Assembly: GCF_009933255.1 (NCBI RefSeq)
Contig: NZ_MAEI01000005.1
Location: 1-64,000, forward strand
Reading direction: 5' to 3'
Length of the DNA stretch: 64,000 bases
Origin: Enterococcus diestrammenae
GTDB lineage: Bacteria > Bacillota > Bacilli > Lactobacillales > Enterococcaceae
Numbering within the stretch: the first letter of the stretch is position 1; the number at the start of each line of letters is the position of its first letter. Positions 1 to 64,000 of this stretch are shown here, piece after piece. The position numbers and the translations under genes are program-made. The notes under the pieces are model-generated. The model made no database searches. It worked only from the letters and a program-made list of their open reading frames with translations, and had not been told where the DNA came from.

Positions 1-297
1 AAGTTCTACTTGAAATTTGCGAGTTAAAAAATTTGGAAATAAATTGCCAATGTAATGGTTGTTCTCAATTCCGTTATACTTCTTATCGATTCGTTTCCCG
101 ATGAAGTTTCCGTCCTTAACGAGGGAGGGAGATTTCCATGAAAAAACAACATCTCCACCAAATTGGTTACTATTGTAAAAATCAAAAACATTTTTATAAA
201 TGCCTTTAGCCAACCCACCCACATCGCTCTTTATGTCATATCTGATCGCACGTTGAGGATCACTCTTTGCTAAATCAATATACTCATTTATTTTCAA
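1..297 (-). CDS. Hypothetical protein, 3' end beyond window
   Basis: An open frame of 99 codons runs from a TTG start at 297 off the left edge with no stop. A good ribosome binding site (AGGAAGGTG) lies just upstream, and no ATG start is available in this frame. The product begins MKINEYIDLAKSD and contains aromatic stretches (YKNVFDFYNSN, VVFSWKSP). I do not recognise the family. It is the first gene downstream of the leftmost att-like core (421-442), so it would be cargo of a further module, or the original flank. A shorter ATG frame at 24-224 is out of frame with this one and is less likely. Confidence 0.5.
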   Translation of the reverse strand, partial: MKINEYIDLAKSDPQRAIRYDIKSDVGGLAKGIYKNVFDFYNSNQFGGDVVFSWKSPSLVKDGNFIGKRIDKKYNGIENNHYIGNLFPNFLTRKFQVEL

Positions 298-419
298 CTT
301 TTACACCTTCCTGCGACTAATACGATTTAATACTACGCTAGAATTTTGTTCAAAGAAAGAACAATCCGAGTAGCATCTCGAACTGCTCAAAAACCTATTA
401 CATCAACATTCCACACGTG

Positions 420-668
420 TTAACAAACACACACTCCACATGACTTTGATATTATGGCTCTGTATGTAACCATCATATTGCCGCCCTTTTCCACAAAGTA
501 TGCTGTATCACCGTCTTTAGCTCGTCCACCTAGAGGCGATTTTCTCCCTGCCGCACCGCCAATGATTATTGTTTTTTCGCCAGCTAGTAATTTTTCAACT
601 TCTTTGTCTTTTTCGTTTAGGTAAACCAAATACTCCGCTTTACCAGATTTCCCTTCATACCACTTCAA
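420..668 (-). pseudogene. Truncated PUA/ASCH-like protein fragment
   Basis: The frame reads KWYEGKSGKAEYLVYLNEKD followed by LLAGEKTIIIGGAAGRK and GDTAYFVEKGG. This resembles the N-terminal half of small ASCH/PUA-like proteins found in Firmicutes; the match is from memory. The only start is a TTG at 668 without a ribosome binding site, and the 5' side runs into another gene fragment. The 3' side ends exactly in the att-like core at 421-442: the last residues SCGVCVC are read from the core in a different frame from the HVEC reading. It is therefore probably broken at both ends and non-functional. Confidence 0.5.
421..442 (-). repeat. att-like core, copy 1 (rlmD 3'-end motif)
   Basis: On the minus strand this reads CATGTGGAGTGTGTGTTTG, encoding HVECVF, the same motif as the C-terminus of the rlmD-type methyltransferase at 8429-9802. 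It is the leftmost of four same-orientation copies. It abuts a truncated gene on its upstream side and a new gene (297 to 1) on its downstream side, as expected for a recombination junction. Confidence 0.65.
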
Positions 669-753
669 ATGTTTTCACTGTTTCATATAATTTGTGAAGC
701 GTTGAATCATTTTGTCTTTTTGCTTCAATCAAGTCATCTTTTGTATATTCCAT
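655..753 (-). pseudogene. Fragment of a small helical hypothetical protein
   Basis: An ATG at 753 with GGGAGG upstream opens a 32-codon frame (MEYTKDDLIEAKRQ, then DSTLHKLYETVKTFE) that stops at 655. It resembles the N-terminus of a family of roughly 60-residue helical proteins that I recall from Firmicutes. It then runs into the unrelated 420-668 frame, overlapping it by a few codons. I read it as the 5' remnant of a gene joined to another remnant by a deletion or recombination. Confidence 0.35.
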
Positions 754-767
754 AATACCTCCCAAGG

Positions 768-1216
768 CTATAATTCCTTCTCCATAACAAAATTGACAAG
801 AACAATACCCTGACGCACCACTTCTTGCTTACTAATTAGTTTATACCTTCTTTCTTCAAAAAAGGGACGTGAGGTAATTGATGCGTGTGTTGTGATTTTT
901 TCATAACCCGCTTGCTCTAACTTGTCGCAAATGACTGTCGCAATACCTTGTCGTTGATAATCCTTGTGAACATAAAGCCTATCAAGATAACCCGTTTTAT
1001 CTATATCTCCAAAGCCTACGATTTTTTTATTTTGTGTTACAACAACACAGTAATTATTCAATAATGATTGATTCCATTTTTCTAAATCTACTTCGCCAGT
1101 TGCCCACACATCTAGTTGCTCTTTTGTGTAGTCCTTTGCATTTATAGTATGTATTGTGTTATAAAACAGCTGAGCAATTTCTTCACAGTCTGGGTTTGAT
1201 ATTCTCTAATAATCAT
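768..1216 (-). pseudogene. GNAT acetyltransferase, frameshifted near the N-terminus
   Basis: A GNAT-fold N-acetyltransferase of about 148 residues. The acetyl-CoA binding region is clear (LDRLYVHKDYQRQGIAT), followed by a C-terminal FFEERRYK motif typical of YafP-like GNATs. Translation should begin at the ATG at 1216, which has GAGGAAT upstream, and gives MIIREYQ. About ten codons in, the frame shifts: restoring one C to the CCC near 1190 gives TPDCEEIAQLFYNTIHTINAKD and joins the rest in frame. As written, only an internal GTG at 1109 would give the 113-residue C-terminal part. The gene may be a true pseudogene, or the base loss may be a sequencing error. Confidence 0.6.
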
Positions 1217-1222
1217 TTTTTG

Positions 1223-1456
1223 TTATTCCTCTCTCTTCACATACCTAATCTCAACATCATACCCAAGTGCCTCCAGCATCTGCACAAAAGTTCTATTTAC
1301 AACACCATCTTGCTTTTTAATGATGCGATTTACATATTGGCTCGTTGTACTGATTTTCTCTGCGAGCTGTGCCTGAGGGGTTTCGTTTTCTATGCATTTG
1401 ACCTTAAGATCAACTTCTATAGTAAGCGAGAAATAATCCAACGCATTTTCTACCAA
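1223..1456 (-). pseudogene. HTH (XRE-like) regulator gene split by IS66; chimeric ORF
   Basis: The body is a small helix-turn-helix protein (QAQLAEKISTTSQYVNRIIKK, then a conserved MLEALGYDVEI tail), the type often found as an antitoxin or small regulator. The IS66 left end starts at 1422. The original 5' end lies across the element at 3834-3855 (MLKSNIE, start ATG at 3855 with AGGAAG upstream). Removing the IS and one target copy restores a 213-bp, 70-residue gene in frame. The present frame takes its first 12 codons (MVENALDYFSLT) from the IS terminal inverted repeat, with a TTG start at 1456 behind a strong AGGAGGGG. A 77-residue variant could therefore still be made. Confidence 0.65.
1414..1421. 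repeat. 8-bp target site duplication of IS66, left copy
   Basis: CTTCTATA lies immediately outside the left inverted repeat and matches 3834-3841 immediately outside the outer right inverted repeat. Eight base pairs is the usual duplication length for the IS66 family. Confidence 0.85.
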
Positions 1457-1505
1457 TCACCCCTCCTTTATACTTAGCTTATTGCTAAATATGAGGAGGG
1501 TTTTT

Positions 1506-1862
1506 ATGATGATCAACTTTGCCAGTGTACCCAAATGCTATTTAATCACTGGCTATACAGACTTACGAAAAGGCATTGACGGCTTAGCTGCCATCCTAAC
1601 TGGAAAATATGGCTTAAACTTATTTGAAGAAGCTATTTTCCTTTTCTGCGGTAGACGTTGCGATCGTTTCAAAGCACTGTACTTTGATGGCGAAGGCTTT
1701 TTTCTGCTATACAAACGCTACGATCAAGGACGGTTAGACTGGCCGAGAAAAACTGATTCTGTGGAAGTTCTGTCTCCCAAACAAGTGGATTGGCTTTTCG
1801 ACGGGCTCTCCATCTACCAAAAGCAAAAAATTCAACCAGCAAAAATTGGTGACCTCACCTAG
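1506..1862 (+). CDS. tnpB: IS66 accessory protein TnpB
   Basis: A 118-residue protein of the IS66 Orf2 family. It starts at the ATG at 1506 (or the adjacent ATG at 1509), behind GAGGAGGG. Family hallmarks are YLITGYTDLRKGIDGLA near the N-terminus and FLFCGRRCDRFKALYFDGEGF followed by LLYKR in the middle. TnpB is needed for transposition of IS66 elements of this type, but its biochemical role is not settled. It is followed at 90 bp by tnpC in the same direction. The full family length suggests an intact gene. Confidence 0.9.
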   Translation: MMINFASVPKCYLITGYTDLRKGIDGLAAILTGKYGLNLFEEAIFLFCGRRCDRFKALYFDGEGFFLLYKRYDQGRLDWPRKTDSVEVLSPKQVDWLFDGLSIYQKQKIQPAKIGDLT

Positions 1863-1951
1863 AAATTTTAAGCACTCTTGATGTGCCTTTCCTCTTATCC
1901 CCATTGAATCTTGGTACGATACACAAGTGTTTCGAGGAAGGAGGAGCTGCG

Positions 1952-3526
1952 ATGACTGAATTAGAAAAAGAGCTAACGAAACAGCTCGCTCGTACGACCA
2001 CTCAGTTAGAAATAATGACCGAGCAGTTGAACAATCAAGCCAAACAAATCGAAAACTTGATGAATATTATTGCCAACATGAACCGTCGTCAATTTGGAAC
2101 AAAATCTGAACAGAATCAAAATCAACTTTCATTGTTAGATGATGAGGAAAATTTCCCTTTTAACAAAGCAGAGCAGACTGCTAGTAAAGCCGCTGAAACA
2201 GAAACAGTTTCCTATCAGCGAAAAAAATACAAGGGTCAGCGTGAAGTGCTGACCCGTCACTTGCCGGTCATCGAAAAGGAGATTCTTCTGCCTGACGATC
2301 GACAGGTTTGTTCGTGTTGTGAACATCAAATGAAACGACTTGGACGCAAATTAGCACGCACAGAGTGGAATTATATTCCTGCTCATTTAGAGAAAAATGA
2401 GTATTACGAAGAAGCTTATGAATGCAGGGAATGCAAGAAGAATGGACAAAACAATATCCATCGTTCAGAAGCACCTAAACCAGTTTTGCCTAAGAGCTTA
2501 GCTGGCCCTAGCTGTTTAGCGAATACCATCTATCAGAAACTAGAAATGAGCCTTCCATTTTATCGTCAGGAAAAAGAATGGCTACGCCATGGGTTAGCTG
2601 TCTCAAGACGAACCTTGGCCAACTGGCATAATAAAAGCCTTCTGGAATGGGGCGTGCCGCTATACGAAGCTATGAAAAAAGAACTTCTCCAGCAGGAAGT
2701 CTTATCCGCAGACGAGACGGTTTATCAAATTTTGTATCGTGAAGATGGCAAACCAGCTACTAGTGATTCTCGTATCTGGCTCTTTCGGACCGCAGAGACG
2801 GCACCAGTTCCGATTGTCCTTTACCACTCTTCTGAAACTCGAAGTTTTGCGGTGGCGGAAAGCTTCCTTCGTGGATTTAAAGGATTCCTCCATTGTGATG
2901 GTTACCAAGTTTACCAGAAACTTCCTGATGTTCTACTTCAAACCTGTTGGGCACATGTTCGACGTAAATTTATTGAAACCAACGATCCTTATGGACAAGG
3001 GGCAGTAGGCGTGAGGTATTGCGATGAATTGTTTCGATTGGAGCGGATTTGGAAAAAAGAAGGGCTATCTGGTGAGGAGCTGTTAGTCAAACGTCAAACT
3101 GACGCAGCAACTTTAGTACAACACTTTTGGGATTGGATGGAAGGGCTAGTCGTGATGAAAGGACCATTACGAAAAGCAATCAACTACACCTTAAAACTCA
3201 AAACGAGCTTAGGTGCCTTTCTAGAAAACAGTCAGTTGGTCATCTCCAATAATCTCGCAGAACGCAGTATTCGCCCGGTTACAGTGGGACGTAAGAACTG
3301 GAATTTCAGTACTAGCCCAGAAGGAGCAAAAGCGAATGCCATCGGCTACAGCCTCATTCAAACCGCTAAGGAAAATGGCTTGGAGCCTTTTCGTTATTTG
3401 ACCTGGCTGTTTACTGAACTGCCCCAGCAAGAGATTTTCCAACATCCGGAACGGATCAAAGATTATCTGCCGTGGTCAGCGCAGGCGAAGCTTGCTTGTA
3501 CGATGACCAACAAAATAGCAAAATAG
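1952..3526 (+). CDS. tnpC: IS66 transposase TnpC
   Basis: A 524-residue DDE transposase that catalyses cleavage and strand transfer of the element ends. The ATG at 1952, behind GGAGGAG, is preferred; the frame stays open upstream without a good start. An N-terminal coiled coil (roughly 1-45) is followed by a zinc-binding region (CSCCEH, later CRECKK) and the catalytic core. The DDE residues are about Asp254 (SADETVYQ), Asp316 (LHCDGYQVY) and Glu437 (NNLAERSIRP). The C-terminus has the usual GYSLIQTAKENGL and LPWS segments. No frameshift or stop is seen. A hairpin at 3533-3553 follows the stop. Confidence 0.92.
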   Translation: MTELEKELTKQLARTTTQLEIMTEQLNNQAKQIENLMNIIANMNRRQFGTKSEQNQNQLSLLDDEENFPFNKAEQTASKAAETETVSYQRKKYKGQREVLTRHLPVIEKEILLPDDRQVCSCCEHQMKRLGRKLARTEWNYIPAHLEKNEYYEEAYECRECKKNGQNNIHRSEAPKPVLPKSLAGPSCLANTIYQKLEMSLPFYRQEKEWLRHGLAVSRRTLANWHNKSLLEWGVPLYEAMKKELLQQEVLSADETVYQILYREDGKPATSDSRIWLFRTAETAPVPIVLYHSSETRSFAVAESFLRGFKGFLHCDGYQVYQKLPDVLLQTCWAHVRRKFIETNDPYGQGAVGVRYCDELFRLERIWKKEGLSGEELLVKRQTDAATLVQHFWDWMEGLVVMKGPLRKAINYTLKLKTSLGAFLENSQLVISNNLAERSIRPVTVGRKNWNFSTSPEGAKANAIGYSLIQTAKENGLEPFRYLTWLFTELPQQEIFQHPERIKDYLPWSAQAKLACTMTNKIAK

Positions 3527-3532
3527 CTCTAA

Positions 3533-3553
3533 TCTCACTAAATTTTAGTGAGA
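3533..3553 (+). terminator. Hairpin after tnpC
   Basis: TCTCACTAAA pairs with TTTAGTGAGA just after the tnpC stop. The T-tract is poor, so it may serve as a terminator or as part of the IS end. Its right arm (TTTTAGTGAGACTAG) is repeated at 3782. Confidence 0.5.
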
Positions 3554-3833
3554 CTAGGGCTATTTGTCGATGCGTTGGATTATTTCCCGCTTACATTTGT
3601 TTGATGGATTTACTTGTATTTTCATCAGTACATTTGATATTCTTAGCTATGGACATTTGGTTATCCTCCTATGATTGGGTTCAGCGATTTAATTATAGGG
3701 CAACCAAATGTCTTTTTGTTATAAAAAATATTTGGTGTCCTTACTCATTTGAGAGTAACAACACCAAATATCATAGAACCATTTTAGTGAGACTAGGGCT
3801 ATTTGGCGATGCGTTGAATTATTTCCCGCTTAC
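3543..3833 (+). repeat. Duplicated IS66 right end with hairpin-rich spacer
   Basis: A 52-bp segment (3543-3594) ending in the right inverted repeat recurs at 3782-3833 with two mismatches. The 187 bp between the copies has no gene but holds two perfect 11-bp inverted repeats: 3652-3662 with 3702-3712 (GACATTTGGTT/AACCAAATGTC) and 3728-3738 with 3761-3771 (ATATTTGGTGT/ACACCAAATAT). It could be the remnant of a second element or a small MITE-like unit carried between the tandem right ends. Confidence 0.7.
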
Positions 3834-3841
3834 CTTCTATA
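3834..3841. repeat. 8-bp target site duplication of IS66, right copy
   Basis: CTTCTATA, identical to 1414-1421. It shows that the outer right end at 3833, not the inner one at 3594, was used in the transposition event. Confidence 0.85.
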
Positions 3842-3916
3842 TTGCTTTTAAGCATAATATTTTCTTCCTATCGCAACACCTAGTTACTTCTAGCACAATT
3901 AAGATGCTTTATTATA
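3834..3916 (-). promoter_or_regulatory. Original 5' end and promoter of the interrupted HTH gene
   Basis: The minus strand shows a TATAAT -10 box (3911-3916) with no clear -35, a ribosome binding site (AGGAAG) and the ATG at 3855 encoding MLKSNIE up to the IS. Transcription from here now runs into the IS66 right end. Confidence 0.5.
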
Positions 3917-3960
3917 CCGCGCTTTTCTCAAGAAATCATTGCCATTTTATGAACGTATGA

Positions 3961-4021
3961 AAAAAGCATCCCGCCGTAGCAGGATGTTGTAAAAAAAGAC
4001 GCTTCCTTTTACAGAAACGTC
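3961..4021 (-). terminator. Two tandem rho-independent terminators
   Basis: Two hairpins with T-runs on the minus strand. The first pairs GACG (3998-4001) with CGTC (4018-4021) and is followed by seven Ts. The second pairs CATCC (3967-3971) with GGATG (3982-3986) and is followed by Ts. They sit upstream of the HTH gene and downstream of core copy 2, so they would insulate the module from read-through out of rlmD and the preceding modules. Confidence 0.55.
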
Positions 4022-4067
4022 CAATTCAAACGAGTAAATACAAACTATCTACTCCAATATTTCATTT

Positions 4068-4208
4068 TCATTTGTTGTATTCCCACTTACTAGGTCTATC
4101 ACTACCCACATTTATATAATCTCTAATCTCTTTATTTCGGATTTTATTCCCCTCACTGGTAAATACGATATGTTTGAAAAAGTATTTAAAAATAAGGATT
4201 TCCAGTCT
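4068..4208 (-). other. Possible C-terminal gene remnant after core copy 2
   Basis: Between core copy 2 and the tandem terminators there is an open stretch on the minus strand that includes HIVFTSEGNKIRNKEIRDY and ends SKWEYNK before a TGA. It has no start codon or ribosome binding site, and I do not recognise it. It could be the broken end of a gene, or chance. The rest of 4022-4219 shows nothing else. Confidence 0.25.
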
Positions 4209-4219
4209 TAATGTCGTTG

Positions 4220-4243
4220 TAGCAAACACACACACTCTACATG
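4220..4243 (-). repeat. att-like core, copy 2
   Basis: The minus strand reads CATGTAGAGTGTGTGTGTTTG and encodes HVECVCLLQRH followed by a stop, like an alternative C-terminus of rlmD. Downstream, GGAAATCCTTATTTTTAAATAC aligns in part with the stretch after the intact rlmD stop (GAAAACCCTTATATATC). This supports common origin beyond the core itself. Confidence 0.65.
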
Positions 4244-4283
4244 AAACGATACCTTGATTTTGATGTATTCATCCACAATTAGA

Positions 4284-4822
4284 TTAATCCAAGATCCATT
4301 TTTCTTTGGTCATGTAATTCGTATGACCGATTCTAATTTCGTTCATTAGTGGAACATCAACATCACCACATGAATGATGAAAAACAAAACCTAACTTCTC
4401 TTGTACTTTTTTAGATTTAAAGTTGCCATCATAATATGCACACCAAATAATATTCATTTTCAAATCCTCAAAGCCATGGCGAATTATTTCTCTTGCGGCT
4501 TCTGGAATATATCCTTTACCCCAAAATTCCTGCCCAATCCAATAGCCAAGCTCACATTCATCATCGCTTTCCGTCATATCTGTATGTCCATTCAATTTAA
4601 GCTCTATACAGCCAATTGCTATATTATCAGTTTTCAAGCAAACAGCATAGCATTCTGAACCACAAAACACATTTTTAATAACATCCAGACTTTCTCCGAC
4701 ATTTTATGCGGAGGCCATCCTGCGATGGGTCCAACTTCTGGATTCTTCGCATACTGATATAAGCTTTCTGCATCCGCTTCTTTCCACGGACGAAGTATTA
4801 ATCTTTCTGTTGTAAGTTTCAT
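4284..4822 (-). pseudogene. RimJ-type GNAT acetyltransferase with a frameshift
   Basis: The intended product is an acetyltransferase of about 180 residues of the RimJ/RimL type: [20 protein letters not shown] at the N-terminus, then ELGYWIGQEFWGKGYIPEAA with the acetyl-CoA binding loop, then KVQEKLGFVFHHS. The ATG at 4822 has AAGGAGATTAG upstream. Near 4706-4712 the frame shifts by one base. Adding one A to an AAAA run ([16 protein letters not shown]) restores a single continuous protein. As written, the N-terminal part ends after about 62 residues and the C-terminal part lacks a proper start. It is the only gene between core copies 2 and 3. Confidence 0.7.
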
Positions 4823-4849
4823 AACTAATCTCCTTTTTAACATCCAATC

Positions 4850-4935
4850 CACCGCCTAAACTATCCGAAATAGACATCCAAATCACCAACTCAATTTTCG
4901 TGTTATCCAAATCGCTGCCTAAACTATGGCTGTTT
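4850..4935 (-). repeat. Degenerate ~33-nt repeats in module leader
   Basis: On the minus strand, three imperfect units contain GCGATTTGGATAAC, GTGATTTGGATGTC and GTGGATTGGATGTT at roughly 33-nt spacing, immediately upstream of the acetyltransferase. A similar series occurs in the leader of the next module (8165-8300). Function unknown. Confidence 0.45.
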
Positions 4936-5036
4936 TGACGGTTGATATGTTCTGTTGGACTGTTGTTTTCCAAATTTTCACTCGCTCGTGAAAATCTCAA
5001 AATCCTCAAATCCCCATATATCAAGGGGTTTTGCAC

Positions 5037-5081
5037 CTACTTTTCTTTAACCTTAGACATCAAACATACCGTCTCCACATG
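5037..5081 (-). repeat. att-like core, copy 3, with alternative rlmD tail
   Basis: The core at 5058-5081 reads CATGTGGAGACGGTATGTTTG and the frame continues to a TAG at 5037, encoding HVETVCLMSKVKEK. This looks like a genuine C-terminus of a RumA/RlmD-family enzyme. A stop codon occurs three codons upstream of the His, so only the tail is present. It is a detached methyltransferase 3' end. Confidence 0.75.
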
Positions 5082-5297
5082 AAGTTTTTAGGCTATTTCA
5101 CATCTTTGAAAAACGCAGTAATAATGCTGTGTTTATGCTGGTTTAACATCCATCTTATCCTCTCAAAAAAATAATCCTTGATTAGGCTATTCTGCTTTTC
5201 GCCGCTTTGACTTCCTATAATTCGCCTTTTATAAATTATGCGTATTAACTCCCAATGTTGAGTATATTCATAGTCTTAACTCATAAAAAGCCTAATG

Positions 5298-5945
5298 TTA
5301 ATTGACAACTGTACCTCCCCATTCTACGACAGTAAAACCTTGCCGCTGAATAGGTTCGAGAGTTTGTTCCTCAATAGAAATAACTTCTTTAAGGGGTTTA
5401 TATGCCATAAAAACTCTCAAAATGCTATCAGGTTCAGGTATTATTTCCAATTCTGCATTGTCTGTATAAATTTCATTCTGAAAAGTAATAAGATTGTATG
5501 GATTGTTTTGCATTTTGGGGAGCCAGTAGACAATAAACTCATTATATTCTTTTGGTGTCAAACCAATATACTCTAATTTGTCCCTTAAAAATCCAGCAGT
5601 ATCTTCCCCTTTCACAATAAACCCCTTACTCATATCATATTCAATATTGCTATTGCCTTCCCAAAACAGATAAGAGTACTCTTTCCCATCTTTTTGGTTG
5701 ATTAACATTCCGTCAGGATGAGCAGTTACAGTCCAGCCCTCATAATAAGTAGGGTAGGTGCAAATAATGCTACCATTATAATCTAACTTAACTGTTACTT
5801 CCATTGTTTCTTCTGGATATAGATAAATTACTGGTTTTGCGTCTGTTGGTTCATCATCCTTATTCTTATCTTCACACCCTGTCATAAATAATACTATTGA
5901 AAACATTAGGGCTATACACAATAGAGTAAATTTAAGTTTTTTCAT
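5298..5945 (-). CDS. Lipoprotein with KPVIYLYP domain
   Basis: A 215-residue predicted lipoprotein. A basic N-terminus and a hydrophobic segment (residues 6-22) lead to the lipobox FMTGC, so the mature protein would be anchored at Cys24 on the outer face of the membrane. A charged linker is followed by a conserved domain that begins KPVIYLYPEE and ends FTVVEWGGT. I recall this domain in proteins of several bacterial groups, without known function. The ATG at 5945 has AAAGGAG upstream. It is the last gene of the module between cores 8450 and 5081, after the recombinase and on the same strand. No adjacent gene suggests a role. Confidence 0.75.
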   Translation of the reverse strand: MKKLKFTLLCIALMFSIVLFMTGCEDKNKDDEPTDAKPVIYLYPEETMEVTVKLDYNGSIICTYPTYYEGWTVTAHPDGMLINQKDGKEYSYLFWEGNSNIEYDMSKGFIVKGEDTAGFLRDKLEYIGLTPKEYNEFIVYWLPKMQNNPYNLITFQNEIYTDNAELEIIPEPDSILRVFMAYKPLKEVISIEEQTLEPIQRQGFTVVEWGGTVVN

Positions 5946-6106
5946 ATCAAAATCAACTCCTTTATATTATAAGACGATAACACTTACAACTGGTTCCATC
6001 TCTAGTGATTTTAGGATTGCTATATAGTAGGAATTAGTTACTAAAATATGCATGAATGAGTTGCGCATTATAAAACAATTGCGATCTATCTCAATTTCTT
6101 AATTAT

Positions 6107-7030
6107 TTACTTCTTTGAACTATATTTTTTGCTTTTTCGCTTGCTTCCATCTTCGCCCTCTGTAACATTGCTTCGGTGCTGTTTTTCAATCTGCACCGCT
6201 TGGAATGTTTCCTTAGATATTATCACAGGATTGTTATTCTCTGCCCGATAGTATGCATCGTGTTTTCCATTATCCAGTAAGTGTACATTTCCTGTGTATT
6301 TTTCGTTACTGAGCATAACGTCAATTGTTCTCTTAGGCCATGTAGCCTTTCCGGTGGGCGATTTAATTCCCAGTAGTTCCAGTTCTTTCACAATGCCTAA
6401 AACACTCTTACCCTGAAGATAGAGGTTAAATATCATGTGGACATTTTTTGCTTCTTTCTTATCAATTATCAGCTTACCTTCTGCATCATTTATATATCCA
6501 TAACACTTTCTGTTATATAGCTTCGAAGTGCCTTGTGCTGCATGTCGTTTAATACCCCATTTAATATTGTCGCTGCGGGATTCATTTTCTGCTTGAGCAA
6601 CTGCCTCGATAATTGAAATCATCAAGTCATTATCTGTATCGGCTGTATCAAGTACTTCCTGTTCAAATATGACCCGAACGCCGAGAACCCTTAGCTGGTT
6701 CCATGCATCAAGAATCTCTACTGTGTCTCGGCCAAATCTGCTGATGCTCTTGGTTAGGATAATTTCTAAGTCACGCGACTGACAGTCCTGCAGCATACGA
6801 GAAAACTCTTTTCGAGAGGAACCTGTCTTGCTTGAAGCAATATCTATATATACATCAACCAATAGCCATTTGGGATTAGCTGCTGTCAATCTTGTTAGCG
6901 CCGACACTTGGGCGGTAAGACTTTTCAGCTGGTCAGCACTATTTGTACTCACATGACAATAAATACCGACCCTCTTTTCTCGTTTTGAAGGCAATGGTGG
7001 TATGAAATGTATTCTTTTATCATCAGCCAC
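6107..7030 (-). CDS. Serine recombinase, short form with altered active-site motif
   Basis: A 307-residue site-specific recombinase of the serine (resolvase/invertase) superfamily. The catalytic domain (about 20-165) has Ser28 in YCHVST, later SISRFGRD, and the long E-helix. A recombinase DNA-binding domain follows (about 170-280; GYINDAEGKLIIDKKEA, SPTGKATWPKRTIDVMLSNEKYTG). The usual motif is YxRVS; here the Arg two residues before Ser28 is His26, and in gamma-delta resolvase that Arg is an active-site residue. The zinc ribbon and C-terminal coiled coil of large integrases (about 500 residues) are absent, with only a basic tail. The start is GTG at 7030 with GGAGG upstream. It could be a relic of the integrase that built the island, or one partner of a multi-recombinase set. 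Confidence 0.85.
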   Translation of the reverse strand: MADDKRIHFIPPLPSKREKRVGIYCHVSTNSADQLKSLTAQVSALTRLTAANPKWLLVDVYIDIASSKTGSSRKEFSRMLQDCQSRDLEIILTKSISRFGRDTVEILDAWNQLRVLGVRVIFEQEVLDTADTDNDLMISIIEAVAQAENESRSDNIKWGIKRHAAQGTSKLYNRKCYGYINDAEGKLIIDKKEAKNVHMIFNLYLQGKSVLGIVKELELLGIKSPTGKATWPKRTIDVMLSNEKYTGNVHLLDNGKHDAYYRAENNNPVIISKETFQAVQIEKQHRSNVTEGEDGSKRKSKKYSSKK

Positions 7031-7081
7031 GATAAAACCTCCAAGATAACAGGCTTATTGAAAAATTAGCAATTTTCATGC

Positions 7082-8077
7082 TCATATATTGCTTTTATTG
7101 GAAACTAATAAGGTATTTATTTTATTATGAAGTAATTCTACATCATAATCAACATTGCTTAATATTGTTACTATCAACTGTTTACCTAAATCATAAGATG
7201 TTATAAAATTAACTCCAGGGTCACAACCTTGAAACGAAGGGATTTTGCCATTAAGAAGCCATACTCCAAAACCATAATATCCTTCTGCAATTTGAGGAGA
7301 AAACATCTTTTCCAATGACTCCTTATTAATTAGTTCTCCGTTTACTAATGCAGTCCAAAATTTTTCAATATCATGTGCTGTTGTAAATGCCCCTCCTGCA
7401 CCGCTTCCTTTTGCATCAATAGAAAAGATATTAGTACGATATTCATTCCTTTTATAATCAAAAATATAAGAGAACGCACATTTTGCAGGTAATCTATCAA
7501 GTTCAAAATATCCAGTATCAGTCATTCTGCATGTATCAAAAATAGTTTCCTGAAGATAAACATCGAAAGGTTTTCCCGTTATCTCCTCAATAACTAATCC
7601 AAGAACTACATAACCCGTGTTATTGTATTGAAATCGTTCCCCTTTTGGATACATCATAGGCTTATCAATAAACAAAGGAATTAAATCTGATGATTTTCTA
7701 ATGCGATAATTCGGGATATTAATCCATAACTCCTCATAATTATTCATAACAGATTCATCAAAATAATCAGGTATTCCTGAAGTATGATTTAACAATTGGC
7801 TTATTGTTATCCCCGAATCAATCTCCTTCAAATCAAATTTTAATACTTCTCCAATTGTTGTATCAAAGTTTATGATTTTTTGTTCAATTAAGTTCAGTAT
7901 TGCAGTCGCTACAAAAACCTTACCAGCTGAAGCTGTACCAAACTTCGTGTCCATTCTATTTGGGATTTCATTTGCCTTATCAGCAAATCCGTATCCACCT
8001 TGGAAAATATTTTTACTTCCTTGCACTATTGAAATTACTCCACTAAATTTCTCGTCAATCAAGTCATTTACGTTCAT
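7082..8077 (-). CDS. Serine hydrolase, beta-lactamase/transpeptidase-like fold
   Basis: A 331-residue protein of the serine beta-lactamase-like superfamily (class C/EstB/AmpH-like). The nucleophile motif SxxK is SAGK in GTASAGKVF. The second motif is YNNTGYVVLG, and the HTSGIPDYF segment is typical. The natural substrate is unknown; relatives include esterases, D-aminopeptidases and peptidoglycan-active enzymes, so resistance should not be assumed. There is no signal peptide, so it is probably cytoplasmic. The start chosen is the ATG at 8077, with AGGAGAA upstream; longer versions start without a site. It is the first cargo gene downstream of rlmD. Confidence 0.85.
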   Translation of the reverse strand: MNVNDLIDEKFSGVISIVQGSKNIFQGGYGFADKANEIPNRMDTKFGTASAGKVFVATAILNLIEQKIINFDTTIGEVLKFDLKEIDSGITISQLLNHTSGIPDYFDESVMNNYEELWINIPNYRIRKSSDLIPLFIDKPMMYPKGERFQYNNTGYVVLGLVIEEITGKPFDVYLQETIFDTCRMTDTGYFELDRLPAKCAFSYIFDYKRNEYRTNIFSIDAKGSGAGGAFTTAHDIEKFWTALVNGELINKESLEKMFSPQIAEGYYGFGVWLLNGKIPSFQGCDPGVNFITSYDLGKQLIVTILSNVDYDVELLHNKINTLLVSNKSNI

Positions 8078-8164
8078 TTTTTCTATTCTCCTAATACAAA
8101 TAATCATCTTTCCATTTAGTACCACGACCAATAAACATATTAACATATTTCAGGCATGTTGGTT

Positions 8165-8300
8165 AGCCTATTTAGCGACATTTTAACCTTAACATCAAAC
8201 CTAACCACACAACCTCAACTTTTTCAGAAGACATCTAAATCGACCACTCGCGAACCCATGTTATCCAAACTGACCACTCGTCAAACACCGACATCTAAAT
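8165..8300 (-). repeat. Degenerate ~30-nt repeats in module leader
   Basis: The minus strand shows a series of imperfect units: GCGATTTAGATGTC, GTCAGTTTGGATAACATGG, GTCGATTTAGATGTC and GGTTTGATGTTAAGG, spaced about 30 nt and partly joined by GCGAGTG/ACGAGTG. They precede the serine hydrolase gene and resemble the repeats at 4850-4935 ahead of another module's cargo. The remainder of 8078-8428 has no gene that I can support. Confidence 0.45.
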
Positions 8301-8428
8301 CGCTCTGTCACGTTCAAAATCATGCCTTTGGACTTGTTCCCACGAAGCGATATTTTCATGTTTTTCGCTCAATGGGTTTTGTAACCATGTGTGCTAAAAG
8401 TATTGATATATAAGGGTTTTCAGTGCTC

Positions 8429-9802
8429 TCAATCATTTTTCCTTGTTATCAATACTACGCACTCAACGTGATACGTCTGAGGAAACAGATCCACCGGCTG
8501 TACTTTTTCAGCCTGATAGCCGGCTGCCGCAAAAAGTTTCAAATCCCGAGCCAACGTGGCTGGGTTGCACGATACGTAAACAATCCGATCCGGCGCTACA
8601 TTGACAGCTGCCTCAATAAAACGAGCGTCCAAGCCTTTCCGAGGTGGGTCAACGAAAATAATGTCGGGCTTCAGGTCTTCCCGTGCCCATTGCGTCATTA
8701 CTTTTTCTGCTTTGCCAACAAGATACGTGGCATTTTCAATTCCGTTGATTTCAGCATTGATTTTGGCATCAGCCACGGCTTCGGGGATGGATTCCACACC
8801 GTAGACATGATCTACCCGGTCAGCCACTGATAAGCCGATGGTACCGATACCTGAGTAGGCATCAATAACCACATCTGTTTTTTTCAATTGAGCAAAATCA
8901 AAGGCTGTTTCATAGAGAATTTCAGCTTGCTCGGTATTCACTTGATAAAATGACGGAGCCGAGATGCGGAAAGTTTTTCCAAGCAATTGGTCTTCAATAT
9001 AACTCTTTCCATACAAGACCACCTCTTTCTCCCCAAAAATCACATTGGTACGTTCTTCATTGATGTTTTGGATCACGGAAACCACTTCCGGAATTTCTTC
9101 GTGAATCACCTCAGCAATGGTTTCCCCTTTGAAAAATTTGGCTTTACGAGTAACCAACACCACCATCATCTCATGGCTATAATGACCGCGACGAATTACA
9201 ATATGCCGCAAAAAACCTTCATGAGCGGTTTCATTGTAGGCTTTCACACCGAAGCGCTCCAAAATCTCGCGAACTTTCACAATGGCTTCATCAATGGCTT
9301 CGTCTTGAATATAGAAATCTTCAATAGCAATCATATCATGGCTATTTTTGCGATAAAAACCAGTCGCCAGCTTACCGTCGATTTTACGGACTGGAATTTG
9401 AGCTTTATTGCGGTAGTGATCTGGTTTGGCCATGCCAATCGTTGGCAATACCGGAACCTCAGGCATGCCCGCAATTTTTTTCAAGTTGTTTTCCACTTGT
9501 TTTTGTTTGAAGACTAGTTGTGCTTCATAGGACAAATGGCTTAATGGCGCAATCCCGGTCCGCAACAAATCTTCGTTGGCGTTTTTTACCCGATCAGGGC
9601 TAGTGCTTTGATATTTCATGACTTTTGCAAAGCCAAATTTATTGCCGACTTTCAACACCTTGATGTCCACAACTTCTCCAGGAAGCGCATTTTCAATAAA
9701 TAAAAGGTAATGATCGACTTTGGCAATCCCCATGCCTTCATGGGAGAGGTCAGTAATTGTTACTGTTAATTCTTGATTCTTTTTCACTGGGTAATCCTTC
9801 AT
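8429..9802 (-). CDS. rlmCD: 23S rRNA (uracil-5-)-methyltransferase, RlmD/RlmCD family
   Basis: A 457-residue AdoMet-dependent RNA m5U methyltransferase. In Gram-positives one such enzyme may modify U747 and U1939 of 23S rRNA. An N-terminal TRAM domain (about 1-62; LSHEGMGIAKVD) binds RNA. The catalytic domain has the AdoMet motif DAYSGIGTIG (about 315), DPPRKGLD (about 383) and the nucleophile in SCNPATLARDL (Cys about 412). The general-base Glu is expected in HVECVV near the C-terminus. The iron-sulfur cysteines of E. coli RlmD are missing (RTGIAPLSHLSYEAQL). The ATG at 9802, with GAGGGA upstream, is preferred over the ATGs at 9829-9832. The accessory island is joined at its 3' end, and the present tail is LITRKND. 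Confidence 0.93.
   Translation of the reverse strand: MKDYPVKKNQELTVTITDLSHEGMGIAKVDHYLLFIENALPGEVVDIKVLKVGNKFGFAKVMKYQSTSPDRVKNANEDLLRTGIAPLSHLSYEAQLVFKQKQVENNLKKIAGMPEVPVLPTIGMAKPDHYRNKAQIPVRKIDGKLATGFYRKNSHDMIAIEDFYIQDEAIDEAIVKVREILERFGVKAYNETAHEGFLRHIVIRRGHYSHEMMVVLVTRKAKFFKGETIAEVIHEEIPEVVSVIQNINEERTNVIFGEKEVVLYGKSYIEDQLLGKTFRISAPSFYQVNTEQAEILYETAFDFAQLKKTDVVIDAYSGIGTIGLSVADRVDHVYGVESIPEAVADAKINAEINGIENATYLVGKAEKVMTQWAREDLKPDIIFVDPPRKGLDARFIEAAVNVAPDRIVYVSCNPATLARDLKLFAAAGYQAEKVQPVDLFPQTYHVECVVLITRKND
8450..8470 (-). repeat. att-like core inside the intact rlmD 3' end
   Basis: The minus strand reads CACGTTGAGTGCGTAGTATTG (HVECVVL). It closely resembles the rum-gene attachment site that I recall for streptococcal ICEs such as ICESp2905, which begins CACGTGGAGTGCGTAG. 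It is the reference copy for the three displaced cores at 5058, 4220 and 421. Confidence 0.7.
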
Positions 9803-9888
9803 CTTGATCCCTCGACTTTCTTTGTTCATCATACGGGAAAGTTGGCTAAGTTACAATCATTTTCCCACTGCCTTAAGGCAAAACAAAG

Positions 9889-9912
9889 TACCGGCAAAAA
9901 GACCGGCACTCC
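9889..9912 (-). terminator. Terminator after dagK
   Basis: AGTGCCGG pairs with CCGGTACT (one G-U pair) around a short T-rich loop and is followed by TTTGTTTTG on the minus strand, just downstream of the dagK stop. Confidence 0.6.
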
Positions 9913-9917
9913 GACTG

Positions 9918-10979
9918 TTATTCATCTTTTTCCGTTGGTTTAGAAGAATCTTTGGCTGGAGGAATAGTCCCATCGCCATCGATATCTTCTTGTGATAGCT
10001 GTTCTACTTCTTGAATAAATTCTTTACTTACAATATCAAAATTCTCTTCTTCCCCCACGACAGCATCATCAGGAATATCATCGAGGCTGGCATACATTTC
10101 GATATGTTGATGGAGATTCGTAAAAGTCATAGGCGCGTCACCACCATACTCCCCGTCCAAATTGATCATCAACCGATCACTGCTTTTAGGGATGACCTCC
10201 AATTTTGAAGTTTTGGTGTAAAGAATCCGCGGATCCTTGATATGTTTGCCACCATTCATCATCAACGCCACCAAATGCACGATTTCAAATACATTGGCGG
10301 TTTTAACGATAATCAAGGAGAATTTTCCATCATCCAGTTTGGCATCCGGCGCGATTTGTTCAAAGCCCCCCACTGAATTGGTTAACCCAAGGAAAAACAT
10401 TGAAGCGTTGCCTTCATAAACCCCATCATCATAAGTTAATTTCATGGGTATCGGTTTGATTCGCGGTAAAAGTTCGGCTCCTTTGGCCAAATAAGCCAAA
10501 TAGCCAAAAATACTCTTCAACTCTGAAGGCACATCATAGGTCAATTCTGTTAAGTGACCCCCGGCTGCGATATTAATAAAATAGTCATCATCGCTTTTAC
10601 CGATATCCATTTTGATAGTCTGATTTTTTAAAATCACTTCGGCAGCTTTTTTGACATCATTGCGAGGAACTTTCAGCGCCCGCGCATAGTCATTAGTTGT
10701 CCCTGCTGGAATAATTGCCATTTTTGGTCGCTTTTCTAAAGGGGCAATCCCATTGACGACTTCGTTGATAGTACCATCTCCACCAGCTGCAACGATTAAG
10801 TCAAAGCCAGCTAAGCCACAGCGCTCCGCCTCTCTTTTAGCAGAGTTTAACTCTGGAGTCGTAGCATAAGCACTGGTTTCAAACCCAGCCTGTTCCAATA
10901 CATCCAAAATATCGGCTAAATTTTGTTTCATTATTTCTTTACCTGAGGTGGGATTGTAGATCACACGGGCACGTTTCAT
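9918..10979 (-). CDS. dagK: Diacylglycerol kinase, soluble DgkB/DagK type
   Basis: A 353-residue lipid kinase of the DAGK/YegS family. It phosphorylates diacylglycerol released by lipoteichoic acid synthesis back to phosphatidic acid. An N-terminal catalytic domain (VIYNPTSGKE, then the nucleotide motif GGDGTINEVVNG at about 68-79 and IPAGTTNDYARAL) is followed by a C-terminal beta domain. The acidic tail after about residue 290 is rich in Asp and Glu. The ATG at 10979 has GAGAGGAG at a good distance; a TTG six codons earlier overlaps that site and is unlikely. It lies between gatB and rlmD, the usual enterococcal order as I recall it. Confidence 0.92.
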   Translation of the reverse strand: MKRARVIYNPTSGKEIMKQNLADILDVLEQAGFETSAYATTPELNSAKREAERCGLAGFDLIVAAGGDGTINEVVNGIAPLEKRPKMAIIPAGTTNDYARALKVPRNDVKKAAEVILKNQTIKMDIGKSDDDYFINIAAGGHLTELTYDVPSELKSIFGYLAYLAKGAELLPRIKPIPMKLTYDDGVYEGNASMFFLGLTNSVGGFEQIAPDAKLDDGKFSLIIVKTANVFEIVHLVALMMNGGKHIKDPRILYTKTSKLEVIPKSSDRLMINLDGEYGGDAPMTFTNLHQHIEMYASLDDIPDDAVVGEEENFDIVSKEFIQEVEQLSQEDIDGDGTIPPAKDSSKPTEKDE

Positions 10980-11029
10980 ATCAGCCGCTCCTCTCAAATT
11001 TCATCATCCTTTAGATTTTAACACAAGGA

Positions 11030-11061
11030 AACGGTCTGCGCCATATATGACACAGACCGTT
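11030..11061 (-). terminator. Hairpin after gatB
   Basis: AACGGTCTG pairs perfectly with CAGACCGTT between gatB and dagK. The downstream T-tract on the minus strand is weak, so termination may be partial. Confidence 0.5.
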
Positions 11062-11094
11062 GCTTCAAGCTATTTGACTAAGGTTTAGCAAGAA

Positions 11095-12525
11095 TTACCG
11101 TTTCGCTAATTCTTCTTGCAAGAGTTTGTTTACTACACCAGGATTCGCTTTTCCTTTGGTAGCTTTCATGATTTGGCCGACTAAGAAACCGACAGCTCGA
11201 TCTTTTCCGTTTTTAAAATCTTCAACAGATTGGGCATTGTTATCCAAGACTTCATTGATGATTGGCAATAGTTGGGCTGGATCAGATAATTGCACCAGAC
11301 CTTTTTTCTCAACAACTTCTTTGGCCTCCCCACCTTTTTCAATCAGTTCTTTAAAGACGGTTTTGGCAATTTTCGAACTAATGGTACCATCAGCAATTAG
11401 TAAAATCATGCCGGCTAAGTTTTGTGGAGTCAGTTTTGTTTCGCCTAATTCTAGTTTGGCACTATTCAAGTAAGCTGAAACTTCTCCCATGAGCCAGTTA
11501 GAGGCCTGTTTAGGATCGGCCCCAGCAGCCAAGGTTTCTTCAAAGAAATCAGACATTTCTTTCGACAAAGTCAAGACTTTGGCGTCATACTCTGGCAAGC
11601 CCATTTCTTCAACGTAACGTAAGCGACGAGAAGCTGGCAGTTCTGGTAAGGTTGCTTTTACCCGTTGAATCCATTCGTCATCGATGACAAACCGCGGAAT
11701 ATCTGGTTCTGGGAAGTAACGGTAGTCACTAGACCCTTCTTTTACCCGCATCAAAATCGTTTTGTTGGTGGTTTCATCAAAGCGACGCGTCTCTTGTTGG
11801 ATTTCGCCGCCAGAAAGCAAAACTTTCGCTTGGCGTTTTTCTTCAAACGCTAGCCCTTTACGGACAAAGCTCATGGAGTTCAAGTTTTTCAACTCGGTTT
11901 TGGTCCCGAATTCTTCTTGACCATAAGGCCGCAAAGAGATATTGGCATCACAACGCATAGAGCCTTCTTCCATCTTCACGTCAGAGACTTCAGTAAATTG
12001 TACGATTGACCGAAGAGCTTCTAGATAAGCATAGGCTTCTTCTGGTGAACGCATATCCGCTTCTGAGACGATTTCAATCAAAGGAGTCCCTTGACGGTTT
12101 AAATCCACATAGGAATAGCCACCGATGCCGTGCATATTTTTCCCAGCATCTTCTTCTAAGTGAACCCGTTCGATGCGGATTCTCTTTTTCTTCCCAGCGA
12201 CTTCGATTTCAATCCAACCATCATGTCCAATCGGTTGATCAAATTGAGAAATTTGGTAGGCTTTGGGATTATCTGGATAGAAATAATTTTTCCGGTCAAA
12301 ATGAGTATCTTTTGAAATTTCACAATTCAAAGCTAAGGCTGCTTTCATCCCAAACTCAATAGCCGTCTTATTCATTACCGGCAAAACGCCAGGGTAACCC
12401 CAGTCGATGACATTGGTATTACTGTTTGGTTCGGCACCAAAATGAGCCGGTGCTGGTGAAAAGATTTTAGAGTTGGTTTTTAATTCTACGTGGACTTCCA
12501 GCCCGATGACGGTTTCAAAGTTCAT
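11095..12525 (-). CDS. gatB: Asp-tRNA(Asn)/Glu-tRNA(Gln) amidotransferase subunit B
   Basis: A 476-residue GatB that binds misacylated tRNA and activates the Glu or Asp side chain with ATP before amidation. It begins [20 protein letters not shown], carries [18 protein letters not shown] and has the C-terminal YqeY-like helical domain (about 405-476; [15 protein letters not shown]). The length is normal. Its ATG overlaps the gatA stop (TAATG), so the two are translationally coupled. It is the last gene of gatC-gatA-gatB, the organism's route to Gln-tRNA(Gln) and probably Asn-tRNA(Asn). Confidence 0.96.
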
Positions 12526-13994
12526 TAGTCGTTCCCCCCTAAAATCGCTGGTTTTTTCGTATGGAAATCGGTTGCTTGTTCAAAAGCATAAGCTGCTTTG
12601 TACATGGTAGACTCATCAAAAGCCTTCCCAATGATTTGCAAGCCCACTGGCAAGCCTTCTGAAAAGCCTGCTGGGATACTCATCCCTGGTAAGCCTGCTA
12701 AGTTTACCGGAATTGTTAAGATATCACTCATGTACATCGTGATTGGATCATTGATGTTTTCTCCCATACCAAAAGCGACGGTTGGTGACGCTGGTCCAAT
12801 AATCAAATCATAGTCATTGAAGACATTTTCAAAATCTTGACGAATCAGCGTCCGAACTTGACCGGCTTTTTTGAAGTATGCATCATAGTAGCCAGCACTC
12901 AAAGAGAAGGTCCCTAGCATAATCCGGCGTTTCACTTCATCACCAAAACCTTCACTACGAGAGTTGACGTAGACATCTTCCAAGTCCTGTACATTTTCTG
13001 AACGATAACCATAGCGGATACCGTCAAAACGTTGCAAGTTTGAGCTAGCTTCTGAGGAGGCGATGATATAGTAGACAGCAACCCCATATTTAGAATGAGG
13101 CAGGCTAACTTCTTCGACTGTCGCTCCTAATTCACGGAAAGTATCGGCTGCTTGCATGATGGCTGCTCGTACTCCTGGTTGGACCCCTTCACCAAGGTAT
13201 TCTTTTGGCAAACCGATTTTCATGCCTTTAATATCGCCATTTAGGCCTTCCGTAAAGTCCGGTACGGAAATACCTGAGGAGGTCCCATCTTTTTCATCGT
13301 AGCCGGCGATAGCGTTTAAGGTCAAGGCGTTGTCTTTGACTGTCCGCGTCATCGGTCCGATTTGATCCAAAGATGAAGCAAAGGCAATCAAACCAAAACG
13401 AGAAACCCGGCCGTAAGTTGGTTTCATCCCAACAATCCCGTTAAATGCTGCAGGTTGACGGATGGAGCCACCAGTATCGGAACCTAGCGCGACTGGTACT
13501 TGACCAGCTGCCACAGCGGCTGCCGAACCACCCGAAGAACCACCAGGAACTTTGGTGAAATCCCAAGCATTTTTGGTTTTCTTGAAATAAGAAGTCTCCG
13601 TGGAGCCCCCCATGGCAAACTCATCCATGTTCAGTTTGCCTACGGGTACAAAATCGGCAGCATAGACTTTTTCCATCACTGTCGCATCATAGATCGGATC
13701 AAAATTGTAGAGAATTTTTGAAGCAGCAGTGGTGACGATATCTTTGGTAACGATATTGTCTTTAATCCCGATCGGAATCCCGGCTAATGGATTGCTTTCA
13801 TCAATGCCTTTTTCGTCAATGGCTTGTGCCAACTCTAAGGCTTTTTCTTCAGGAATATTCAGAAAAGCCTCTACTTGGCCATCAGTTTCTTTGATTCGTT
13901 CGATGGTCGCTCGAGTCAAATCCACTGCGGTAATCTCTTTTGATACTAACAACTGGTGTAATTCTTCAATGGATTTATCATATAATTTCGTCAT
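12525..13994 (-). CDS. gatA: Asp-tRNA(Asn)/Glu-tRNA(Gln) amidotransferase subunit A
   Basis: A 489-residue amidase-signature glutaminase that supplies ammonia to GatB through an internal channel. The Ser-cisSer-Lys triad is visible: the Lys in [10 protein letters not shown] (about 79) and the serines in [15 protein letters not shown] (about 150-165) and [12 protein letters not shown] (about 173-184). It begins [16 protein letters not shown]. The start overlaps the gatC stop and the stop overlaps the gatB start by one base each, a tight operon. No anomalies are seen. Confidence 0.96.
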
Positions 13995-14299
13995 TATGCC
14001 CCAGCCTCCCCGTTATCGATAATCGCTGGAACTTTGATAAAGCCATCTTCTTTTTCTGGTACGTTTCTCATCAGGTCATCCCGGTTCATCCCCGCTTGTG
14101 CCCGGTCTGGACGCATGACATTAACAGTTTCCACAACATTTGAAGTGAAGGGCACTCCTTCTGTATCGACTTCTTCTAACATTTCCACCATATCGATGAT
14201 TTTGCCTAACTGATTCGTAAATTCATGTAACTCGGTATCGTCAAACTTAAGCTTAGCAAGTTTTGCGACGTGTTTGACTTGTTCTTCTGTGATAGCCAT
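13994..14299 (-). CDS. gatC: Asp-tRNA(Asn)/Glu-tRNA(Gln) amidotransferase subunit C
   Basis: A 101-residue GatC, a helical belt that stabilises the GatA-GatB complex. It begins [19 protein letters not shown], has [23 protein letters not shown] in the centre and [19 protein letters not shown] towards the end. The start is the ATG at 14299 behind GTGAGGAG; the frame extends further upstream without a site. It is the first gene of the gatCAB unit, which has its own promoter in the camS-gatC gap. Confidence 0.94.
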
Positions 14300-14376
14300 G
14301 AACTCCTCACTTTCTGCCCTAAGTAAAAACTTAGCGCGATTGGATGTTTGGTACAAAAAACGATTTATTCTTTACT

Positions 14377-14405
14377 ATAATGAAATAACTTTCGGAATTT
14401 TTCAA
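14377..14405 (-). promoter_or_regulatory. Promoter of gatCAB
   Basis: The minus strand shows TTGAAA (14400-14405), a 17-nt spacer and CATTAT (14377-14382), about 80 nt upstream of the gatC start and right after the camS stop. Confidence 0.5.
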
Positions 14406-14408
14406 GCT

Positions 14409-19844
<5,436 letters not shown>

Positions 19845-20151
19845 CAAAAACTTCCTTTCTTCAGCTATCCACCTTCAGACAAACAGATACCTGACTAGGC
19901 AACACGGGATTGCTGCTTTCACGCCCTGTTGGCAGAAGGTCATTATTATTTCCGAATATAGTGCTGATCACATCGACAGACTACCATATTTCAATCTCTT
20001 TGATTATAGCATTACCCGCCCGTGGTTAAAACGACCAGCCTCCAAAAGTTAATAAAAAACTTCCATGAAAGCCTCTTGTAAATTCCCATAACCCTTGCCA
20101 ACCCTTAAAAAACAAGCTACATTTAAAGTAATGAAAATAAAAAGGACTTTG
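19845..20151. promoter_or_regulatory. Divergent promoter region between pcrA and clcA
   Basis: For pcrA, the minus strand has an extended -10 box TGCTATAAT (20003-20011) without a good -35. For clcA, the plus strand has TTGCCA (20095-20100), a 17-nt spacer and TACATT (20118-20123), shortly before the AAAAGGA ribosome binding site. No gene is seen in this interval. Confidence 0.5.
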
Positions 20152-21690
20152 ATGATGAAAACAACAAATCTTGATAAAACTAGAATTAGCTATTTATTAA
20201 AAGGCGCCTTGATTGGAACACTGGCTGGGTTAGCAGTCAGTCTCTTTCGTCTTGGCATTGAAAAACTCAGCGATGTCGTCAGGCAGCTTTACCATCTTTT
20301 TCAGCAGCACCCGCTATGGCTCTTCCCTTGGGGGCTAGTTAGCCTTCTTTGTGCCCTAGTTGTCGGTTTATTAGTAAAGTCCGATCCAAACATCAAAGGC
20401 AGTGGGATTCCCCAAGTAGAAGCCCAGCTACAAGACGAACTGTCACCAAATTGGTTTTCGGTCCTTTGGAAAAAAATGTTTGGTGGGATTCTCAGTGTCG
20501 GAATGGGCCTATTTCTTGGTCGGGAAGGTCCTTCGATTCAGCTTGGAGCCAGCATCGGTCAAGGAATCTCTCAATGGCTGAAAGCCGATCGATCAGAAAG
20601 CAAGATTTTACTTTCCAGTGGCGCTGCCGCTGGCTTGGCTGCGGCTTTCAACGCCCCGATTGCTGCGTTACTATTCATCGTGGAAGAAGTCCATCATAAT
20701 TTTTCGCCACTGGTATGGCTGACCTCCTTTACCTCAGCCGTTTGTGCCAATGCCGTATCCTTGATGATTTTTGGCCTACAGCCAGTCCTATACTTAGGAG
20801 ACATCCCCTCTCTGCCATTAAAATATTACTGGTTATTAACTCTACTGGGGGTCTTTCTTGGAATCTTCGGACGATTTTACCAGGTGGTCTTACTAAATTT
20901 AGAGAAAATCTATCATAAAGTCCCCCTCCCAAATTGGCTCTATGGGCTAGTACCATTTTTATTGGTAATTCCCGTCGGCTACTTTTTCCCAGATTATCTT
21001 GGTGGTGGCAATCAAATCGTTCTAAGCTTCGGTACTGAAATTCCCTTAGCTAGTATTTTGCTGGGCCTGTTTCTCTTGCGTTTTATTTTTTCCATGATCT
21101 CCTATGGATCCGGCTTACCTGGAGGGATATTTTTACCGATTCTGACTTTAGGTGGGATTTTAGGAGCCTTCTTTGGTCAACTAGCCGTTAGCAGCTTGGG
21201 GATGGATCCCCAGTACGTCAAAGACTTTGTCATCATCGCGATGGCCGGCTATTTTGCAGCAATTGGCAAAGCCCCCCTGACCGCTATCATTCTCGTCACA
21301 GAAATGGTGGGTTCTTTAAATCACCTGATGCCTTTAGGACTGGTAGCCTTGATTGCTTATATCGTCAATGATTTACTCGGTGGCAGTCCAATCTATGAGT
21401 CTCTTTTAGAACGTATGATCAAACCAACTTCCTTGCCAATGAAAGGACAGCGTTTAGTCATCGAATATGCCGTTCATGCGGAAAGTCCCTTAGATGGCAC
21501 TCAAGTTCGCGATATTCGGTGGCCCAAAGACATGTTGCTAGTCTCGATTCAACGAGGAGAAAAAGAGCTTTTAGTCCACGGGGATACCGTCATCAAAGTG
21601 GGCGACTTTTTAAAGATTCTAACCGATACCCACCACGCCAAAGAAGTTCGTCAGCAGATCGAGGCTTGGACAAGAAAACCACTAGCCTAA
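20152..21690 (+). CDS. ClC-family chloride channel / H+-Cl- exchanger
   Basis: A 512-residue membrane protein of the ClC family with about 10-12 hydrophobic segments. Selectivity-filter motifs are present: GSGIPQVE, GREGPSIQLGAS (containing the gating Glu) and GGIFLPILTLGG. A C-terminal cytosolic region (about 430-512; VQDIRWPKD-like, ending EVRQQIEAW) resembles a TrkA-C domain. Bacterial relatives exchange two chloride ions for a proton and help in acid resistance. Start choice between ATGs at 20152 and 20155 is open; AAAAGGAC precedes both. It is monocistronic and ends before a strong terminator. Confidence 0.9.
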   Translation: MMKTTNLDKTRISYLLKGALIGTLAGLAVSLFRLGIEKLSDVVRQLYHLFQQHPLWLFPWGLVSLLCALVVGLLVKSDPNIKGSGIPQVEAQLQDELSPNWFSVLWKKMFGGILSVGMGLFLGREGPSIQLGASIGQGISQWLKADRSESKILLSSGAAAGLAAAFNAPIAALLFIVEEVHHNFSPLVWLTSFTSAVCANAVSLMIFGLQPVLYLGDIPSLPLKYYWLLTLLGVFLGIFGRFYQVVLLNLEKIYHKVPLPNWLYGLVPFLLVIPVGYFFPDYLGGGNQIVLSFGTEIPLASILLGLFLLRFIFSMISYGSGLPGGIFLPILTLGGILGAFFGQLAVSSLGMDPQYVKDFVIIAMAGYFAAIGKAPLTAIILVTEMVGSLNHLMPLGLVALIAYIVNDLLGGSPIYESLLERMIKPTSLPMKGQRLVIEYAVHAESPLDGTQVRDIRWPKDMLLVSIQRGEKELLVHGDTVIKVGDFLKILTDTHHAKEVRQQIEAWTRKPLA

Positions 21691-21771
21691 CGCTTCAACG
21701 TTGCGGCCTATCAAACAAACAATTGTCTCAGCTTTGTCTTCCATAGCCAATCTTTCTATCGCTCAAACACA

Positions 21772-21824
21772 AACCAAATAAACAGAGCTTCCATGAAAAG
21801 ACATGGGAAGCTCTGTTTATTTGG
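21772..21824. terminator. Bidirectional terminator between clcA and amylase
   Basis: AAATAAACAGAGCTTCC and its complement form a long hairpin (one bulge) around AAAAGA, with A/T tracts on both sides. It would stop clcA from the left and may also end the amylase gene from the right. Confidence 0.85.
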
Positions 21825-21910
21825 TTCTTCAACTCTAGATTGCAAAACGAAAAGCATTTCGACATTTTTAGCGGTGTGACACCACCAGCCGTTTCAATCT
21901 GATGGCGTGT

Positions 21911-23398
21911 CTAATATAAGTCTAAGTCTTCTACATTGCGGATGGTTTCGGCGATGGCTTCATTGACATACACGGAAATCTGACCGTCATTAACTGGAAA
22001 AACGCCCCGTCCATTTTCATCTAACACGACTTTTGCTTCATTGTTACCAAAAGCATCCACAAATGTTTTTCCGCCATGCAGGGCACTGATAGTCATTTCT
22101 AGTTCACCACCGCTAGCATTGGTCATGATCACAGCATAGCCGGATAACTCGTGCTCATAATCCCCCGTCCGGACCCAACCGATACGATCCGGATCATCAA
22201 AGTGATCTATCTGATTGCCATAGGCCAAGTGTTTTCGTAAGAGTAAGAGTATCAGTAATTCCCGCCCTACCGGATCGATGCCTTGGGTGGGAATACCATA
22301 TAAATCACCCCAGAAAACCACTGGCGTCCCTAACTTTCGTAAAAGAATCAACGCATAGGCGTGAGCTTTAAACCAACCTTCCACCCAAGATTCCAGACTT
22401 TGTCCTTTTTGAGTATCATGATTATCGACAAAAGTAACAGCATACTCCGGTCGCGCCGCCAACAGCGTATGATCGAAAATCTGTCGCATGTCATAGGCTC
22501 CCATCGAGGTGGCGGCTTGCTGAAAATTAAAATGCAGTGGAACATCAAACAGGTAAATCAAATTGCCGGAAGAATCCAAATAATTCTCCAGCTTCGTCAC
22601 ATCCTCGGACCAATATTCTCCCACTACAAAAAGTTGGTCCCCTTTTTCTTCTCGCCGATGCAACAGCCAGTCTACAAAATAATCAAACTGAATATGTTTC
22701 ACCGCATCGAGGCGAAAGCCGTCAACTTCCGTCAAATCCAAAAACCAGCGTCCCCAATTATCCAAATTTTGGATAGTTTCTGGATACTCCATATCCAAAT
22801 TACAACCCATCAGATAATCGAAATTACCTTTTTCCCCATCCACATCAGGTACCCAGCCTCGGTCCCCAAGATTGTAGATAGCGTGATCTTTGGAACGAGC
22901 GTCATAGTCCACTCCCGAAAAATTGCGCCAAGTCCAGATATAATCATCATACTGCCCCTTGCGTCCAGGAAAATTAAACTTAGTCCAAGCTTCAATTTGT
23001 TCTTCCCCACTGATCTGTTGATTACGATTATCCCAACTATATTTGACAGCAGAGACTTCTTCAGTTTCATCAGCACCGAGGAAATGATTGAAAACAATAT
23101 CTGCATACACCTTCAGCCCTTTTTCTTGCAGAGTTGCTATCAACTTTAGATATTCGTCTTTCGTACCATATTTGGTAGGAATCGAGCCTTTTTGATCAAA
23201 CTCCCCTAAATCATATAAATCATAAGTCCCGTAGCCGACGTCTTGTGCACCGGCGGCACCTTTCGAAGCTGGTGGGAGCCAAAGCGCTGTGAAGCCAAGG
23301 CGCTGAAAAAGGTCGGCTTTTTGAGCTAATAATTGCCAATGTTGGTGATCTGGTTTCAGCTCCCACTCAAAGGCCTGTAAAATTGTCTCGTTATCCAT
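21911..23398 (-). CDS. Cytoplasmic alpha-amylase, GH13
   Basis: A 495-residue glycoside hydrolase family 13 enzyme, without a signal peptide, that cuts alpha-1,4 glucans inside the cell. The four GH13 regions are visible: DIVFNHFLG (about 100), GFRLDAVKH with the nucleophile Asp (about 231), VVGEYW with the acid Glu (about 261) and FVDNHDTQ (about 325). It begins MDNETILQAFEWELKPDHQHW, as in cytoplasmic amylases of bacilli and lactic acid bacteria. The ATG has GAGGAGAAA upstream. It diverges from the fru operon. On the minus strand a TTGACA lies at 23469-23474 without a good -10, and a weak cre-like site lies at 23508-23521. Confidence 0.93.
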   Translation of the reverse strand: MDNETILQAFEWELKPDHQHWQLLAQKADLFQRLGFTALWLPPASKGAAGAQDVGYGTYDLYDLGEFDQKGSIPTKYGTKDEYLKLIATLQEKGLKVYADIVFNHFLGADETEEVSAVKYSWDNRNQQISGEEQIEAWTKFNFPGRKGQYDDYIWTWRNFSGVDYDARSKDHAIYNLGDRGWVPDVDGEKGNFDYLMGCNLDMEYPETIQNLDNWGRWFLDLTEVDGFRLDAVKHIQFDYFVDWLLHRREEKGDQLFVVGEYWSEDVTKLENYLDSSGNLIYLFDVPLHFNFQQAATSMGAYDMRQIFDHTLLAARPEYAVTFVDNHDTQKGQSLESWVEGWFKAHAYALILLRKLGTPVVFWGDLYGIPTQGIDPVGRELLILLLLRKHLAYGNQIDHFDDPDRIGWVRTGDYEHELSGYAVIMTNASGGELEMTISALHGGKTFVDAFGNNEAKVVLDENGRGVFPVNDGQISVYVNEAIAETIRNVEDLDLY

Positions 23399-23507
23399 GG
23401 CTTTCTCCTCTTTTCCTAAGTATTTACTAGTAGTCTTATCCTTTATTAAGCCAAATGAGTCAGGCCCCTGTCAAATAGTTAAGGTTAACCAAGCAAGATT
23501 TTCCCAT

Positions 23508-23521
23508 TGCAAACGGCAACA
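23508..23521. promoter_or_regulatory. Weak cre-like site between amylase and fruR
   Basis: TGCAAACGGCAACA matches the CcpA operator pattern TGWAANCGNTNWCA with two mismatches. The position between two sugar-utilisation genes fits catabolite control, but the match is marginal. Confidence 0.25.
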
Positions 23522-23540
23522 TTGATAGTTATGACAGATT

Positions 23541-23580
23541 TTTGAATGTTTATGATTGAATTTGATTGTATTTGATTGCT
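23541..23580 (+). promoter_or_regulatory. Four 10-bp direct repeats, likely FruR operator
   Basis: Four consecutive 10-mers read tttgaatgtt, tatgattgaa, tttgattgta and tttgattgct. The last overlaps the -35 box (TTGATT, 23572-23577) of the fru promoter. DeoR-family repressors often bind direct repeats, and fruR is the next gene. Confidence 0.55.
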
Positions 23581-23599
23581 CGCCGTGGTATTCTATAGT
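23572..23599 (+). promoter_or_regulatory. Promoter of fruRKA
   Basis: TTGATT (23572-23577), a 16-nt spacer and TATAGT (23594-23599), about 60 nt upstream of the fruR start. The -35 lies within the row of direct repeats. Confidence 0.6.
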
Positions 23600-23662
23600 T
23601 GAAAAAGAAATACCCGTTATCCATCATTTTTTTAGCTATTTTTGCCGAAAGGAGGATTATTT

Positions 23663-24418
23663 GTGCTAACTGAAGAACGGCAACAACAAATTTTACAACT
23701 CATTCAGGAAAAGAACATTGTCAAATTACAAGAGTTAACCCAAAAGCTAGATGCTTCAGAGTCCACGATTCGTCGCGACCTCCAAGATTTGGAAGATCAA
23801 CATTTGCTTTTACGTATCCACGGTGGTGCTAAGAAGATTCAACGATTCATGTTGGAACCGGATATGCAACAAAAAACCTCGGAACACCCTTCTGAAAAAC
23901 GCGCGATTGCAGCTTACGGGGCTAGCTTAGTTCATGCCGAGGATGTCATTTATCTAGACGCTGGTTCTACCACCTTAGAATTGATTGACCACCTGCCTAG
24001 AGGAATTCAAATCAAAGCTGTCACCAACTCGGTTCAACATGCTGCCCGTTTGATCGAACGGCAAATCGAAACCATTATTTTAGGTGGCAATATCAAGCTC
24101 TCCACACAAGCAACATTAGGATACACAGCGATTCAACAGCTAGAGCCTTTTCGCTTCACCAAAGCCTTTCTAGGTGCCAATGGAATTGAACTGACTGCTG
24201 GGATTACGACCCCTGACCCTGATGAAGCCTTGCTGAAGAAAACGGCGGCGAGACAAGCAGATATGGCGATTGTCTTGGCCGATGCTTCAAAATTTGAACA
24301 AATCACCTTTACCAAGTTTGCGGCTTTGCGAGACGTCATGATTATTACTGATGCCCTCGATTTACAAAATGCCCAAGCCTACCACGAAGAAACAAGCATA
24401 ACGGAGGTAATGAAATGA
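23663..24418 (+). CDS. fruR: DeoR-family transcriptional repressor of the fructose operon
   Basis: A 251-residue DeoR/GlpR-type regulator. The N-terminal winged helix (about 1-57; RQQQILQLIQEKN, ASESTIRRDLQDLE) is followed by a sugar-phosphate-sensing domain with YLDAGSTTLELIDHLP, ILGGNIKL and FLGANGIE. It probably represses fruRKA and responds to fructose-1-phosphate. The start chosen is GTG at 23663, with AAAGGAGG about 8 nt upstream; an upstream TTG lies before that site. The stop overlaps the fruK start (ATGA). Confidence 0.9.
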   Translation: MLTEERQQQILQLIQEKNIVKLQELTQKLDASESTIRRDLQDLEDQHLLLRIHGGAKKIQRFMLEPDMQQKTSEHPSEKRAIAAYGASLVHAEDVIYLDAGSTTLELIDHLPRGIQIKAVTNSVQHAARLIERQIETIILGGNIKLSTQATLGYTAIQQLEPFRFTKAFLGANGIELTAGITTPDPDEALLKKTAARQADMAIVLADASKFEQITFTKFAALRDVMIITDALDLQNAQAYHEETSITEVMK

Positions 24419-25329
24419 TCTATACTGTAACGTTAAACCCCTCGATTGATTACATTGTCCAGGTCGCTGACTTCAAACCTGGCGTTGTTAATCGTATGAC
24501 CAAAGACTTTAAATTTCCTGGAGGTAAAGGGATCAACGTGACGCGGATTTTACAACGTCTCGATGCCCCTTCTACAGCTCTCGGTTTTCTAGGCGGCTTT
24601 ACTGGCGACTTCATCAAGGAAGCGTTAATGGCTGAAGGTCTTCACTGTGATTTCACGCAAGTCGCTGATGACACACGGATTAACATCAAACTAAAATCCC
24701 TAACAGAAACCGAAATCAACGGTGGCGGTCCACTCATTACGAACGAGGAGATTCAAGCCCTCAAAGAAAAACTCAGTCAGATTACAAAAGGTGATATCGT
24801 GGTTCTTTCTGGAAGTGCCCCAGCCTCTTTACGCAAAGGTTTCTATCAAGAACTAATCGCTATCGTAAAAGCAAAAGAAGCGGATTTTGTCATCGATACT
24901 ACCGGTCAAGACCTAGCTGATGCCTTAGAAGATGGACCTTTGTTAGTCAAACCCAATAATCATGAATTAGCCGATCTTTACCAGACCGAATTTCACACAA
25001 TCGAGGATATCATCCCCTATGGCAAGCGCTTGCTGTTGGAGGGGGCTCGTCACGTCATCATCTCCATGGCTGGTGACGGCGCCTTATTGTTCATCGATGA
25101 CGGCGTCTATCAATCAAATGTTTTAAAACGTCCCTTGAAGAATTCTGTCGGCGCTGGTGACTCGATGATTGCTGGTTTTATTGGAGCCTTTGAAAAGACC
25201 CATGACCCTTTAGAAGCCTTTAAATATGGCGTAGCTAGTGGGAGTGGGACCGCCTTTTCCGATGACTTAGCCACTCGTGAGTTGATTGAAGCGTTATTAC
25301 CGGAAGTTGAAATTACCAAAATTGGTTAA
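24415..25329 (+). CDS. fruK: 1-phosphofructokinase
   Basis: A 304-residue PfkB-family kinase that converts fructose-1-phosphate to fructose-1,6-bisphosphate with ATP. The N-terminal signature FPGGKGINVTRIL (about 37-49) and the C-terminal SVGAGDSMIAGFIGA, with the catalytic Asp, are both present, as are NGGGPLIT and KPNNHEL. It begins MIYTVTLNPSIDYIV, the usual start of FruK/LacC. It overlaps fruR by four bases, and fruA follows after 30 bp. Confidence 0.94.
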   Translation: MIYTVTLNPSIDYIVQVADFKPGVVNRMTKDFKFPGGKGINVTRILQRLDAPSTALGFLGGFTGDFIKEALMAEGLHCDFTQVADDTRINIKLKSLTETEINGGGPLITNEEIQALKEKLSQITKGDIVVLSGSAPASLRKGFYQELIAIVKAKEADFVIDTTGQDLADALEDGPLLVKPNNHELADLYQTEFHTIEDIIPYGKRLLLEGARHVIISMAGDGALLFIDDGVYQSNVLKRPLKNSVGAGDSMIAGFIGAFEKTHDPLEAFKYGVASGSGTAFSDDLATRELIEALLPEVEITKIG

Positions 25330-25359
25330 TTTGGATAAAAGAAAAATGGAGGAGTATCT

Positions 25360-27282
25360 ATGAAAATCAAAGAATTGATGTTGCAAGACGCTATGATCAT
25401 GGATTTGAAAGCCACTGACAAGCAAGGGGCAATCGATGAAATGGTCCAAAAGATGTATGATGTGGGACGGATCACCGATATCAAGACTTACAAAGATGGT
25501 ATCTTAGCCCGAGAAGCTCAAACCTCCACTGGCCTTGGCGATGGTATCGCGATGCCTCATGCCAAAAACAAAGCCGTCAAAGAAGCCACCGTCCTCTTTG
25601 CCAAAAGCAGTGCCGGTGTTGATTACCAAGCTTTGGATGGGCAACCGACTTACCTCTTCTTCATGATTGCCGCTCCAGAAGGCGCCAACGACACCCACTT
25701 GCAAGCATTGGCAGCCTTGAGTCGCTTATTAATTAACCCAGACTTTGTCGAAAAATTAAAAGGAGCTACTACGCCGGAACAAGTCCAACAACTTTTCACT
25801 GATGCTGAAAACCAAAAAGCCGCAGAAGAACAAGCAGAAGCTACGGAAAAAGCCGCCACTACTCTCTCTGATGCCGATCGCAAATACCTCGTCGCTGTGA
25901 CGGCTTGTCCGACGGGTATCGCCCACACCTATATGGCAGAAGATGCCCTGAAAAAACAAGCCAAAGAAATGGGTATCACAATCAAAGTGGAAACCAATGG
26001 CTCTGAAGGAATCAAAAATAGACTAACTCCAGAAGACATCGCCAAAGCAGAGGGCGTCATCGTCGCCGCCGACAAAAAAGTAGAAATGAATCGTTTTGAC
26101 GGCAAGCATTTGGTCAATCGTCCTGTCTCTGACGGTATCCGGAAGCCAGAGGAATTGATTAACGAAGCCCTAAGCGGTAACGCTCCGATTTTCCATGGAA
26201 CTGGCGGAACCAACCCTACTGATGACAGTTCTGCTGATGGGACCGTTGGGCAACGTATCTACAAAGACTTGATGAACGGCGTCTCCCACATGTTGCCATT
26301 CGTGATTGCTGGTGGGATTATGATCGCCATTTCCTTTATGATTGATAACTTTATGGGTGTCCCTCAAGATTCCCTTTCCAAGTTAGGCTCATTTCACGAA
26401 CAAGCCAAGTGGTTTAATGATATTGGCAATGCGGCCTTTGGATTTATGTTACCTGTTTTAGCCGGCTTTATTGCCTCGAGTATTTCAGATCGTCCTGGTT
26501 TAGTCGTCGGTTTTGCCGCAGGGGCTTTAGCCAATAGTGGCGGTGCTGGTTTCTTAGGCGCCTTGATTGGTGGTTTCCTAGGTGGGTATGTTATCCAATT
26601 TTTACGGAAGCTTTTCAGTGGTCTACCAAAATCATTAGAAGGAATCAAAGCCATCTTGTTCTATCCCTTCTTTGGTCTTTTGATTACCGGCTTCTTGATG
26701 CTTTTAGTGAATATCCCCATGAGTGCTATTAATAGCGCCTTAAATAATTTCCTAAATAGCCTTGGAGGTACGAATGCAGCGTTATTGGGGGCTTTATTGG
26801 CAGGAATGATGGCGGCCGACCTTGGTGGCCCAATCAACAAAGCCGCATATGTCTTTGGGACTGCTACCATTGCTACGACCGTTGCTGAAGGTGGCTCCAT
26901 CGTGATGGCAGCAGTTATGGCCGGCGGGATGGTACCCCCACTAGCAATCTTCATCGCTTCTCGTTTATTCAAAAATAAATTTACGAAAGAACAACAAGAT
27001 GCCGGATTAACCAATATCATCATGGGTTTATCCTTTGTCACAGAAGGGGCAATTCCTTTCGCTGCATCCGATCCTTTGCGAGCAATTCCAAGTTTCATCA
27101 TCGGTTCAGCTATTACCGGTGGCCTAGTTGGTGGTTTCGGAATTCGTTTGATGGCGCCTCATGGTGGGATTTTCGTGATTCCATTGGTTAGTCAACCGAT
27201 TGTTTACTTGCTTTTGATTGCGATCGGTGCAATTATTTCTGGGGTCGTTTTTGGTCTCTTAAAGAAACCACTGGCCGATTAA
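25360..27282 (+). CDS. fruA: PTS fructose transporter, EIIABC
   Basis: A 640-residue fructose-specific phosphotransferase permease that imports fructose as fructose-1-phosphate. Domain order is EIIA (1-145; phosphorylated His67 in MPHAKN), an Ala/Glu-rich linker (150-172), EIIB (174-270; Cys183 in TACPTGIAHTYMAE) and a membrane EIIC (about 300-640) with many helices (GVSHMLPFVIAGGI, MMAADLGGPINKAAY, APHGGIFV). The ATG follows GGAGG. It is the last gene of fruRKA and ends before a strong terminator. Confidence 0.95.
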   Translation: MKIKELMLQDAMIMDLKATDKQGAIDEMVQKMYDVGRITDIKTYKDGILAREAQTSTGLGDGIAMPHAKNKAVKEATVLFAKSSAGVDYQALDGQPTYLFFMIAAPEGANDTHLQALAALSRLLINPDFVEKLKGATTPEQVQQLFTDAENQKAAEEQAEATEKAATTLSDADRKYLVAVTACPTGIAHTYMAEDALKKQAKEMGITIKVETNGSEGIKNRLTPEDIAKAEGVIVAADKKVEMNRFDGKHLVNRPVSDGIRKPEELINEALSGNAPIFHGTGGTNPTDDSSADGTVGQRIYKDLMNGVSHMLPFVIAGGIMIAISFMIDNFMGVPQDSLSKLGSFHEQAKWFNDIGNAAFGFMLPVLAGFIASSISDRPGLVVGFAAGALANSGGAGFLGALIGGFLGGYVIQFLRKLFSGLPKSLEGIKAILFYPFFGLLITGFLMLLVNIPMSAINSALNNFLNSLGGTNAALLGALLAGMMAADLGGPINKAAYVFGTATIATTVAEGGSIVMAAVMAGGMVPPLAIFIASRLFKNKFTKEQQDAGLTNIIMGLSFVTEGAIPFAASDPLRAIPSFIIGSAITGGLVGGFGIRLMAPHGGIFVIPLVSQPIVYLLLIAIGAIISGVVFGLLKKPLAD

Positions 27283-27368
27283 AATAATCATAGTTAAAAT
27301 TAAAAAGAGGCATAAGAAAAGACTTCATATAGTCTCCCAAAACGAAGAGCACTATATGTAATACTTGC

Positions 27369-27417
27369 AAAAAAAGCTTATTTTCCATTAAAGTTTCAGT
27401 GGAAGATAAGCTTTTTT
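27369..27417. terminator. Bidirectional terminator after fruA
   Basis: AAAAAAGCTTATTTTCCA pairs with TGGAAGATAAGCTTTTTT (one mismatch), with A/T tracts on each side. It separates fruA from the convergent genes at 27446-29018. Confidence 0.85.
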
Positions 27418-27445
27418 GATTATTAAAAATTTCAGACGCTGCCTG

Positions 27446-27679
27446 CTAATAGCGATCCATTCGTCGCTTGACTTCAGCTTCAGTAACGGGGAGTTTTCCC
27501 TTGCTTCCTGACAAGCGACTCCCCAACTCCCGCCACAGAAACAAGAGGCTTAACACTACTCCCAACACCACAATCAGCAAGCTGACAGTGACTTTCAGAG
27601 GAAAATCCGGTAAGATCCACAAAGAAAGCAATACCCCTGCAGTCGGTCCCATAGTTTTTTTGAATATCCGATCTTCCAT
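27446..27679 (-). CDS. Small membrane protein, unknown
   Basis: A 77-residue protein, MEDRIFKKTMGP..., with two hydrophobic segments (about 12-24 and 28-48) and a charged C-terminus (TEAEVKRRMDRY). The ATG at 27679 is preceded by AGGAGG at 8 nt. It starts four bases after the stop of the 444-residue gene upstream, so the two are probably co-transcribed. I do not recognise the family. Confidence 0.65.
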   Translation of the reverse strand: MEDRIFKKTMGPTAGVLLSLWILPDFPLKVTVSLLIVVLGVVLSLLFLWRELGSRLSGSKGKLPVTEAEVKRRMDRY

Positions 27680-27683
27680 CTCC

Positions 27684-29018
27684 TTATCCTCCTGATAGTT
27701 CTTCAAGTTGCGGCAACGCACTCACCTGTAGAAAATTTACTCGTAAATGATTGGCATCCTTTTTTAAGTCAAAAAAGGCCTGCTCTTTTTTCTTCTTAAA
27801 CCGGGAAAACTTCACATCCGTCATCTTTTCCTTCAATTGACGATAAGGAATCTGCGCTAAATATTCTTCTGGTACATAAATGTTCAAAATAACTAAGTAC
27901 TCTTGATATCGGCCATCCCGTAGATCGACCTCAATTTCTAAAAAGTTACGAAGATAATACTCGTAAGCCGCTACCCCACCATCCAAAGCATAGGAGGGAT
28001 CGATTACGATATAATTCATCATCTTCATCCGTTGTTCATCCACCCAGGGAAAATAGGCTTGCGCATTTAAAGTTCCTCGTACTCTCTTCACCTGTTGCTG
28101 ATCATTCACTAAGTCAAAGCGCCGCGTCACAAAATGAGTCGCTTTTTTCTTTTCGGCCGGTTGTAAGCGATCATTTTGATATTGCACTGTTTGAATCATA
28201 CGCTCACTATAGGCATATTCGATAAAAGGTTCTCGTAATATTCCAATCCCATTGTTCCACGCCAATTGGTCAATGCCCAGCTGGTCGCGGAAAAAGCGTT
28301 GATATCCACGATTGCTTGTGTTATCCCAGTTAAAGGGATCTTGGTACAACTCGATCATTAGCACCTGGGGAGAAATCCAATGAGACTGCTCCACTTGTTG
28401 AACTTCCTCAATCACAGCTAGAGGAATCACATTTCGATAAAACCGACTAAAGTACATCCGCCAGCAAGAAGTCAAAGTCAAACCTTTATAGAAAATATCA
28501 TAGCCAGCAAACTGATTACAATCCACGACAACTTCACCGTTAGGACGCCGCAGCTTAGGCAGTTGGCTAATGGCAGCTTCCTCTTGAAAACGGCGCCGTT
28601 CAGCCATTTTTTCGACATTATGAAACAAAAATTCGTCATAAGAACGCAAAGAGGCAAAGAGGCCCTTCATTTTCATTTGGACTTCTGTATAATCGAGAAT
28701 CATCTTTTGGTTTTCAGTAAAAACCGCCTTCGTCACTAAATGCTTCTCTAGTAGATGCCCCTTCACCAAACGCAGACTGGCTTCATTGGCACCACCCCCC
28801 ACATAAATTGAAAAACTATCTAGCGTTTCGGCATGTTTCAAAAAAGCGACACAATCAGCTAAAGAAAACGATTGCTGGTTTGCCTGATCCAAGGCCAGCC
28901 AACGAGGCTCAAACAAAATGCGAACAAAGATGAGCCAGTCCTGAATAAGCCGTCGCAGAGTATGTTGGTCGATTTCCTGATACTGAATCGTCAAAAACAG
29001 CTTCTCTTCCTTCTTCAC
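27684..29018 (-). CDS. Conserved-looking hypothetical protein, 444 residues
   Basis: A long soluble protein that begins MKKEEKLFLTIQYQEIDQ. No membrane segment, signal peptide or familiar catalytic motif is evident. Notable stretches are IYVGGGANEASLRLVKGH (about 71), GEVVVDCNQFAGYDIFYKG (about 160) and IVIDPSYALDGGVAAYEYYL (about 333). The start is a GTG at 29018 with only a weak site (GTGGTGAG), so the true start is uncertain. It precedes the small membrane protein. I do not recognise a family. Codon use looks like that of neighbouring chromosomal genes. Confidence 0.65.
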   Translation of the reverse strand: MKKEEKLFLTIQYQEIDQHTLRRLIQDWLIFVRILFEPRWLALDQANQQSFSLADCVAFLKHAETLDSFSIYVGGGANEASLRLVKGHLLEKHLVTKAVFTENQKMILDYTEVQMKMKGLFASLRSYDEFLFHNVEKMAERRRFQEEAAISQLPKLRRPNGEVVVDCNQFAGYDIFYKGLTLTSCWRMYFSRFYRNVIPLAVIEEVQQVEQSHWISPQVLMIELYQDPFNWDNTSNRGYQRFFRDQLGIDQLAWNNGIGILREPFIEYAYSERMIQTVQYQNDRLQPAEKKKATHFVTRRFDLVNDQQQVKRVRGTLNAQAYFPWVDEQRMKMMNYIVIDPSYALDGGVAAYEYYLRNFLEIEVDLRDGRYQEYLVILNIYVPEEYLAQIPYRQLKEKMTDVKFSRFKKKKEQAFFDLKKDANHLRVNFLQVSALPQLEELSGG

Positions 29019-29252
29019 AATCTCACCACTTTCTCATTTTAATACAATCTTATTATAACTAACTATCATAAAAATGCCAATCAAAATCACTTCATTTTAT
29101 TGTTTTCTATTAGGTTTTTATTCGCTATTATTATTGTAAAAATGACACTCTAAAAATTGTCATTAAAAATATTCTAATTTTATTTCAGTTGAAAAGTCTG
29201 ACTGTCAAAAATACCCGACTCGTGCTAAACTACAAATGCGGAGGTGAAAACC

Positions 29253-29429
29253 ATGGGCTTAAAGTTTCAACGAGAAGATACTTTGGATCGAAAGTTTGCA
29301 GAATTCGCAATGTTACCTGACGAAAAAGCCGACAAACTTAAAGAAAAAGAAGCGGCAATCCAACGCTTTTTAGAACCTGAAACCAAAGATGAAGAAAAAA
29401 TAACAACAAAAAAAGACGCTTCCAAATAA
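29253..29429 (+). CDS. Small SPJ_0845-like hypothetical protein
   Basis: A 58-residue charged protein, MGLKFQREDTLDRKFAEFAMLPDEKAD, ending in a Lys/Glu-rich tail. It resembles small streptococcal proteins named SPJ_0845 family (from memory). The ATG at 29253 is behind GGAGGTG. The stop lies inside the left arm of a strong terminator hairpin. No function can be assigned. Confidence 0.6.
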   Translation: MGLKFQREDTLDRKFAEFAMLPDEKADKLKEKEAAIQRFLEPETKDEEKITTKKDASK

Positions 29430-29446
29430 GGATGCGTCTTTTTTTG
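29408..29446. terminator. Bidirectional terminator between the small ORF and engB
   Basis: AAAAAAAGACGC pairs with GCGTCTTTTTTT; the stem continues with TTCC/GGAT. It ends the small plus-strand gene, overlapping its last codons, and on the other strand the engB-clpX transcript. Confidence 0.85.
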
Positions 29447-29453
29447 GCTATTT

Positions 29454-30041
29454 TCAATCAGCAATGGCCTGCTGGATAGCTTGCCACGCTTGCTCCTTCC
29501 CTTCTTTGGTAACCGAGGAGAAGATGATAAACTCATCGTTGTTATCAAAGTCCAAGGCTTTCTTGATAACAGATTCGTGTTTGTTCCATTTACCTCGTGG
29601 AATTTTATCTCCTTTAGTAGCAACCAAAATCACAGGGATATCGTAGTATTTCAAAAATTGGTACATTTGAATATCTTCTTGCGAGGGGGCATGACGCAAA
29701 TCCACTAGAGAGACCACGGCTTTTAATTGCTCCCTTTTTGTCAGGTAGGTTTCAATCATCTGTCCCCATTTTGCTCGTTCGGTTTTGGAAACTTTTGCGT
29801 AGCCATAACCAGGAACATCGACAAAGAGCAAACTATTTTCGATCAAATAGAAATTTAAGGTTTGTGTTTTCCCAGGTTTGGAAGAAGTCCGAGCCAAGTT
29901 TTTGCGATCAATCAAGGTATTGATAAAGGAGGACTTTCCGACATTGGAACGGCCAGACAAAGCAATTTCTGGCAAACCACCTTCTGGATATTGGGCTGGT
30001 GAGACAGCGCTGATGACAATTTCTGCGTGATGAACCTTCAT
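29454..30041 (-). CDS. engB: Ribosome biogenesis GTP-binding protein EngB (YsxC)
   Basis: A 195-residue GTPase of the TrmE-Era-EngA-EngB family, needed for late assembly of the 50S subunit. G1 is GRSNVGKSS (about 30-38), G3 is [11 protein letters not shown]4 is ATKGDKI and G5 is SSVTKEG. It begins [19 protein letters not shown] behind AAAGGAAAC. It lies downstream of clpX in the same direction, the usual clpX-ysxC order in Firmicutes. Confidence 0.95.
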
Positions 30042-30125
30042 AGATACGTTTCCTTTCTTGCTAGTGTGTCCGCTAGATAAACGCTAACCTGTAGTCAGCT
30101 GGCAGTGGACACAGGAATTTTTCAG

Positions 30126-30159
30126 AAAAAAGGGATACAAATCCTGCGACTTGTATCCC
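30126..30159 (-). terminator. Terminator after clpX
   Basis: GGGATACAA pairs with TTGTATCCC around a 10-nt loop and is followed by TTTTTTCTG on the minus strand, between clpX and engB. Confidence 0.8.
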
Positions 30160-30175
30160 TAGTGGCATCGGCCGT

Positions 30176-31420
30176 TTAGCCGGCTTTTTTTTCTTTTTCA
30201 GTCAACTGGATTTTGGGCGCTTCTCCATCAGTTACCGCTTCTTTAGTAATCGTCACCTTGGCGATTGTTTCATCAGAAGGAACCTCGAACATGATGTCCA
30301 TCATGATATCTTCAATAATCGAGCGTAACCCCCGCGCACCTGTATTGCGTTCAATCGCTTTATCAGCAATAGCTTTCAAAGCGGCTGGTTCAAATTCCAA
30401 CTCCGTCTCATCGAGGGACAACAATTTTTTATATTGTTTGACCAAAGCATTTTTCGGCTCGGTCAAAATACGTACCAAATCGTCATTTGTTAGCTTATCT
30501 AAGGCTGCCATCACCGGTAAGCGACCGATAAACTCAGGAATCAAACCAAACTTCAACAAGTCTTCGGGAATGATATGTTGCATGATGCTTTCGCCTTCAG
30601 CAAACTTCTTATTATCAGTACCAAAACCGATTGTCTTTTCACCCATGCGGTTTTTAACAATGGTTTCAATACCATCAAAAGCGCCACCGACGATGAAAAG
30701 GATATTCGTAGTGTCAATTTGAATCATTTCTTGGTGCGGGTGCTTGCGTCCCCCTTGAGGAGGCACGCTGGCTTCGGTTCCTTCCAAGATTTTCAATAAA
30801 GCTTGTTGGACCCCTTCACCAGAGACATCACGGGTAATGGAGACATTTTCACTCTTGCGGGCGATTTTATCGATTTCATCGATGTAAATAATGCCTTTTT
30901 CGGCTCGCTCGACATTGTAGTCCGCCGCTTGTAACAATTTCAGAAGAATGTTTTCAACGTCTTCTCCCACATAACCAGCTTCGGTCAAGCTTGTTGCATC
31001 GGCAATCGCAAATGGGACATTTAAAGAGCGAGCTAAGGTTTGGGCTAAGAAGGTCTTCCCGGAGCCAGTTGGTCCAATCAGGCAAATATTACTTTTTTGC
31101 AATTCTACCTCATCGGAAGCAACATCGGCATTGACCCGTTTATAATGGTTATACACGGCTACAGCTAGGGCCTTTTTCGCCCGTTCCTGACCGATGACGT
31201 ATTCGTTTAGAATGCCTAAAATTTCTTGCGGTTTAGGCACATCAATAAATTCGCGAACACTGTCTTCATATAGTTGTTCGTCGATGATTTCTTTGCAAAG
31301 ATCGATACACTCGTTACAAATATAAACACCCGGACCAGCCACGATTTTACGGACTTCTTCTTGGGTCTTGCCACAGAATGAACAACGTACTGCTTCGTTG
31401 CTGTTTGGATTATCGTACAT
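30176..31420 (-). CDS. clpX: ClpX, ATP-dependent Clp protease ATP-binding subunit
   Basis: A 414-residue AAA+ unfoldase that feeds substrates to ClpP. The N-terminal zinc-binding domain (CSFCGK ... CNEC, about 12-40) recruits adaptors. Walker A is GPTGSGKT (about 117-124), Walker B is [12 protein letters not shown], and the ClpP-contact loop region contains IGFGTD. A sensor region with RGLRSIIE follows. The ATG at 31420 is spaced well from CAAGGAG; an in-frame GTG three codons earlier overlaps the site. The 311 bp upstream hold no gene that I can support. Confidence 0.95.
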
Positions 31421-31731
31421 GGTTTTCACTCCTTGGTTCGAGCTTTTGATTTAAAAGCTCCTCGTTTTTCTTCCATGCTCGTCACGAGTGGAATGTTGTG
31501 TTTTAAAGTAGTCTTGCTAAATCATATCACAGAAAAAGCAGAAACAAAAGCCTTTCCACCCTGAGGCTTGTTTCTCATTACCCTTCTTTAAAGTTTCTTT
31601 GGCGGTGACCAGCTGACTTTTGCTACCAGTCTTCCTGTTCCATTTTAGACTGTCGCTGCTGGCACCCATTTTTTCTTAAAAAGACCCCCGAAGCGTTCAT
31701 CGAGGGTCTAACATTGCCTTTCTAGTTGCTT
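31421..31731. other. Intergenic region between rbfA and clpX
   Basis: No gene is seen. The right part holds the rbfA terminator (31680-31712). The rest probably carries the clpX promoter on the minus strand, but I cannot point to a convincing pair of boxes. Confidence 0.4.
31680..31712 (-). terminator. Terminator of the rimP-rbfA operon
   Basis: GACCCTCGATG pairs imperfectly with CTTCGGGGGTC and is followed by TTTTTAAG on the minus strand, just after rbfA. Confidence 0.75.
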
Positions 31732-32079
31732 CTAGTCTTTATTTAAATCCCGAAGCATTTGGTCGATTTTGTTGCCATATTGCACCGACTGATCAATTTC
31801 GAAAAAGAGTTCCGGCGTTTTGTACAAGGTCAACCCTTGACCTAACTCCCGGCGGATTAAACCTGAAGCTTTTTCTAACCCTCTTTGTGCTTTTTCTCGA
31901 TCAGAGGCCTTGTCAGATAAAATGCTATAAAAAATCGTAGCTTGCTGTAGATCACCCGTCACACGAACATCTGTAATCGTAACATCCTGAACACGGGGAT
32001 CCCGCACGCGTTTACGCAAAATATCATTGACTTCTCGCAATATTTCTTGGGCAACACGACGGTCACGGTAATTCGCCAT
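31732..32079 (-). CDS. rbfA: 30S ribosome-binding factor RbfA
   Basis: A 115-residue KH-like protein that helps mature the 16S rRNA 5' end during 30S assembly. Typical features are [39 protein letters not shown] and [21 protein letters not shown]. It follows infB by 64 bp in the same direction and ends the operon. truB, which often comes next in Firmicutes, is not here. Confidence 0.95.
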
Positions 32080-32143
32080 AAGTTGTGCCCTCCATTAATC
32101 AACTGTTGCTGATGGCTACATCTCCACCAGCAACCAGTTAAGT

Positions 32144-34990
32144 TTAGTCTTGTTTGATTTCTTCCATGATGTAGGCTTCAATCACATCGTCGACTTTCAG
32201 GTCGTTGTATTTCTCGATCATCGCCCCACATTCAAAGCCTTGACGGACTTCTTTCGCATCATCTTTAAAGCGTTTCAAGCTAGCCAATTGTCCTTCATAA
32301 ATCACGATACCATCCCGAATAACCCGGACGCCACTATCGCGACGGATGAAGCCATCTGTGACATAACAGCCGGCGATGGTGCCGACTTTGGATACATGGT
32401 AAGTTTCCCGAACCACCATTTGACCAGTGATTTTTTCTTCAAACTCAGGATCCAACATACCTTTCATGGCTGTTTCAATCTCATCGATAGCTTTGTAGAT
32501 AATCCGGTGTAAGCGGATATCAACTTGTTCGCCTTCTGCTTGTTGTTTAGCTTGTGGCGTCGGCCGCACATTGAAACCGATAATGATGGCATTGGAAGCT
32601 GCAGCTAAGGTTACATCACTTTCGTTGATTGCCCCAACTGCCGAATGGACGATGTTGACTCGGACGCCTTCTACATCGATTTTCTTCAAGGAAGCTGCCA
32701 AAGCTTCAGCAGAACCTTGAACGTCAGCTTTGATAATCACGTTGACGTCTTTGAGTTCGCCTTCTTTCAAAGATTCAAAGAGATTATCCAACGTTACCCG
32801 ACTTGAAGATGCCCGGTGTTCGACTAACGCCCGTTTTGCACGTTCTTCACCAGCTGCCCGCGCTGTTTTCTCATCTTCAAAGACTACGAAGTGATCGCCG
32901 GCTTGTGGAACATCATTTAGACCGGTAATTTCCACTGGTGTCGCAGGTCCGGCAGTTTTATCCCGACGACCGATATCATTGGTCATTACCCGTACCCGGC
33001 CAAAGGTATTGCCGACAACGATAGGATCGCCGACTTTCAACGTACCGTTTTGAACCAGCAAGGTTGCAACTGGGCCTTTGCCTTTGTCCAAGCGAGCTTC
33101 GATGACTGTCCCGATGGCTCGTGCAGTCGGATCAGCTTTCAAGTCTTCCACTTCAGCGACTAAAAGAATCATTTCTAAGAGTTCTTCGATGTTTTGACCG
33201 AATTTAGCTGAAATTTGCACGAAAATAGTATCGCCACCCCATGCTTCAGGAATCAATTCATATTCACTGAGCTCTTGCATGACATGATCAGGATTTGCCC
33301 CTGGTTTATCGATTTTGTTTACAGCAACGATGATTGGAACTCCCGCTGCTTTGGCATGGTTAATTGCTTCCACAGTTTGTGGCATCACACCGTCATCTGC
33401 TGCGACTACCAAAATTGTAATATCAGTGATGGAGGCTCCCCGTGCCCGCATGCTAGTAAAGGCTGCGTGCCCTGGTGTATCCAAGAAAGTGATCGGTTTG
33501 CCATCGATATCGATTTGGTAAGCCCCGATATGTTGGGTAATCCCACCGGCTTCACCACTGGTTACCCGGCTATGACGCAAGGTATCCAACAAGGTCGTTT
33601 TCCCATGATCGACGTGACCCATGATAGTAACGACTGGTGGACGAGGGACCAAGTTTTCTTCGTTGACTTCTTCAGGCTCAAAGAATTTATCAATATCAGC
33701 AATATCCACTTGGACTTTTTCTTGTGCTTCGATACCGTAATCAGCTGCCAACAATTCAATAGTATCTTTGTCCAACGGTTGGTTTTGATTGACCATTACC
33801 CCCATCAAGAAGAGTTTCTTGATGATTTCCGCTGGTTCCCGATAAATCTTTTTAGAAATTTCTGCAACGTTCATGCCTTCCGTGTATTCCAAAACTTCAG
33901 GTAACTCACGGAATTTACGTGGTGGCACAGCTGGTTTTTGAGCAACTTGTTGTTTGCCCTTCTTCCCTTTACGTTTGTTACGACGGTTGTTTTGATTCCC
34001 ATAACCGCCACCATAATTACGCTCTCTAGCATCAAATTTATCTTTTGGTTTGTCTTTAAATTCTCTTTTTGGTTTCGCATCAGTCTGTTTTGGTTGTTCC
34101 ACTTGTTGCAATACTTCTTGAGGAACCGCTGGAATCGCCGGTGCTTTCTTAACTGGCGGTTGGCTACGACGTTCTTGCGCTTTTGGTTTGTGTTCAGCTG
34201 TTTTTGGCTGTTCACTACGCCGTTGTTGCCGTTGACGCTGTTGTTGTGCTTCGTTTTCGATTTCTGCTGCCCGGTTTTTCGCCCGTTCCAATGCACTCAT
34301 CTTCGCAGCACCTTGTGGCCGTTGGGCTTGTTGTGCTGTTTGTGTGCGAGGCTGTTCACGACGATCATTACGGTCGTTGCGATCCCGGCGTTGATTGCGA
34401 TTTTGACCCCCTTGGCGATTTTGACCTTGGCCTTGGCCGCCTTGGCGATTTTGGTGGCCTTGATTATTGCTGCGGTTGCCTTGGTTTTGATTACCTTGGC
34501 TGTTGTTGCGATTTTGACCTTGGCCTTGACTGCCACGATTTTGTTGGTTGCCACCGCGATTTTGGTTTTGGTTACCTTGACCACCTTGGCGATTTGACCC
34601 ACCTTGGCGATTGCCTTGGCCTTGCCCGCCTTGACGGTTACCACCGCTAGTATTGCCTTGGCTGCGGGTTTCTTTGTTCCGATTTTGGAATTTTGGGTTA
34701 TTCCGTTGGGTTACGAATTTTTTATGCTCAGGTTTTTCATCCTTCGCATCGTTTGTTTGGTTAGCAGGTTGTTGATTTGCAGGTTTGGGTTCTAATCCAG
34801 GTGCTGGTTGTGATGCGGCTTTGGTGCTGTTTCCTCCTGACACTGCCTGACGCAGCTGCTTTTCTTCAGAGTCAGAAATAGCTCCCATATGATTTTTCAC
34901 ATCAAAACCAAGGGCTTGTGCTTTATCCACAAGATCCTTACTGGATTGATTGATTTCTTTTGCAAGTTCGTAAATTCGTTTTTTCCCCAT
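32144..34990 (-). CDS. infB: Translation initiation factor IF-2
   Basis: A 948-residue initiation GTPase that brings fMet-tRNA to the 30S subunit. The N-terminal IF2-N motif ([20 protein letters not shown]) is followed by a long disordered tract (about 50-290) very rich in Gln, Asn, Gly and Arg. A second IF2-N segment follows, then the G domain with [16 protein letters not shown] (about 458), DTPGHAAF and NKIDKP, and domains II-IV. The ATG at 34990 is behind GAGGAAGGTG. It sits between ylxQ and rbfA in the usual operon. The opposite-strand frames across the low-complexity tract are shadows. Confidence 0.96.
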
Positions 34991-35092
34991 GCAATCACCT
35001 TCCTCGTAAATGTGCCACAACGGTCTATTTTCAGCTTTCGCACTTACAGACTATGTGTCTGCCCGCCTAAAAAGCTAACTGTTGTCGCCTGA

Positions 35093-35395
35093 CTAACCTT
35101 GGATCAATTCCTTCATCTTCTTGGCAAACCCACCATCCATCACGGCAATCGCTGTCCGAGGACGGCCGATTGCCTGACTGATAGCTGCTTGTGTCAGCCC
35201 GTCAAAAAAGGAAATCTCGTAATAGGTACTTTTGTCTTGTATCTTTTTATGGGTGTTCTTCCCTGCGTCTTGGGCAACAAAGACTAGCTTGGCATTTTGC
35301 GAACGGATTTCTTTTACTACCGCTTCTTCGCCTGTAACCAATTTGCCAGCCCGCATTGCCAGACCCAGCATATTCAACAATCTATCTTGATTCAT
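35093..35395 (-). CDS. ylxQ: L7Ae-family ribosomal protein YlxQ
   Basis: A 100-residue L7Ae/L30e-like RNA-binding protein (K-turn binder) encoded between ylxR and infB in most Firmicutes. It begins MNQDRLLNMLGLAMRAGKLVTGEEAV, with LVFVAQDAGKNTHKKI in the middle. The ATG at 35395 lies inside the end of ylxR (14-bp overlap), indicating translational coupling. A longer version without a site is possible but unlikely. Confidence 0.88.
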   Translation of the reverse strand: MNQDRLLNMLGLAMRAGKLVTGEEAVVKEIRSQNAKLVFVAQDAGKNTHKKIQDKSTYYEISFFDGLTQAAISQAIGRPRTAIAVMDGGFAKKMKELIQG

Positions 35396-35684
35396 TGCCA
35401 AACAACTCCCGCCGTGCTTTTTGATGACTGACATAATCCAGTAACTCTTGGTAGAACTCATCTGTCAGTTCCGTTTCTAACACGCGGTCTAATATTCGTT
35501 TATCCCAAGCTTTTTGAACCTCTTCTGGCTCAATGGCGACGTAAGCTCCCCGACCAGGCATTTTCCCGGTTGGATCAATGGCTACGTGACCTTCTTTGGA
35601 ACGAGTGATGCGGATTAGCTCCTTTTTAGGAAGCATCTCTCCGGATACCACTGATTTTCTCAAAGGGACTTTGCGTTTTTTCAT
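35382..35684 (-). CDS. ylxR: YlxR family protein, likely nucleic-acid binding
   Basis: A 100-residue protein of the YlxR (DUF448) family, MKKRKVPLRKSVVSGEMLPKKEL, with the conserved GRGAYV motif. The domain is thought to bind RNA, and relatives act as regulators or RNase P partners in some species. The ATG at 35684 follows GAGGTGG; a GTG three codons upstream overlaps that site. It lies 12 bp after nusA and overlaps ylxQ. Confidence 0.9.
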   Translation of the reverse strand: MKKRKVPLRKSVVSGEMLPKKELIRITRSKEGHVAIDPTGKMPGRGAYVAIEPEEVQKAWDKRILDRVLETELTDEFYQELLDYVSHQKARRELFGNESR

Positions 35685-35696
35685 CGCGGCCACCTC

Positions 35697-36965
35697 TTAG
35701 TTCTCCTGATCAGCATCAGTTTCTTCTGCTGCCTCAGTCGTCTCTTCCATCGGTACAACTTCATCCACGGCTTCATTTGCAGCTTTTTCGGAAGCAATCT
35801 CTTCGTACTCATCTGCGGTTAAATCAGAGTTGACAAGCGCTTCATCGGTTTCTTGCAAGGCATCTTCCAATGTATCAAAATCTTCTCCAGCATCGATGTA
35901 AGAACCTTCTTCCAATTTGGCATAAAACTCTTCCATATCGGATTCAGATTTGATATCAATTTTAAACCCGGTCAGTTTGGCAGCCAAGCGAGCATTTTGC
36001 CCCCGTTTCCCAATTGCCAATGACAATTGGTAGTCTGGTACCACGACTGTACAAGCTTTGGGATTATCCAAGTCAAAAATCACATCCACTGCTTCAGCTG
36101 GATTCAAGGAGTTCGCAATAAAGATAGCGGGATCTTCATCCCATTCCACGATATCCATGTTTTCCCCTTTAAGTTCATTTACGATAGCTTGTACCCGCGA
36201 ACCTTTAGGACCAACACAAGTCCCTACCGGATCGACATTGGGATCATTGGAACGCACGGCTACTTTCGAGCGATCACCAGCTTCGCGAGCGATGCTGACG
36301 ATTTCCACGATACCATCGTAAACTTCTGGTACTTCTTGTTCAAACAAGCGACGCAGCAAATCTGGATGACTCCGGCTCACAAAGACTTGTGGACCTTTTG
36401 AGGTATTTTCTACTCGTGACACGTAAACTTTGATACGGTCATGAGGTTGGTAAAACTCGTTGGGCATTTGGTCTTGTTTTGAGAGGACAGCTTCAATCTT
36501 ACCTAAGTTGACATAGATGTAACGGTTGTCTTGGCGTTCCACAATCCCTTGCATAATATCTTTTTCATACTGGGAAAATTCGTTGTAGATGATATTGCGT
36601 TCGGCTTCCCGTACTCGTTGCAAGATGACTTGTTTTGCCGTTTGGGCAGCGATTCGACCAAAGTCTTTAGGAGTCACTTCAAAACGAATTTTATCCCCAA
36701 TTTCATAAGCGGGATTGATTTTCAAAGCTTCCTTCAATGACACTTCCAACTGTGAATCCATCACTTCTTCGGTCACTTCTTTGACAGAATAGACGTGGAT
36801 ATCACCTTTCTTTTGGTTGAATTCCACTTCTACATTTTGCGCTTGACCGTAGTGGCGTTTGTAGGCAGAAACCAATGCCGCTTCCAGCGCTTCAATGACA
36901 ATCTCTTTTGATACGCCTTTTTCCGCTTCTAACGCGTCCAATGCGTTCAACATTTCTTTACTCAT
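35697..36965 (-). CDS. nusA: Transcription termination/antitermination factor NusA
   Basis: A 422-residue elongation factor that binds RNA polymerase and nascent RNA, stimulating pausing and intrinsic termination. An N-terminal RNAP-binding domain (1-130; [18 protein letters not shown]) is followed by S1 (about 135-200; [22 protein letters not shown]), KH1 ([19 protein letters not shown]) and KH2 ([19 protein letters not shown]). A strongly acidic tail follows (350-422; repeated Glu/Asp), as in other enterococci and streptococci. It starts 17 bp after rimP. Confidence 0.96.
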
Positions 36966-36982
36966 TGTTTGATTCCTCCATC

Positions 36983-37456
36983 TTAAAATTGAATGGCTAA
37001 ACGGGCCTTGGCGATATTTTTCCGATCAAAGGTCATGACTTTGACCCGTGTCTTGATTTTCACCTTCAATGTCACGGTTTCAGGAGTGAAAGAATCCAGG
37101 AATCCTTCATAAATTTTTGCTCCATCAACTGGCTGATAAAGGGAAATATGGATGTATTCCCCCTGGGCACGCTCGTAATCACTTTCTTTTTTCAAAGGTC
37201 GTTCAGCTCCGGGAGACGACACCTCCAAGAAGTAAGCTTGGGGAATCGGATCCGGATCGCAGGCATCCAATTTTTCACTTACCAATTCACTGACATAGGC
37301 ACACTCCTCGATATCAATCCCGCCTTCTTTGTCAATGAACAAGCGCAGAAACCAGCTCTTCCCTTCTTTCAAAAACTCAAGATCCACTAGTTCGAAATGA
37401 TTCTCATCCAAGATCGGTGTGACCAACTCAGTCACGGTTTCGATCACGCTGCTCAA
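36983..37456 (-). CDS. rimP: Ribosome maturation factor RimP
   Basis: A 157-residue RimP (YlxS), required for 30S maturation. Key segments are [39 protein letters not shown] and the conserved [15 protein letters not shown] choose a TTG start at 37456 (LSSVIETV) because AGGAGG lies about 9 nt upstream and the residues further upstream are basic, non-conserved and run through the leader hairpin. It is the first gene of rimP-nusA-ylxR-ylxQ-infB-rbfA. Confidence 0.92.
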
Positions 37457-37502
37457 TTGTCTTCGCCTCCTTTTGCTTATTCGTAAACGACGCTTTTTCA
37501 TT

Positions 37503-37532
37503 AAAAAGAGTGAGGGAAAAAATCCCTCACTC
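37503..37532 (-). terminator. Leader terminator (attenuator) of the rimP-nusA operon
   Basis: GAGTGAGGGA pairs perfectly with TCCCTCACTC and is followed by TTTTT on the minus strand. It lies downstream of the promoter at 37557-37585 and about 50 nt before the rimP start, so transcripts from that promoter must pass it. In B. subtilis the nusA operon is reported to be autoregulated by NusA-stimulated termination in its leader. It might instead simply terminate the gene at 37663-38376. Confidence 0.7.
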
Positions 37533-37556
37533 CACAAAGTATCATTACCGTTTGTA

Positions 37557-37585
37557 ACTATAGCACATTTTTTCAGAAAGCTCAA
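37557..37585 (-). promoter_or_regulatory. Promoter of the rimP-nusA-infB operon
   Basis: The minus strand shows TTGAGC (37580-37585), a 17-nt spacer and TATAGT (37557-37562). The predicted start is a short distance upstream of the terminator hairpin. Confidence 0.55.
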
Positions 37586-37662
37586 CTGTTCCCACTGCTT
37601 TTCTTGTTATTTCATGGTTTTCCAGTCAGCTATTTAGGTTTTCTTTACAAACTTAATACCTA

Positions 37663-38376
37663 CTAGACTTGTTCAAGCCACTGCAACAAAATTTCCGTCA
37701 GCTGCTTTTGCTGCAGTTGGGCGGGCAAGGCTTTTGGTCGGTGACCACAAACACTTACAAAACCGAGATGGTCGCCGCCGTTTATGGATACAAACGTGGT
37801 GTTTGTTGGATACAACTGCTTTTCTTGGAAACTAATCCTTCCACTAGTTTTTTTATCTTGTGATCCTGTCACCACCAAAGCTGGCAACGCCATGCTTTGC
37901 AGGTTTTCTCCATACAATGGCAAAGCCCCCAGATAAATCGTTCCCTTGAGTCTGGCATCATTTGTCAACAGTCTTTCATTGGCTAAAGTAGCAGCTAACT
38001 CACCACCTATCCCATGCCCAACCAAGATATAGCTACGATGAGGAAAACGACGTAAAATTGCTTCCGCTTTTTTGATTGCTTGACTTGGTAGCAAGCTATC
38101 CAACACAAAGACAGGATACCCTACCTTAGCGAGATTACTCACCCAGGGGCTGTAAGCTTCTCCTGCCACCAGCGCTTCAGGAATCACGATAACCATCGGC
38201 AACTCTTCTTGCAAACTCGGGAAATACCAACCTTCTTTTTGCCGTAAACTATCTCGATTCGTCAGCAAGGCCGTTTCCGTTGGACGCTTTAATTGCTGTC
38301 GCCACCACAAAGCCCCAGCAACCGTCGCTACTCCAGCGCTTGCTAACAGACCACCAACTACTTTTGTCTTTTTCAT
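37663..38376 (-). CDS. Alpha/beta-hydrolase-like protein with Gly at the nucleophile position
   Basis: A 237-residue protein with an N-terminal signal anchor (about 6-24; VVGGLLASAGVATVAGALWW) and an extracellular alpha/beta-hydrolase fold: MVIVIPEALV, YPVFVLDSLLPS, YILVGHGIGGELAATLA, LPALVVTGSQDKK and NGGDHLGF with the likely catalytic His. The nucleophile elbow normally reads GHSxGG; here residue 122 is Gly (GHGIGG). The usual serine chemistry is therefore doubtful, unless another residue serves or the protein is a non-enzymatic relative. The ATG has GGTGG upstream. It lies between tig and rimP. Confidence 0.78.
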   Translation of the reverse strand: MKKTKVVGGLLASAGVATVAGALWWRQQLKRPTETALLTNRDSLRQKEGWYFPSLQEELPMVIVIPEALVAGEAYSPWVSNLAKVGYPVFVLDSLLPSQAIKKAEAILRRFPHRSYILVGHGIGGELAATLANERLLTNDARLKGTIYLGALPLYGENLQSMALPALVVTGSQDKKTSGRISFQEKQLYPTNTTFVSINGGDHLGFVSVCGHRPKALPAQLQQKQLTEILLQWLEQV

Positions 38377-38624
38377 CCAACCACCTACTTTCAGTACCAG
38401 TATACCGACAGTACTAGTTATCTAACAAATGATATGCAAAACTAGGGATTTTTACCTCGACAACACAAGAAAACAGAGGGGACTTACTTCCGATAGAATC
38501 CCTCGTGTTGTTTTGAGACTGGCATTCCAATTCTACATCGCTAAATTCCACCTTTTTATGGCAGCAAACTGACAGCGTGATTCATCGGCCTTTGGGGCGT
38601 TTTGTCTTTAAGTTCTTTACCTAT

Positions 38625-38659
38625 AAAAAACCGCCAAGGATTATTCCTCGACGGTTTTT
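38625..38659 (-). terminator. Terminator after tig
   Basis: AAAAACCGTCGAGGA pairs with TCCTTGGCGGTTTTTT (one mismatch) on the minus strand, immediately after the tig stop. Confidence 0.85.
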
Positions 38660-38666
38660 GTAATGC

Positions 38667-39950
38667 TTATTTTTCAACAGCTGTGCCGGTAACCAATTCC
38701 ACTGCTTTTTTCATAGCAATGTCATGTTTCAACATGTCTTCAGTCAAGACGCGTTTGATTTGTTCAACAGGCATATTGTAGGCTTCAGACAATTCTTTGA
38801 TTTCGTTTGCGATATCTTCTTCAGTCGCTTCGATGCCTTCCGCCGCTGCGATAGCTTCGATTACTAAATTCGTTTTCACGCGAACGCCAGCTTCACCTTC
38901 GAATTGTTTGTGTAAGTCTTCTTCAGTTGAACCAGTCAATTGATAGTACATTTCAGGAGAGATCCCTTGACGTTGCATATTGTTCAAGAATTCATCCATT
39001 GAACGGTGTACTTCATCGTGAACCATTACGTGAGGCAAATCAAGCACTTCAGCGTTATCGACAGCTTTTTTAAGAGCTTCTTCGTCACGAGCATCTTCAG
39101 CGCCTTTTTCTTTGGCTTCTGTCAATTCTTTACGATATTTTTCTTTCAATTCGTCTAAAGTTTCAACAGTATCGTCGACGTCTTTAGCAAATTCGTCGTC
39201 TAATTCTGGAAGTTCTTTCGCTTTTACTTCATGCACAGTAACTTTGAAGACTGCTTCTTTGCCTGCCAAGTCTTCTGCTTGGTAATCTTCTGGGAACGTT
39301 ACTGTTACATCAGTGTTATCTTCGGCTTTTTTACCAACCAATTGGTCTTCAAAGCCTGGGATAAATGAACCTGAACCCAATTCCAAGGAATAATTTTCCC
39401 CTTTGCCACCTTCAAAAGCTTCGCCGTCCACAAAACCTTCGAAATCAATAACAACAGTGTCACCGATTTCAGCTGCTTCGTCTTCTTTAACAACTAATTC
39501 AGCTTGAGCTTCTTGTTCCCGTTGCAAACGAGTTGCGACATCTTCATCTGTGACTTCACGATCTTGTTTAGATACTTCTAAATCTTTGTATTGACCCAAT
39601 TTGACTTCTGGTTTAACAGTGACTTCGGCTTTGATCACCCAGTCAGCGTCTTTATCCATGCTTTCAACGTCGATATTTGGTTGAGCAACTGGTTCGATGC
39701 CAGCTTCTTTCACAGCCTTTTCGTAAGCAGCAGGTAACACGAAGTTCAAACCATCTTCGTACAATGCTTCTTCGCCATACATCCGGTTGAATACTTGACG
39801 GGATACTTTCCCTTTACGGAAGCCCGGTACGTTCAAATTGCCTTTTACTTTATTGAAGGCTTGTGTCAAACCTTTTTGTACTTCTTCTTGCGGAATTGAA
39901 AAAGTCAACACACCATCATTGGTGCCTGTTTTTTCCCATTTTGCAGTCAT
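38667..39950 (-). CDS. tig: Trigger factor, ribosome-associated chaperone and prolyl isomerase
   Basis: A 427-residue trigger factor that binds the ribosome exit tunnel (L23) and nascent chains. The ribosome-binding domain has the signature GFRKGKVSR (about 44-52). The FKBP-type domain (about 165-245) includes [30 protein letters not shown]. The C-terminal helical domain completes the protein. It begins [17 protein letters not shown] behind CGGAGGG. The promoter at 40010-40038 is clear. In many Firmicutes tig precedes clpX; here the rimP operon lies between them. Confidence 0.96.
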
Positions 39951-40009
39951 TGTTTTCCCTCCGAATAATCAGAAATTTTCATATGATTGTGCTTAATACA
40001 TACCTAATG

Positions 40010-40038
40010 ATAGTACACTAACCCTTGTTAAATGTAAA
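40010..40038 (-). promoter_or_regulatory. Promoter of tig
   Basis: The minus strand shows TTTACA (40033-40038), a 17-nt spacer and TACTAT (40010-40015), about 60 nt upstream of the tig start. Confidence 0.5.
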
Positions 40039-40211
40039 CAATTTGCTTAGAAAAGGATTGTGAATTTTTTGTGGTAGTCCCCTTTGCGCTCCTCCTCGTT
40101 TGATACTCCGGCTCCTTGACAATAGCTGATAATTTAAAACTGAAAAAACGACAGTCTAGCGCCAGTCAGCCCGTGCAATTCAAAGCAACTTGCCTCAAAC
40201 AGCGAAAGATA

Positions 40212-41165
40212 TCAATATAAGCCTTGCATTTTCTCACGAAGGCGTTGTTTATAGGCTTGAATTGCGTTAAAAGGAAGCAACGCGGCCATATCCGCTTGCC
40301 CCATTGCCACCTGATACTCTAGCCAATAGCTTTCACTCCAAGCTTCAGGGTTTTCAGCTTGGGGAGAAAATGGAAAAGTCATAGCAAAATGGGCACGAAC
40401 CTCACTCGCCACCGCTGCTGCCATTACGGGATCCTCTTGCCCGTGAACTTCTTCTAAATAGCTAAGCATCTCAGCTAACACGGGACTATCTGCCGGCAGC
40501 ACTTCTTCAGCTAACGAGACCTCCACCAGAACTCCTTCTAGATTTTTAATGAGGATAGTTTCTTGATAGCCTAGTTTTAACAATTCTTCGACTAAGCGCG
40601 GTCGCAAAAAGGGATTATTAATTTTCGGCAACAAATCGCTACATAGCGAAACAAAACAATTGAACGTCAATCCATTGGTAAAATTTTCCCAAGCAGGGGC
40701 TGCCACCGGCAAGCCCTGCTCATCAAGTTTGCGTAAAACTTCTCGTTTGATAGTTGCCAAATCGGGATCATAAAACAGTTGGCTTGTTTCCAAATGCTCC
40801 AATTGGTGCCGCCACTGGCTAAAGTCCACAGCGACAAGCGGCTGAACCTTTTCCAAAGCCACTAAATAACTACGTGCAGTCAAATACTGTTGGTCCAATA
40901 GATAAAGACGCAAGAGTTGGTCGACCCCTTCTGGATCCCGATCATATGCCTCTTGATGGTCTTGCGCCATAGTCAGCCCCTGCCGATACGCACCTAATTT
41001 TTCCAAGCAAAACAAGATTCGCTTTTGTACCGTGTATTCTGGAGCTACCTGGTAGCAATCTTGGAAATATTGTAGAGCCTGTTGAAAATCATCCTTTGCC
41101 AGGGCTTTTTCTCCCAGCTTTAGTAGCCGATGCTGATCATCTGGAAATAAAATTGTTTCCCCCAT
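40212..41165 (-). CDS. TPR-like protein, DUF3196-type
   Basis: A 317-residue soluble protein. The N-terminal part (about 10-110) has two to three tetratricopeptide-like helical repeats (LLKLGEKALAKDDFQQALQYF, then CLEKLGAYRQGLTMAQ). The C-terminal half contains NPFLRPRLVEELLKLGY and ends QRLREKMQGLY, a pattern I associate with DUF3196 proteins of Lactobacillales. It may be a scaffold or adaptor; no partner is evident. It follows the RDD protein by 17 bp and is probably in a sppA-RDD-TPR unit. Confidence 0.75.
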   Translation of the reverse strand: MGETILFPDDQHRLLKLGEKALAKDDFQQALQYFQDCYQVAPEYTVQKRILFCLEKLGAYRQGLTMAQDHQEAYDRDPEGVDQLLRLYLLDQQYLTARSYLVALEKVQPLVAVDFSQWRHQLEHLETSQLFYDPDLATIKREVLRKLDEQGLPVAAPAWENFTNGLTFNCFVSLCSDLLPKINNPFLRPRLVEELLKLGYQETILIKNLEGVLVEVSLAEEVLPADSPVLAEMLSYLEEVHGQEDPVMAAAVASEVRAHFAMTFPFSPQAENPEAWSESYWLEYQVAMGQADMAALLPFNAIQAYKQRLREKMQGLY

Positions 41166-41182
41166 AGTCTCCCTCGGTTCTC

Positions 41183-41995
41183 TTATGCTAATTCTTTATT
41201 AAAAGCTTTCACCAGATTAACAGTCACAACGCTGGTTTCTGCAAAGTAATCGCCAACATGTTGTTTTCTACGAGTGAATGCAGTCGGTAAATAGCCCAAC
41301 AAAAATGGTGGCCGCATCAAGATGAAACGACATACCGCCTCTCTCGTTAACACTGCTCCCCAAGTCAGTTCGGTGCCATTGAGAGCAATTACTCGCAAAC
41401 CAAAAACCATTTTACCAATGGTCTGTCCGTGGTTGAGCTTAGTTAACAAAGTGAAATAAATCAAGTAAATCCCAATCGCCGCTAAATTATAAGCCCCAAG
41501 AAAACCGCCTTGCCACTCAATTCCGAGGAAGCGATAAATCAATCCCAGTGTACTGGTTCGGATAGCAGCGATACATAGTAAATCCAGTATAAAAGCAAAT
41601 GAGCGTATCCAAAAACCAGCAAAGAAATAATCCGGCAAAAAAGCCTGAGCCTCATCTTCCGGGACCTCCAATTTCTGCCATTGTTGTTTTAAGATCTGCT
41701 GCTCGGCTGCTGTCAGCTGATGAGCCGCCTTCGCCTGGGAAGCATTATAAAAAACTTTTGGTCCTTTAAGGGGGTCAGCTGAAGAACCAGTCTCATTCCT
41801 CTCGAAGCTGGCATCCTCATTTTGTGAATTACTTTTTTCAGCAATACTTTCAGACCGTGATTCAATAGCAGACAACACTTCAGCTTCTTGTTTTTCTAGT
41901 TGATCGTCGGTACCCGTGGGATTATTACTTGCCTTTGCCGTCTCCGGTGTATGTTCTGCATTGGTCTCATTGGTTAGTTGCTTATCTTCTGGCAT
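41183..41995 (-). CDS. RDD-family membrane protein
   Basis: A 270-residue protein. The N-terminal ~115 residues are acidic and disordered (Glu-, Asn- and Ser-rich), and three or four membrane segments follow. The RDD signature is AGFWIRSFAFILDLLCIAAIR (about 130) with GQTIGKMVFGLRVIALNG later. RDD proteins are poorly defined; some are linked to ion transport. The ATG at 41995, with GGAGGTG 8 nt upstream, is chosen over one five codons earlier that overlaps the site and sppA. It lies one base from the sppA stop. Confidence 0.85.
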   Translation of the reverse strand: MPEDKQLTNETNAEHTPETAKASNNPTGTDDQLEKQEAEVLSAIESRSESIAEKSNSQNEDASFERNETGSSADPLKGPKVFYNASQAKAAHQLTAAEQQILKQQWQKLEVPEDEAQAFLPDYFFAGFWIRSFAFILDLLCIAAIRTSTLGLIYRFLGIEWQGGFLGAYNLAAIGIYLIYFTLLTKLNHGQTIGKMVFGLRVIALNGTELTWGAVLTREAVCRFILMRPPFLLGYLPTAFTRRKQHVGDYFAETSVVTVNLVKAFNKELA

Positions 41996-41996
41996 C

Positions 41997-43031
41997 TCAT
42001 TCACCTCCATAATAATACAAAGGTTTTGGTGAAGCTGGTGTACCCAGGGATTCGACTAACTGCAACATCCGATTACTATCAGACTGTCTTAAGCCTTGTG
42101 CTTCTGCTAACTTCATTCCAAACCAAGAAGAAGCAAAGCCCGTCGTATCAGTCGTATATTCCACGACTTGGGCATCTTCTAAATCTTGTTCTTTTTGCAA
42201 AGCAGCTAGCGCGTCATCTGGGAAGCCAATTGCATCCACCAGACCGTTTTCCAGAGCCTGACTCCCGTCATAAATACGACCGTCGGCAATTTTTCGGACT
42301 TTTTCTTCAGACATCCCCCGTCCTTGGGCGACAACCTTGACAAAGCGTCCGAAAGCATTGTCCACGTATGCTTGTAAAACTTTCTTGTCTTCGGCTGTCG
42401 GTTGCCGTGTACTCGAACCGATATCTTTGAGGGCACCACTTTTGATAGTAGTGTCTTCAATGCCCAATTTTTCAAAAAGCCCTGCATAATTGGTGCCGGA
42501 CATGATCACACCGATAGAGCCAGTGACCGTCTCATCCGTCGCAAAAATTTTATCCGCTGCCGCTGAAATATAATAACCACCACTGGCAGCCATTTGTTTC
42601 ATACTGACATAAAGGGGAATCCCTAGTTCCTTAATTTTTGCCAACTCTTTCGCAATTTCAGCACTCTCATAAACACCCCCACCAGGAGAGTTGACTTCTA
42701 ACAAAATCCCTTTGATGTGGTCATCTTCCTGAGCTGCTTGTAGCTCTTCTAAAAACAATTGATGGTCATATCCTGCACTGCTAAACAAGCCGCCACTACC
42801 ACCATCAGCGATTGTCCCTTCTACTGATAGGCGCAGGATCTGCTCAGACTCATCCCCATCGGTCAAAACAGTCTTGCCCAGTTCGTTGGAACCATAAAGC
42901 CATTGATTGATTCCCTTCAAGGTTTCGGTGGTTTCTTCTTGTTTTTGTGGTTTTTGCACTCCTTGTGTCAAACCTGCCACAAAAAACAACCCTGCTGCTA
43001 TGGCCAAAGCCACCCATCTTCTCCGATTCAT
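41997..43031 (-). CDS. sppA: Signal peptide peptidase SppA
   Basis: A 344-residue membrane-anchored S49 serine protease that degrades cleaved signal peptides. An N-terminal anchor (about 5-24) is followed by the protease domain, with ILLEVNSPGGGVYESAEIA, the nucleophile Ser in MKQMAASGGYYISAAADKI and the candidate catalytic Lys in IKSGALKDIGSSTR. The ATG follows AGGAGGTAG. It may also process lipoprotein signal peptides, relevant to pheromone production from CamS. It heads the sppA-RDD-TPR group. Confidence 0.93.
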   Translation of the reverse strand: MNRRRWVALAIAAGLFFVAGLTQGVQKPQKQEETTETLKGINQWLYGSNELGKTVLTDGDESEQILRLSVEGTIADGGSGGLFSSAGYDHQLFLEELQAAQEDDHIKGILLEVNSPGGGVYESAEIAKELAKIKELGIPLYVSMKQMAASGGYYISAAADKIFATDETVTGSIGVIMSGTNYAGLFEKLGIEDTTIKSGALKDIGSSTRQPTAEDKKVLQAYVDNAFGRFVKVVAQGRGMSEEKVRKIADGRIYDGSQALENGLVDAIGFPDDALAALQKEQDLEDAQVVEYTTDTTGFASSWFGMKLAEAQGLRQSDSNRMLQLVESLGTPASPKPLYYYGGE

Positions 43032-43067
43032 TTGCTACCTCCTGAAATTTTTTTGGTGAGCGTGGTC

Positions 43068-43358
43068 TCAATAAAGATTTTTAATTACAATTACGGGTTC
43101 CGTTTCAGCCGTGGTTTCAAAAGCGGTCTCTCTGGCTTGCAAACTATATCCAGGAAACCGTTCCAACGTCAAGGGATCTTCTACCCAGACAAGTTGGGCA
43201 TTTTCAACGCTAATCGCTTCCGGCAAAATTTCTTGAATCGAGTCCCAGCCAGTATTCAAAAAGATTTTGGTCTCATCATTGACCACTGGATTGTTTTCTA
43301 AAGAAGCGACAACCTCTTTTAACTCCTTAAATCGCATACAGACTACTTCATTTTCCAT
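43068..43358 (-). CDS. Small hypothetical protein
   Basis: A 96-residue acidic soluble protein, MENEVVCMRFKELKEVVASLENN, with SIQEILPEAISVENAQLVWV in the middle. The ATG has GGAGGAAAACG upstream. It lies 36 bp before sppA in the same direction and may share its transcript. I do not recognise the family. Confidence 0.65.
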   Translation of the reverse strand: MENEVVCMRFKELKEVVASLENNPVVNDETKIFLNTGWDSIQEILPEAISVENAQLVWVEDPLTLERFPGYSLQARETAFETTAETEPVIVIKNLY

Positions 43359-43675
43359 CGTTTTCCTCCATCTTCACAGTTATCTTAACAGAAATAATTC
43401 GTCTACCTAGGATGATAACGCAAAAGCCCCCTCATGGAAATCATTTCGCAAAAAACTTTCAGAATTGTCCCTTCTTTTTCGAGAAAAGCAACCAGCACGT
43501 CAAAATTGGTCTAGTTGTTGATTGGCCTGTTTATTTTTATCAAGCGAAATTCAGTAAGCGTTTACCTAATGACTAACAAAGAATTTCTTCTAAAAGCGTG
43601 TGACTATTCCATTGTCCACCAGAATCAAGGCTCTTGAAAATCTGATATACCAATTTGACTTAAATTAGAAAAAGA

Positions 43676-43704
43676 TTGACACAAAATCAGCGAAAGGTTA
43701 CAAT
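43676..43704 (+). promoter_or_regulatory. Promoter of glmS
   Basis: A near-consensus sigma-A promoter: TTGACA (43676-43681), a 17-nt spacer and TACAAT (43699-43704). The transcript would start about 50 nt upstream of the ribozyme cleavage site. Confidence 0.8.
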
Positions 43705-43754
43705 TTCATTGTGTTTTTACGAAAATAAATAGCGGGAGGATAGTTAGACCATTT

Positions 43755-43892
43755 GGAATAGCGCCAGGCCTATCTACCAGATAGGTGACGAGGAAAGAGT
43801 TTATCGAAAGATTCGGCGGGTGACTCTAGGGACTGCCCCCTTAAGGTTAAGCCAAAACAGTTTTGCAAAAAGCTGAGACAAAACTTAACCAG
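43755..43892 (+). ncRNA. glmS ribozyme-riboswitch
   Basis: The hallmark segments occur in order: AGCGCC at the cleavage site (between 43760 and 43761), a P1 hairpin (CCTATCTACCAGATAGG), GTGACGAGG, TTATCGAAAGATTCGGCGGGTG and a downstream pseudoknot region with CCCCCTTAAGGTTAAGCC pairing towards CTTAACC. The RNA cleaves itself when glucosamine-6-phosphate binds, destabilising the glmS message. It sits directly upstream of glmS. Confidence 0.93.
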
Positions 43893-43944
43893 CAGCGTAT
43901 AAAACACAGAAAAAATGTTGATTATAGAAAGTAGGACAATTTTT

Positions 43945-45756
43945 ATGTGCGGAATCGTAGGAATCGTTGGCAAACCAGAAGCAGAAAAAGTGATTTTAAC
44001 AGGATTGGAACGTTTGGAATATCGCGGCTATGACTCAGCTGGACTTTTCGTTGCAGATGGTACTTCGGATCACCTAGTCAAAGCTCAAGGACGCATCAAA
44101 AACTTAGAAGACAAGGTGACTCCCAAAGTAACAGGAACCATCGGCATCGGCCACACGCGTTGGGCCACACACGGCCGTCCTAGTGAAGCAAATGCCCACC
44201 CTCACACCTCGGAAAGTGGACGGCTCGTTTTGGTTCACAACGGAGTAATTGAAAATTTTGATACCTTGCAACACACGTATTTAGAAGGTGATCATTTGAA
44301 GGGCCAAACAGATACAGAAATTGCTGTCCATCTCATCGAATCCTTGATGAACCGACAAAAGTTAGATACCCTGACCGCTTTTAAAAAAGCCCTGAAGCTG
44401 ATTCAAGGTTCTTATGCCTTTGCTTTAGTGGATAAAAAAGATCCCGAGACGATCTATGTAGCTAAAAATAAAAGCCCTTTGTTGATTGGCCTAGGTGACG
44501 GCTTTAACGTCATCTGTAGTGATGCCTTGGCGATGCTCGATCAAACCCATCATTTTGTAGAAATTGAAGATGGCGAACTGGTTACAGTCACAGCTGATCA
44601 AATTCATATTGAAGATCAAAAGGGGAATCTTGTTTATCGAGAATCTTATGAAGCCCAGTTAGATTTAACTGATATCGAAAAAGGCACGTACCCTTACTAT
44701 ATGCTAAAAGAAATTGACGAGCAGCCAACTGTCATGCGTCGGTTGATTCAAGAGTATCGCAACCCGGACGGCAGCATCGCCATTGACGAGAAACTGCTTG
44801 AAAAAATCACTCAAAGCGATCGCATCTATATCATCGCTTGTGGAACTTCCAATCATGCTGGTTGGGCGGCGAAACATTTGTTTGAAAAGCTCACCAAGAT
44901 TCCTGTCGAAATTCATCTTTCCAGTGAATTTGGCTACAACATGCCTTTATTGTCTCAACACCCATTTTTCATCTACTTGAGTCAAAGTGGTGAGACGGCT
45001 GACAGCCGGCAAGTATTGGTGCGTACAAACCAGCTGGGTTATCCCGCCTTGACCATCACCAATGTAGCCGGTTCGACCCTTTCACGGGAGGCTGACTATA
45101 CCTTGCTCCTTCACGCCGGACCAGAAATCGCGGTAGCTTCCACCAAAGCCTATACTAGTCAAATTGCCGTAATGGCCATTTTAGCGGAAGCTGTAGGTTT
45201 GGCAAAACAGCAACTTGCTGCCGCTGACTTCGCAATTTTTCAAGAGCTTTCGATTGTAGCGACGGCCATGGAAAGTCTCATTTCCGAAAAAGCGGCTTTA
45301 AGCCAGCTGACGGAGGATTATTTGGGAACAACTCGTAATGCTTTTTATATCGGTCGAGGCAATGATTACTATGTATCTATGGAAGCAGCTTTGAAACTTA
45401 AAGAAATCTCCTATATTCAAGCAGAAGGGTTTGCAGCTGGGGAGTTAAAGCATGGTACCATCGCCCTGATTGAAGAAGGAACACCCGTGATTGGGATTAT
45501 CACCGATGCTACGACTGGCTCACATACCCGAGGCAACTTGCAAGAAGTGACTAGTCGTGGAGCCAAGACCCTAGTGATCGCATCAGAAGATTTAGCAAAA
45601 GTCGGTGATCAAATCCTCTTGCCGGTGGTCCATCCGCTACTGACTAGTCTACTCGCTGTCGTCCCTACCCAATTGTTAGCATATTTTGCGACATTACAGC
45701 GGGGCTACGATGTCGATAAACCCCGTAATTTGGCAAAATCAGTCACCGTTGAGTAA
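43945..45756 (+). CDS. glmS: Glutamine-fructose-6-phosphate aminotransferase (isomerizing)
   Basis: A 603-residue enzyme making glucosamine-6-phosphate for the cell wall. The ATG at 43945 is chosen so that the nucleophile Cys is residue 2 (MCGIVGIVG), exposed after Met removal. The N-terminal Ntn glutaminase (about 1-235; GHTRWATHG, HNGVIENF) is followed by two SIS domains (about 290-600; IACGTSNHAGWAAKH, SQSGETADS, AGELKHGTIALIEEG), ending KPRNLAKSVTVE. Feedback is through the ribozyme in its leader. Confidence 0.97.
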   Translation: MCGIVGIVGKPEAEKVILTGLERLEYRGYDSAGLFVADGTSDHLVKAQGRIKNLEDKVTPKVTGTIGIGHTRWATHGRPSEANAHPHTSESGRLVLVHNGVIENFDTLQHTYLEGDHLKGQTDTEIAVHLIESLMNRQKLDTLTAFKKALKLIQGSYAFALVDKKDPETIYVAKNKSPLLIGLGDGFNVICSDALAMLDQTHHFVEIEDGELVTVTADQIHIEDQKGNLVYRESYEAQLDLTDIEKGTYPYYMLKEIDEQPTVMRRLIQEYRNPDGSIAIDEKLLEKITQSDRIYIIACGTSNHAGWAAKHLFEKLTKIPVEIHLSSEFGYNMPLLSQHPFFIYLSQSGETADSRQVLVRTNQLGYPALTITNVAGSTLSREADYTLLLHAGPEIAVASTKAYTSQIAVMAILAEAVGLAKQQLAAADFAIFQELSIVATAMESLISEKAALSQLTEDYLGTTRNAFYIGRGNDYYVSMEAALKLKEISYIQAEGFAAGELKHGTIALIEEGTPVIGIITDATTGSHTRGNLQEVTSRGAKTLVIASEDLAKVGDQILLPVVHPLLTSLLAVVPTQLLAYFATLQRGYDVDKPRNLAKSVTVE

Positions 45757-46067
45757 GATCAAGCTGTAGAGCAGCTCATTGGCTCTCCGAAAACGAAGGA
45801 AAACCGCCACAAGTTGCCTTATAAGCTACCCTACTAATAAGGAATCCGCCAGTTTTTGCTTCCGGAGAATGCCTCAGGTGGTAGTGGCACCGGTAAACAC
45901 CAACCAAAGTATAGTTGGCATTTTGCTAGTCTACTTAGCAATTTCTACTTAGATGAACTGTCTGCATCATGTTTTTGATAGCTCCTTAACATGCCGGCAT
46001 GACCCCCACTTAATTCCTGATAAGGCAGCTTTTTTTGGAGCTTAATGTTTATAAGTTCCTTGCCTAT
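45757..46067. other. Intergenic region after glmS
   Basis: No gene, tRNA or repeat can be supported. The only clear element is the terminator that follows at 46068-46107. The segment just before it (AAGTTCCTTGCCTATAAAAA) resembles the one before the tig terminator at 38610-38630. Confidence 0.4.
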
Positions 46068-46107
46068 AAAAAGGATTCTTTCTCTATGCTGAGAAAGAAT
46101 CCTTTTT
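46068..46107. terminator. Bidirectional terminator between glmS and the GNAT pseudogene
   Basis: AAAAAGGATTCTTTCTC pairs perfectly with GAGAAAGAATCCTTTTT around TATGCT. It would end transcripts from both directions. Confidence 0.9.
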
Positions 46108-46151
46108 GCTAGCAAAATTCCAGCTTTTCAATCGAAACCTTTAATAAAATA

Positions 46152-46546
46152 TTACTTGGTGACCCCCACCATTGGGACATAGATCAGTTGGCCAAAACAG
46201 GTGTATCCTTGTTTTTGATAGAAAGCGGGGCTTGATAACTACGGGTTGTCAAGGTTATCGTTTTCGCTCCCCTTTCCTTCGCTTGCTTTTCACCAGCTTG
46301 TAACAACTGCCTACCGACTCCTAGCCTTTGATAGGTAGGCTTAACAGCTAATTGGCTTACGTGAGCCGTTTGATAGTTTCGTTTAATCACAATTCCTCCA
46401 ACCAGTTCGCCCGCGAGATAGGCACCTAGAGAAATAGATTGCGTCGCAGCTTCCGCTAACTGGATTGCAGACAACTGTTGGCTAGCAAAAATTTCTTTTA
46501 AGCAAGCTAGGATCTGGGCCGGTTCCGTCTGCTTAATCTCCAACAA
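46152..46546 (-). pseudogene. GNAT acetyltransferase with a C-terminal frameshift
   Basis: A small GNAT enzyme of about 130 residues intended. The acetyl-CoA motif is LAVKPTYQRLGVGRQLL, and the last domain should read TTRSYQAPAFYQKQGY. As written, the frame slips in a CCCC run near 46229, gives SYQAPLSIKNKDTPVLAN and stops at 46184. Adding one C restores FYQKQGYTCFGQLIYVPMVGVTK with a stop at 46152. The start is a TTG at 46546 (or the adjacent TTG) behind GAAGGAGG. Loss of the conserved FYQKxGY segment would probably inactivate the enzyme. Confidence 0.65.
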
Positions 46547-46585
46547 AGCCCTCCTTCAGATAGTCCTTTTGCAAACGAAAAAGAA

Positions 46586-46633
46586 AGACACCTTTTGAAG
46601 CTCGGGTGAAACCCAACCACAAAAAGTGTCTTC
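46586..46633 (-). terminator. Terminator after pheT
   Basis: AAGACACTTTTTG pairs with CAAAAGGTGTCTT (a bulge and mismatch), with an inner GGTTGGGTTTCACCC hairpin and a following TTCTTTTTC on the minus strand. Confidence 0.75.
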
Positions 46634-46640
46634 TTTTAGT

Positions 46641-49058
46641 TTAGCGAATCACCGCTGCCACGTTTTCAATCAAGGCTTTGGTTACTTTTTCCATACTACG
46701 ATTGATCTCCTCGTCAGTAAGGGTCGCTTCAGGGTTTACGAAGGTTAGACTATAAGCCATCGATTTATGACCAGTTTCAATGTTATCTCCTTGATAGACA
46801 TCAAACAAGGTCACCTTCTTCAAGAACTTCCCTGCTGCTTGGCGGATAACTTCAACGATTGCCTGATTGGTAACTTCTTCTGCCACCAACATGGCAATAT
46901 CCCGACTAACAGTTGGGAATTTCGAAACTGTTTGATAAACCAATGGGGCCACTTCTGCTTCCAGCAAAGCGACCAAGTTCAGTTCTGCAACATAAGTCTC
47001 AGAAATGTCATACCCTTTGGCAACAGTCGGATGTACTTGACCAACGAAACCAATTTTCACCTCATCCAAGTAGATCTCAGCCGAACGTCCCGGATGAAGA
47101 TCAGCCATTTCAGCTTTTTGGTAAGTTATCCGATCAGCGACCTTGAATTTAACAAACACATTCGTCAGTATTCCTTTGATAGTGAAGAAATCGACTTTCA
47201 CACTCTTGTCTTGCCAATCTTTGGCGATCATTTCACCAGTAATTGCCAAAGCCAGATGTTTTTCTTCTTGTGGCAAATCTTTCAACGGATCATGCTCTTG
47301 ATAAAAGACTCGACCAATTTCATAAAAAGCCAAATTATGATTCTTACGAGCAACATTGTAAGCAATATCATCTAGTAAGCCACTAATTAAGTTTAAGCGC
47401 AACACGGAACGCTCTTCCGTCATCGGCCAGTCTAAACGGGTTAGTTGACTAGCTTTTAACAGGAAGCTTTCAGATTTTGCTTCGGTAGTCAGGGCGTAGC
47501 TGATGGCTTCTGTCAAACCAGCACCTTCCAAAAGACTGCGAAGATTCCGAGTTTTTTGCTGATTAGCAGTCAAACTCCCGGCAACAGTTTCCCCACTCGG
47601 CAAAGTAGATGGCAATTTGTCATAGCCATAAATACGTGCCACTTCTTCCACCAAATCCGCTTGAATGTGAATATCCCAACGACGTGGTGGCACACTAACG
47701 GTAAAGGTCCCGTTTTCTTCCAAACAAGGGAAGTCCAAGGCAGCGAAGACGTCAGTTACCTCTTTCACGCTTAATTCTGTTCCCAAAACCCAGTTGATGT
47801 GGGCCAACGTTGTGGTGACCACGGCGTTTTCTACCACTTCTTCGGTACCGACTACGGCGCCTGACAAGACTTCGCCACCTGCCAACATGGCGATCATGGC
47901 CGCTGCTACATCCCCGGCTTCACCGACAGTTCCACGATTGATGCCTTTTTCAAAACGCGCAGATGACTCACTCCGCAAATTAAACCGTTGGGAAGTTTTC
48001 CGAATGGCAGTGCTATCGAACAAAGCCGCCTCTAAAGCGACAGTTGTCGTTTTGTCAGTGATTTCAGAATCTAAGCCCCCCATCGTCCCGGCAAGAGCGA
48101 CGGGAATACGACCATTGGTAATAACGATATCTTCTGTGGTTAATTGACGCGTTTCCCCATCCAAAGTGACTAACGCTTCTTTTTCTTGGGCACGTCGTAC
48201 TAAAATTTCTTGTGATCCCAATTGATCATAGTCGAAAGCGTGCAAAGGTTGTCCAAACAAAAGTAAAATATAGTTCGTAACATCCACAACATTATTGATG
48301 GGACGGATTCCTTCCGCCATCAAACGGTTTTGTAACCATTGAGGACTGGGGGCAATCTTCACATTTTCGATGATACGAATTTGATATGCTGGCGCATCGT
48401 TTTCAGCTGCCACACTGACCTTAATTTTATCGGCTGCTGGGCGCGCCACTTCAACTAACGGTTCATCTTTGAAGACTGGCTTTTGACCATAGATGGCACC
48501 GACTTCGTGAGCGACCCCGCGAATCGATAACGCGTCGGCCCGATTTGGTGTGATAGATAAATCGATAATGGCATCATCCATGCCCAAATAAGAGAAGACT
48601 TCCTCCCCGACGACCGCATCAGCTGGCAAATACTGAATGCCTTCTGAAAATTCTTTGGGGATCACGCTATCGGAAAAACCAATTTCTTGTAACGAACAAA
48701 TCATGCCGTTGGACACTTGGCCCCGCATTTTCCCCTTTTTAATTTTCACATTGCCGGCGATTCGGCTCCCGGGCAAGGCCACGATTACCTTGATTCCTGC
48801 TTTGACATTTGGCGCACCACAGACAATTTGGGATAACTCTTCTTCGCCGATATCCACTTGGCAAATGGACAGGTGATCCGAATCAGGATGAGGAACGCAC
48901 TCAACTACTTTCCCCACAACAATTTTTTTCAATCCTTCTGAAGGGTAATGGACCCCTTCCACTTCGATACCTGTTACAGACATCTTATCCCCTAACTCTT
49001 TAGCGGAGATATTTGACAAATCTAGGTATTCTTGTAACCATTTATATGAAACCAACAT
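46641..49058 (-). CDS. pheT: Phenylalanyl-tRNA synthetase beta subunit
   Basis: An 805-residue subunit that binds tRNA(Phe) and carries editing activity. An N-terminal OB-fold tRNA-binding domain (about 40-150; [25 protein letters not shown]) is followed by B3/B4 editing and B5 domains (about 210-480), a catalytic-like core and a C-terminal ferredoxin-fold anticodon-binding domain (about 712-805; [13 protein letters not shown]). It begins [15 protein letters not shown] behind GGGGGAA. It lies four bases after pheS and is controlled by the upstream Phe T-box. Confidence 0.97.
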
Positions 49059-49062
49059 GTTA

Positions 49063-50106
49063 TTATTCCCCCTTGAACTGGCTCAAAAAGCGCACATCAT
49101 TTTGATAGAAATTACGAATATCATTGACCCCATAACGCAACATCGCTACTCGGTCTGGCCCTAAGCCAAAAGCAAAACCTGAATAAACCTCTGGATCGAT
49201 GCCACTCATCGTCAAGACGTCTGGATGCACCATCCCTGCTCCCAGGATTTCAATCCAGCCGGTATGTTTGCAGACATTACAGCCAGCGCCACCACATTTG
49301 AAGCAGCTCACATCCACTTCGACTGATGGTTCAGTAAACGGGAAATAACTTGGACGTAGGCGGATCTTACGGTCAGCACCAAACATTTTTTTCATCATGA
49401 CTTCCAAAGTCCCTTTTAAATCAGCCATCGTCACGTTTTTATCAATCACCAAACCTTCTATTTGGTGGAATTGATGGCTATGGGTGGCATCGTCGGTATC
49501 ACGTCGGAAAACTTTCCCTGGAGAAATCATCCGCAAAGGCCCTTGACTGAAATCATGTTTTTCCATCACCCGAGCTTGGACTGGCGAAGTATGGGTCCGA
49601 ATCAGCACTTCGTTGGATATATAAAACGTATCTTGCATATCTCGAGCTGGGTGGTCTTTAGGCAGATTCATCCGCTGAAAATTGTAGTGATCAGATTCTA
49701 CTTCATTGCCTTCGATGACTTGGTAACCCATGCCCACAAAGATATCTTCAATTTCTTCTAAAATCTGAGTTAACACATGACGGTTACCTTGAGGGATTTG
49801 TTTTCCTGGCAATGTGACATCGATCGCTTCTTTGGCCAAGGCCAAATCCAAGGCAGCCGCTTCTAACTCTGCTTTTTTCGTCGCAATCGCCGCTGTTAAT
49901 TCATCACGGATTTCATTCGCAAAAGCGCCGACTTTTGGGCGTTCTTCAGCGGAAAGATCTTTCATCCCCCGCAATACTTCAGTAATTGGTCCTTTTTTAC
50001 CAAGAGTTTCCACCCGAATTTGGTTTAAGACATTCAGGTCACTCGCAGCGGCAATCTTAGCTGCTGTCTCAGTCTTTAAGGCTTCTAGTTTTTCTTGTAA
50101 AGACAT
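49063..50106 (-). CDS. pheS: Phenylalanyl-tRNA synthetase alpha subunit
   Basis: A 347-residue catalytic subunit that attaches Phe to tRNA(Phe) in an alpha2-beta2 complex. An N-terminal coiled coil (1-90) is followed by the class II core: motif 1 [11 protein letters not shown], motif 2 [22 protein letters not shown], an [12 protein letters not shown] segment and motif 3 [18 protein letters not shown]. It is the first gene after the T-box leader, with pheT following four bases on. Confidence 0.97.
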
Positions 50107-50273
50107 GATGTCACTCCTATTCTTTCATTTGTTGGTTAGTTGATCAATCCGATCAATGGTTGGCAAAAAAGCAAAAATTGGCAGGTAAGCGTTTAGCCGA
50201 TTTGTGAAGATAAATATGGTTAGACTTGGCACGATAGAATTTTAACTTGTGAAAATATCATGCCTTAGTCGAT

Positions 50274-50532
50274 AAAAAAACGCGACCTTTCGCCCCTAAA
50301 GGAGCGAAAAATCGCGTTACCATCCTAATTTGTGGTGAAACCACACTCTTAATTCCAATAACGATGGCATCACCCACCGGCCAGACTAACATAAACCCAG
50401 CTAGACCTGACGAGCTCCGGAAGTGAACTTCATTTTTCGCATACTCAACCTGCTTTCAGTCTATGACAGGTCTCCCTTTTCAGTATCAGCCAAACTACTC
50501 TTTTCCATCACTGCTCATTATGCTATCCAATT
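50274..50532 (-). ncRNA. T-box leader of pheST
   Basis: The minus strand carries the T-box bulge AGGATGGTAACGCG (50313-50326) followed by a terminator hairpin (CGCGATTTTTCGCTCC pairing with GGGGCGAAAGGTCGCG) and seven Ts (50274-50280). Upstream, a stem I region contains a probable TTC Phe specifier at 50427-50429, followed by A. Uncharged tRNA(Phe) would stabilise the antiterminator. The NCCA-binding NGGN reads TGGT. Confidence 0.92.
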
Positions 50533-50538
50533 GAACCT

Positions 50539-50567
50539 AGTGTACAGAATTGTTTGCAAAAAATCAA
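50539..50567 (-). promoter_or_regulatory. Promoter of pheST
   Basis: The minus strand shows TTGATT (50562-50567), a 17-nt spacer and TACACT (50539-50544), just upstream of the T-box leader. The -35 box overlaps the final codon of the HxlR gene. Confidence 0.6.
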
Positions 50568-50887
50568 CTACATTCTGCTTCAGTGATCCATTTTTCACTC
50601 CATTGCTTGACACTAATCAAGCTATTTTCCAGGTCAATCCCTTTATCTGTCAAGCTGTAGAGATTTTGATGTTTCACTAAAATTCCTTCTGCAGCCAACT
50701 CTTTCAAACGTTCTACTAATACCCGATCACTGACGTCGGGAATCTTTTTGGCGAGATCCACAAATCGTTGGGGACCATCTTCTACTAAAACATCTAAAAT
50801 CAGTCCATTCCATTTCTTCCCTAAAATGGTAAAAGCTTTCTCAAACTTCGGACAAAGGGTAAAATCTTGCGTTTGTAAGACTTCCAT
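50564..50887 (-). CDS. HxlR-family transcriptional regulator
   Basis: A 107-residue winged-helix regulator. The conserved Cys near the N-terminus (FTLCPKFEKAF) is followed by the HTH core (ILGKKWNGLILDVLVEDGPQRFVDLAKKIPDVSDRVLVERLKEL) and wing (GILVKHQNLYSLTDKG). Relatives such as YodB and HypR sense quinones or electrophiles through that Cys. The ATG at 50887 behind GAGGTG is preferred to a start 27 codons upstream. Its target is unknown. Its stop overlaps the pheST -35 box. Confidence 0.85.
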   Translation of the reverse strand: MEVLQTQDFTLCPKFEKAFTILGKKWNGLILDVLVEDGPQRFVDLAKKIPDVSDRVLVERLKELAAEGILVKHQNLYSLTDKGIDLENSLISVKQWSEKWITEAECS

Positions 50888-51047
50888 CTTCTTCACCTCA
50901 ATCTTATCTCCTTCACATGCAAGGCAATGTGACAACTCAGTTAACCGATGACTCGCCTGTTTCCACATCTAAATTCCTTGTCAGTATAGCACATTTCTTA
51001 TTTTTTGTAAGTTAACAGGCTGTTTTTTTCCAAATAATCATCTTTTT

Positions 51048-54000
51048 TTAAAGATTGAGGATTTTTCTTTCGGCTAACCAGACTAACGCAGTAGTCGTCA
51101 CAGGTTTTCCTAACGCTTGTTCCAAAGCCTGCTTATAAAGAATCAACTGGCCTTGATAGCGCTCCTTCATCACTTCTTCGCTACCACTAAGCACAAAGTC
51201 CGTCTTAAAGTCATACAAGTAAATCTGGTCGGCTTCTTCGATATACCCATCGATTATCCCATGAATCAGCAGCTCGTCTTGGGTAGCATCATATTCTCGG
51301 AAAATCTCCCGAGCCTCTTTCAACATCGCAAAGGGTTGCTCCCGATGGACATTTTCTGGGTTTTCTCGCATTTTTTGCCCCAGTGTTCCCGTCAAGAACC
51401 AAGCAACTGCGGCAAAATCGATCCTTTCTGCCAATTCAGGAGTCAGTAGCCGGTGCTTCACCAGTTTATCAGCGAATCCTTGCAAATGATCCGCAGAAGG
51501 TTCCAGATTTAACGGCCACAATTGCAAAAATAAATGGGTGGCCGAGCCAACTTGATTACCAGCTACACTTGTTTCTTCCAAAAAGGCCGGTTTTGGTAGT
51601 TCCGTCTCAGTAAAACGATAACGTCGATTGGTTTCTTGCTCCTCGGCACTTAACCAATCAATCCTTGCTTCGTCACTGTTATCGGGATCGTCAAACATCC
51701 GCTTAATCTCAGAAACCGACTGGTAACTGGTAGTTTTCGTTGCTTTTTCATGAGGATACTGATAATCCAAACGCTGCTTCAGCCGTTGAAACTCCCCTTC
51801 CAATTGCTGTTGCTCCTTTACCCGTAAAGCGTCTTGCGGCGGCTGCATTGCTGCATCACCAGTTTCCTCTGTCACTTTTTGAGCTTGTAATGTTGTCACC
51901 CATGAAATAACTTGCGCTTCATCATAGAAGGAAATTTCAAAGTCCACCGGTGCTCCCACCGTCAAGGCTCTGTCGGCAGCTTCTGGGAAATAAGTCGTCA
52001 TTTGAGGATGACGCCATAAAGTTCGCCCTACCCAGTTCATTAAGACATTGGCGGCTTGCATTCGCAAAGCCGGATTTAAAACCACTTCAGTTTGATTGCT
52101 CGCTTGCTGCCATTTTTTGCCAGCTTCGGCCTGATCTTTATAAGAACCTACCAAAAATAGCTTTTGCTCCGCGCGAGTCAAGGCAACATAGAGTTTCCGC
52201 ATCTCTTCAGAGTAGGCTTTTTGCCGTCGAACTTGTAAGAGGGCCTGATAAGGCAACGTCTCATACTCGACCCGCGTCTCTGGTTCTAAATACTTAATCC
52301 CAGCCCCTAGCTTTTCTTCAAAAAGATAGCGGGTTTGAAAATCTTGTTGACTCATTTCCCGAGACATATCCATGACAAAAACCACAGGAAACTCCAGTCC
52401 TTTACTTCCGTGAATCGTCATGACGCGAACTGCATTTTCCACCGGTGTCGCCAGTGGTTTAGCCAAATCCACTTGCTTTTCTTGCATCCGTTCCACCATC
52501 CGGATGAACTTATACAACCCACGGAAGCTGGAACCTTCATAGGTTTGGGCCCGATCCACCAAAGCGATCAAATTGGCATAGCGTTGCCGTCCCACAGCCA
52601 TGGCCAACACATGATCCAGGTATCCCGTATCGTCATAAATCTGCCAAAGCAGCTCGGGAATCGAACGCACTTTTGATAAATCCCGCCAAGTGGTTAGCTG
52701 CGCCAAGAAAGCCGTCACTTTTTCTTGTAATTGCGCTTCCCCTACTTGCCCATACGCCAACAGTGCCTGGTAAAAACTGCCCTGCTTCTCAGCGACACGA
52801 ATTTGCCCTAGCTCCGGTTCAGTCAAACCGACAATCGGAGAACGCAATACTGCCGCCAGCGGGATATCATTGTCGGGATTATCGATAATCGTCAGCAGAC
52901 TAATTATTGTTTGAATTTCTGTTGTTTGAAAATAGTTTTCCGCATCACTGATTTCCAAAGGGATGTTAAGTTGTTGAAAACAGGTGATGATCTCTTCATT
53001 TTTTGTCTTCGTCGGTGTCAGCAAAACAATGTCGCGATATTCAATAGGTCGCAGGCTTTGCTTTTTCTTGTCGTAAACTTGAAACCCTTCCGTCATCAAC
53101 TGACGAATTTTAGCAGCCGTCAGGAGTAACTCCCCTTGGGTTTTATTTTCGATTTGTTGTGAAGAACGGGGTTCCCCTTTCTCATAGATGAGAAGTTCCG
53201 TCTCAAAGCCTGGAACCTCTGGAAAATCAGGAAACGCCGGAATCAAAGCCGCCGCTTCATCATAAGCAATTTGTCCAACGGCCGGATCCATCAACTGCAT
53301 GAAAACCAAATTGGTAAAATCCAAGACTTCATGACGACTGCGGAAATTCTCTGCCAAAATAATCCGTCGTCCCCCGTCTTGGTCACCAAAAGCTAAATAC
53401 TTGTCGATAAACAAGGTTGGATCCGCTAAACGAAAGGCGTAGATGGATTGCTTCACATCCCCCACCATAAACATATTCCCCAAACGCTCTTCGTGACTCG
53501 TCGGATCCACTTGGCGCACATAATACAAAATCGCTTCTTGTAGTCGGTTGACATCTTGGTACTCATCCACCATCACTTCAGCAAACTTTTGCCGGTAGTA
53601 GGAACTCGCTCCCGGTTGGTCTGCTGACGTACCTTGTAAAATCTGCAGCGTATAGTGTTCTAAATCATTAAAATCCAACAAGCCTTTCGCTAGTTTACGA
53701 TTTCGATAGTTTTGTAAAAAGTCGCTAGTCAATTGAGCTAGTTTGGCCACAAGAGGTTGCGCCAAAGCCATCAAGGTTTGACTGTCTGCTGGTGAAAAAG
53801 GCATCAGCTCTTTTAAAACAGCAATTTGCTCTTTACCAGCTTTACGATGGGCTAGTAATTCTTGGGACAATTCTTTATTTTCATTGCGTTTCGCTACTAA
53901 ACGACTATCCAAAGCGAGACTGGACAATTGCAAGTAAAAATCCTCCACGCGATCTTCCTGCAACGCGTCAGCTAGTCGTTGCAACTGAGGCAGTTCTTCT

Positions 54001-54878
54001 TGTAGTTTCGTTAAGTAATTACTAAAGGCTACCTGACTTTCAGCTAGATGCAAAGCTTGTTGATATTCCGCTAAAGCTAGAGCGAGATTCGCAACTAGCT
54101 GGGGTTTCAATTGCTTCTGGTACAGAGGATTCTCCTGAAAAGGAAGCTTTGTTTCATAGCTTTCCGGTAAAGCAGCGAGCCACCCTTCTGGATCAGGATT
54201 AGCGACTGCAAATAGGTACAAGCGCATCACTAAACTTGTCAATCCTTCATCAGAACGGTCATTGGAGAAGTTTTCTACCAATTGATAAAAAAGGTCATCC
54301 TCAGCTGCGTAATAACTTTCCCGCAGCTCCTCCCAGACTTCCTCTTTTAAAAGTAAGGTTTCCGTCTCATCAGTCAGCATGCGAAAGACCGGGTCAATCC
54401 CAATCAAAAAGTAAAAGCGACGAATAACAGTCAAACAAAAAGCATGCAAAGTCGAGATATTGGCTTGTGGCAACAATGTCAGCTGATGGGCATAATGGGC
54501 TTGCAGTTTCGGGTCACTTTCCTTGCTCAAAGCATCGGATAATGCCCTTTGAATCCGTTCTTTCATTTCGCGAGCCGCCGCTTCCGTAAAGGTCACGATT
54601 AGCAGCTCATCCACGTTAGTCCCGCTTTTCAGTTTTTCGATCACTCGCCGTACCAAGACCGTGGTCTTCCCCGATCCAGCAGACGCCGAAACTAAGAGGT
54701 TGTCCCCACCGTCAAAGACTGCTTGCCACTGTTTGTCAGTAAAATGTTCGTTATCTGGTTTTAAAGGAATTGTGCCTGGGCTTTGTTGCATTGGCTCCTC
54801 TTCTGGCAAAGAATCCCACAAGCTTCCCTGTCTGTTTTCCTCGAAGTTTTCTGGCTGCTTGCTTTGTTTATTCGGCAT
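51048..54878 (-). CDS. rexA: RexA/AddA, helicase-nuclease subunit A
   Basis: A 1276-residue RecBCD-like subunit that processes DNA ends for recombination. Superfamily 1 helicase motifs are present: Walker A in SASAGSGKTTVLV (about 71-78), [57 protein letters not shown] and VALTRAEQKLF. A C-terminal RecB-type nuclease has LIHGIIDGYIEE and LYDFKTDFV. The ATG at 54878 is chosen; an earlier GTG abuts the ribosome binding site. It overlaps the end of rexB by 11 bp. In Lactobacillales the pair is usually called RexAB. Confidence 0.94.
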   Translation of the reverse strand: MPNKQSKQPENFEENRQGSLWDSLPEEEPMQQSPGTIPLKPDNEHFTDKQWQAVFDGGDNLLVSASAGSGKTTVLVRRVIEKLKSGTNVDELLIVTFTEAAAREMKERIQRALSDALSKESDPKLQAHYAHQLTLLPQANISTLHAFCLTVIRRFYFLIGIDPVFRMLTDETETLLLKEEVWEELRESYYAAEDDLFYQLVENFSNDRSDEGLTSLVMRLYLFAVANPDPEGWLAALPESYETKLPFQENPLYQKQLKPQLVANLALALAEYQQALHLAESQVAFSNYLTKLQEELPQLQRLADALQEDRVEDFYLQLSSLALDSRLVAKRNENKELSQELLAHRKAGKEQIAVLKELMPFSPADSQTLMALAQPLVAKLAQLTSDFLQNYRNRKLAKGLLDFNDLEHYTLQILQGTSADQPGASSYYRQKFAEVMVDEYQDVNRLQEAILYYVRQVDPTSHEERLGNMFMVGDVKQSIYAFRLADPTLFIDKYLAFGDQDGGRRIILAENFRSRHEVLDFTNLVFMQLMDPAVGQIAYDEAAALIPAFPDFPEVPGFETELLIYEKGEPRSSQQIENKTQGELLLTAAKIRQLMTEGFQVYDKKKQSLRPIEYRDIVLLTPTKTKNEEIITCFQQLNIPLEISDAENYFQTTEIQTIISLLTIIDNPDNDIPLAAVLRSPIVGLTEPELGQIRVAEKQGSFYQALLAYGQVGEAQLQEKVTAFLAQLTTWRDLSKVRSIPELLWQIYDDTGYLDHVLAMAVGRQRYANLIALVDRAQTYEGSSFRGLYKFIRMVERMQEKQVDLAKPLATPVENAVRVMTIHGSKGLEFPVVFVMDMSREMSQQDFQTRYLFEEKLGAGIKYLEPETRVEYETLPYQALLQVRRQKAYSEEMRKLYVALTRAEQKLFLVGSYKDQAEAGKKWQQASNQTEVVLNPALRMQAANVLMNWVGRTLWRHPQMTTYFPEAADRALTVGAPVDFEISFYDEAQVISWVTTLQAQKVTEETGDAAMQPPQDALRVKEQQQLEGEFQRLKQRLDYQYPHEKATKTTSYQSVSEIKRMFDDPDNSDEARIDWLSAEEQETNRRYRFTETELPKPAFLEETSVAGNQVGSATHLFLQLWPLNLEPSADHLQGFADKLVKHRLLTPELAERIDFAAVAWFLTGTLGQKMRENPENVHREQPFAMLKEAREIFREYDATQDELLIHGIIDGYIEEADQIYLYDFKTDFVLSGSEEVMKERYQGQLILYKQALEQALGKPVTTTALVWLAERKILNL

Positions 54879-57800
54879 TAGACTCACCCTCCTTCATATC
54901 AGTAAATAACGCTTCTTGTGATTGATTGACCAAACGATGATAATCATTTTCCTTAAGCATCACGTCAAAGCTACAAACACTGCGGAAAGGACAAAAACTG
55001 CAAGCCCGTTTGCCATTGGGCGCTAAGAACGGATTCAAAGCCAGTTCCCCCGTAACGATCCGTTCCGCAGCATTTTGCATCTTTTTACGGTTGAACTGCC
55101 GCAACACTTGGATCTCTTCATCCGTATAAAATGTTTTGGTTTGCGCCGAATTTTTCAAAACGCCCTTGACGTCTCTTGTCAGAGGAAAAAGCTGCGATGT
55201 GCCTTTAGGTTCAGGCGTATCATCCATTTCTGCAAACAAACTGCCATCCTTCAAGTAGAACCCTTTCATACGGTATTTACTCAAAAGCTGATTTTGAAGG
55301 GCTTCTTCCGGTTTTAAAACGGGATCTTGGATGCGCATATAATAGGCACCCGCCGGACGAACCTCATCGGTACCGATCAGTGCTTCCGCATCTTGCAAAG
55401 CAACATCCAAATAAGTAATCAGCTGCATGGCCAAGCCGTAATAAGCCTCTAAAAGACTAAAACTTTTATCGCCAGACTTATAATCCACCACTGCCAACCA
55501 CGTTTTTCCATCTGCTTGAGCCACATCAATACGGTCGATTTTCCCGCGAACTTTCAAGGTCCCGCCATTGCTCAAAGGCAGATTGATGCCGGGAAATCCG
55601 GGTTTACCAGCAATTTCCCCAAAAGCAACTTCAGTTTTCACTGGTCGTAAGCGGGTCTTTTGCTGTTGTTGTTGCAAGGCCCAGGTCATTTTAGAGACAG
55701 TCTTGCCCAAGCGATGCCGAAGATAGTTCATACGTGCTGAGCTAGCTAAGACACCATACTGGGGTTCTCCAAAGATTTCTTTTAATAAGCCCTCAATCAA
55801 TTCTTCCCGTTCCTGGGTGGACAAGTCAGCCAAATCGGTGCCAATTGCATTCACGGCTTTTAAGAAACGATCCAAGGCATCATGGAACAAACTCCCCGTC
55901 ATCATGGGATCGATTCCGTAAACTTCTCGTTCTTGTAGACGCAAGCCAAAACCAGCAAAGAAACGATATTCGCACTCATAAAAACTTTCTAGGCGGGAAA
56001 CAGAGGCACGGATATCGGTACCATAAATTGTTTCTGCTAAAGCCGGATCAAGGGGTACCGGAACGTTTTGATGACTGCGACCGGCAAAGGCCTGTGCTGC
56101 AATTGCCGCTACTGGTGAGTCTCTGAGGGCTTGTTCCAATCGTTGCCAAACATAGGAAAGCGAGACTTTTTCATCCACAGATTGGCGATAAAGATTATTC
56201 AGCTGCCCGATTAAACTACGATAGCTAGTGACAAAGTTCTCAGGAGGTGCTTCCGGCGTCAACAGTTTTCGTTCGGTTACTGGAAGTTGTAACTGGCTAA
56301 CAAAACGAGCGACATACGGGGAAAGTTGGATATTTTGTTGGGTATCTTGATTCGCCGCATAACTCAAATATAGTTGGTCAGTTGCGGAGAGAAATAGTTT
56401 ATAGGCAATCAGTGGAGAGCGGGCCGACTGTTCCCGACTACCCTCTTTCATAAATTTCTCCTCTGGTAAAACCTGATTCAACCGTTGCCGCTCTTCATCT
56501 GTCAATAAGCTCTGGTTGGTACTAGCTTGAGGGAAATTTGTCTCATTTAAGCCGATTGCAAAAGTCACTCGACATTGCCGTGGACGAGCCAAAGTTAGCT
56601 GATTGACTTGAATTTGATCAATGGTGGAGGGAACCCGACCATAAGCGGTATTTTCCAAACCTGTCGCGAAAACTTCAGTAAAAAGCTCGTTATCAAACGG
56701 ATCTTCACCATAAATTTGGACATACTCATCCATCAAAGTCATCAACGAACCCCATGTTTGTTCATGACTGCGGGCTTGTTCCAGTTTTCCCACCGCTACT
56801 TCTCGATCCCGCCAAGCTAAAATAGCTTTTTCGACTCCGGCTGTGACCAAGAATTGATAAAGCCAAGTTACCGCTTGGCGACCGTCTTTTGCCTCTGGTA
56901 ATTTCTTGAGAAAACTACCTACGCCATCGCGAAAACTTCGACGTAACCGGTTGGAAGCCTTTGTCAAAGGCCCACTTTCCAAATGCGCTTGGTTTTCAAA
57001 ATCATACTCCACTACCGGCCAGTCATTTTTCCCAAGCCACCAATGTCCCTGAAAATTATTTTTCAGAGCCAAATTTTCAGTAAGATCCACATCTTGACGG
57101 AACAAGGCCAACGCACTTTCCCAATCTCCTTGCGTTTCCACCAAATATTCTTTAGGGAGAAACAATTCGCTTTTAAGCAAGCGCAAAATATTTTCTAAAC
57201 GATAATGATAACGGGGCAGTTCTAATAAACCTCGCAAAAACTCCACCAAAGGATGCTGATCCATCGTAGCTTTTTGGTCGATGTAAACCGCCAATTCCGC
57301 CTCTTGAAAAATCCGTGGCAACAATTGCCCATAGGTTTGCAAGTCATTGGTCACCAACTGGATATCTTTCAGACGTAAGGTAGGATCTGCAGCTAATAAA
57401 CGGCGTATTTCACTAGCGATTTGCCGTAATTCCTCTTCTGGCGTCACGGCTTTCCACAAATGTACTTGCGAGGACAAATCCAGTTGACGCCGATAATGAC
57501 CTTGATTGGTCGTCAGCCGCCAAAATGCTTCTAACTCCACCAAATTGGCATACTCATGGCAATCACCTGACGGAGGTAAAACTTGGACTTTGGCTCCCAC
57601 TTCGCGAGCTGTTTCCGTCAATTGATAAAAAATAGAGCCCGTGGCATAAAAAAGATCCAGCGGGGAGGGTTTGGCCGTCGTATATTGCTGGTCAAGCATC
57701 AACGCAACTGTCAACTGAGCCTTTTCCAAAAGAACCTGTAACAGCTGGATTTCTTGGGCATAGAGCTCCTCAAAGCCATATGCGATAAACAAGGTGTTCG

Positions 57801-58458
57801 ACAGATCAGGTGTCTCGATGAAATCCTGCGGCAGCTCCCCTTTTAAGTAGGCTGTCAAGACGGCTAGAGGATCCGCCACTTGCAAATTTCGTGCCGCTAA
57901 TGCTTCTTGATAGCGACTTAAAATCTGAGCAATCTCCCGCATTTTTTCCTGTTGATCTTGCCATTTCACCACTTCAGTCGCTTGTAAGCTGGCAAATTGC
58001 TCTTCATTTGGTGTAACCAATAACTCTTGAGGACTTAAATTGCCTGAGAGCAACTCGTTATTTAGATCCAAGAGTTGGTGAATAAACCCCTTTTTTTGGA
58101 CTTCACCTTTAAAAACCACCAAATCATCTTGCATCTCTGCTAAAATCCGTCGCATCAACATGGCGCTACCGGCATCACTGATAGTGTCTTCCGTCAACAG
58201 ACCTGTTTGTTGTAAAAAGTACCACGCCAAACGATAAAAACTAAAAACCTGCACTTGAATGGTACTGTAGTCTGGTGTTTTTTCCCGTTGTTTTAAGGCA
58301 TGGAGTAATTCTTGTTCTTGCAAAAATTTATTGTAATTAGGTACGAGAAAAAAGACGTTGCCGCCAGTTTCTTCCCGCCAGGAAACAGCCTCGTCGATGA
58401 CTCGTGTTTGATGGTCACAGTTTCCATGGCCTAAAATAAAACGTAAGCCCATATCCAT
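54868..58458 (-). CDS. rexB: RexB/AddB, helicase-nuclease subunit B
   Basis: An approximately 1196-residue partner of RexA. The N-terminus (MGLRFILGHGNCDHQTRVI) lacks the Walker A Lys found in B. subtilis AddB, as expected for RexB proteins. The C-terminal nuclease has VAVVDYKSGDKSF, and four cysteines (YECEY around 840, and CSFCPFRSVC near the end) could hold an iron-sulfur cluster as in AddB. Starts at 58458 or 58452 are possible, with AGGAG upstream. The original longer frame lacks a site. rexB-rexA form one operon. Confidence 0.93.
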   Translation of the reverse strand: MDMGLRFILGHGNCDHQTRVIDEAVSWREETGGNVFFLVPNYNKFLQEQELLHALKQREKTPDYSTIQVQVFSFYRLAWYFLQQTGLLTEDTISDAGSAMLMRRILAEMQDDLVVFKGEVQKKGFIHQLLDLNNELLSGNLSPQELLVTPNEEQFASLQATEVVKWQDQQEKMREIAQILSRYQEALAARNLQVADPLAVLTAYLKGELPQDFIETPDLSNTLFIAYGFEELYAQEIQLLQVLLEKAQLTVALMLDQQYTTAKPSPLDLFYATGSIFYQLTETAREVGAKVQVLPPSGDCHEYANLVELEAFWRLTTNQGHYRRQLDLSSQVHLWKAVTPEEELRQIASEIRRLLAADPTLRLKDIQLVTNDLQTYGQLLPRIFQEAELAVYIDQKATMDQHPLVEFLRGLLELPRYHYRLENILRLLKSELFLPKEYLVETQGDWESALALFRQDVDLTENLALKNNFQGHWWLGKNDWPVVEYDFENQAHLESGPLTKASNRLRRSFRDGVGSFLKKLPEAKDGRQAVTWLYQFLVTAGVEKAILAWRDREVAVGKLEQARSHEQTWGSLMTLMDEYVQIYGEDPFDNELFTEVFATGLENTAYGRVPSTIDQIQVNQLTLARPRQCRVTFAIGLNETNFPQASTNQSLLTDEERQRLNQVLPEEKFMKEGSREQSARSPLIAYKLFLSATDQLYLSYAANQDTQQNIQLSPYVARFVSQLQLPVTERKLLTPEAPPENFVTSYRSLIGQLNNLYRQSVDEKVSLSYVWQRLEQALRDSPVAAIAAQAFAGRSHQNVPVPLDPALAETIYGTDIRASVSRLESFYECEYRFFAGFGLRLQEREVYGIDPMMTGSLFHDALDRFLKAVNAIGTDLADLSTQEREELIEGLLKEIFGEPQYGVLASSARMNYLRHRLGKTVSKMTWALQQQQQKTRLRPVKTEVAFGEIAGKPGFPGINLPLSNGGTLKVRGKIDRIDVAQADGKTWLAVVDYKSGDKSFSLLEAYYGLAMQLITYLDVALQDAEALIGTDEVRPAGAYYMRIQDPVLKPEEALQNQLLSKYRMKGFYLKDGSLFAEMDDTPEPKGTSQLFPLTRDVKGVLKNSAQTKTFYTDEEIQVLRQFNRKKMQNAAERIVTGELALNPFLAPNGKRACSFCPFRSVCSFDVMLKENDYHRLVNQSQEALFTDMKEGESNAE

Positions 58459-58802
58459 AGCGCTCCTTTCTTCCTTTACTTGTCCATATCCAAACGACAA
58501 AGGATAGGTCTAGTATACCTGTTTTTTTGTCGTCCCGTCCACGGGAACAAAAAGTTAAAAAAGTGGTAATTATCTTTTTCCAAACATCACGATGACCAGT
58601 TGATATCCTCTTTACTCTCTATCCATGATAGATTACTCATTTGTAAACTTAGTAAGGGCTAAAATCCCAGTCTCCAAACAAAATAAGCCTATCTTCCAAT
58701 CTCTCTTAATGGAAGATAAGCTTATGTTGTTTGTGTTTCACGTAGCTTAATATTTACTTTGGAGGACTAAATGAAGACGGTTGTTCCGAGCTCTTTTTGC
58801 TT
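58459..58802. other. Intergenic region between lepB and rexB
   Basis: No gene is supported. It holds the lepB terminator (58681-58725) and presumably the rexBA promoter on the minus strand near 58500-58560, where I see no convincing boxes. Confidence 0.4.
58681..58725 (-). terminator. Terminator after lepB
   Basis: CATAAGCTTATCTTCCA pairs with TGGAAGATAGGCTTATT (one mismatch) and is followed by TTTGTTTGG on the minus strand. Confidence 0.75.
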
Positions 58803-59345
58803 TTACTCTTTGATCAGCCCGAACTCTTGCAACGGCCAAAAGATAAATTTGACATCCCCGACAATATCAGCTTCTTTAATAAAACCGATGGAACGAGAGT
58901 CTTTTGAGATACGACGGTTATCCCCCAACACCAACACTTCACCATCAGGAATCTTGCCAAATGAAAAAGAAGTTTCCTGATTTGGACCTAGCGTCAATGG
59001 TAACCCATCGGAAATTTGTTGTTCGAAATCCTCTAAATAAGGCTCTGCAGTCAATTTACCATCGATGTAAAGAGCCCCTTCTCGATATTCCACCTCTTCA
59101 CCCGGCAAGCCGATGACCCGTTTGATATAGTTTTTATCCGTTTCATCCGGTGCTGGAAAAGTGACGATGTCAAAGCGTTTAATATCTCGATTTAAAAGAG
59201 CTATCACCCGTTCCCCATCTGCTAATGTGGGATCCATTGAATCACCTTTTACGATTACTGGGGTAAACACGAATTGCCGCAACAGCCACAAAACGACAAA
59301 GAGTCCCGCCAGATATAAGACTGTTTTCAGCCACTCTTTTTTCAA
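58803..59345 (-). CDS. lepB: Type I signal peptidase
   Basis: A 180-residue S26 peptidase that cleaves Sec signal peptides outside the membrane. A single N-terminal anchor (about 8-26) is followed by the catalytic Ser in KGDSMDPTL (about 36), the catalytic Lys in YIKRVIGLPGE (about 74) and the C-terminal box VLGDNRRISKDSR. The length is typical of Gram-positive SipS-type enzymes. It is monocistronic with its own terminator. Confidence 0.94.
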   Translation of the reverse strand: MKKEWLKTVLYLAGLFVVLWLLRQFVFTPVIVKGDSMDPTLADGERVIALLNRDIKRFDIVTFPAPDETDKNYIKRVIGLPGEEVEYREGALYIDGKLTAEPYLEDFEQQISDGLPLTLGPNQETSFSFGKIPDGEVLVLGDNRRISKDSRSIGFIKEADIVGDVKFIFWPLQEFGLIKE

Positions 59346-59484
59346 AAGCTCACGTCCTTTTTTCGTTGAATCTGTTTTAAGTTTACCATAGCCTAGGCCT
59401 GTCAGAAAATCAAAGACCCTTTATCACTAGAAAGTCTTAAGGTCCCTTTTATGAATGATCAAGTTAGCAGCCGAAGCAAATTAA

Positions 59485-59513
59485 TTTACTTACTTTTCGT
59501 TAGTTGCTATACT
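59485..59513 (+). promoter_or_regulatory. Promoter of the nitroreductase gene
   Basis: TTTACT (59485-59490), a 17-nt spacer and TATACT (59508-59513), about 40 nt upstream of the start codon. Confidence 0.5.
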
Positions 59514-59554
59514 CTCTCTTGTACTTAAGAAAACAACCAAAAAGGAGTTTTACC

Positions 59555-60151
59555 ATGACAACATTTAAAGAAGCCCTTAAAAACCGTCGTTCCATTTACA
59601 CCTTAGGCCGCAACGTAGACCTGACTGAAAGCCAAATTGAAGACTTAATTACTGAAGCCGTCAAATATAGCCCTACTGCTTTCAATGCTCAATCTCCTCG
59701 TGTCGTGATTCTCTTTGGTGCAGCCCATGAAAAACTTTGGGAAATGACTGAAGCTGCCTTGAAACCTTTAACCCCTGCAGAAGCATTTCCAAATACGCAA
59801 GCTAAATTGGCTGGTTTTAAAGCCGGCTTAGGAACGGTTTTATTCTTCAAAAATACAGATACCGTGAAAAACTTGCAAGAACAGTTTGCCTTGTATGCTG
59901 ACAATTTCCCTGATTGGTCAGAACAATCAAATGGGATCGCTACTGCCAATACTTGGGTTGCCTTAGAAGAAGCTGGCTTAGGAGCCAACTTGCAACACTA
60001 CAATCCAGTTATTGACGAAGCAGTTGCTCAAGAATGGGATATCCCTACCAACTGGCAATTACGCTCCCAATTGGTCTTCGGTTCCAAAGAAGGCGAAGCT
60101 GGTGAGAAAGATTTCTTAGCAGATGACGAACGTTTCCGGGTCATTCGCTAA
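59555..60151 (+). CDS. Nitroreductase-family oxidoreductase
   Basis: A 198-residue FMN-dependent NAD(P)H oxidoreductase, closest in appearance to the FRM2/Hbn1-like branch (MTTFKEALKNRRSIYTLGRN, then KYSPTAFNAQSPRVVILFG). The Arg-Arg-Ser near the N-terminus and the AFNAQS segment contact FMN in this family. The C-terminal GLGANLQHYNP and WQLRSQLVFG are conserved. The substrate is unknown. The ATG follows AAAGGAG. It is monocistronic, ending before a perfect terminator. Confidence 0.9.
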   Translation: MTTFKEALKNRRSIYTLGRNVDLTESQIEDLITEAVKYSPTAFNAQSPRVVILFGAAHEKLWEMTEAALKPLTPAEAFPNTQAKLAGFKAGLGTVLFFKNTDTVKNLQEQFALYADNFPDWSEQSNGIATANTWVALEEAGLGANLQHYNPVIDEAVAQEWDIPTNWQLRSQLVFGSKEGEAGEKDFLADDERFRVIR

Positions 60152-60213
60152 ATCAATTGGTTGTAGCTAACAATCGTTTGACTTCAATATAATATCATTA
60201 AAGTGTCATTCAA

Positions 60214-60256
60214 AACACGCCTGCACAATTGCCAAATGGCTTTGCGCAGGCGTGTT
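60214..60256. terminator. Terminator after the nitroreductase gene
   Basis: AACACGCCTGC pairs with GCAGGCGTGTT, with an inner TTGCCAAATGGC loop region and TTTTCTT following on the plus strand. It may also act on the convergent gene at 60272. Confidence 0.85.
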
Positions 60257-60271
60257 TTCTTATTGAAGCTG

Positions 60272-60760
60272 CTATTTTTTTCCCTCATCAGAGTCCATCA
60301 ACAAAATTTCGATAGCGGTTCCTTTGGGCAGATGCTCCGATAAAAAGAGGGCAATCTCTTCTACTGGTGCATCGAAAATCAATAAAGGCCCTCGCATTCC
60401 GTGGCGAAAAAAATTCATTTTGGTTTGCTGAGGTGTTGCCAATAAAACGACTCGCTCAACCTCATTGTAAGGGACTCCTCGCAGATCCATTGAATTGTTG
60501 ACAATCCGGTCTTGCCCCAAACCTTTGGAGTCAAAAAGAAAACTCAAAATGAACAAGGCTGCAATAATTCCTCGCAAATAGTCTTCTGGTAATTTGGCTT
60601 CATGAATCGTTAATAACAAGCCACCGACTGCCAAAAAGGGAATCGCTGTCACTAAACTAGTACGCCGCTTGGAAGTAAAGACTAAATCTTTGCGCACTAA
60701 AAACAAATACAGGTACAGCACTAGCAACAAACCGATTAGCAATAAGGTAAAGCCGCCCAT
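60272..60760 (-). CDS. Hypothetical membrane protein
   Basis: A 162-residue protein with three hydrophobic segments (about 3-22, 37-53, 64-80) and a soluble C-terminal half (VPYNEVERVVLLATPQQTKMNFF, then APVEEIALFLSEHLPKG). The ATG follows GGAGGTG. The family is not recognised. It is convergent with the nitroreductase gene and divergent from the HdeD-like gene. Confidence 0.7.
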   Translation of the reverse strand: MGGFTLLLIGLLLVLYLYLFLVRKDLVFTSKRRTSLVTAIPFLAVGGLLLTIHEAKLPEDYLRGIIAALFILSFLFDSKGLGQDRIVNNSMDLRGVPYNEVERVVLLATPQQTKMNFFRHGMRGPLLIFDAPVEEIALFLSEHLPKGTAIEILLMDSDEGKK

Positions 60761-60991
60761 GATGCACCTCCTCCTTCGATTGGGTCTCCTTCAAAGATAC
60801 TTTATCCCGGTATTTTTGACAAATATTCTTCCCTCTCCTTCAAAAAGTGCATTTCAAAGAAGAATTTTGACACTATCCTTTTCTAATTATTACCAAATCA
60901 GCTACAATAAAGAAAAGCATCGCAAGAATCTACTGAGAGCCAACAAAACCTTATCTTGGTATTTTACTGAAATTTTTGAGGAGGAATCTTT

Positions 60992-61513
60992 ATGGAAGAA
61001 TTTATGAAAAAAATGAACCAATATGATTTGTTGCGGGGCGTCTTGGCGACGATTTTAGGTCTTGTTATCATTTGGCGTCCGGGCATGGTTTTTAATGGGA
61101 TTGTCTACATTATTGCTGCCTATTTTGCCTTGATGGGACTCTTAATTCTATACACTGTGCTGCGGGAAAAAGACCATCTTGCTGGTTCATACGCCCCAGG
61201 GATTTTATTGCTATTAGTTGCCTTGGCAGTCATCGTCTTAGCCAAACCGATTGTCGCTTTTATCCCCTTTTTACTCGGTTTATTTGTGGTAATCGGCGGC
61301 GTGCGGCAACTGCTTCAAGAAATCCAACTGAACCGACAAGGACTGGCCGGTACTGGTTGGTTTATCTTCGCTATTTTGATGATTATCGCAGGAGCCGTTT
61401 TACTTTTAAATCCTTTTAAAAGTGTATTGTTAATGTTTCGTATCTTTGGCGTTATCGCAGTCATTGTCGGGATATCAACCATGATTCGCTACCGGCAGCA
61501 GCGAGTCTCTTAA
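60992..61513 (+). CDS. HdeD/DUF308-family membrane protein
   Basis: A 173-residue protein with six hydrophobic segments and the repeated LRGVLATILGLVIIWRPG / GAVLLLNPFKSV pattern typical of the HdeD (DUF308) family, linked in E. coli to acid resistance. The ATG at 60992 follows GAGGAGGAA; an in-frame Met lies four residues later. No partner gene is adjacent. Confidence 0.8.
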   Translation: MEEFMKKMNQYDLLRGVLATILGLVIIWRPGMVFNGIVYIIAAYFALMGLLILYTVLREKDHLAGSYAPGILLLLVALAVIVLAKPIVAFIPFLLGLFVVIGGVRQLLQEIQLNRQGLAGTGWFIFAILMIIAGAVLLLNPFKSVLLMFRIFGVIAVIVGISTMIRYRQQRVS

Positions 61514-61649
61514 GTACTTCAAGATACCTATTCCATAACAACAACCCAAACAAAAGTTATTGCTTGACATTTTTATTAAAAATTGCATTTCTGATTGAAT
61601 TTTTGCCGACGAACCTCTATACTGAGTCTAATCAAATCAGAAAGCCGGT

Positions 61650-62081
61650 GTGGCCGTGGCCGCAAGAAATAAACAGGAATTGCCTGTCATTTTTATCCGT
61701 GACTCCCAAGGCAATACCGTCGAAAAAATAACCGTTAAAGAATGGATGCGCCGCAAAGCCATCCAACAAAATGACAACTTTTTTATCAAGCTTTATCGTG
61801 AAGCTTTGAATTATTACGCAATGGATGACTTTGAGAAGGCAGAAGACCTGCTCTTGTATCTTTGTGAATCGACCCATTATAGCCATTACGAATATGTGGA
61901 ACGCCTCGCAAATATTTATCGATTGGAAAAACGCCCAGACAAAGAGCGCTGTATCCTATTACTCTCCCATCGCCAACTACGGAACGATCCAATCTGCCTG
62001 CATATTGATCGTCGTTTGGAAAAACTCGATTACGATTTTCTACCATCAAACGGTTTGTTTAATCAAGCTTTTGGAAACTGA
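61650..62081 (+). CDS. Hypothetical TPR-like helical protein
   Basis: A 143-residue soluble protein: MAVAARNKQELPVIFIRDSQGN, with helical segments resembling a TPR (FIKLYREALNYYAMDDFEKAEDLLLYLCE) and ending GLFNQAFGN. The GTG at 61650 has only a weak upstream site. The start may instead be the GTG two codons later. The family is not recognised. Confidence 0.6.
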   Translation: MAVAARNKQELPVIFIRDSQGNTVEKITVKEWMRRKAIQQNDNFFIKLYREALNYYAMDDFEKAEDLLLYLCESTHYSHYEYVERLANIYRLEKRPDKERCILLLSHRQLRNDPICLHIDRRLEKLDYDFLPSNGLFNQAFGN

Positions 62082-62101
62082 TCAGTTACTGGTCAGTTTT
62101 T
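62077..62101 (+). terminator. Terminator after the TPR-like gene
   Basis: AAACTGATCAGT pairs with ACTGGTCAGTTT and runs into TTTTTTT. The left arm overlaps the stop codon. Confidence 0.75.
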
Positions 62102-62494
62102 TTGTGGCCAAAGAAGTATGACACATCCAGATATATCTAAGCAGAAAACACTAAGTTAAACTAGCAAAGTAACCACAGATCTTCCGTAGGCATGTAGCAC
62201 CACCACAATCCAAGAGACTCTCGGAAAGCAAGTCCGCTTTTTTTATGAGTCTAAGCTAGGAAAAATTGTCAGACTTCAAAAGCTAAGTGTCCCAACACAA
62301 AAAAGGCCCCTCCTGCTGTCCTCACCTTCGCTTCTGCCCGATTCCACCTTTCGCCTGCTGCTATCATCCAGTTTCATGCGTTTTGTTTTTCGAAAATGGG
62401 CTGCCGTGCTAAACTTAAAGAGGTATGAAAAAAAGTCGTTTTTTTTAAGGATAGATTCCTAGTTTAACACCGACAATCAAAAGGAGGAGTTTCC
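62082..62494. other. Intergenic region with a second hairpin and a possible promoter
   Basis: A CGGA/TCCG hairpin followed by CTTTTTT at 62224-62245 looks like a plus-strand terminator lying well past the previous one, so it may end a short transcript of its own. Further on, TGCTAAACT near 62407 is an extended -10-like sequence for the next gene. Confidence 0.35.
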
Positions 62495-62746
62495 ATGAAC
62501 AAAGAAGAATTGATTCAAAAAGTAAAAGATTTAATTGGTGAAGGAAATATTGAAGCCGCCCAAAAATTTGTGGAAGAACACAAAGATGATTTAGGAGAAT
62601 ACGCAGATAAAGCCAAAAATATGATTACCAATTTCAATCCTGATGAATTTGCCGATAAAGCCAAAGATGTTTTTGATGACGCAAAAGCCGCTGCTTCTGA
62701 ACCAGATGGCATCGTTAATAAAATCAAAGACTTGTTCAACAAATAA
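62495..62746 (+). CDS. Small acidic helical protein, unknown
   Basis: An 83-residue, highly charged, probably all-helical protein: MNKEELIQKVKDLIGEGNIEAAQKF, then two similar segments (EYADKAKNMI and EFADKAKDVF), ending KIKDLFNK. The ATG follows AAAGGAGGAG, a strong site suggesting high expression. It resembles small stress-type proteins of Gram-positives in composition only. A terminator follows directly. Confidence 0.75.
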   Translation: MNKEELIQKVKDLIGEGNIEAAQKFVEEHKDDLGEYADKAKNMITNFNPDEFADKAKDVFDDAKAAASEPDGIVNKIKDLFNK

Positions 62747-62756
62747 GCTTTGCCCC

Positions 62757-62793
62757 CAAAAATCCCGCCACCTGTCAAGGTAGCGGGATTTTA
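62757..62793 (+). terminator. Terminator after the small acidic protein gene
   Basis: AAAATCCCGCCACCT pairs with AGGTAGCGGGATTTT (one mismatch) around GTCA. Confidence 0.85.
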
Positions 62794-62875
62794 TTTGGTC
62801 AGCTAGGTTGTTGATGAGCCTTTACGGTAAAATCATGGTGATTTTTTCCTACCAGCATAACGTGTTCTACACAAA

Positions 62876-62916
62876 AAGCCGAACTCGTGAGTTTCCTAGA
62901 TTCACGAGTTCGGCTT
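62876..62916 (-). terminator. Long perfect hairpin, likely terminator of the oxidoreductase gene
   Basis: Fifteen-base perfect arms (AAGCCGAACTCGTGA and its complement) surround a 10-nt loop, followed by TTTTTGTG on the minus strand. It lies about 200 bp after the stop at 63119. The 62917-63118 stretch between them shows no gene. Confidence 0.7.
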
Positions 62917-63118
62917 GGCGTTGGTCCACTTATCTTTACTAAAATGATGAGTGGACTGTTCCAAAAAAGGAGAATTGCTGGAATTGACTTTCTTGACAGT
63001 GAAATGGTGCAAACAATCAATTCCTATTAGATCGTCGCAGCCCTGACTAGGAGCGTTCAAAGACCAGTGGATGCGACGGGATCTACTGCTTATTCATCAG
63101 TCGTCTTGCTATCAAAAA

Positions 63119-64000
63119 TTACTTATCTTTCTTCATACCGGCTAATTCAGTATAGGTTTCTGACCGGTGTTCCATCGCTTCGACAGTCGCTTCGTACATT
63201 TCAGAAACCTTAGTTGGATCTTTTTTCACCGTATTCAAAGCTGAGAAGCGAGTTTGCTTGTTCAACAAAGCGGGGATCTTATCAAATTCAGCTTTTTTAA
63301 AGTCCAGACGGAAAGGATCTTTCCCTTTGGCTGCCAAGCGTGGGTCGTAGCGATACAATTGCCAATAACCAGATTCCACGGCTTCTACCGCCTCGTGAAT
63401 GGAGTTCCCCATCCCACCTTTAAGACCATGGGTAATACATGGAGTATAACCGATAATCAATGAAGGTCCTGGATAGGCTTCGGCTTCAATAATCGCCTTC
63501 ATAGCTTGAGCTGGATTAGCCTCCATGGAAATTTGGGCTACGTAAACATTGCCATAAGTAGCGGCCATCATGCCTAAATCTTTCTTGGAAGTTGCTTTCC
63601 CCCCAGCGGCAAACTTAGCAATCGCAGAGGTCGGTGTTGCTTTACTCATTTGACCACCGGTATTGGCGTAAACTTCATTATCCATGACAAAGATATTGAT
63701 ATCTTCCCCACTAGCCAAGACATGGTCAATCCCACCAAAACCAATATCATAAGCCCAACCATCGCCACCTAAAATCCATTGACTTGGTTTAGCAAAAAGA
63801 TCACGATCCGCCAAAATTGCTAACAGTTCTGAATCCGTTTCTTTACTCAAAGCAGCGGTTAACTTAGCGGCCCGTTGTTGCGTACCTTCCCCTTCAGCAA
63901 AATGAAGTAACCAGTCTTCTAAAAGACTTCGGGTATCTGAATCGATGGGATTAGCACTAGCTAAAGCTGCTTCCACACGATTGGCTACCCGTTGACGACG
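63119..64000 (-). CDS. nifJ: Pyruvate:ferredoxin (flavodoxin) oxidoreductase, C-terminal part
   Basis: The last 293 codons of a gene cut by the right edge; the frame is open to base 64000. The segment covers the thiamine-diphosphate-binding domain: GGDGWAYDIGFGGIDHVLASGEDINIFVMDNEVYANTGGQ, then ATYGNVYVAQISMEANPAQ and GPSLIIGYTPCITHG. Full-length NifJ-type enzymes are about 1200 residues and oxidise pyruvate to acetyl-CoA, passing electrons to ferredoxin or flavodoxin in anaerobic metabolism. The cysteine-rich ferredoxin domain is beyond the window. Confidence 0.9.
   Translation of the reverse strand, partial: RRQRVANRVEAALASANPIDSDTRSLLEDWLLHFAEGEGTQQRAAKLTAALSKETDSELLAILADRDLFAKPSQWILGGDGWAYDIGFGGIDHVLASGEDINIFVMDNEVYANTGGQMSKATPTSAIAKFAAGGKATSKKDLGMMAATYGNVYVAQISMEANPAQAMKAIIEAEAYPGPSLIIGYTPCITHGLKGGMGNSIHEAVEAVESGYWQLYRYDPRLAAKGKDPFRLDFKKAEFDKIPALLNKQTRFSALNTVKKDPTKVSEMYEATVEAMEHRSETYTELAGMKKDK

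What the first reader, a model, noticed from the sequence alone, without database searches (positions are those of the whole stretch)
421..8470. Four same-orientation att-like cores split an accessory island at the rlmD 3' end into stacked modules
Seen: CACGTTGAGTGCGTAGTATTG inside rlmD (8450-8470) and three displaced relatives at 5058-5081, 4220-4243 and 421-442, all on the minus strand and all readable as HVE(C/T)V. Known: the 3' end of this methyltransferase gene (rum/rumA) is an integration site for some ICEs with serine recombinases. Inference: this is a serial or tandem accretion of small modules (cargo 3.4, 0.8 and 3.8 kb, plus one beyond the edge), almost like a cassette array. No module carries a complete integrase or conjugation genes, so they may move in trans or be decayed remains.
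Basis: partly seen in the sequence, partly recalled or inferred. Interest (0 to 1): 0.8.

Follow-up and report, generated by a model that had tools for sequence, protein, structure and literature searches.

The report
Stacked recombinase cassettes behind rlmD
Behind a ribosomal-RNA methyltransferase gene in an Enterococcus, small mobile DNA segments appear stacked one after another at copies of the same attachment site, and the first of them belongs to a large, apparently undescribed family of very small elements that carry a short DNA recombinase and form similar stacks in some other bacteria.

Summary
The four same-strand cores are real (3 displaced hits, 0.0025 expected). What follows each core is found behind rlmD cores in other genomes. 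So four left ends are stacked at the rlmD 3' end, the last cut by the contig edge. Serial accretion is supported; tandem elements at this gene are known (PMC4320837, PMC11578063). 'No complete integrase' is wrong for module 1. Its 307-aa serine recombinase is full length for a large family (113 of the 120 proteins listed have 307 or 308 aa). Module 1 (8470-5058) has the family anatomy: core, iteron-bearing left end, cargo, recombinase, cargo, right end AAATAGCCTA, core. Of 19 genomic recombinase copies, 18 have an rlmD-type core within 3 kb on the same strand, 11 on both sides. One genome has three such cassettes in a row, one has two; two elements are only 1.2-1.3 kb; one sits in a Streptococcus prophage record. 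About 2% of genomes sampled have one. My paper searches listed no description of them. This genome's copy has His where the other 119 listed homologues have Arg in the catalytic motif, so it is probably immobile alone. Excision was not shown.

The parts
8429..9832 (-). rlmD (rumA), 467 aa, target gene; its last codons (ITRKND*) would come from module 1's left end
   Evidence: Pfam tRNA_U5-meth_tr and TRAM; relatives with other tails
8450..8470 (-). core 1 (attL of module 1), inside rlmD
8130..8470 (-). left end (LE) of module 1, noncoding, conserved in the cassette family
   Evidence: 75.5% over 282 bp to L198, 76.7% over 288 bp to L202 cassette 3, also L204, L205, L208, L225
8191..8315 (-). 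four core-like same-sense iterons in LE (8315-8290, 8285-8260, 8255-8230, 8216-8191)
   Evidence: PWM scan, 0 of 300 shuffles reach the summed score; the direct-repeat finder also groups three of them with the core
7082..8146 (-). cargo: serine hydrolase of the Pfam Beta-lactamase family (354-aa ORF); far below the cut-offs of the NCBIfam families it matched
6107..7030 (-). 307-aa serine recombinase (Resolvase + Recombinase domains, no zinc-ribbon hit); His at residue 26 where the other 119 listed homologues have Arg
5298..5945 (-). cargo: putative lipoprotein, 215 aa, no family hit (lipoprotein call from its N-terminus, by eye)
5058..5199 (-). right end (RE) of module 1 with AATAGCCTA-N7-core (5097-5082 before the core)
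   Evidence: 80-87% to four REs in L202 (two), L203 and L204, 73% to L208; junction list
5058..5081 (-). core 2: attR of module 1 and left core of module 2
4839..5055 (-). left arm of module 2: LE-like, three core-like iterons (4927-4902, 4898-4873, 4864-4839)
   Evidence: 0 of 300 shuffles; 5081 onward 77% over 83 columns to the rlmD-linked left end in L205
4284..4852 (-). module 2 cargo: GNAT acetyltransferase split between two frames
   Evidence: DNA relatives in G064, G054
4220..4243 (-). core 3; upstream half resembles the other (class B) type by eye, downstream half = left arm of a larger element
3991..4225 (-). left arm of module 3, as found directly after rlmD in CU9D (L023), E. ratti and G051
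   Evidence: 84.8% over 237 bp to L023, 80.8% over 78 bp and 73% over 256 bp; 97% copy on contig C15
3541..3833 (.). ISL3-related MITE-like repeat (about 3595-3785) between two copies of an IS66 end
   Evidence: 94-97% matches in five Enterococcaceae genomes; ISL3 transposase under some plasmid matches; end copies by eye
1438..3594 (+). IS66 insertion (tnpB 1482-1862, transposase 1883-3526) in module 3; bounds by eye, absent from the C15 copy
   Evidence: Pfam; C15 comparison
1223..1456 (-). small ORF with helix-turn-helix look (by eye), no family hit
   Evidence: copy on C15
768..1109 (-). GNAT acetyltransferase, module 3
421..442 (-). core 4: right core of module 3, left core of module 4
350..436 (-). 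left arm of module 4 (LLTRVEC* tail and terminator-like sequence), as after rlmD in E. pseudoavium and G001
   Evidence: 78.7% over 89 columns to L044, 72% to G001
1..297 (-). module 4 gene, cut by the contig edge; homologues about 1.1-1.5 kb behind rlmD in CU12B and Vagococcus bubulae
   Evidence: 83.8% and 74.3% nt; no Pfam hit for it or the two homologues

Best explanation
The 3' end of rlmD is an attB site at which serine-recombinase elements have inserted one after another. Each insertion splits a 20-26 bp core, supplies rlmD with a new in-frame tail, and leaves a core between neighbours, so the next element can insert at any core. Module 1 (8470-5058) is a full-anatomy member of a family of small cassettes: core, a left end of about 330 bp with core-like iterons, cargo, a 307-aa recombinase read in the rlmD direction, cargo, a conserved right end (AAATAGCCTA-N7) and core. 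I infer that this recombinase cuts and joins the cores and that the iterons are accessory binding sites. Modules 2-4 are the remains or left ends of other elements that use the same core, one of them related to an element of about 24 kb behind rlmD in CU9D that ends in a ~600-aa integrase gene. Shown: anatomy, conserved ends, co-location, tandem arrays elsewhere, other content behind rlmD in relatives. Inferred: the reaction, the order of insertion, the role of the iterons, and that this genome's module 1 can no longer move by itself.
For: Cores above chance. Junction logic: the sequence after core 3 follows rlmD directly in CU9D, and on contig C15 of the same genome it follows a core with different DNA upstream. 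Integrases of about 600 aa with a core in their 3' end in G093 (by regex) and CU9D (by eye). Recombinase family: 3374 homologues at E<=1e-20; of the 120 listed, own protein included, 93 have 307 aa and 20 have 308 aa. Of 19 recombinase copies in 15 genomes, 18 have an rlmD-type core within 3 kb on the same strand, 11 on both sides (copies); 10 of 15 genomes show rlmD, an rlmD-like gene or its 3' end on the fetched stretch. Arrays: G286 three cassettes, G560 two. Elements of 1.2-1.3 kb with the recombinase as only same-strand ORF of 70 aa or more: G378, G181. The RE pattern gave 11 matches in 10 of 391 genomes and 0 reversed-pattern matches. Conserved LE and RE with different cargo. LE iterons: 0/300 shuffles in 8 of 14 LEs.
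Against: No excised circle, empty-site pair of the same strain or transfer was observed. The recombinase's target is inferred from location; larger recombinases share the core. Three of four homologues in viral contigs (36-52% identical) have no core in the stretch held, and G694 has none on its 5.3-kb contig. Two of the eight recombinase genomes (G281, G332) have no RE-pattern match. Iterons are weaker in 6 of 14 LEs (3, 5, 11, 20, 22 and 113 of 300 shuffles), and cassette 3 of G286 holds a second iteron block without a core (about 7090-6845 of L202), which the simple plan does not predict. Module 2 pairs an LE-like left arm with a right end of the other type, so at least one deletion or rearrangement must be assumed. 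The AlphaFold model was too poor to use (mean pLDDT 43.6).
Confidence: 0.82

Rival explanations
1. Ordinary decayed ICE/IME accretion (CIMEs): the modules are deletion remnants of large conjugative elements and the short recombinase is passenger cargo.
For: Tandem elements at rumA are known; CIME-type accretion is the published explanation for such tandems; module 3's left arm is shared with an element of about 24 kb; modules 2 and 3 look decayed.
Against: Module 1-type elements recur with the same two ends, a same-length recombinase and different cargo in distant genomes, in tandem copies, and at 1.2-1.3 kb with little but the recombinase between the cores. Deletion remnants should not converge on one structure.
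Confidence: 0.13
2. Chance or coding conservation: the displaced cores are copies of the rlmD C-terminus made by gene duplication or random matches.
For: Cores can be read as HVE(C/T)V; more than 3 mismatches to the rlmD core.
Against: 0.0025 hits expected; the sequences before the displaced cores are not rlmD but other halves, one of them conserved in many junctions; matches to other genomes start at or beside the core.
Confidence: 0.01
3. Cassettes are moved only in trans by the larger rlmD-specific integrases of ICEs and prophages, the 307-aa protein being a regulator or helper.
For: Larger homologues (about 35% identical) lie in the fetched stretches of L203, L204, L206 and L209; recombinase-less modules exist; this genome's copy has an altered catalytic motif; one cassette sits next to a prophage integrase gene.
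Against: All 119 other listed homologues keep RVS, which argues for selection on catalysis; the two smallest elements carry no other same-strand ORF of 70 aa or more.
Confidence: 0.2

Closest known systems
rumA-specific ICEs and IMEs of streptococci (PMC4701971, PMC5357655; passages read)
   Same: Serine recombinase, insertion inside rumA/rlmD, short direct repeats, rumA tail exchanged
   Different: Those carry conjugation or mobilisation genes, and for the ICEs the att site lies in the integrase gene; module 1 and its kin are 1.2-4.1 kb, with no relaxase or conjugation gene among the ORFs I scanned, a 307-aa recombinase without a zinc-ribbon hit, and the right core outside the gene
C. difficile CTn5/CTn7 tandem at rumA (PMC4320837, passages read) and the Dehalobacter rumA nested recombinase island (PMC11578063, abstract and passages read)
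   Same: Tandem stacking of elements at the same gene end
   Different: CTn5 and CTn7 are conjugative transposons; the internal elements of the Dehalobacter island were not delimited; no small cassette family, LE iterons or RE motif in the passages read
Prophages at rlmD/rumA (PMC12785378 in Erysipelothrix, PMC7168690 in S. suis; passages read)
   Same: Same gene as integration site
   Different: Whole prophages, not small cassettes
CIME accretion (PMC5704250, passages read)
   Same: Elements without transfer genes kept between att sites
   Different: CIMEs are decay products; the cassette family has its own recombinase and conserved ends
Integron gene-cassette arrays (recalled)
   Same: Small cassettes in one orientation behind a fixed site, recombination sites between them
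   Different: Integrons use one tyrosine recombinase outside the array and attC hairpins; here each cassette usually carries its own serine recombinase and the sites look like duplex att cores
SCC elements with Ccr recombinases at rlmH (recalled; CcrB is the best NCBIfam hit of the recombinase, 83.7 bits against a cut-off of 900)
   Same: Serine recombinases at the 3' end of an rRNA methyltransferase gene
   Different: Different gene, larger Ccr proteins, larger elements

Membership tests
rlmD short-recombinase cassette (defined here) | Left core inside rlmD or behind another module, same strand | tested here: met
   Core 8470-8450
rlmD short-recombinase cassette (defined here) | About 307-aa Resolvase + Recombinase protein read in the rlmD direction | tested here: met
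   6107-7030(-)
rlmD short-recombinase cassette (defined here) | Conserved LE with core-like iterons | tested here: met
rlmD short-recombinase cassette (defined here) | RE with AATAGCCTA-N7 before the right core | tested here: met
   5097-5081
rlmD short-recombinase cassette (defined here) | Catalytic RVS motif (needed for activity, not for anatomy) | tested here: not met
   HVS in this copy, RVS in the other 119 listed homologues; a family member by anatomy, probably inactive
Streptococcal-type rumA ICE/IME | Insertion in rumA by a serine recombinase | tested here: inconclusive
   Location, core and recombinase gene fit; the reaction itself was not tested
Streptococcal-type rumA ICE/IME | Core inside the 3' end of the integrase gene (reported for rumA ICEs) | tested here: not met
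   Module 1 recombinase ends 1.0 kb before core 2; met instead by the CU9D and G093 integrases
Streptococcal-type rumA ICE/IME | Relaxase or conjugation genes | tested here: not met
   No such hit among the window ORFs scanned by Pfam
CIME (decayed ICE) | att sites kept, recombination and transfer genes lost | tested here: inconclusive
   Fits modules 2 and 3; module 1 keeps a recombinase gene
Integron cassette array | Tyrosine integrase and attC sites | tested here: not met
   The recombinase is of the serine type; attC not searched for

The most novel reading that the evidence does not exclude
An integron-like system built on a serine recombinase: cassettes of 1-5 kb with core-bearing ends insert at rlmD and at each other's cores, are exchanged in cis and in trans by a ~307-aa recombinase without the usual C-terminal domains, use core-like iterons in the left end for directionality (like accessory sites of resolvases), and spread defence and stress genes by riding in prophages and ICEs that use the same attachment site.
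Probability: 0.35. Interest if true: 0.86.

Novelty: new variant of a known kind. Interest (0 to 1): 0.72.

Why it matters
It would explain part of the unassigned DNA behind rlmD in gut Firmicutes as arrays of definable cassettes with recognisable ends, give a simple signature (RE motif plus core) for finding new cargo such as defence genes, and offer a natural short serine recombinase with which to ask what the missing C-terminal domains and the iterons do for directionality.

Tried and rejected
Search for the 21-nt rlmD core at up to 3 mismatches in window and genome found only the rlmD copy: a strict repeat is not the right test.

A tRNA-linked island: no tRNA in the window. A known RNA in the left end: no Rfam match at the gathering score in window 1-9900.

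The contig C15 module as the far end of the same island: the dlt-like genes of C15 (named by eye) have a relative about 630 kb from rlmD in G003, so C15 looks like a second locus; not proven.

Structure prediction of the recombinase from 25 close homologues: mean pLDDT 43.6, not used. Genus siblings of G286 for presence/absence: only G286 itself was returned.

Plasmid and phage collections by DNA: no record held most of the query; short matches to the MITE-like repeat, the recombinase, the acetyltransferases and the serine hydrolase. By protein at E<=1e-60: 1 plasmid and 5 phage records with 48-52% identical recombinases; of the phages I opened only Javan105.

Absence of module 1 from other Enterococcaceae rests, where only some candidates per genome were scored (2, at most 5), so it is not proof.
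Full report
WHERE. The window is the start of contig C5 of a 3.16-Mb genome in 54 contigs. Its rlmD (467 aa, 8429-9832, minus strand) is closest, among the loci returned, to Enterococcus sp. CU9D (86%), so the organism is an Enterococcus or a near relative.

OBSERVATION. A degenerate 14-mer, written after seeing them, gives 3 displaced hits behind rlmD against 0.0025 expected, none on the other strand and none in 9833-64000. In 42 regions downstream of rlmD-type genes (448,344 bases, window included; some genomes occur twice, once by name and once by handle) there were 4 sense and 0 antisense hits, 3 of the 4 in this window; upstream control 1 in 316,800 bases on both strands. So such stacks are not the rule in Enterococcaceae. 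With at most 3 mismatches the 21-nt rlmD core is found once only: the displaced cores are diverged.

JUNCTIONS. What follows each core is found behind an rlmD core elsewhere. Core 1: 8470-8417 is 83.6% identical to the end of rlmD in a Ruminococcus MAG (L061). Core 2: the arm after 5081 is 77% identical over 83 columns to the left end behind rlmD in L205. Core 3: 4225-3991 is 84.8% identical over 237 bp to the DNA directly behind rlmD in CU9D, and 80.8% over 78 bp in E. ratti. On contig C15 of the same genome, 4243-3834 is repeated at 97% and 1421-1135 at 91%, side by side without the IS66 and MITE-like insertions of the window copy, but with different DNA (a MobA/MobL relaxase gene) upstream of the core. 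Core 4: 436-350 is 78.7% identical to the rlmD end of E. pseudoavium and 72% to that of G001; the next gene (364-22) is 83.8% identical to DNA behind rlmD in CU12B and 74.3% to DNA behind rlmD in Vagococcus bubulae. In CU9D, about 24 kb behind rlmD, an integrase gene (open frame 605 aa) ends in a core and a tail almost identical to the rlmD tail of V. bubulae (compared by eye). G093 and G065 have integrases with open frames of 609 and 598 aa; the core is in the 3' end of the G093 gene, and I saw none in the G065 gene. This agrees with the exchange of rumA and integrase 3' ends reported for streptococcal ICEs (PMC4701971, passages).

RELATIVES. Among nine genus relatives, five (G002, G003, G006, G007, G008) share three gene families behind rlmD (G002 with one ORF more before them) and show no displaced core in about 18 kb; G001, G004 and G005 each have other content, and G009's contig ends there. 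No match to the recombinase stretch of module 1 was listed for the other 104 Enterococcaceae genomes (only the two best candidates per genome were scored), and none of the Enterococcaceae genomes drawn matched except the own one.

MODULE 1. The recombinase (6107-7030) has the Resolvase and Recombinase domains only. It is not a fragment: 3374 proteins match at E<=1e-20, and of the 120 listed, own protein included, 93 have 307 aa and 20 have 308 aa. Three relatives checked by Pfam have the same two domains. All 119 other listed proteins have RVS at the motif that holds the catalytic serine (motif recalled); this genome's copy alone has HVS, and a solved relative (3g13) has R there. I therefore think that this copy is inactive; not tested.

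THE FAMILY. Three searches gave 19 copies in 15 genomes: 10 copies in 8 of 391 genomes of the class of a Ruminococcus MAG at E<=1e-90, 8 copies in 6 of 395 genomes of the window's order, own copy included, and 1 copy in 1 of 35 genomes behind my rlmD loci at E<=1e-60. At most five candidates per genome were scored in the two larger searches, so copy numbers are lower bounds. 18 of 19 have an rlmD-type core within 3 kb on the same strand, 11 of them on both sides; the exception is G694 on a 5.3-kb contig. 10 of 15 genomes show rlmD, an rlmD-like gene (31-33% identical in G560 and G795) or its 3' end (G610) in the stretch fetched; G318, G251, G361 and G603 show cores but no rlmD in about 20 kb. 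In G795 two rlmD-like genes each carry an element. G286 has rlmD followed by three cassettes (cores 13309, 10638, 8262 and about 4583 of L202), each with its own 307- or 308-aa recombinase and different neighbours; its third cassette holds a second iteron block without a core. G560 has two in a row. In G378 and G181 the element is 1.3 and 1.2 kb and the recombinase is its only same-strand ORF of 70 aa or more. Outside genomes, one viral contig (L198, recombinase 96% identical) shows the RE and core, while three others with 36-52% identical homologues show no core.

ENDS. The first 280-340 bp after core 1 are 75-77% identical to left ends in L198 and L202, with further matches in L204, L205, L208 and L225; 5199-5054 is 80-87% identical to four right ends in L202, L203 and L204, and 73% to one in L208. 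I listed 23 junctions with AGCCTA seven bases before the core (chosen for this motif, so a description, not a test). Searched as a pattern it gave 11 matches in 10 of 391 genomes and no match of the reversed pattern. Of these 11, six border modules with a recombinase already known, one (G374:C109) a module with a C-terminal recombinase piece, one (G181) a new minimal element with a 44% identical recombinase, one (G215) a NUDIX module without recombinase; two (G461, G159) lie at contig edges. Two of the eight recombinase genomes (G281, G332) had no match. A second type of upstream half, GACATCAAT...CTCGANC, precedes other cores (L206, L208, L224, L225), and cores 3 and C15 resemble it by eye.

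ITERONS. Left ends contain repeats of about 23-26 nt resembling the core, in the same sense, about 30 bp apart and roughly 150-255 bp after the core starts. With a matrix built from 16 cores, the sum of the four best sites was reached by 0 of 300 shuffles in 8 of 14 left ends (window modules 1 and 2, L202c, L204, L205, L225a, L225b, L087b) and by 3, 5, 11, 20, 22 and 113 of 300 in L202b, L203, L198, L061, L202a and L065. In module 2 three of the four sites are in the repeat block. The repeat finder independently groups three of module 1's repeats with core 1.

CARGO. Window: a Beta-lactamase-family serine hydrolase (far below the cut-offs of the NCBIfam families it matched) and a putative lipoprotein. 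Elsewhere: HTH with DUF3791/DUF3990, metallophosphoesterase, WapI-type immunity protein, NUDIX with a weak SRA-like hit, methyltransferase with ABC transporter parts, HAD with GNAT; several cargo ORFs had no hit. Modules without a recombinase hit: L065 (hydrolase, DUF6037; class A right end) and L224 (NUDIX by eye; class A right end), tblastn E<=1e-3, and L225 2351-6163 (Piwi plus SIR2, type-B right end), tblastn E<=1e-15.

A ROUTE. In Streptococcus phage Javan105 a homologue (52%) lies just behind the prophage integrase gene, with a core-like sequence at the integrase 3' end and the AGCCTA-type right end and core at 4002-4028; the arm after both cores is nearly the same by eye. Cassettes can thus sit inside a prophage end; that they move with it is inference.

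KNOWN OR NEW. rumA as a hotspot, prophages there, and tandem elements there are in print (PMC4320837, PMC11578063, PMC4701971, PMC5357655, PMC5704250, PMC7168690, PMC12785378; abstracts and passages only). Nine full-text searches listed no paper whose title or abstract start describes short-recombinase cassettes at rlmD; most listed papers were not opened, some lists were capped, and most subscription journals are not held. I file it as a new variant of a known kind.

CHECK. 

Noticed in passing
L155 (G000:C15:46000-56825), 7636-6941: Second copy of the module 3 left part in the same genome, without IS66 and MITE-like insertions, next to a MobA/MobL relaxase gene and near dlt-like genes (named by eye).
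   Followed up: partly
L208 (G361:C1), 16187-14313, 14286-12412, 9238-7365: Three group II introns (Rfam RF02003 and RF00029); at two of them a core stands directly before the intron (16238, 9289), so the att core may be an intron homing site.
   Followed up: partly
L225 (G374:C109), 2351-6163: Core-to-core module with a Piwi-domain protein and a SIR2-like protein (short Argonaute-type defence pair, label recalled) and no recombinase hit.
   Followed up: partly
L239 and L240 (G795): Two rlmD-like genes of one genome each carry a short-recombinase element.
   Followed up: partly
L202 (G286:C12), about 7090-6845: A second left-end-like iteron block inside cassette 3, without a recognisable core in front: perhaps two fused cassettes.
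   Followed up: partly
window 3541-3833: Repeated IS66-end sequence on both sides of an ISL3-related MITE-like repeat of about 190 bp that has matches in many Enterococcaceae genomes.
   Followed up: no
L087 14779-15249 and 13505-14782: DUF3990 gene beside a recombinase ORF that carries a DUF3791 domain at its C-terminus: toxin-antitoxin-like cargo in the recombinase frame.
   Followed up: no
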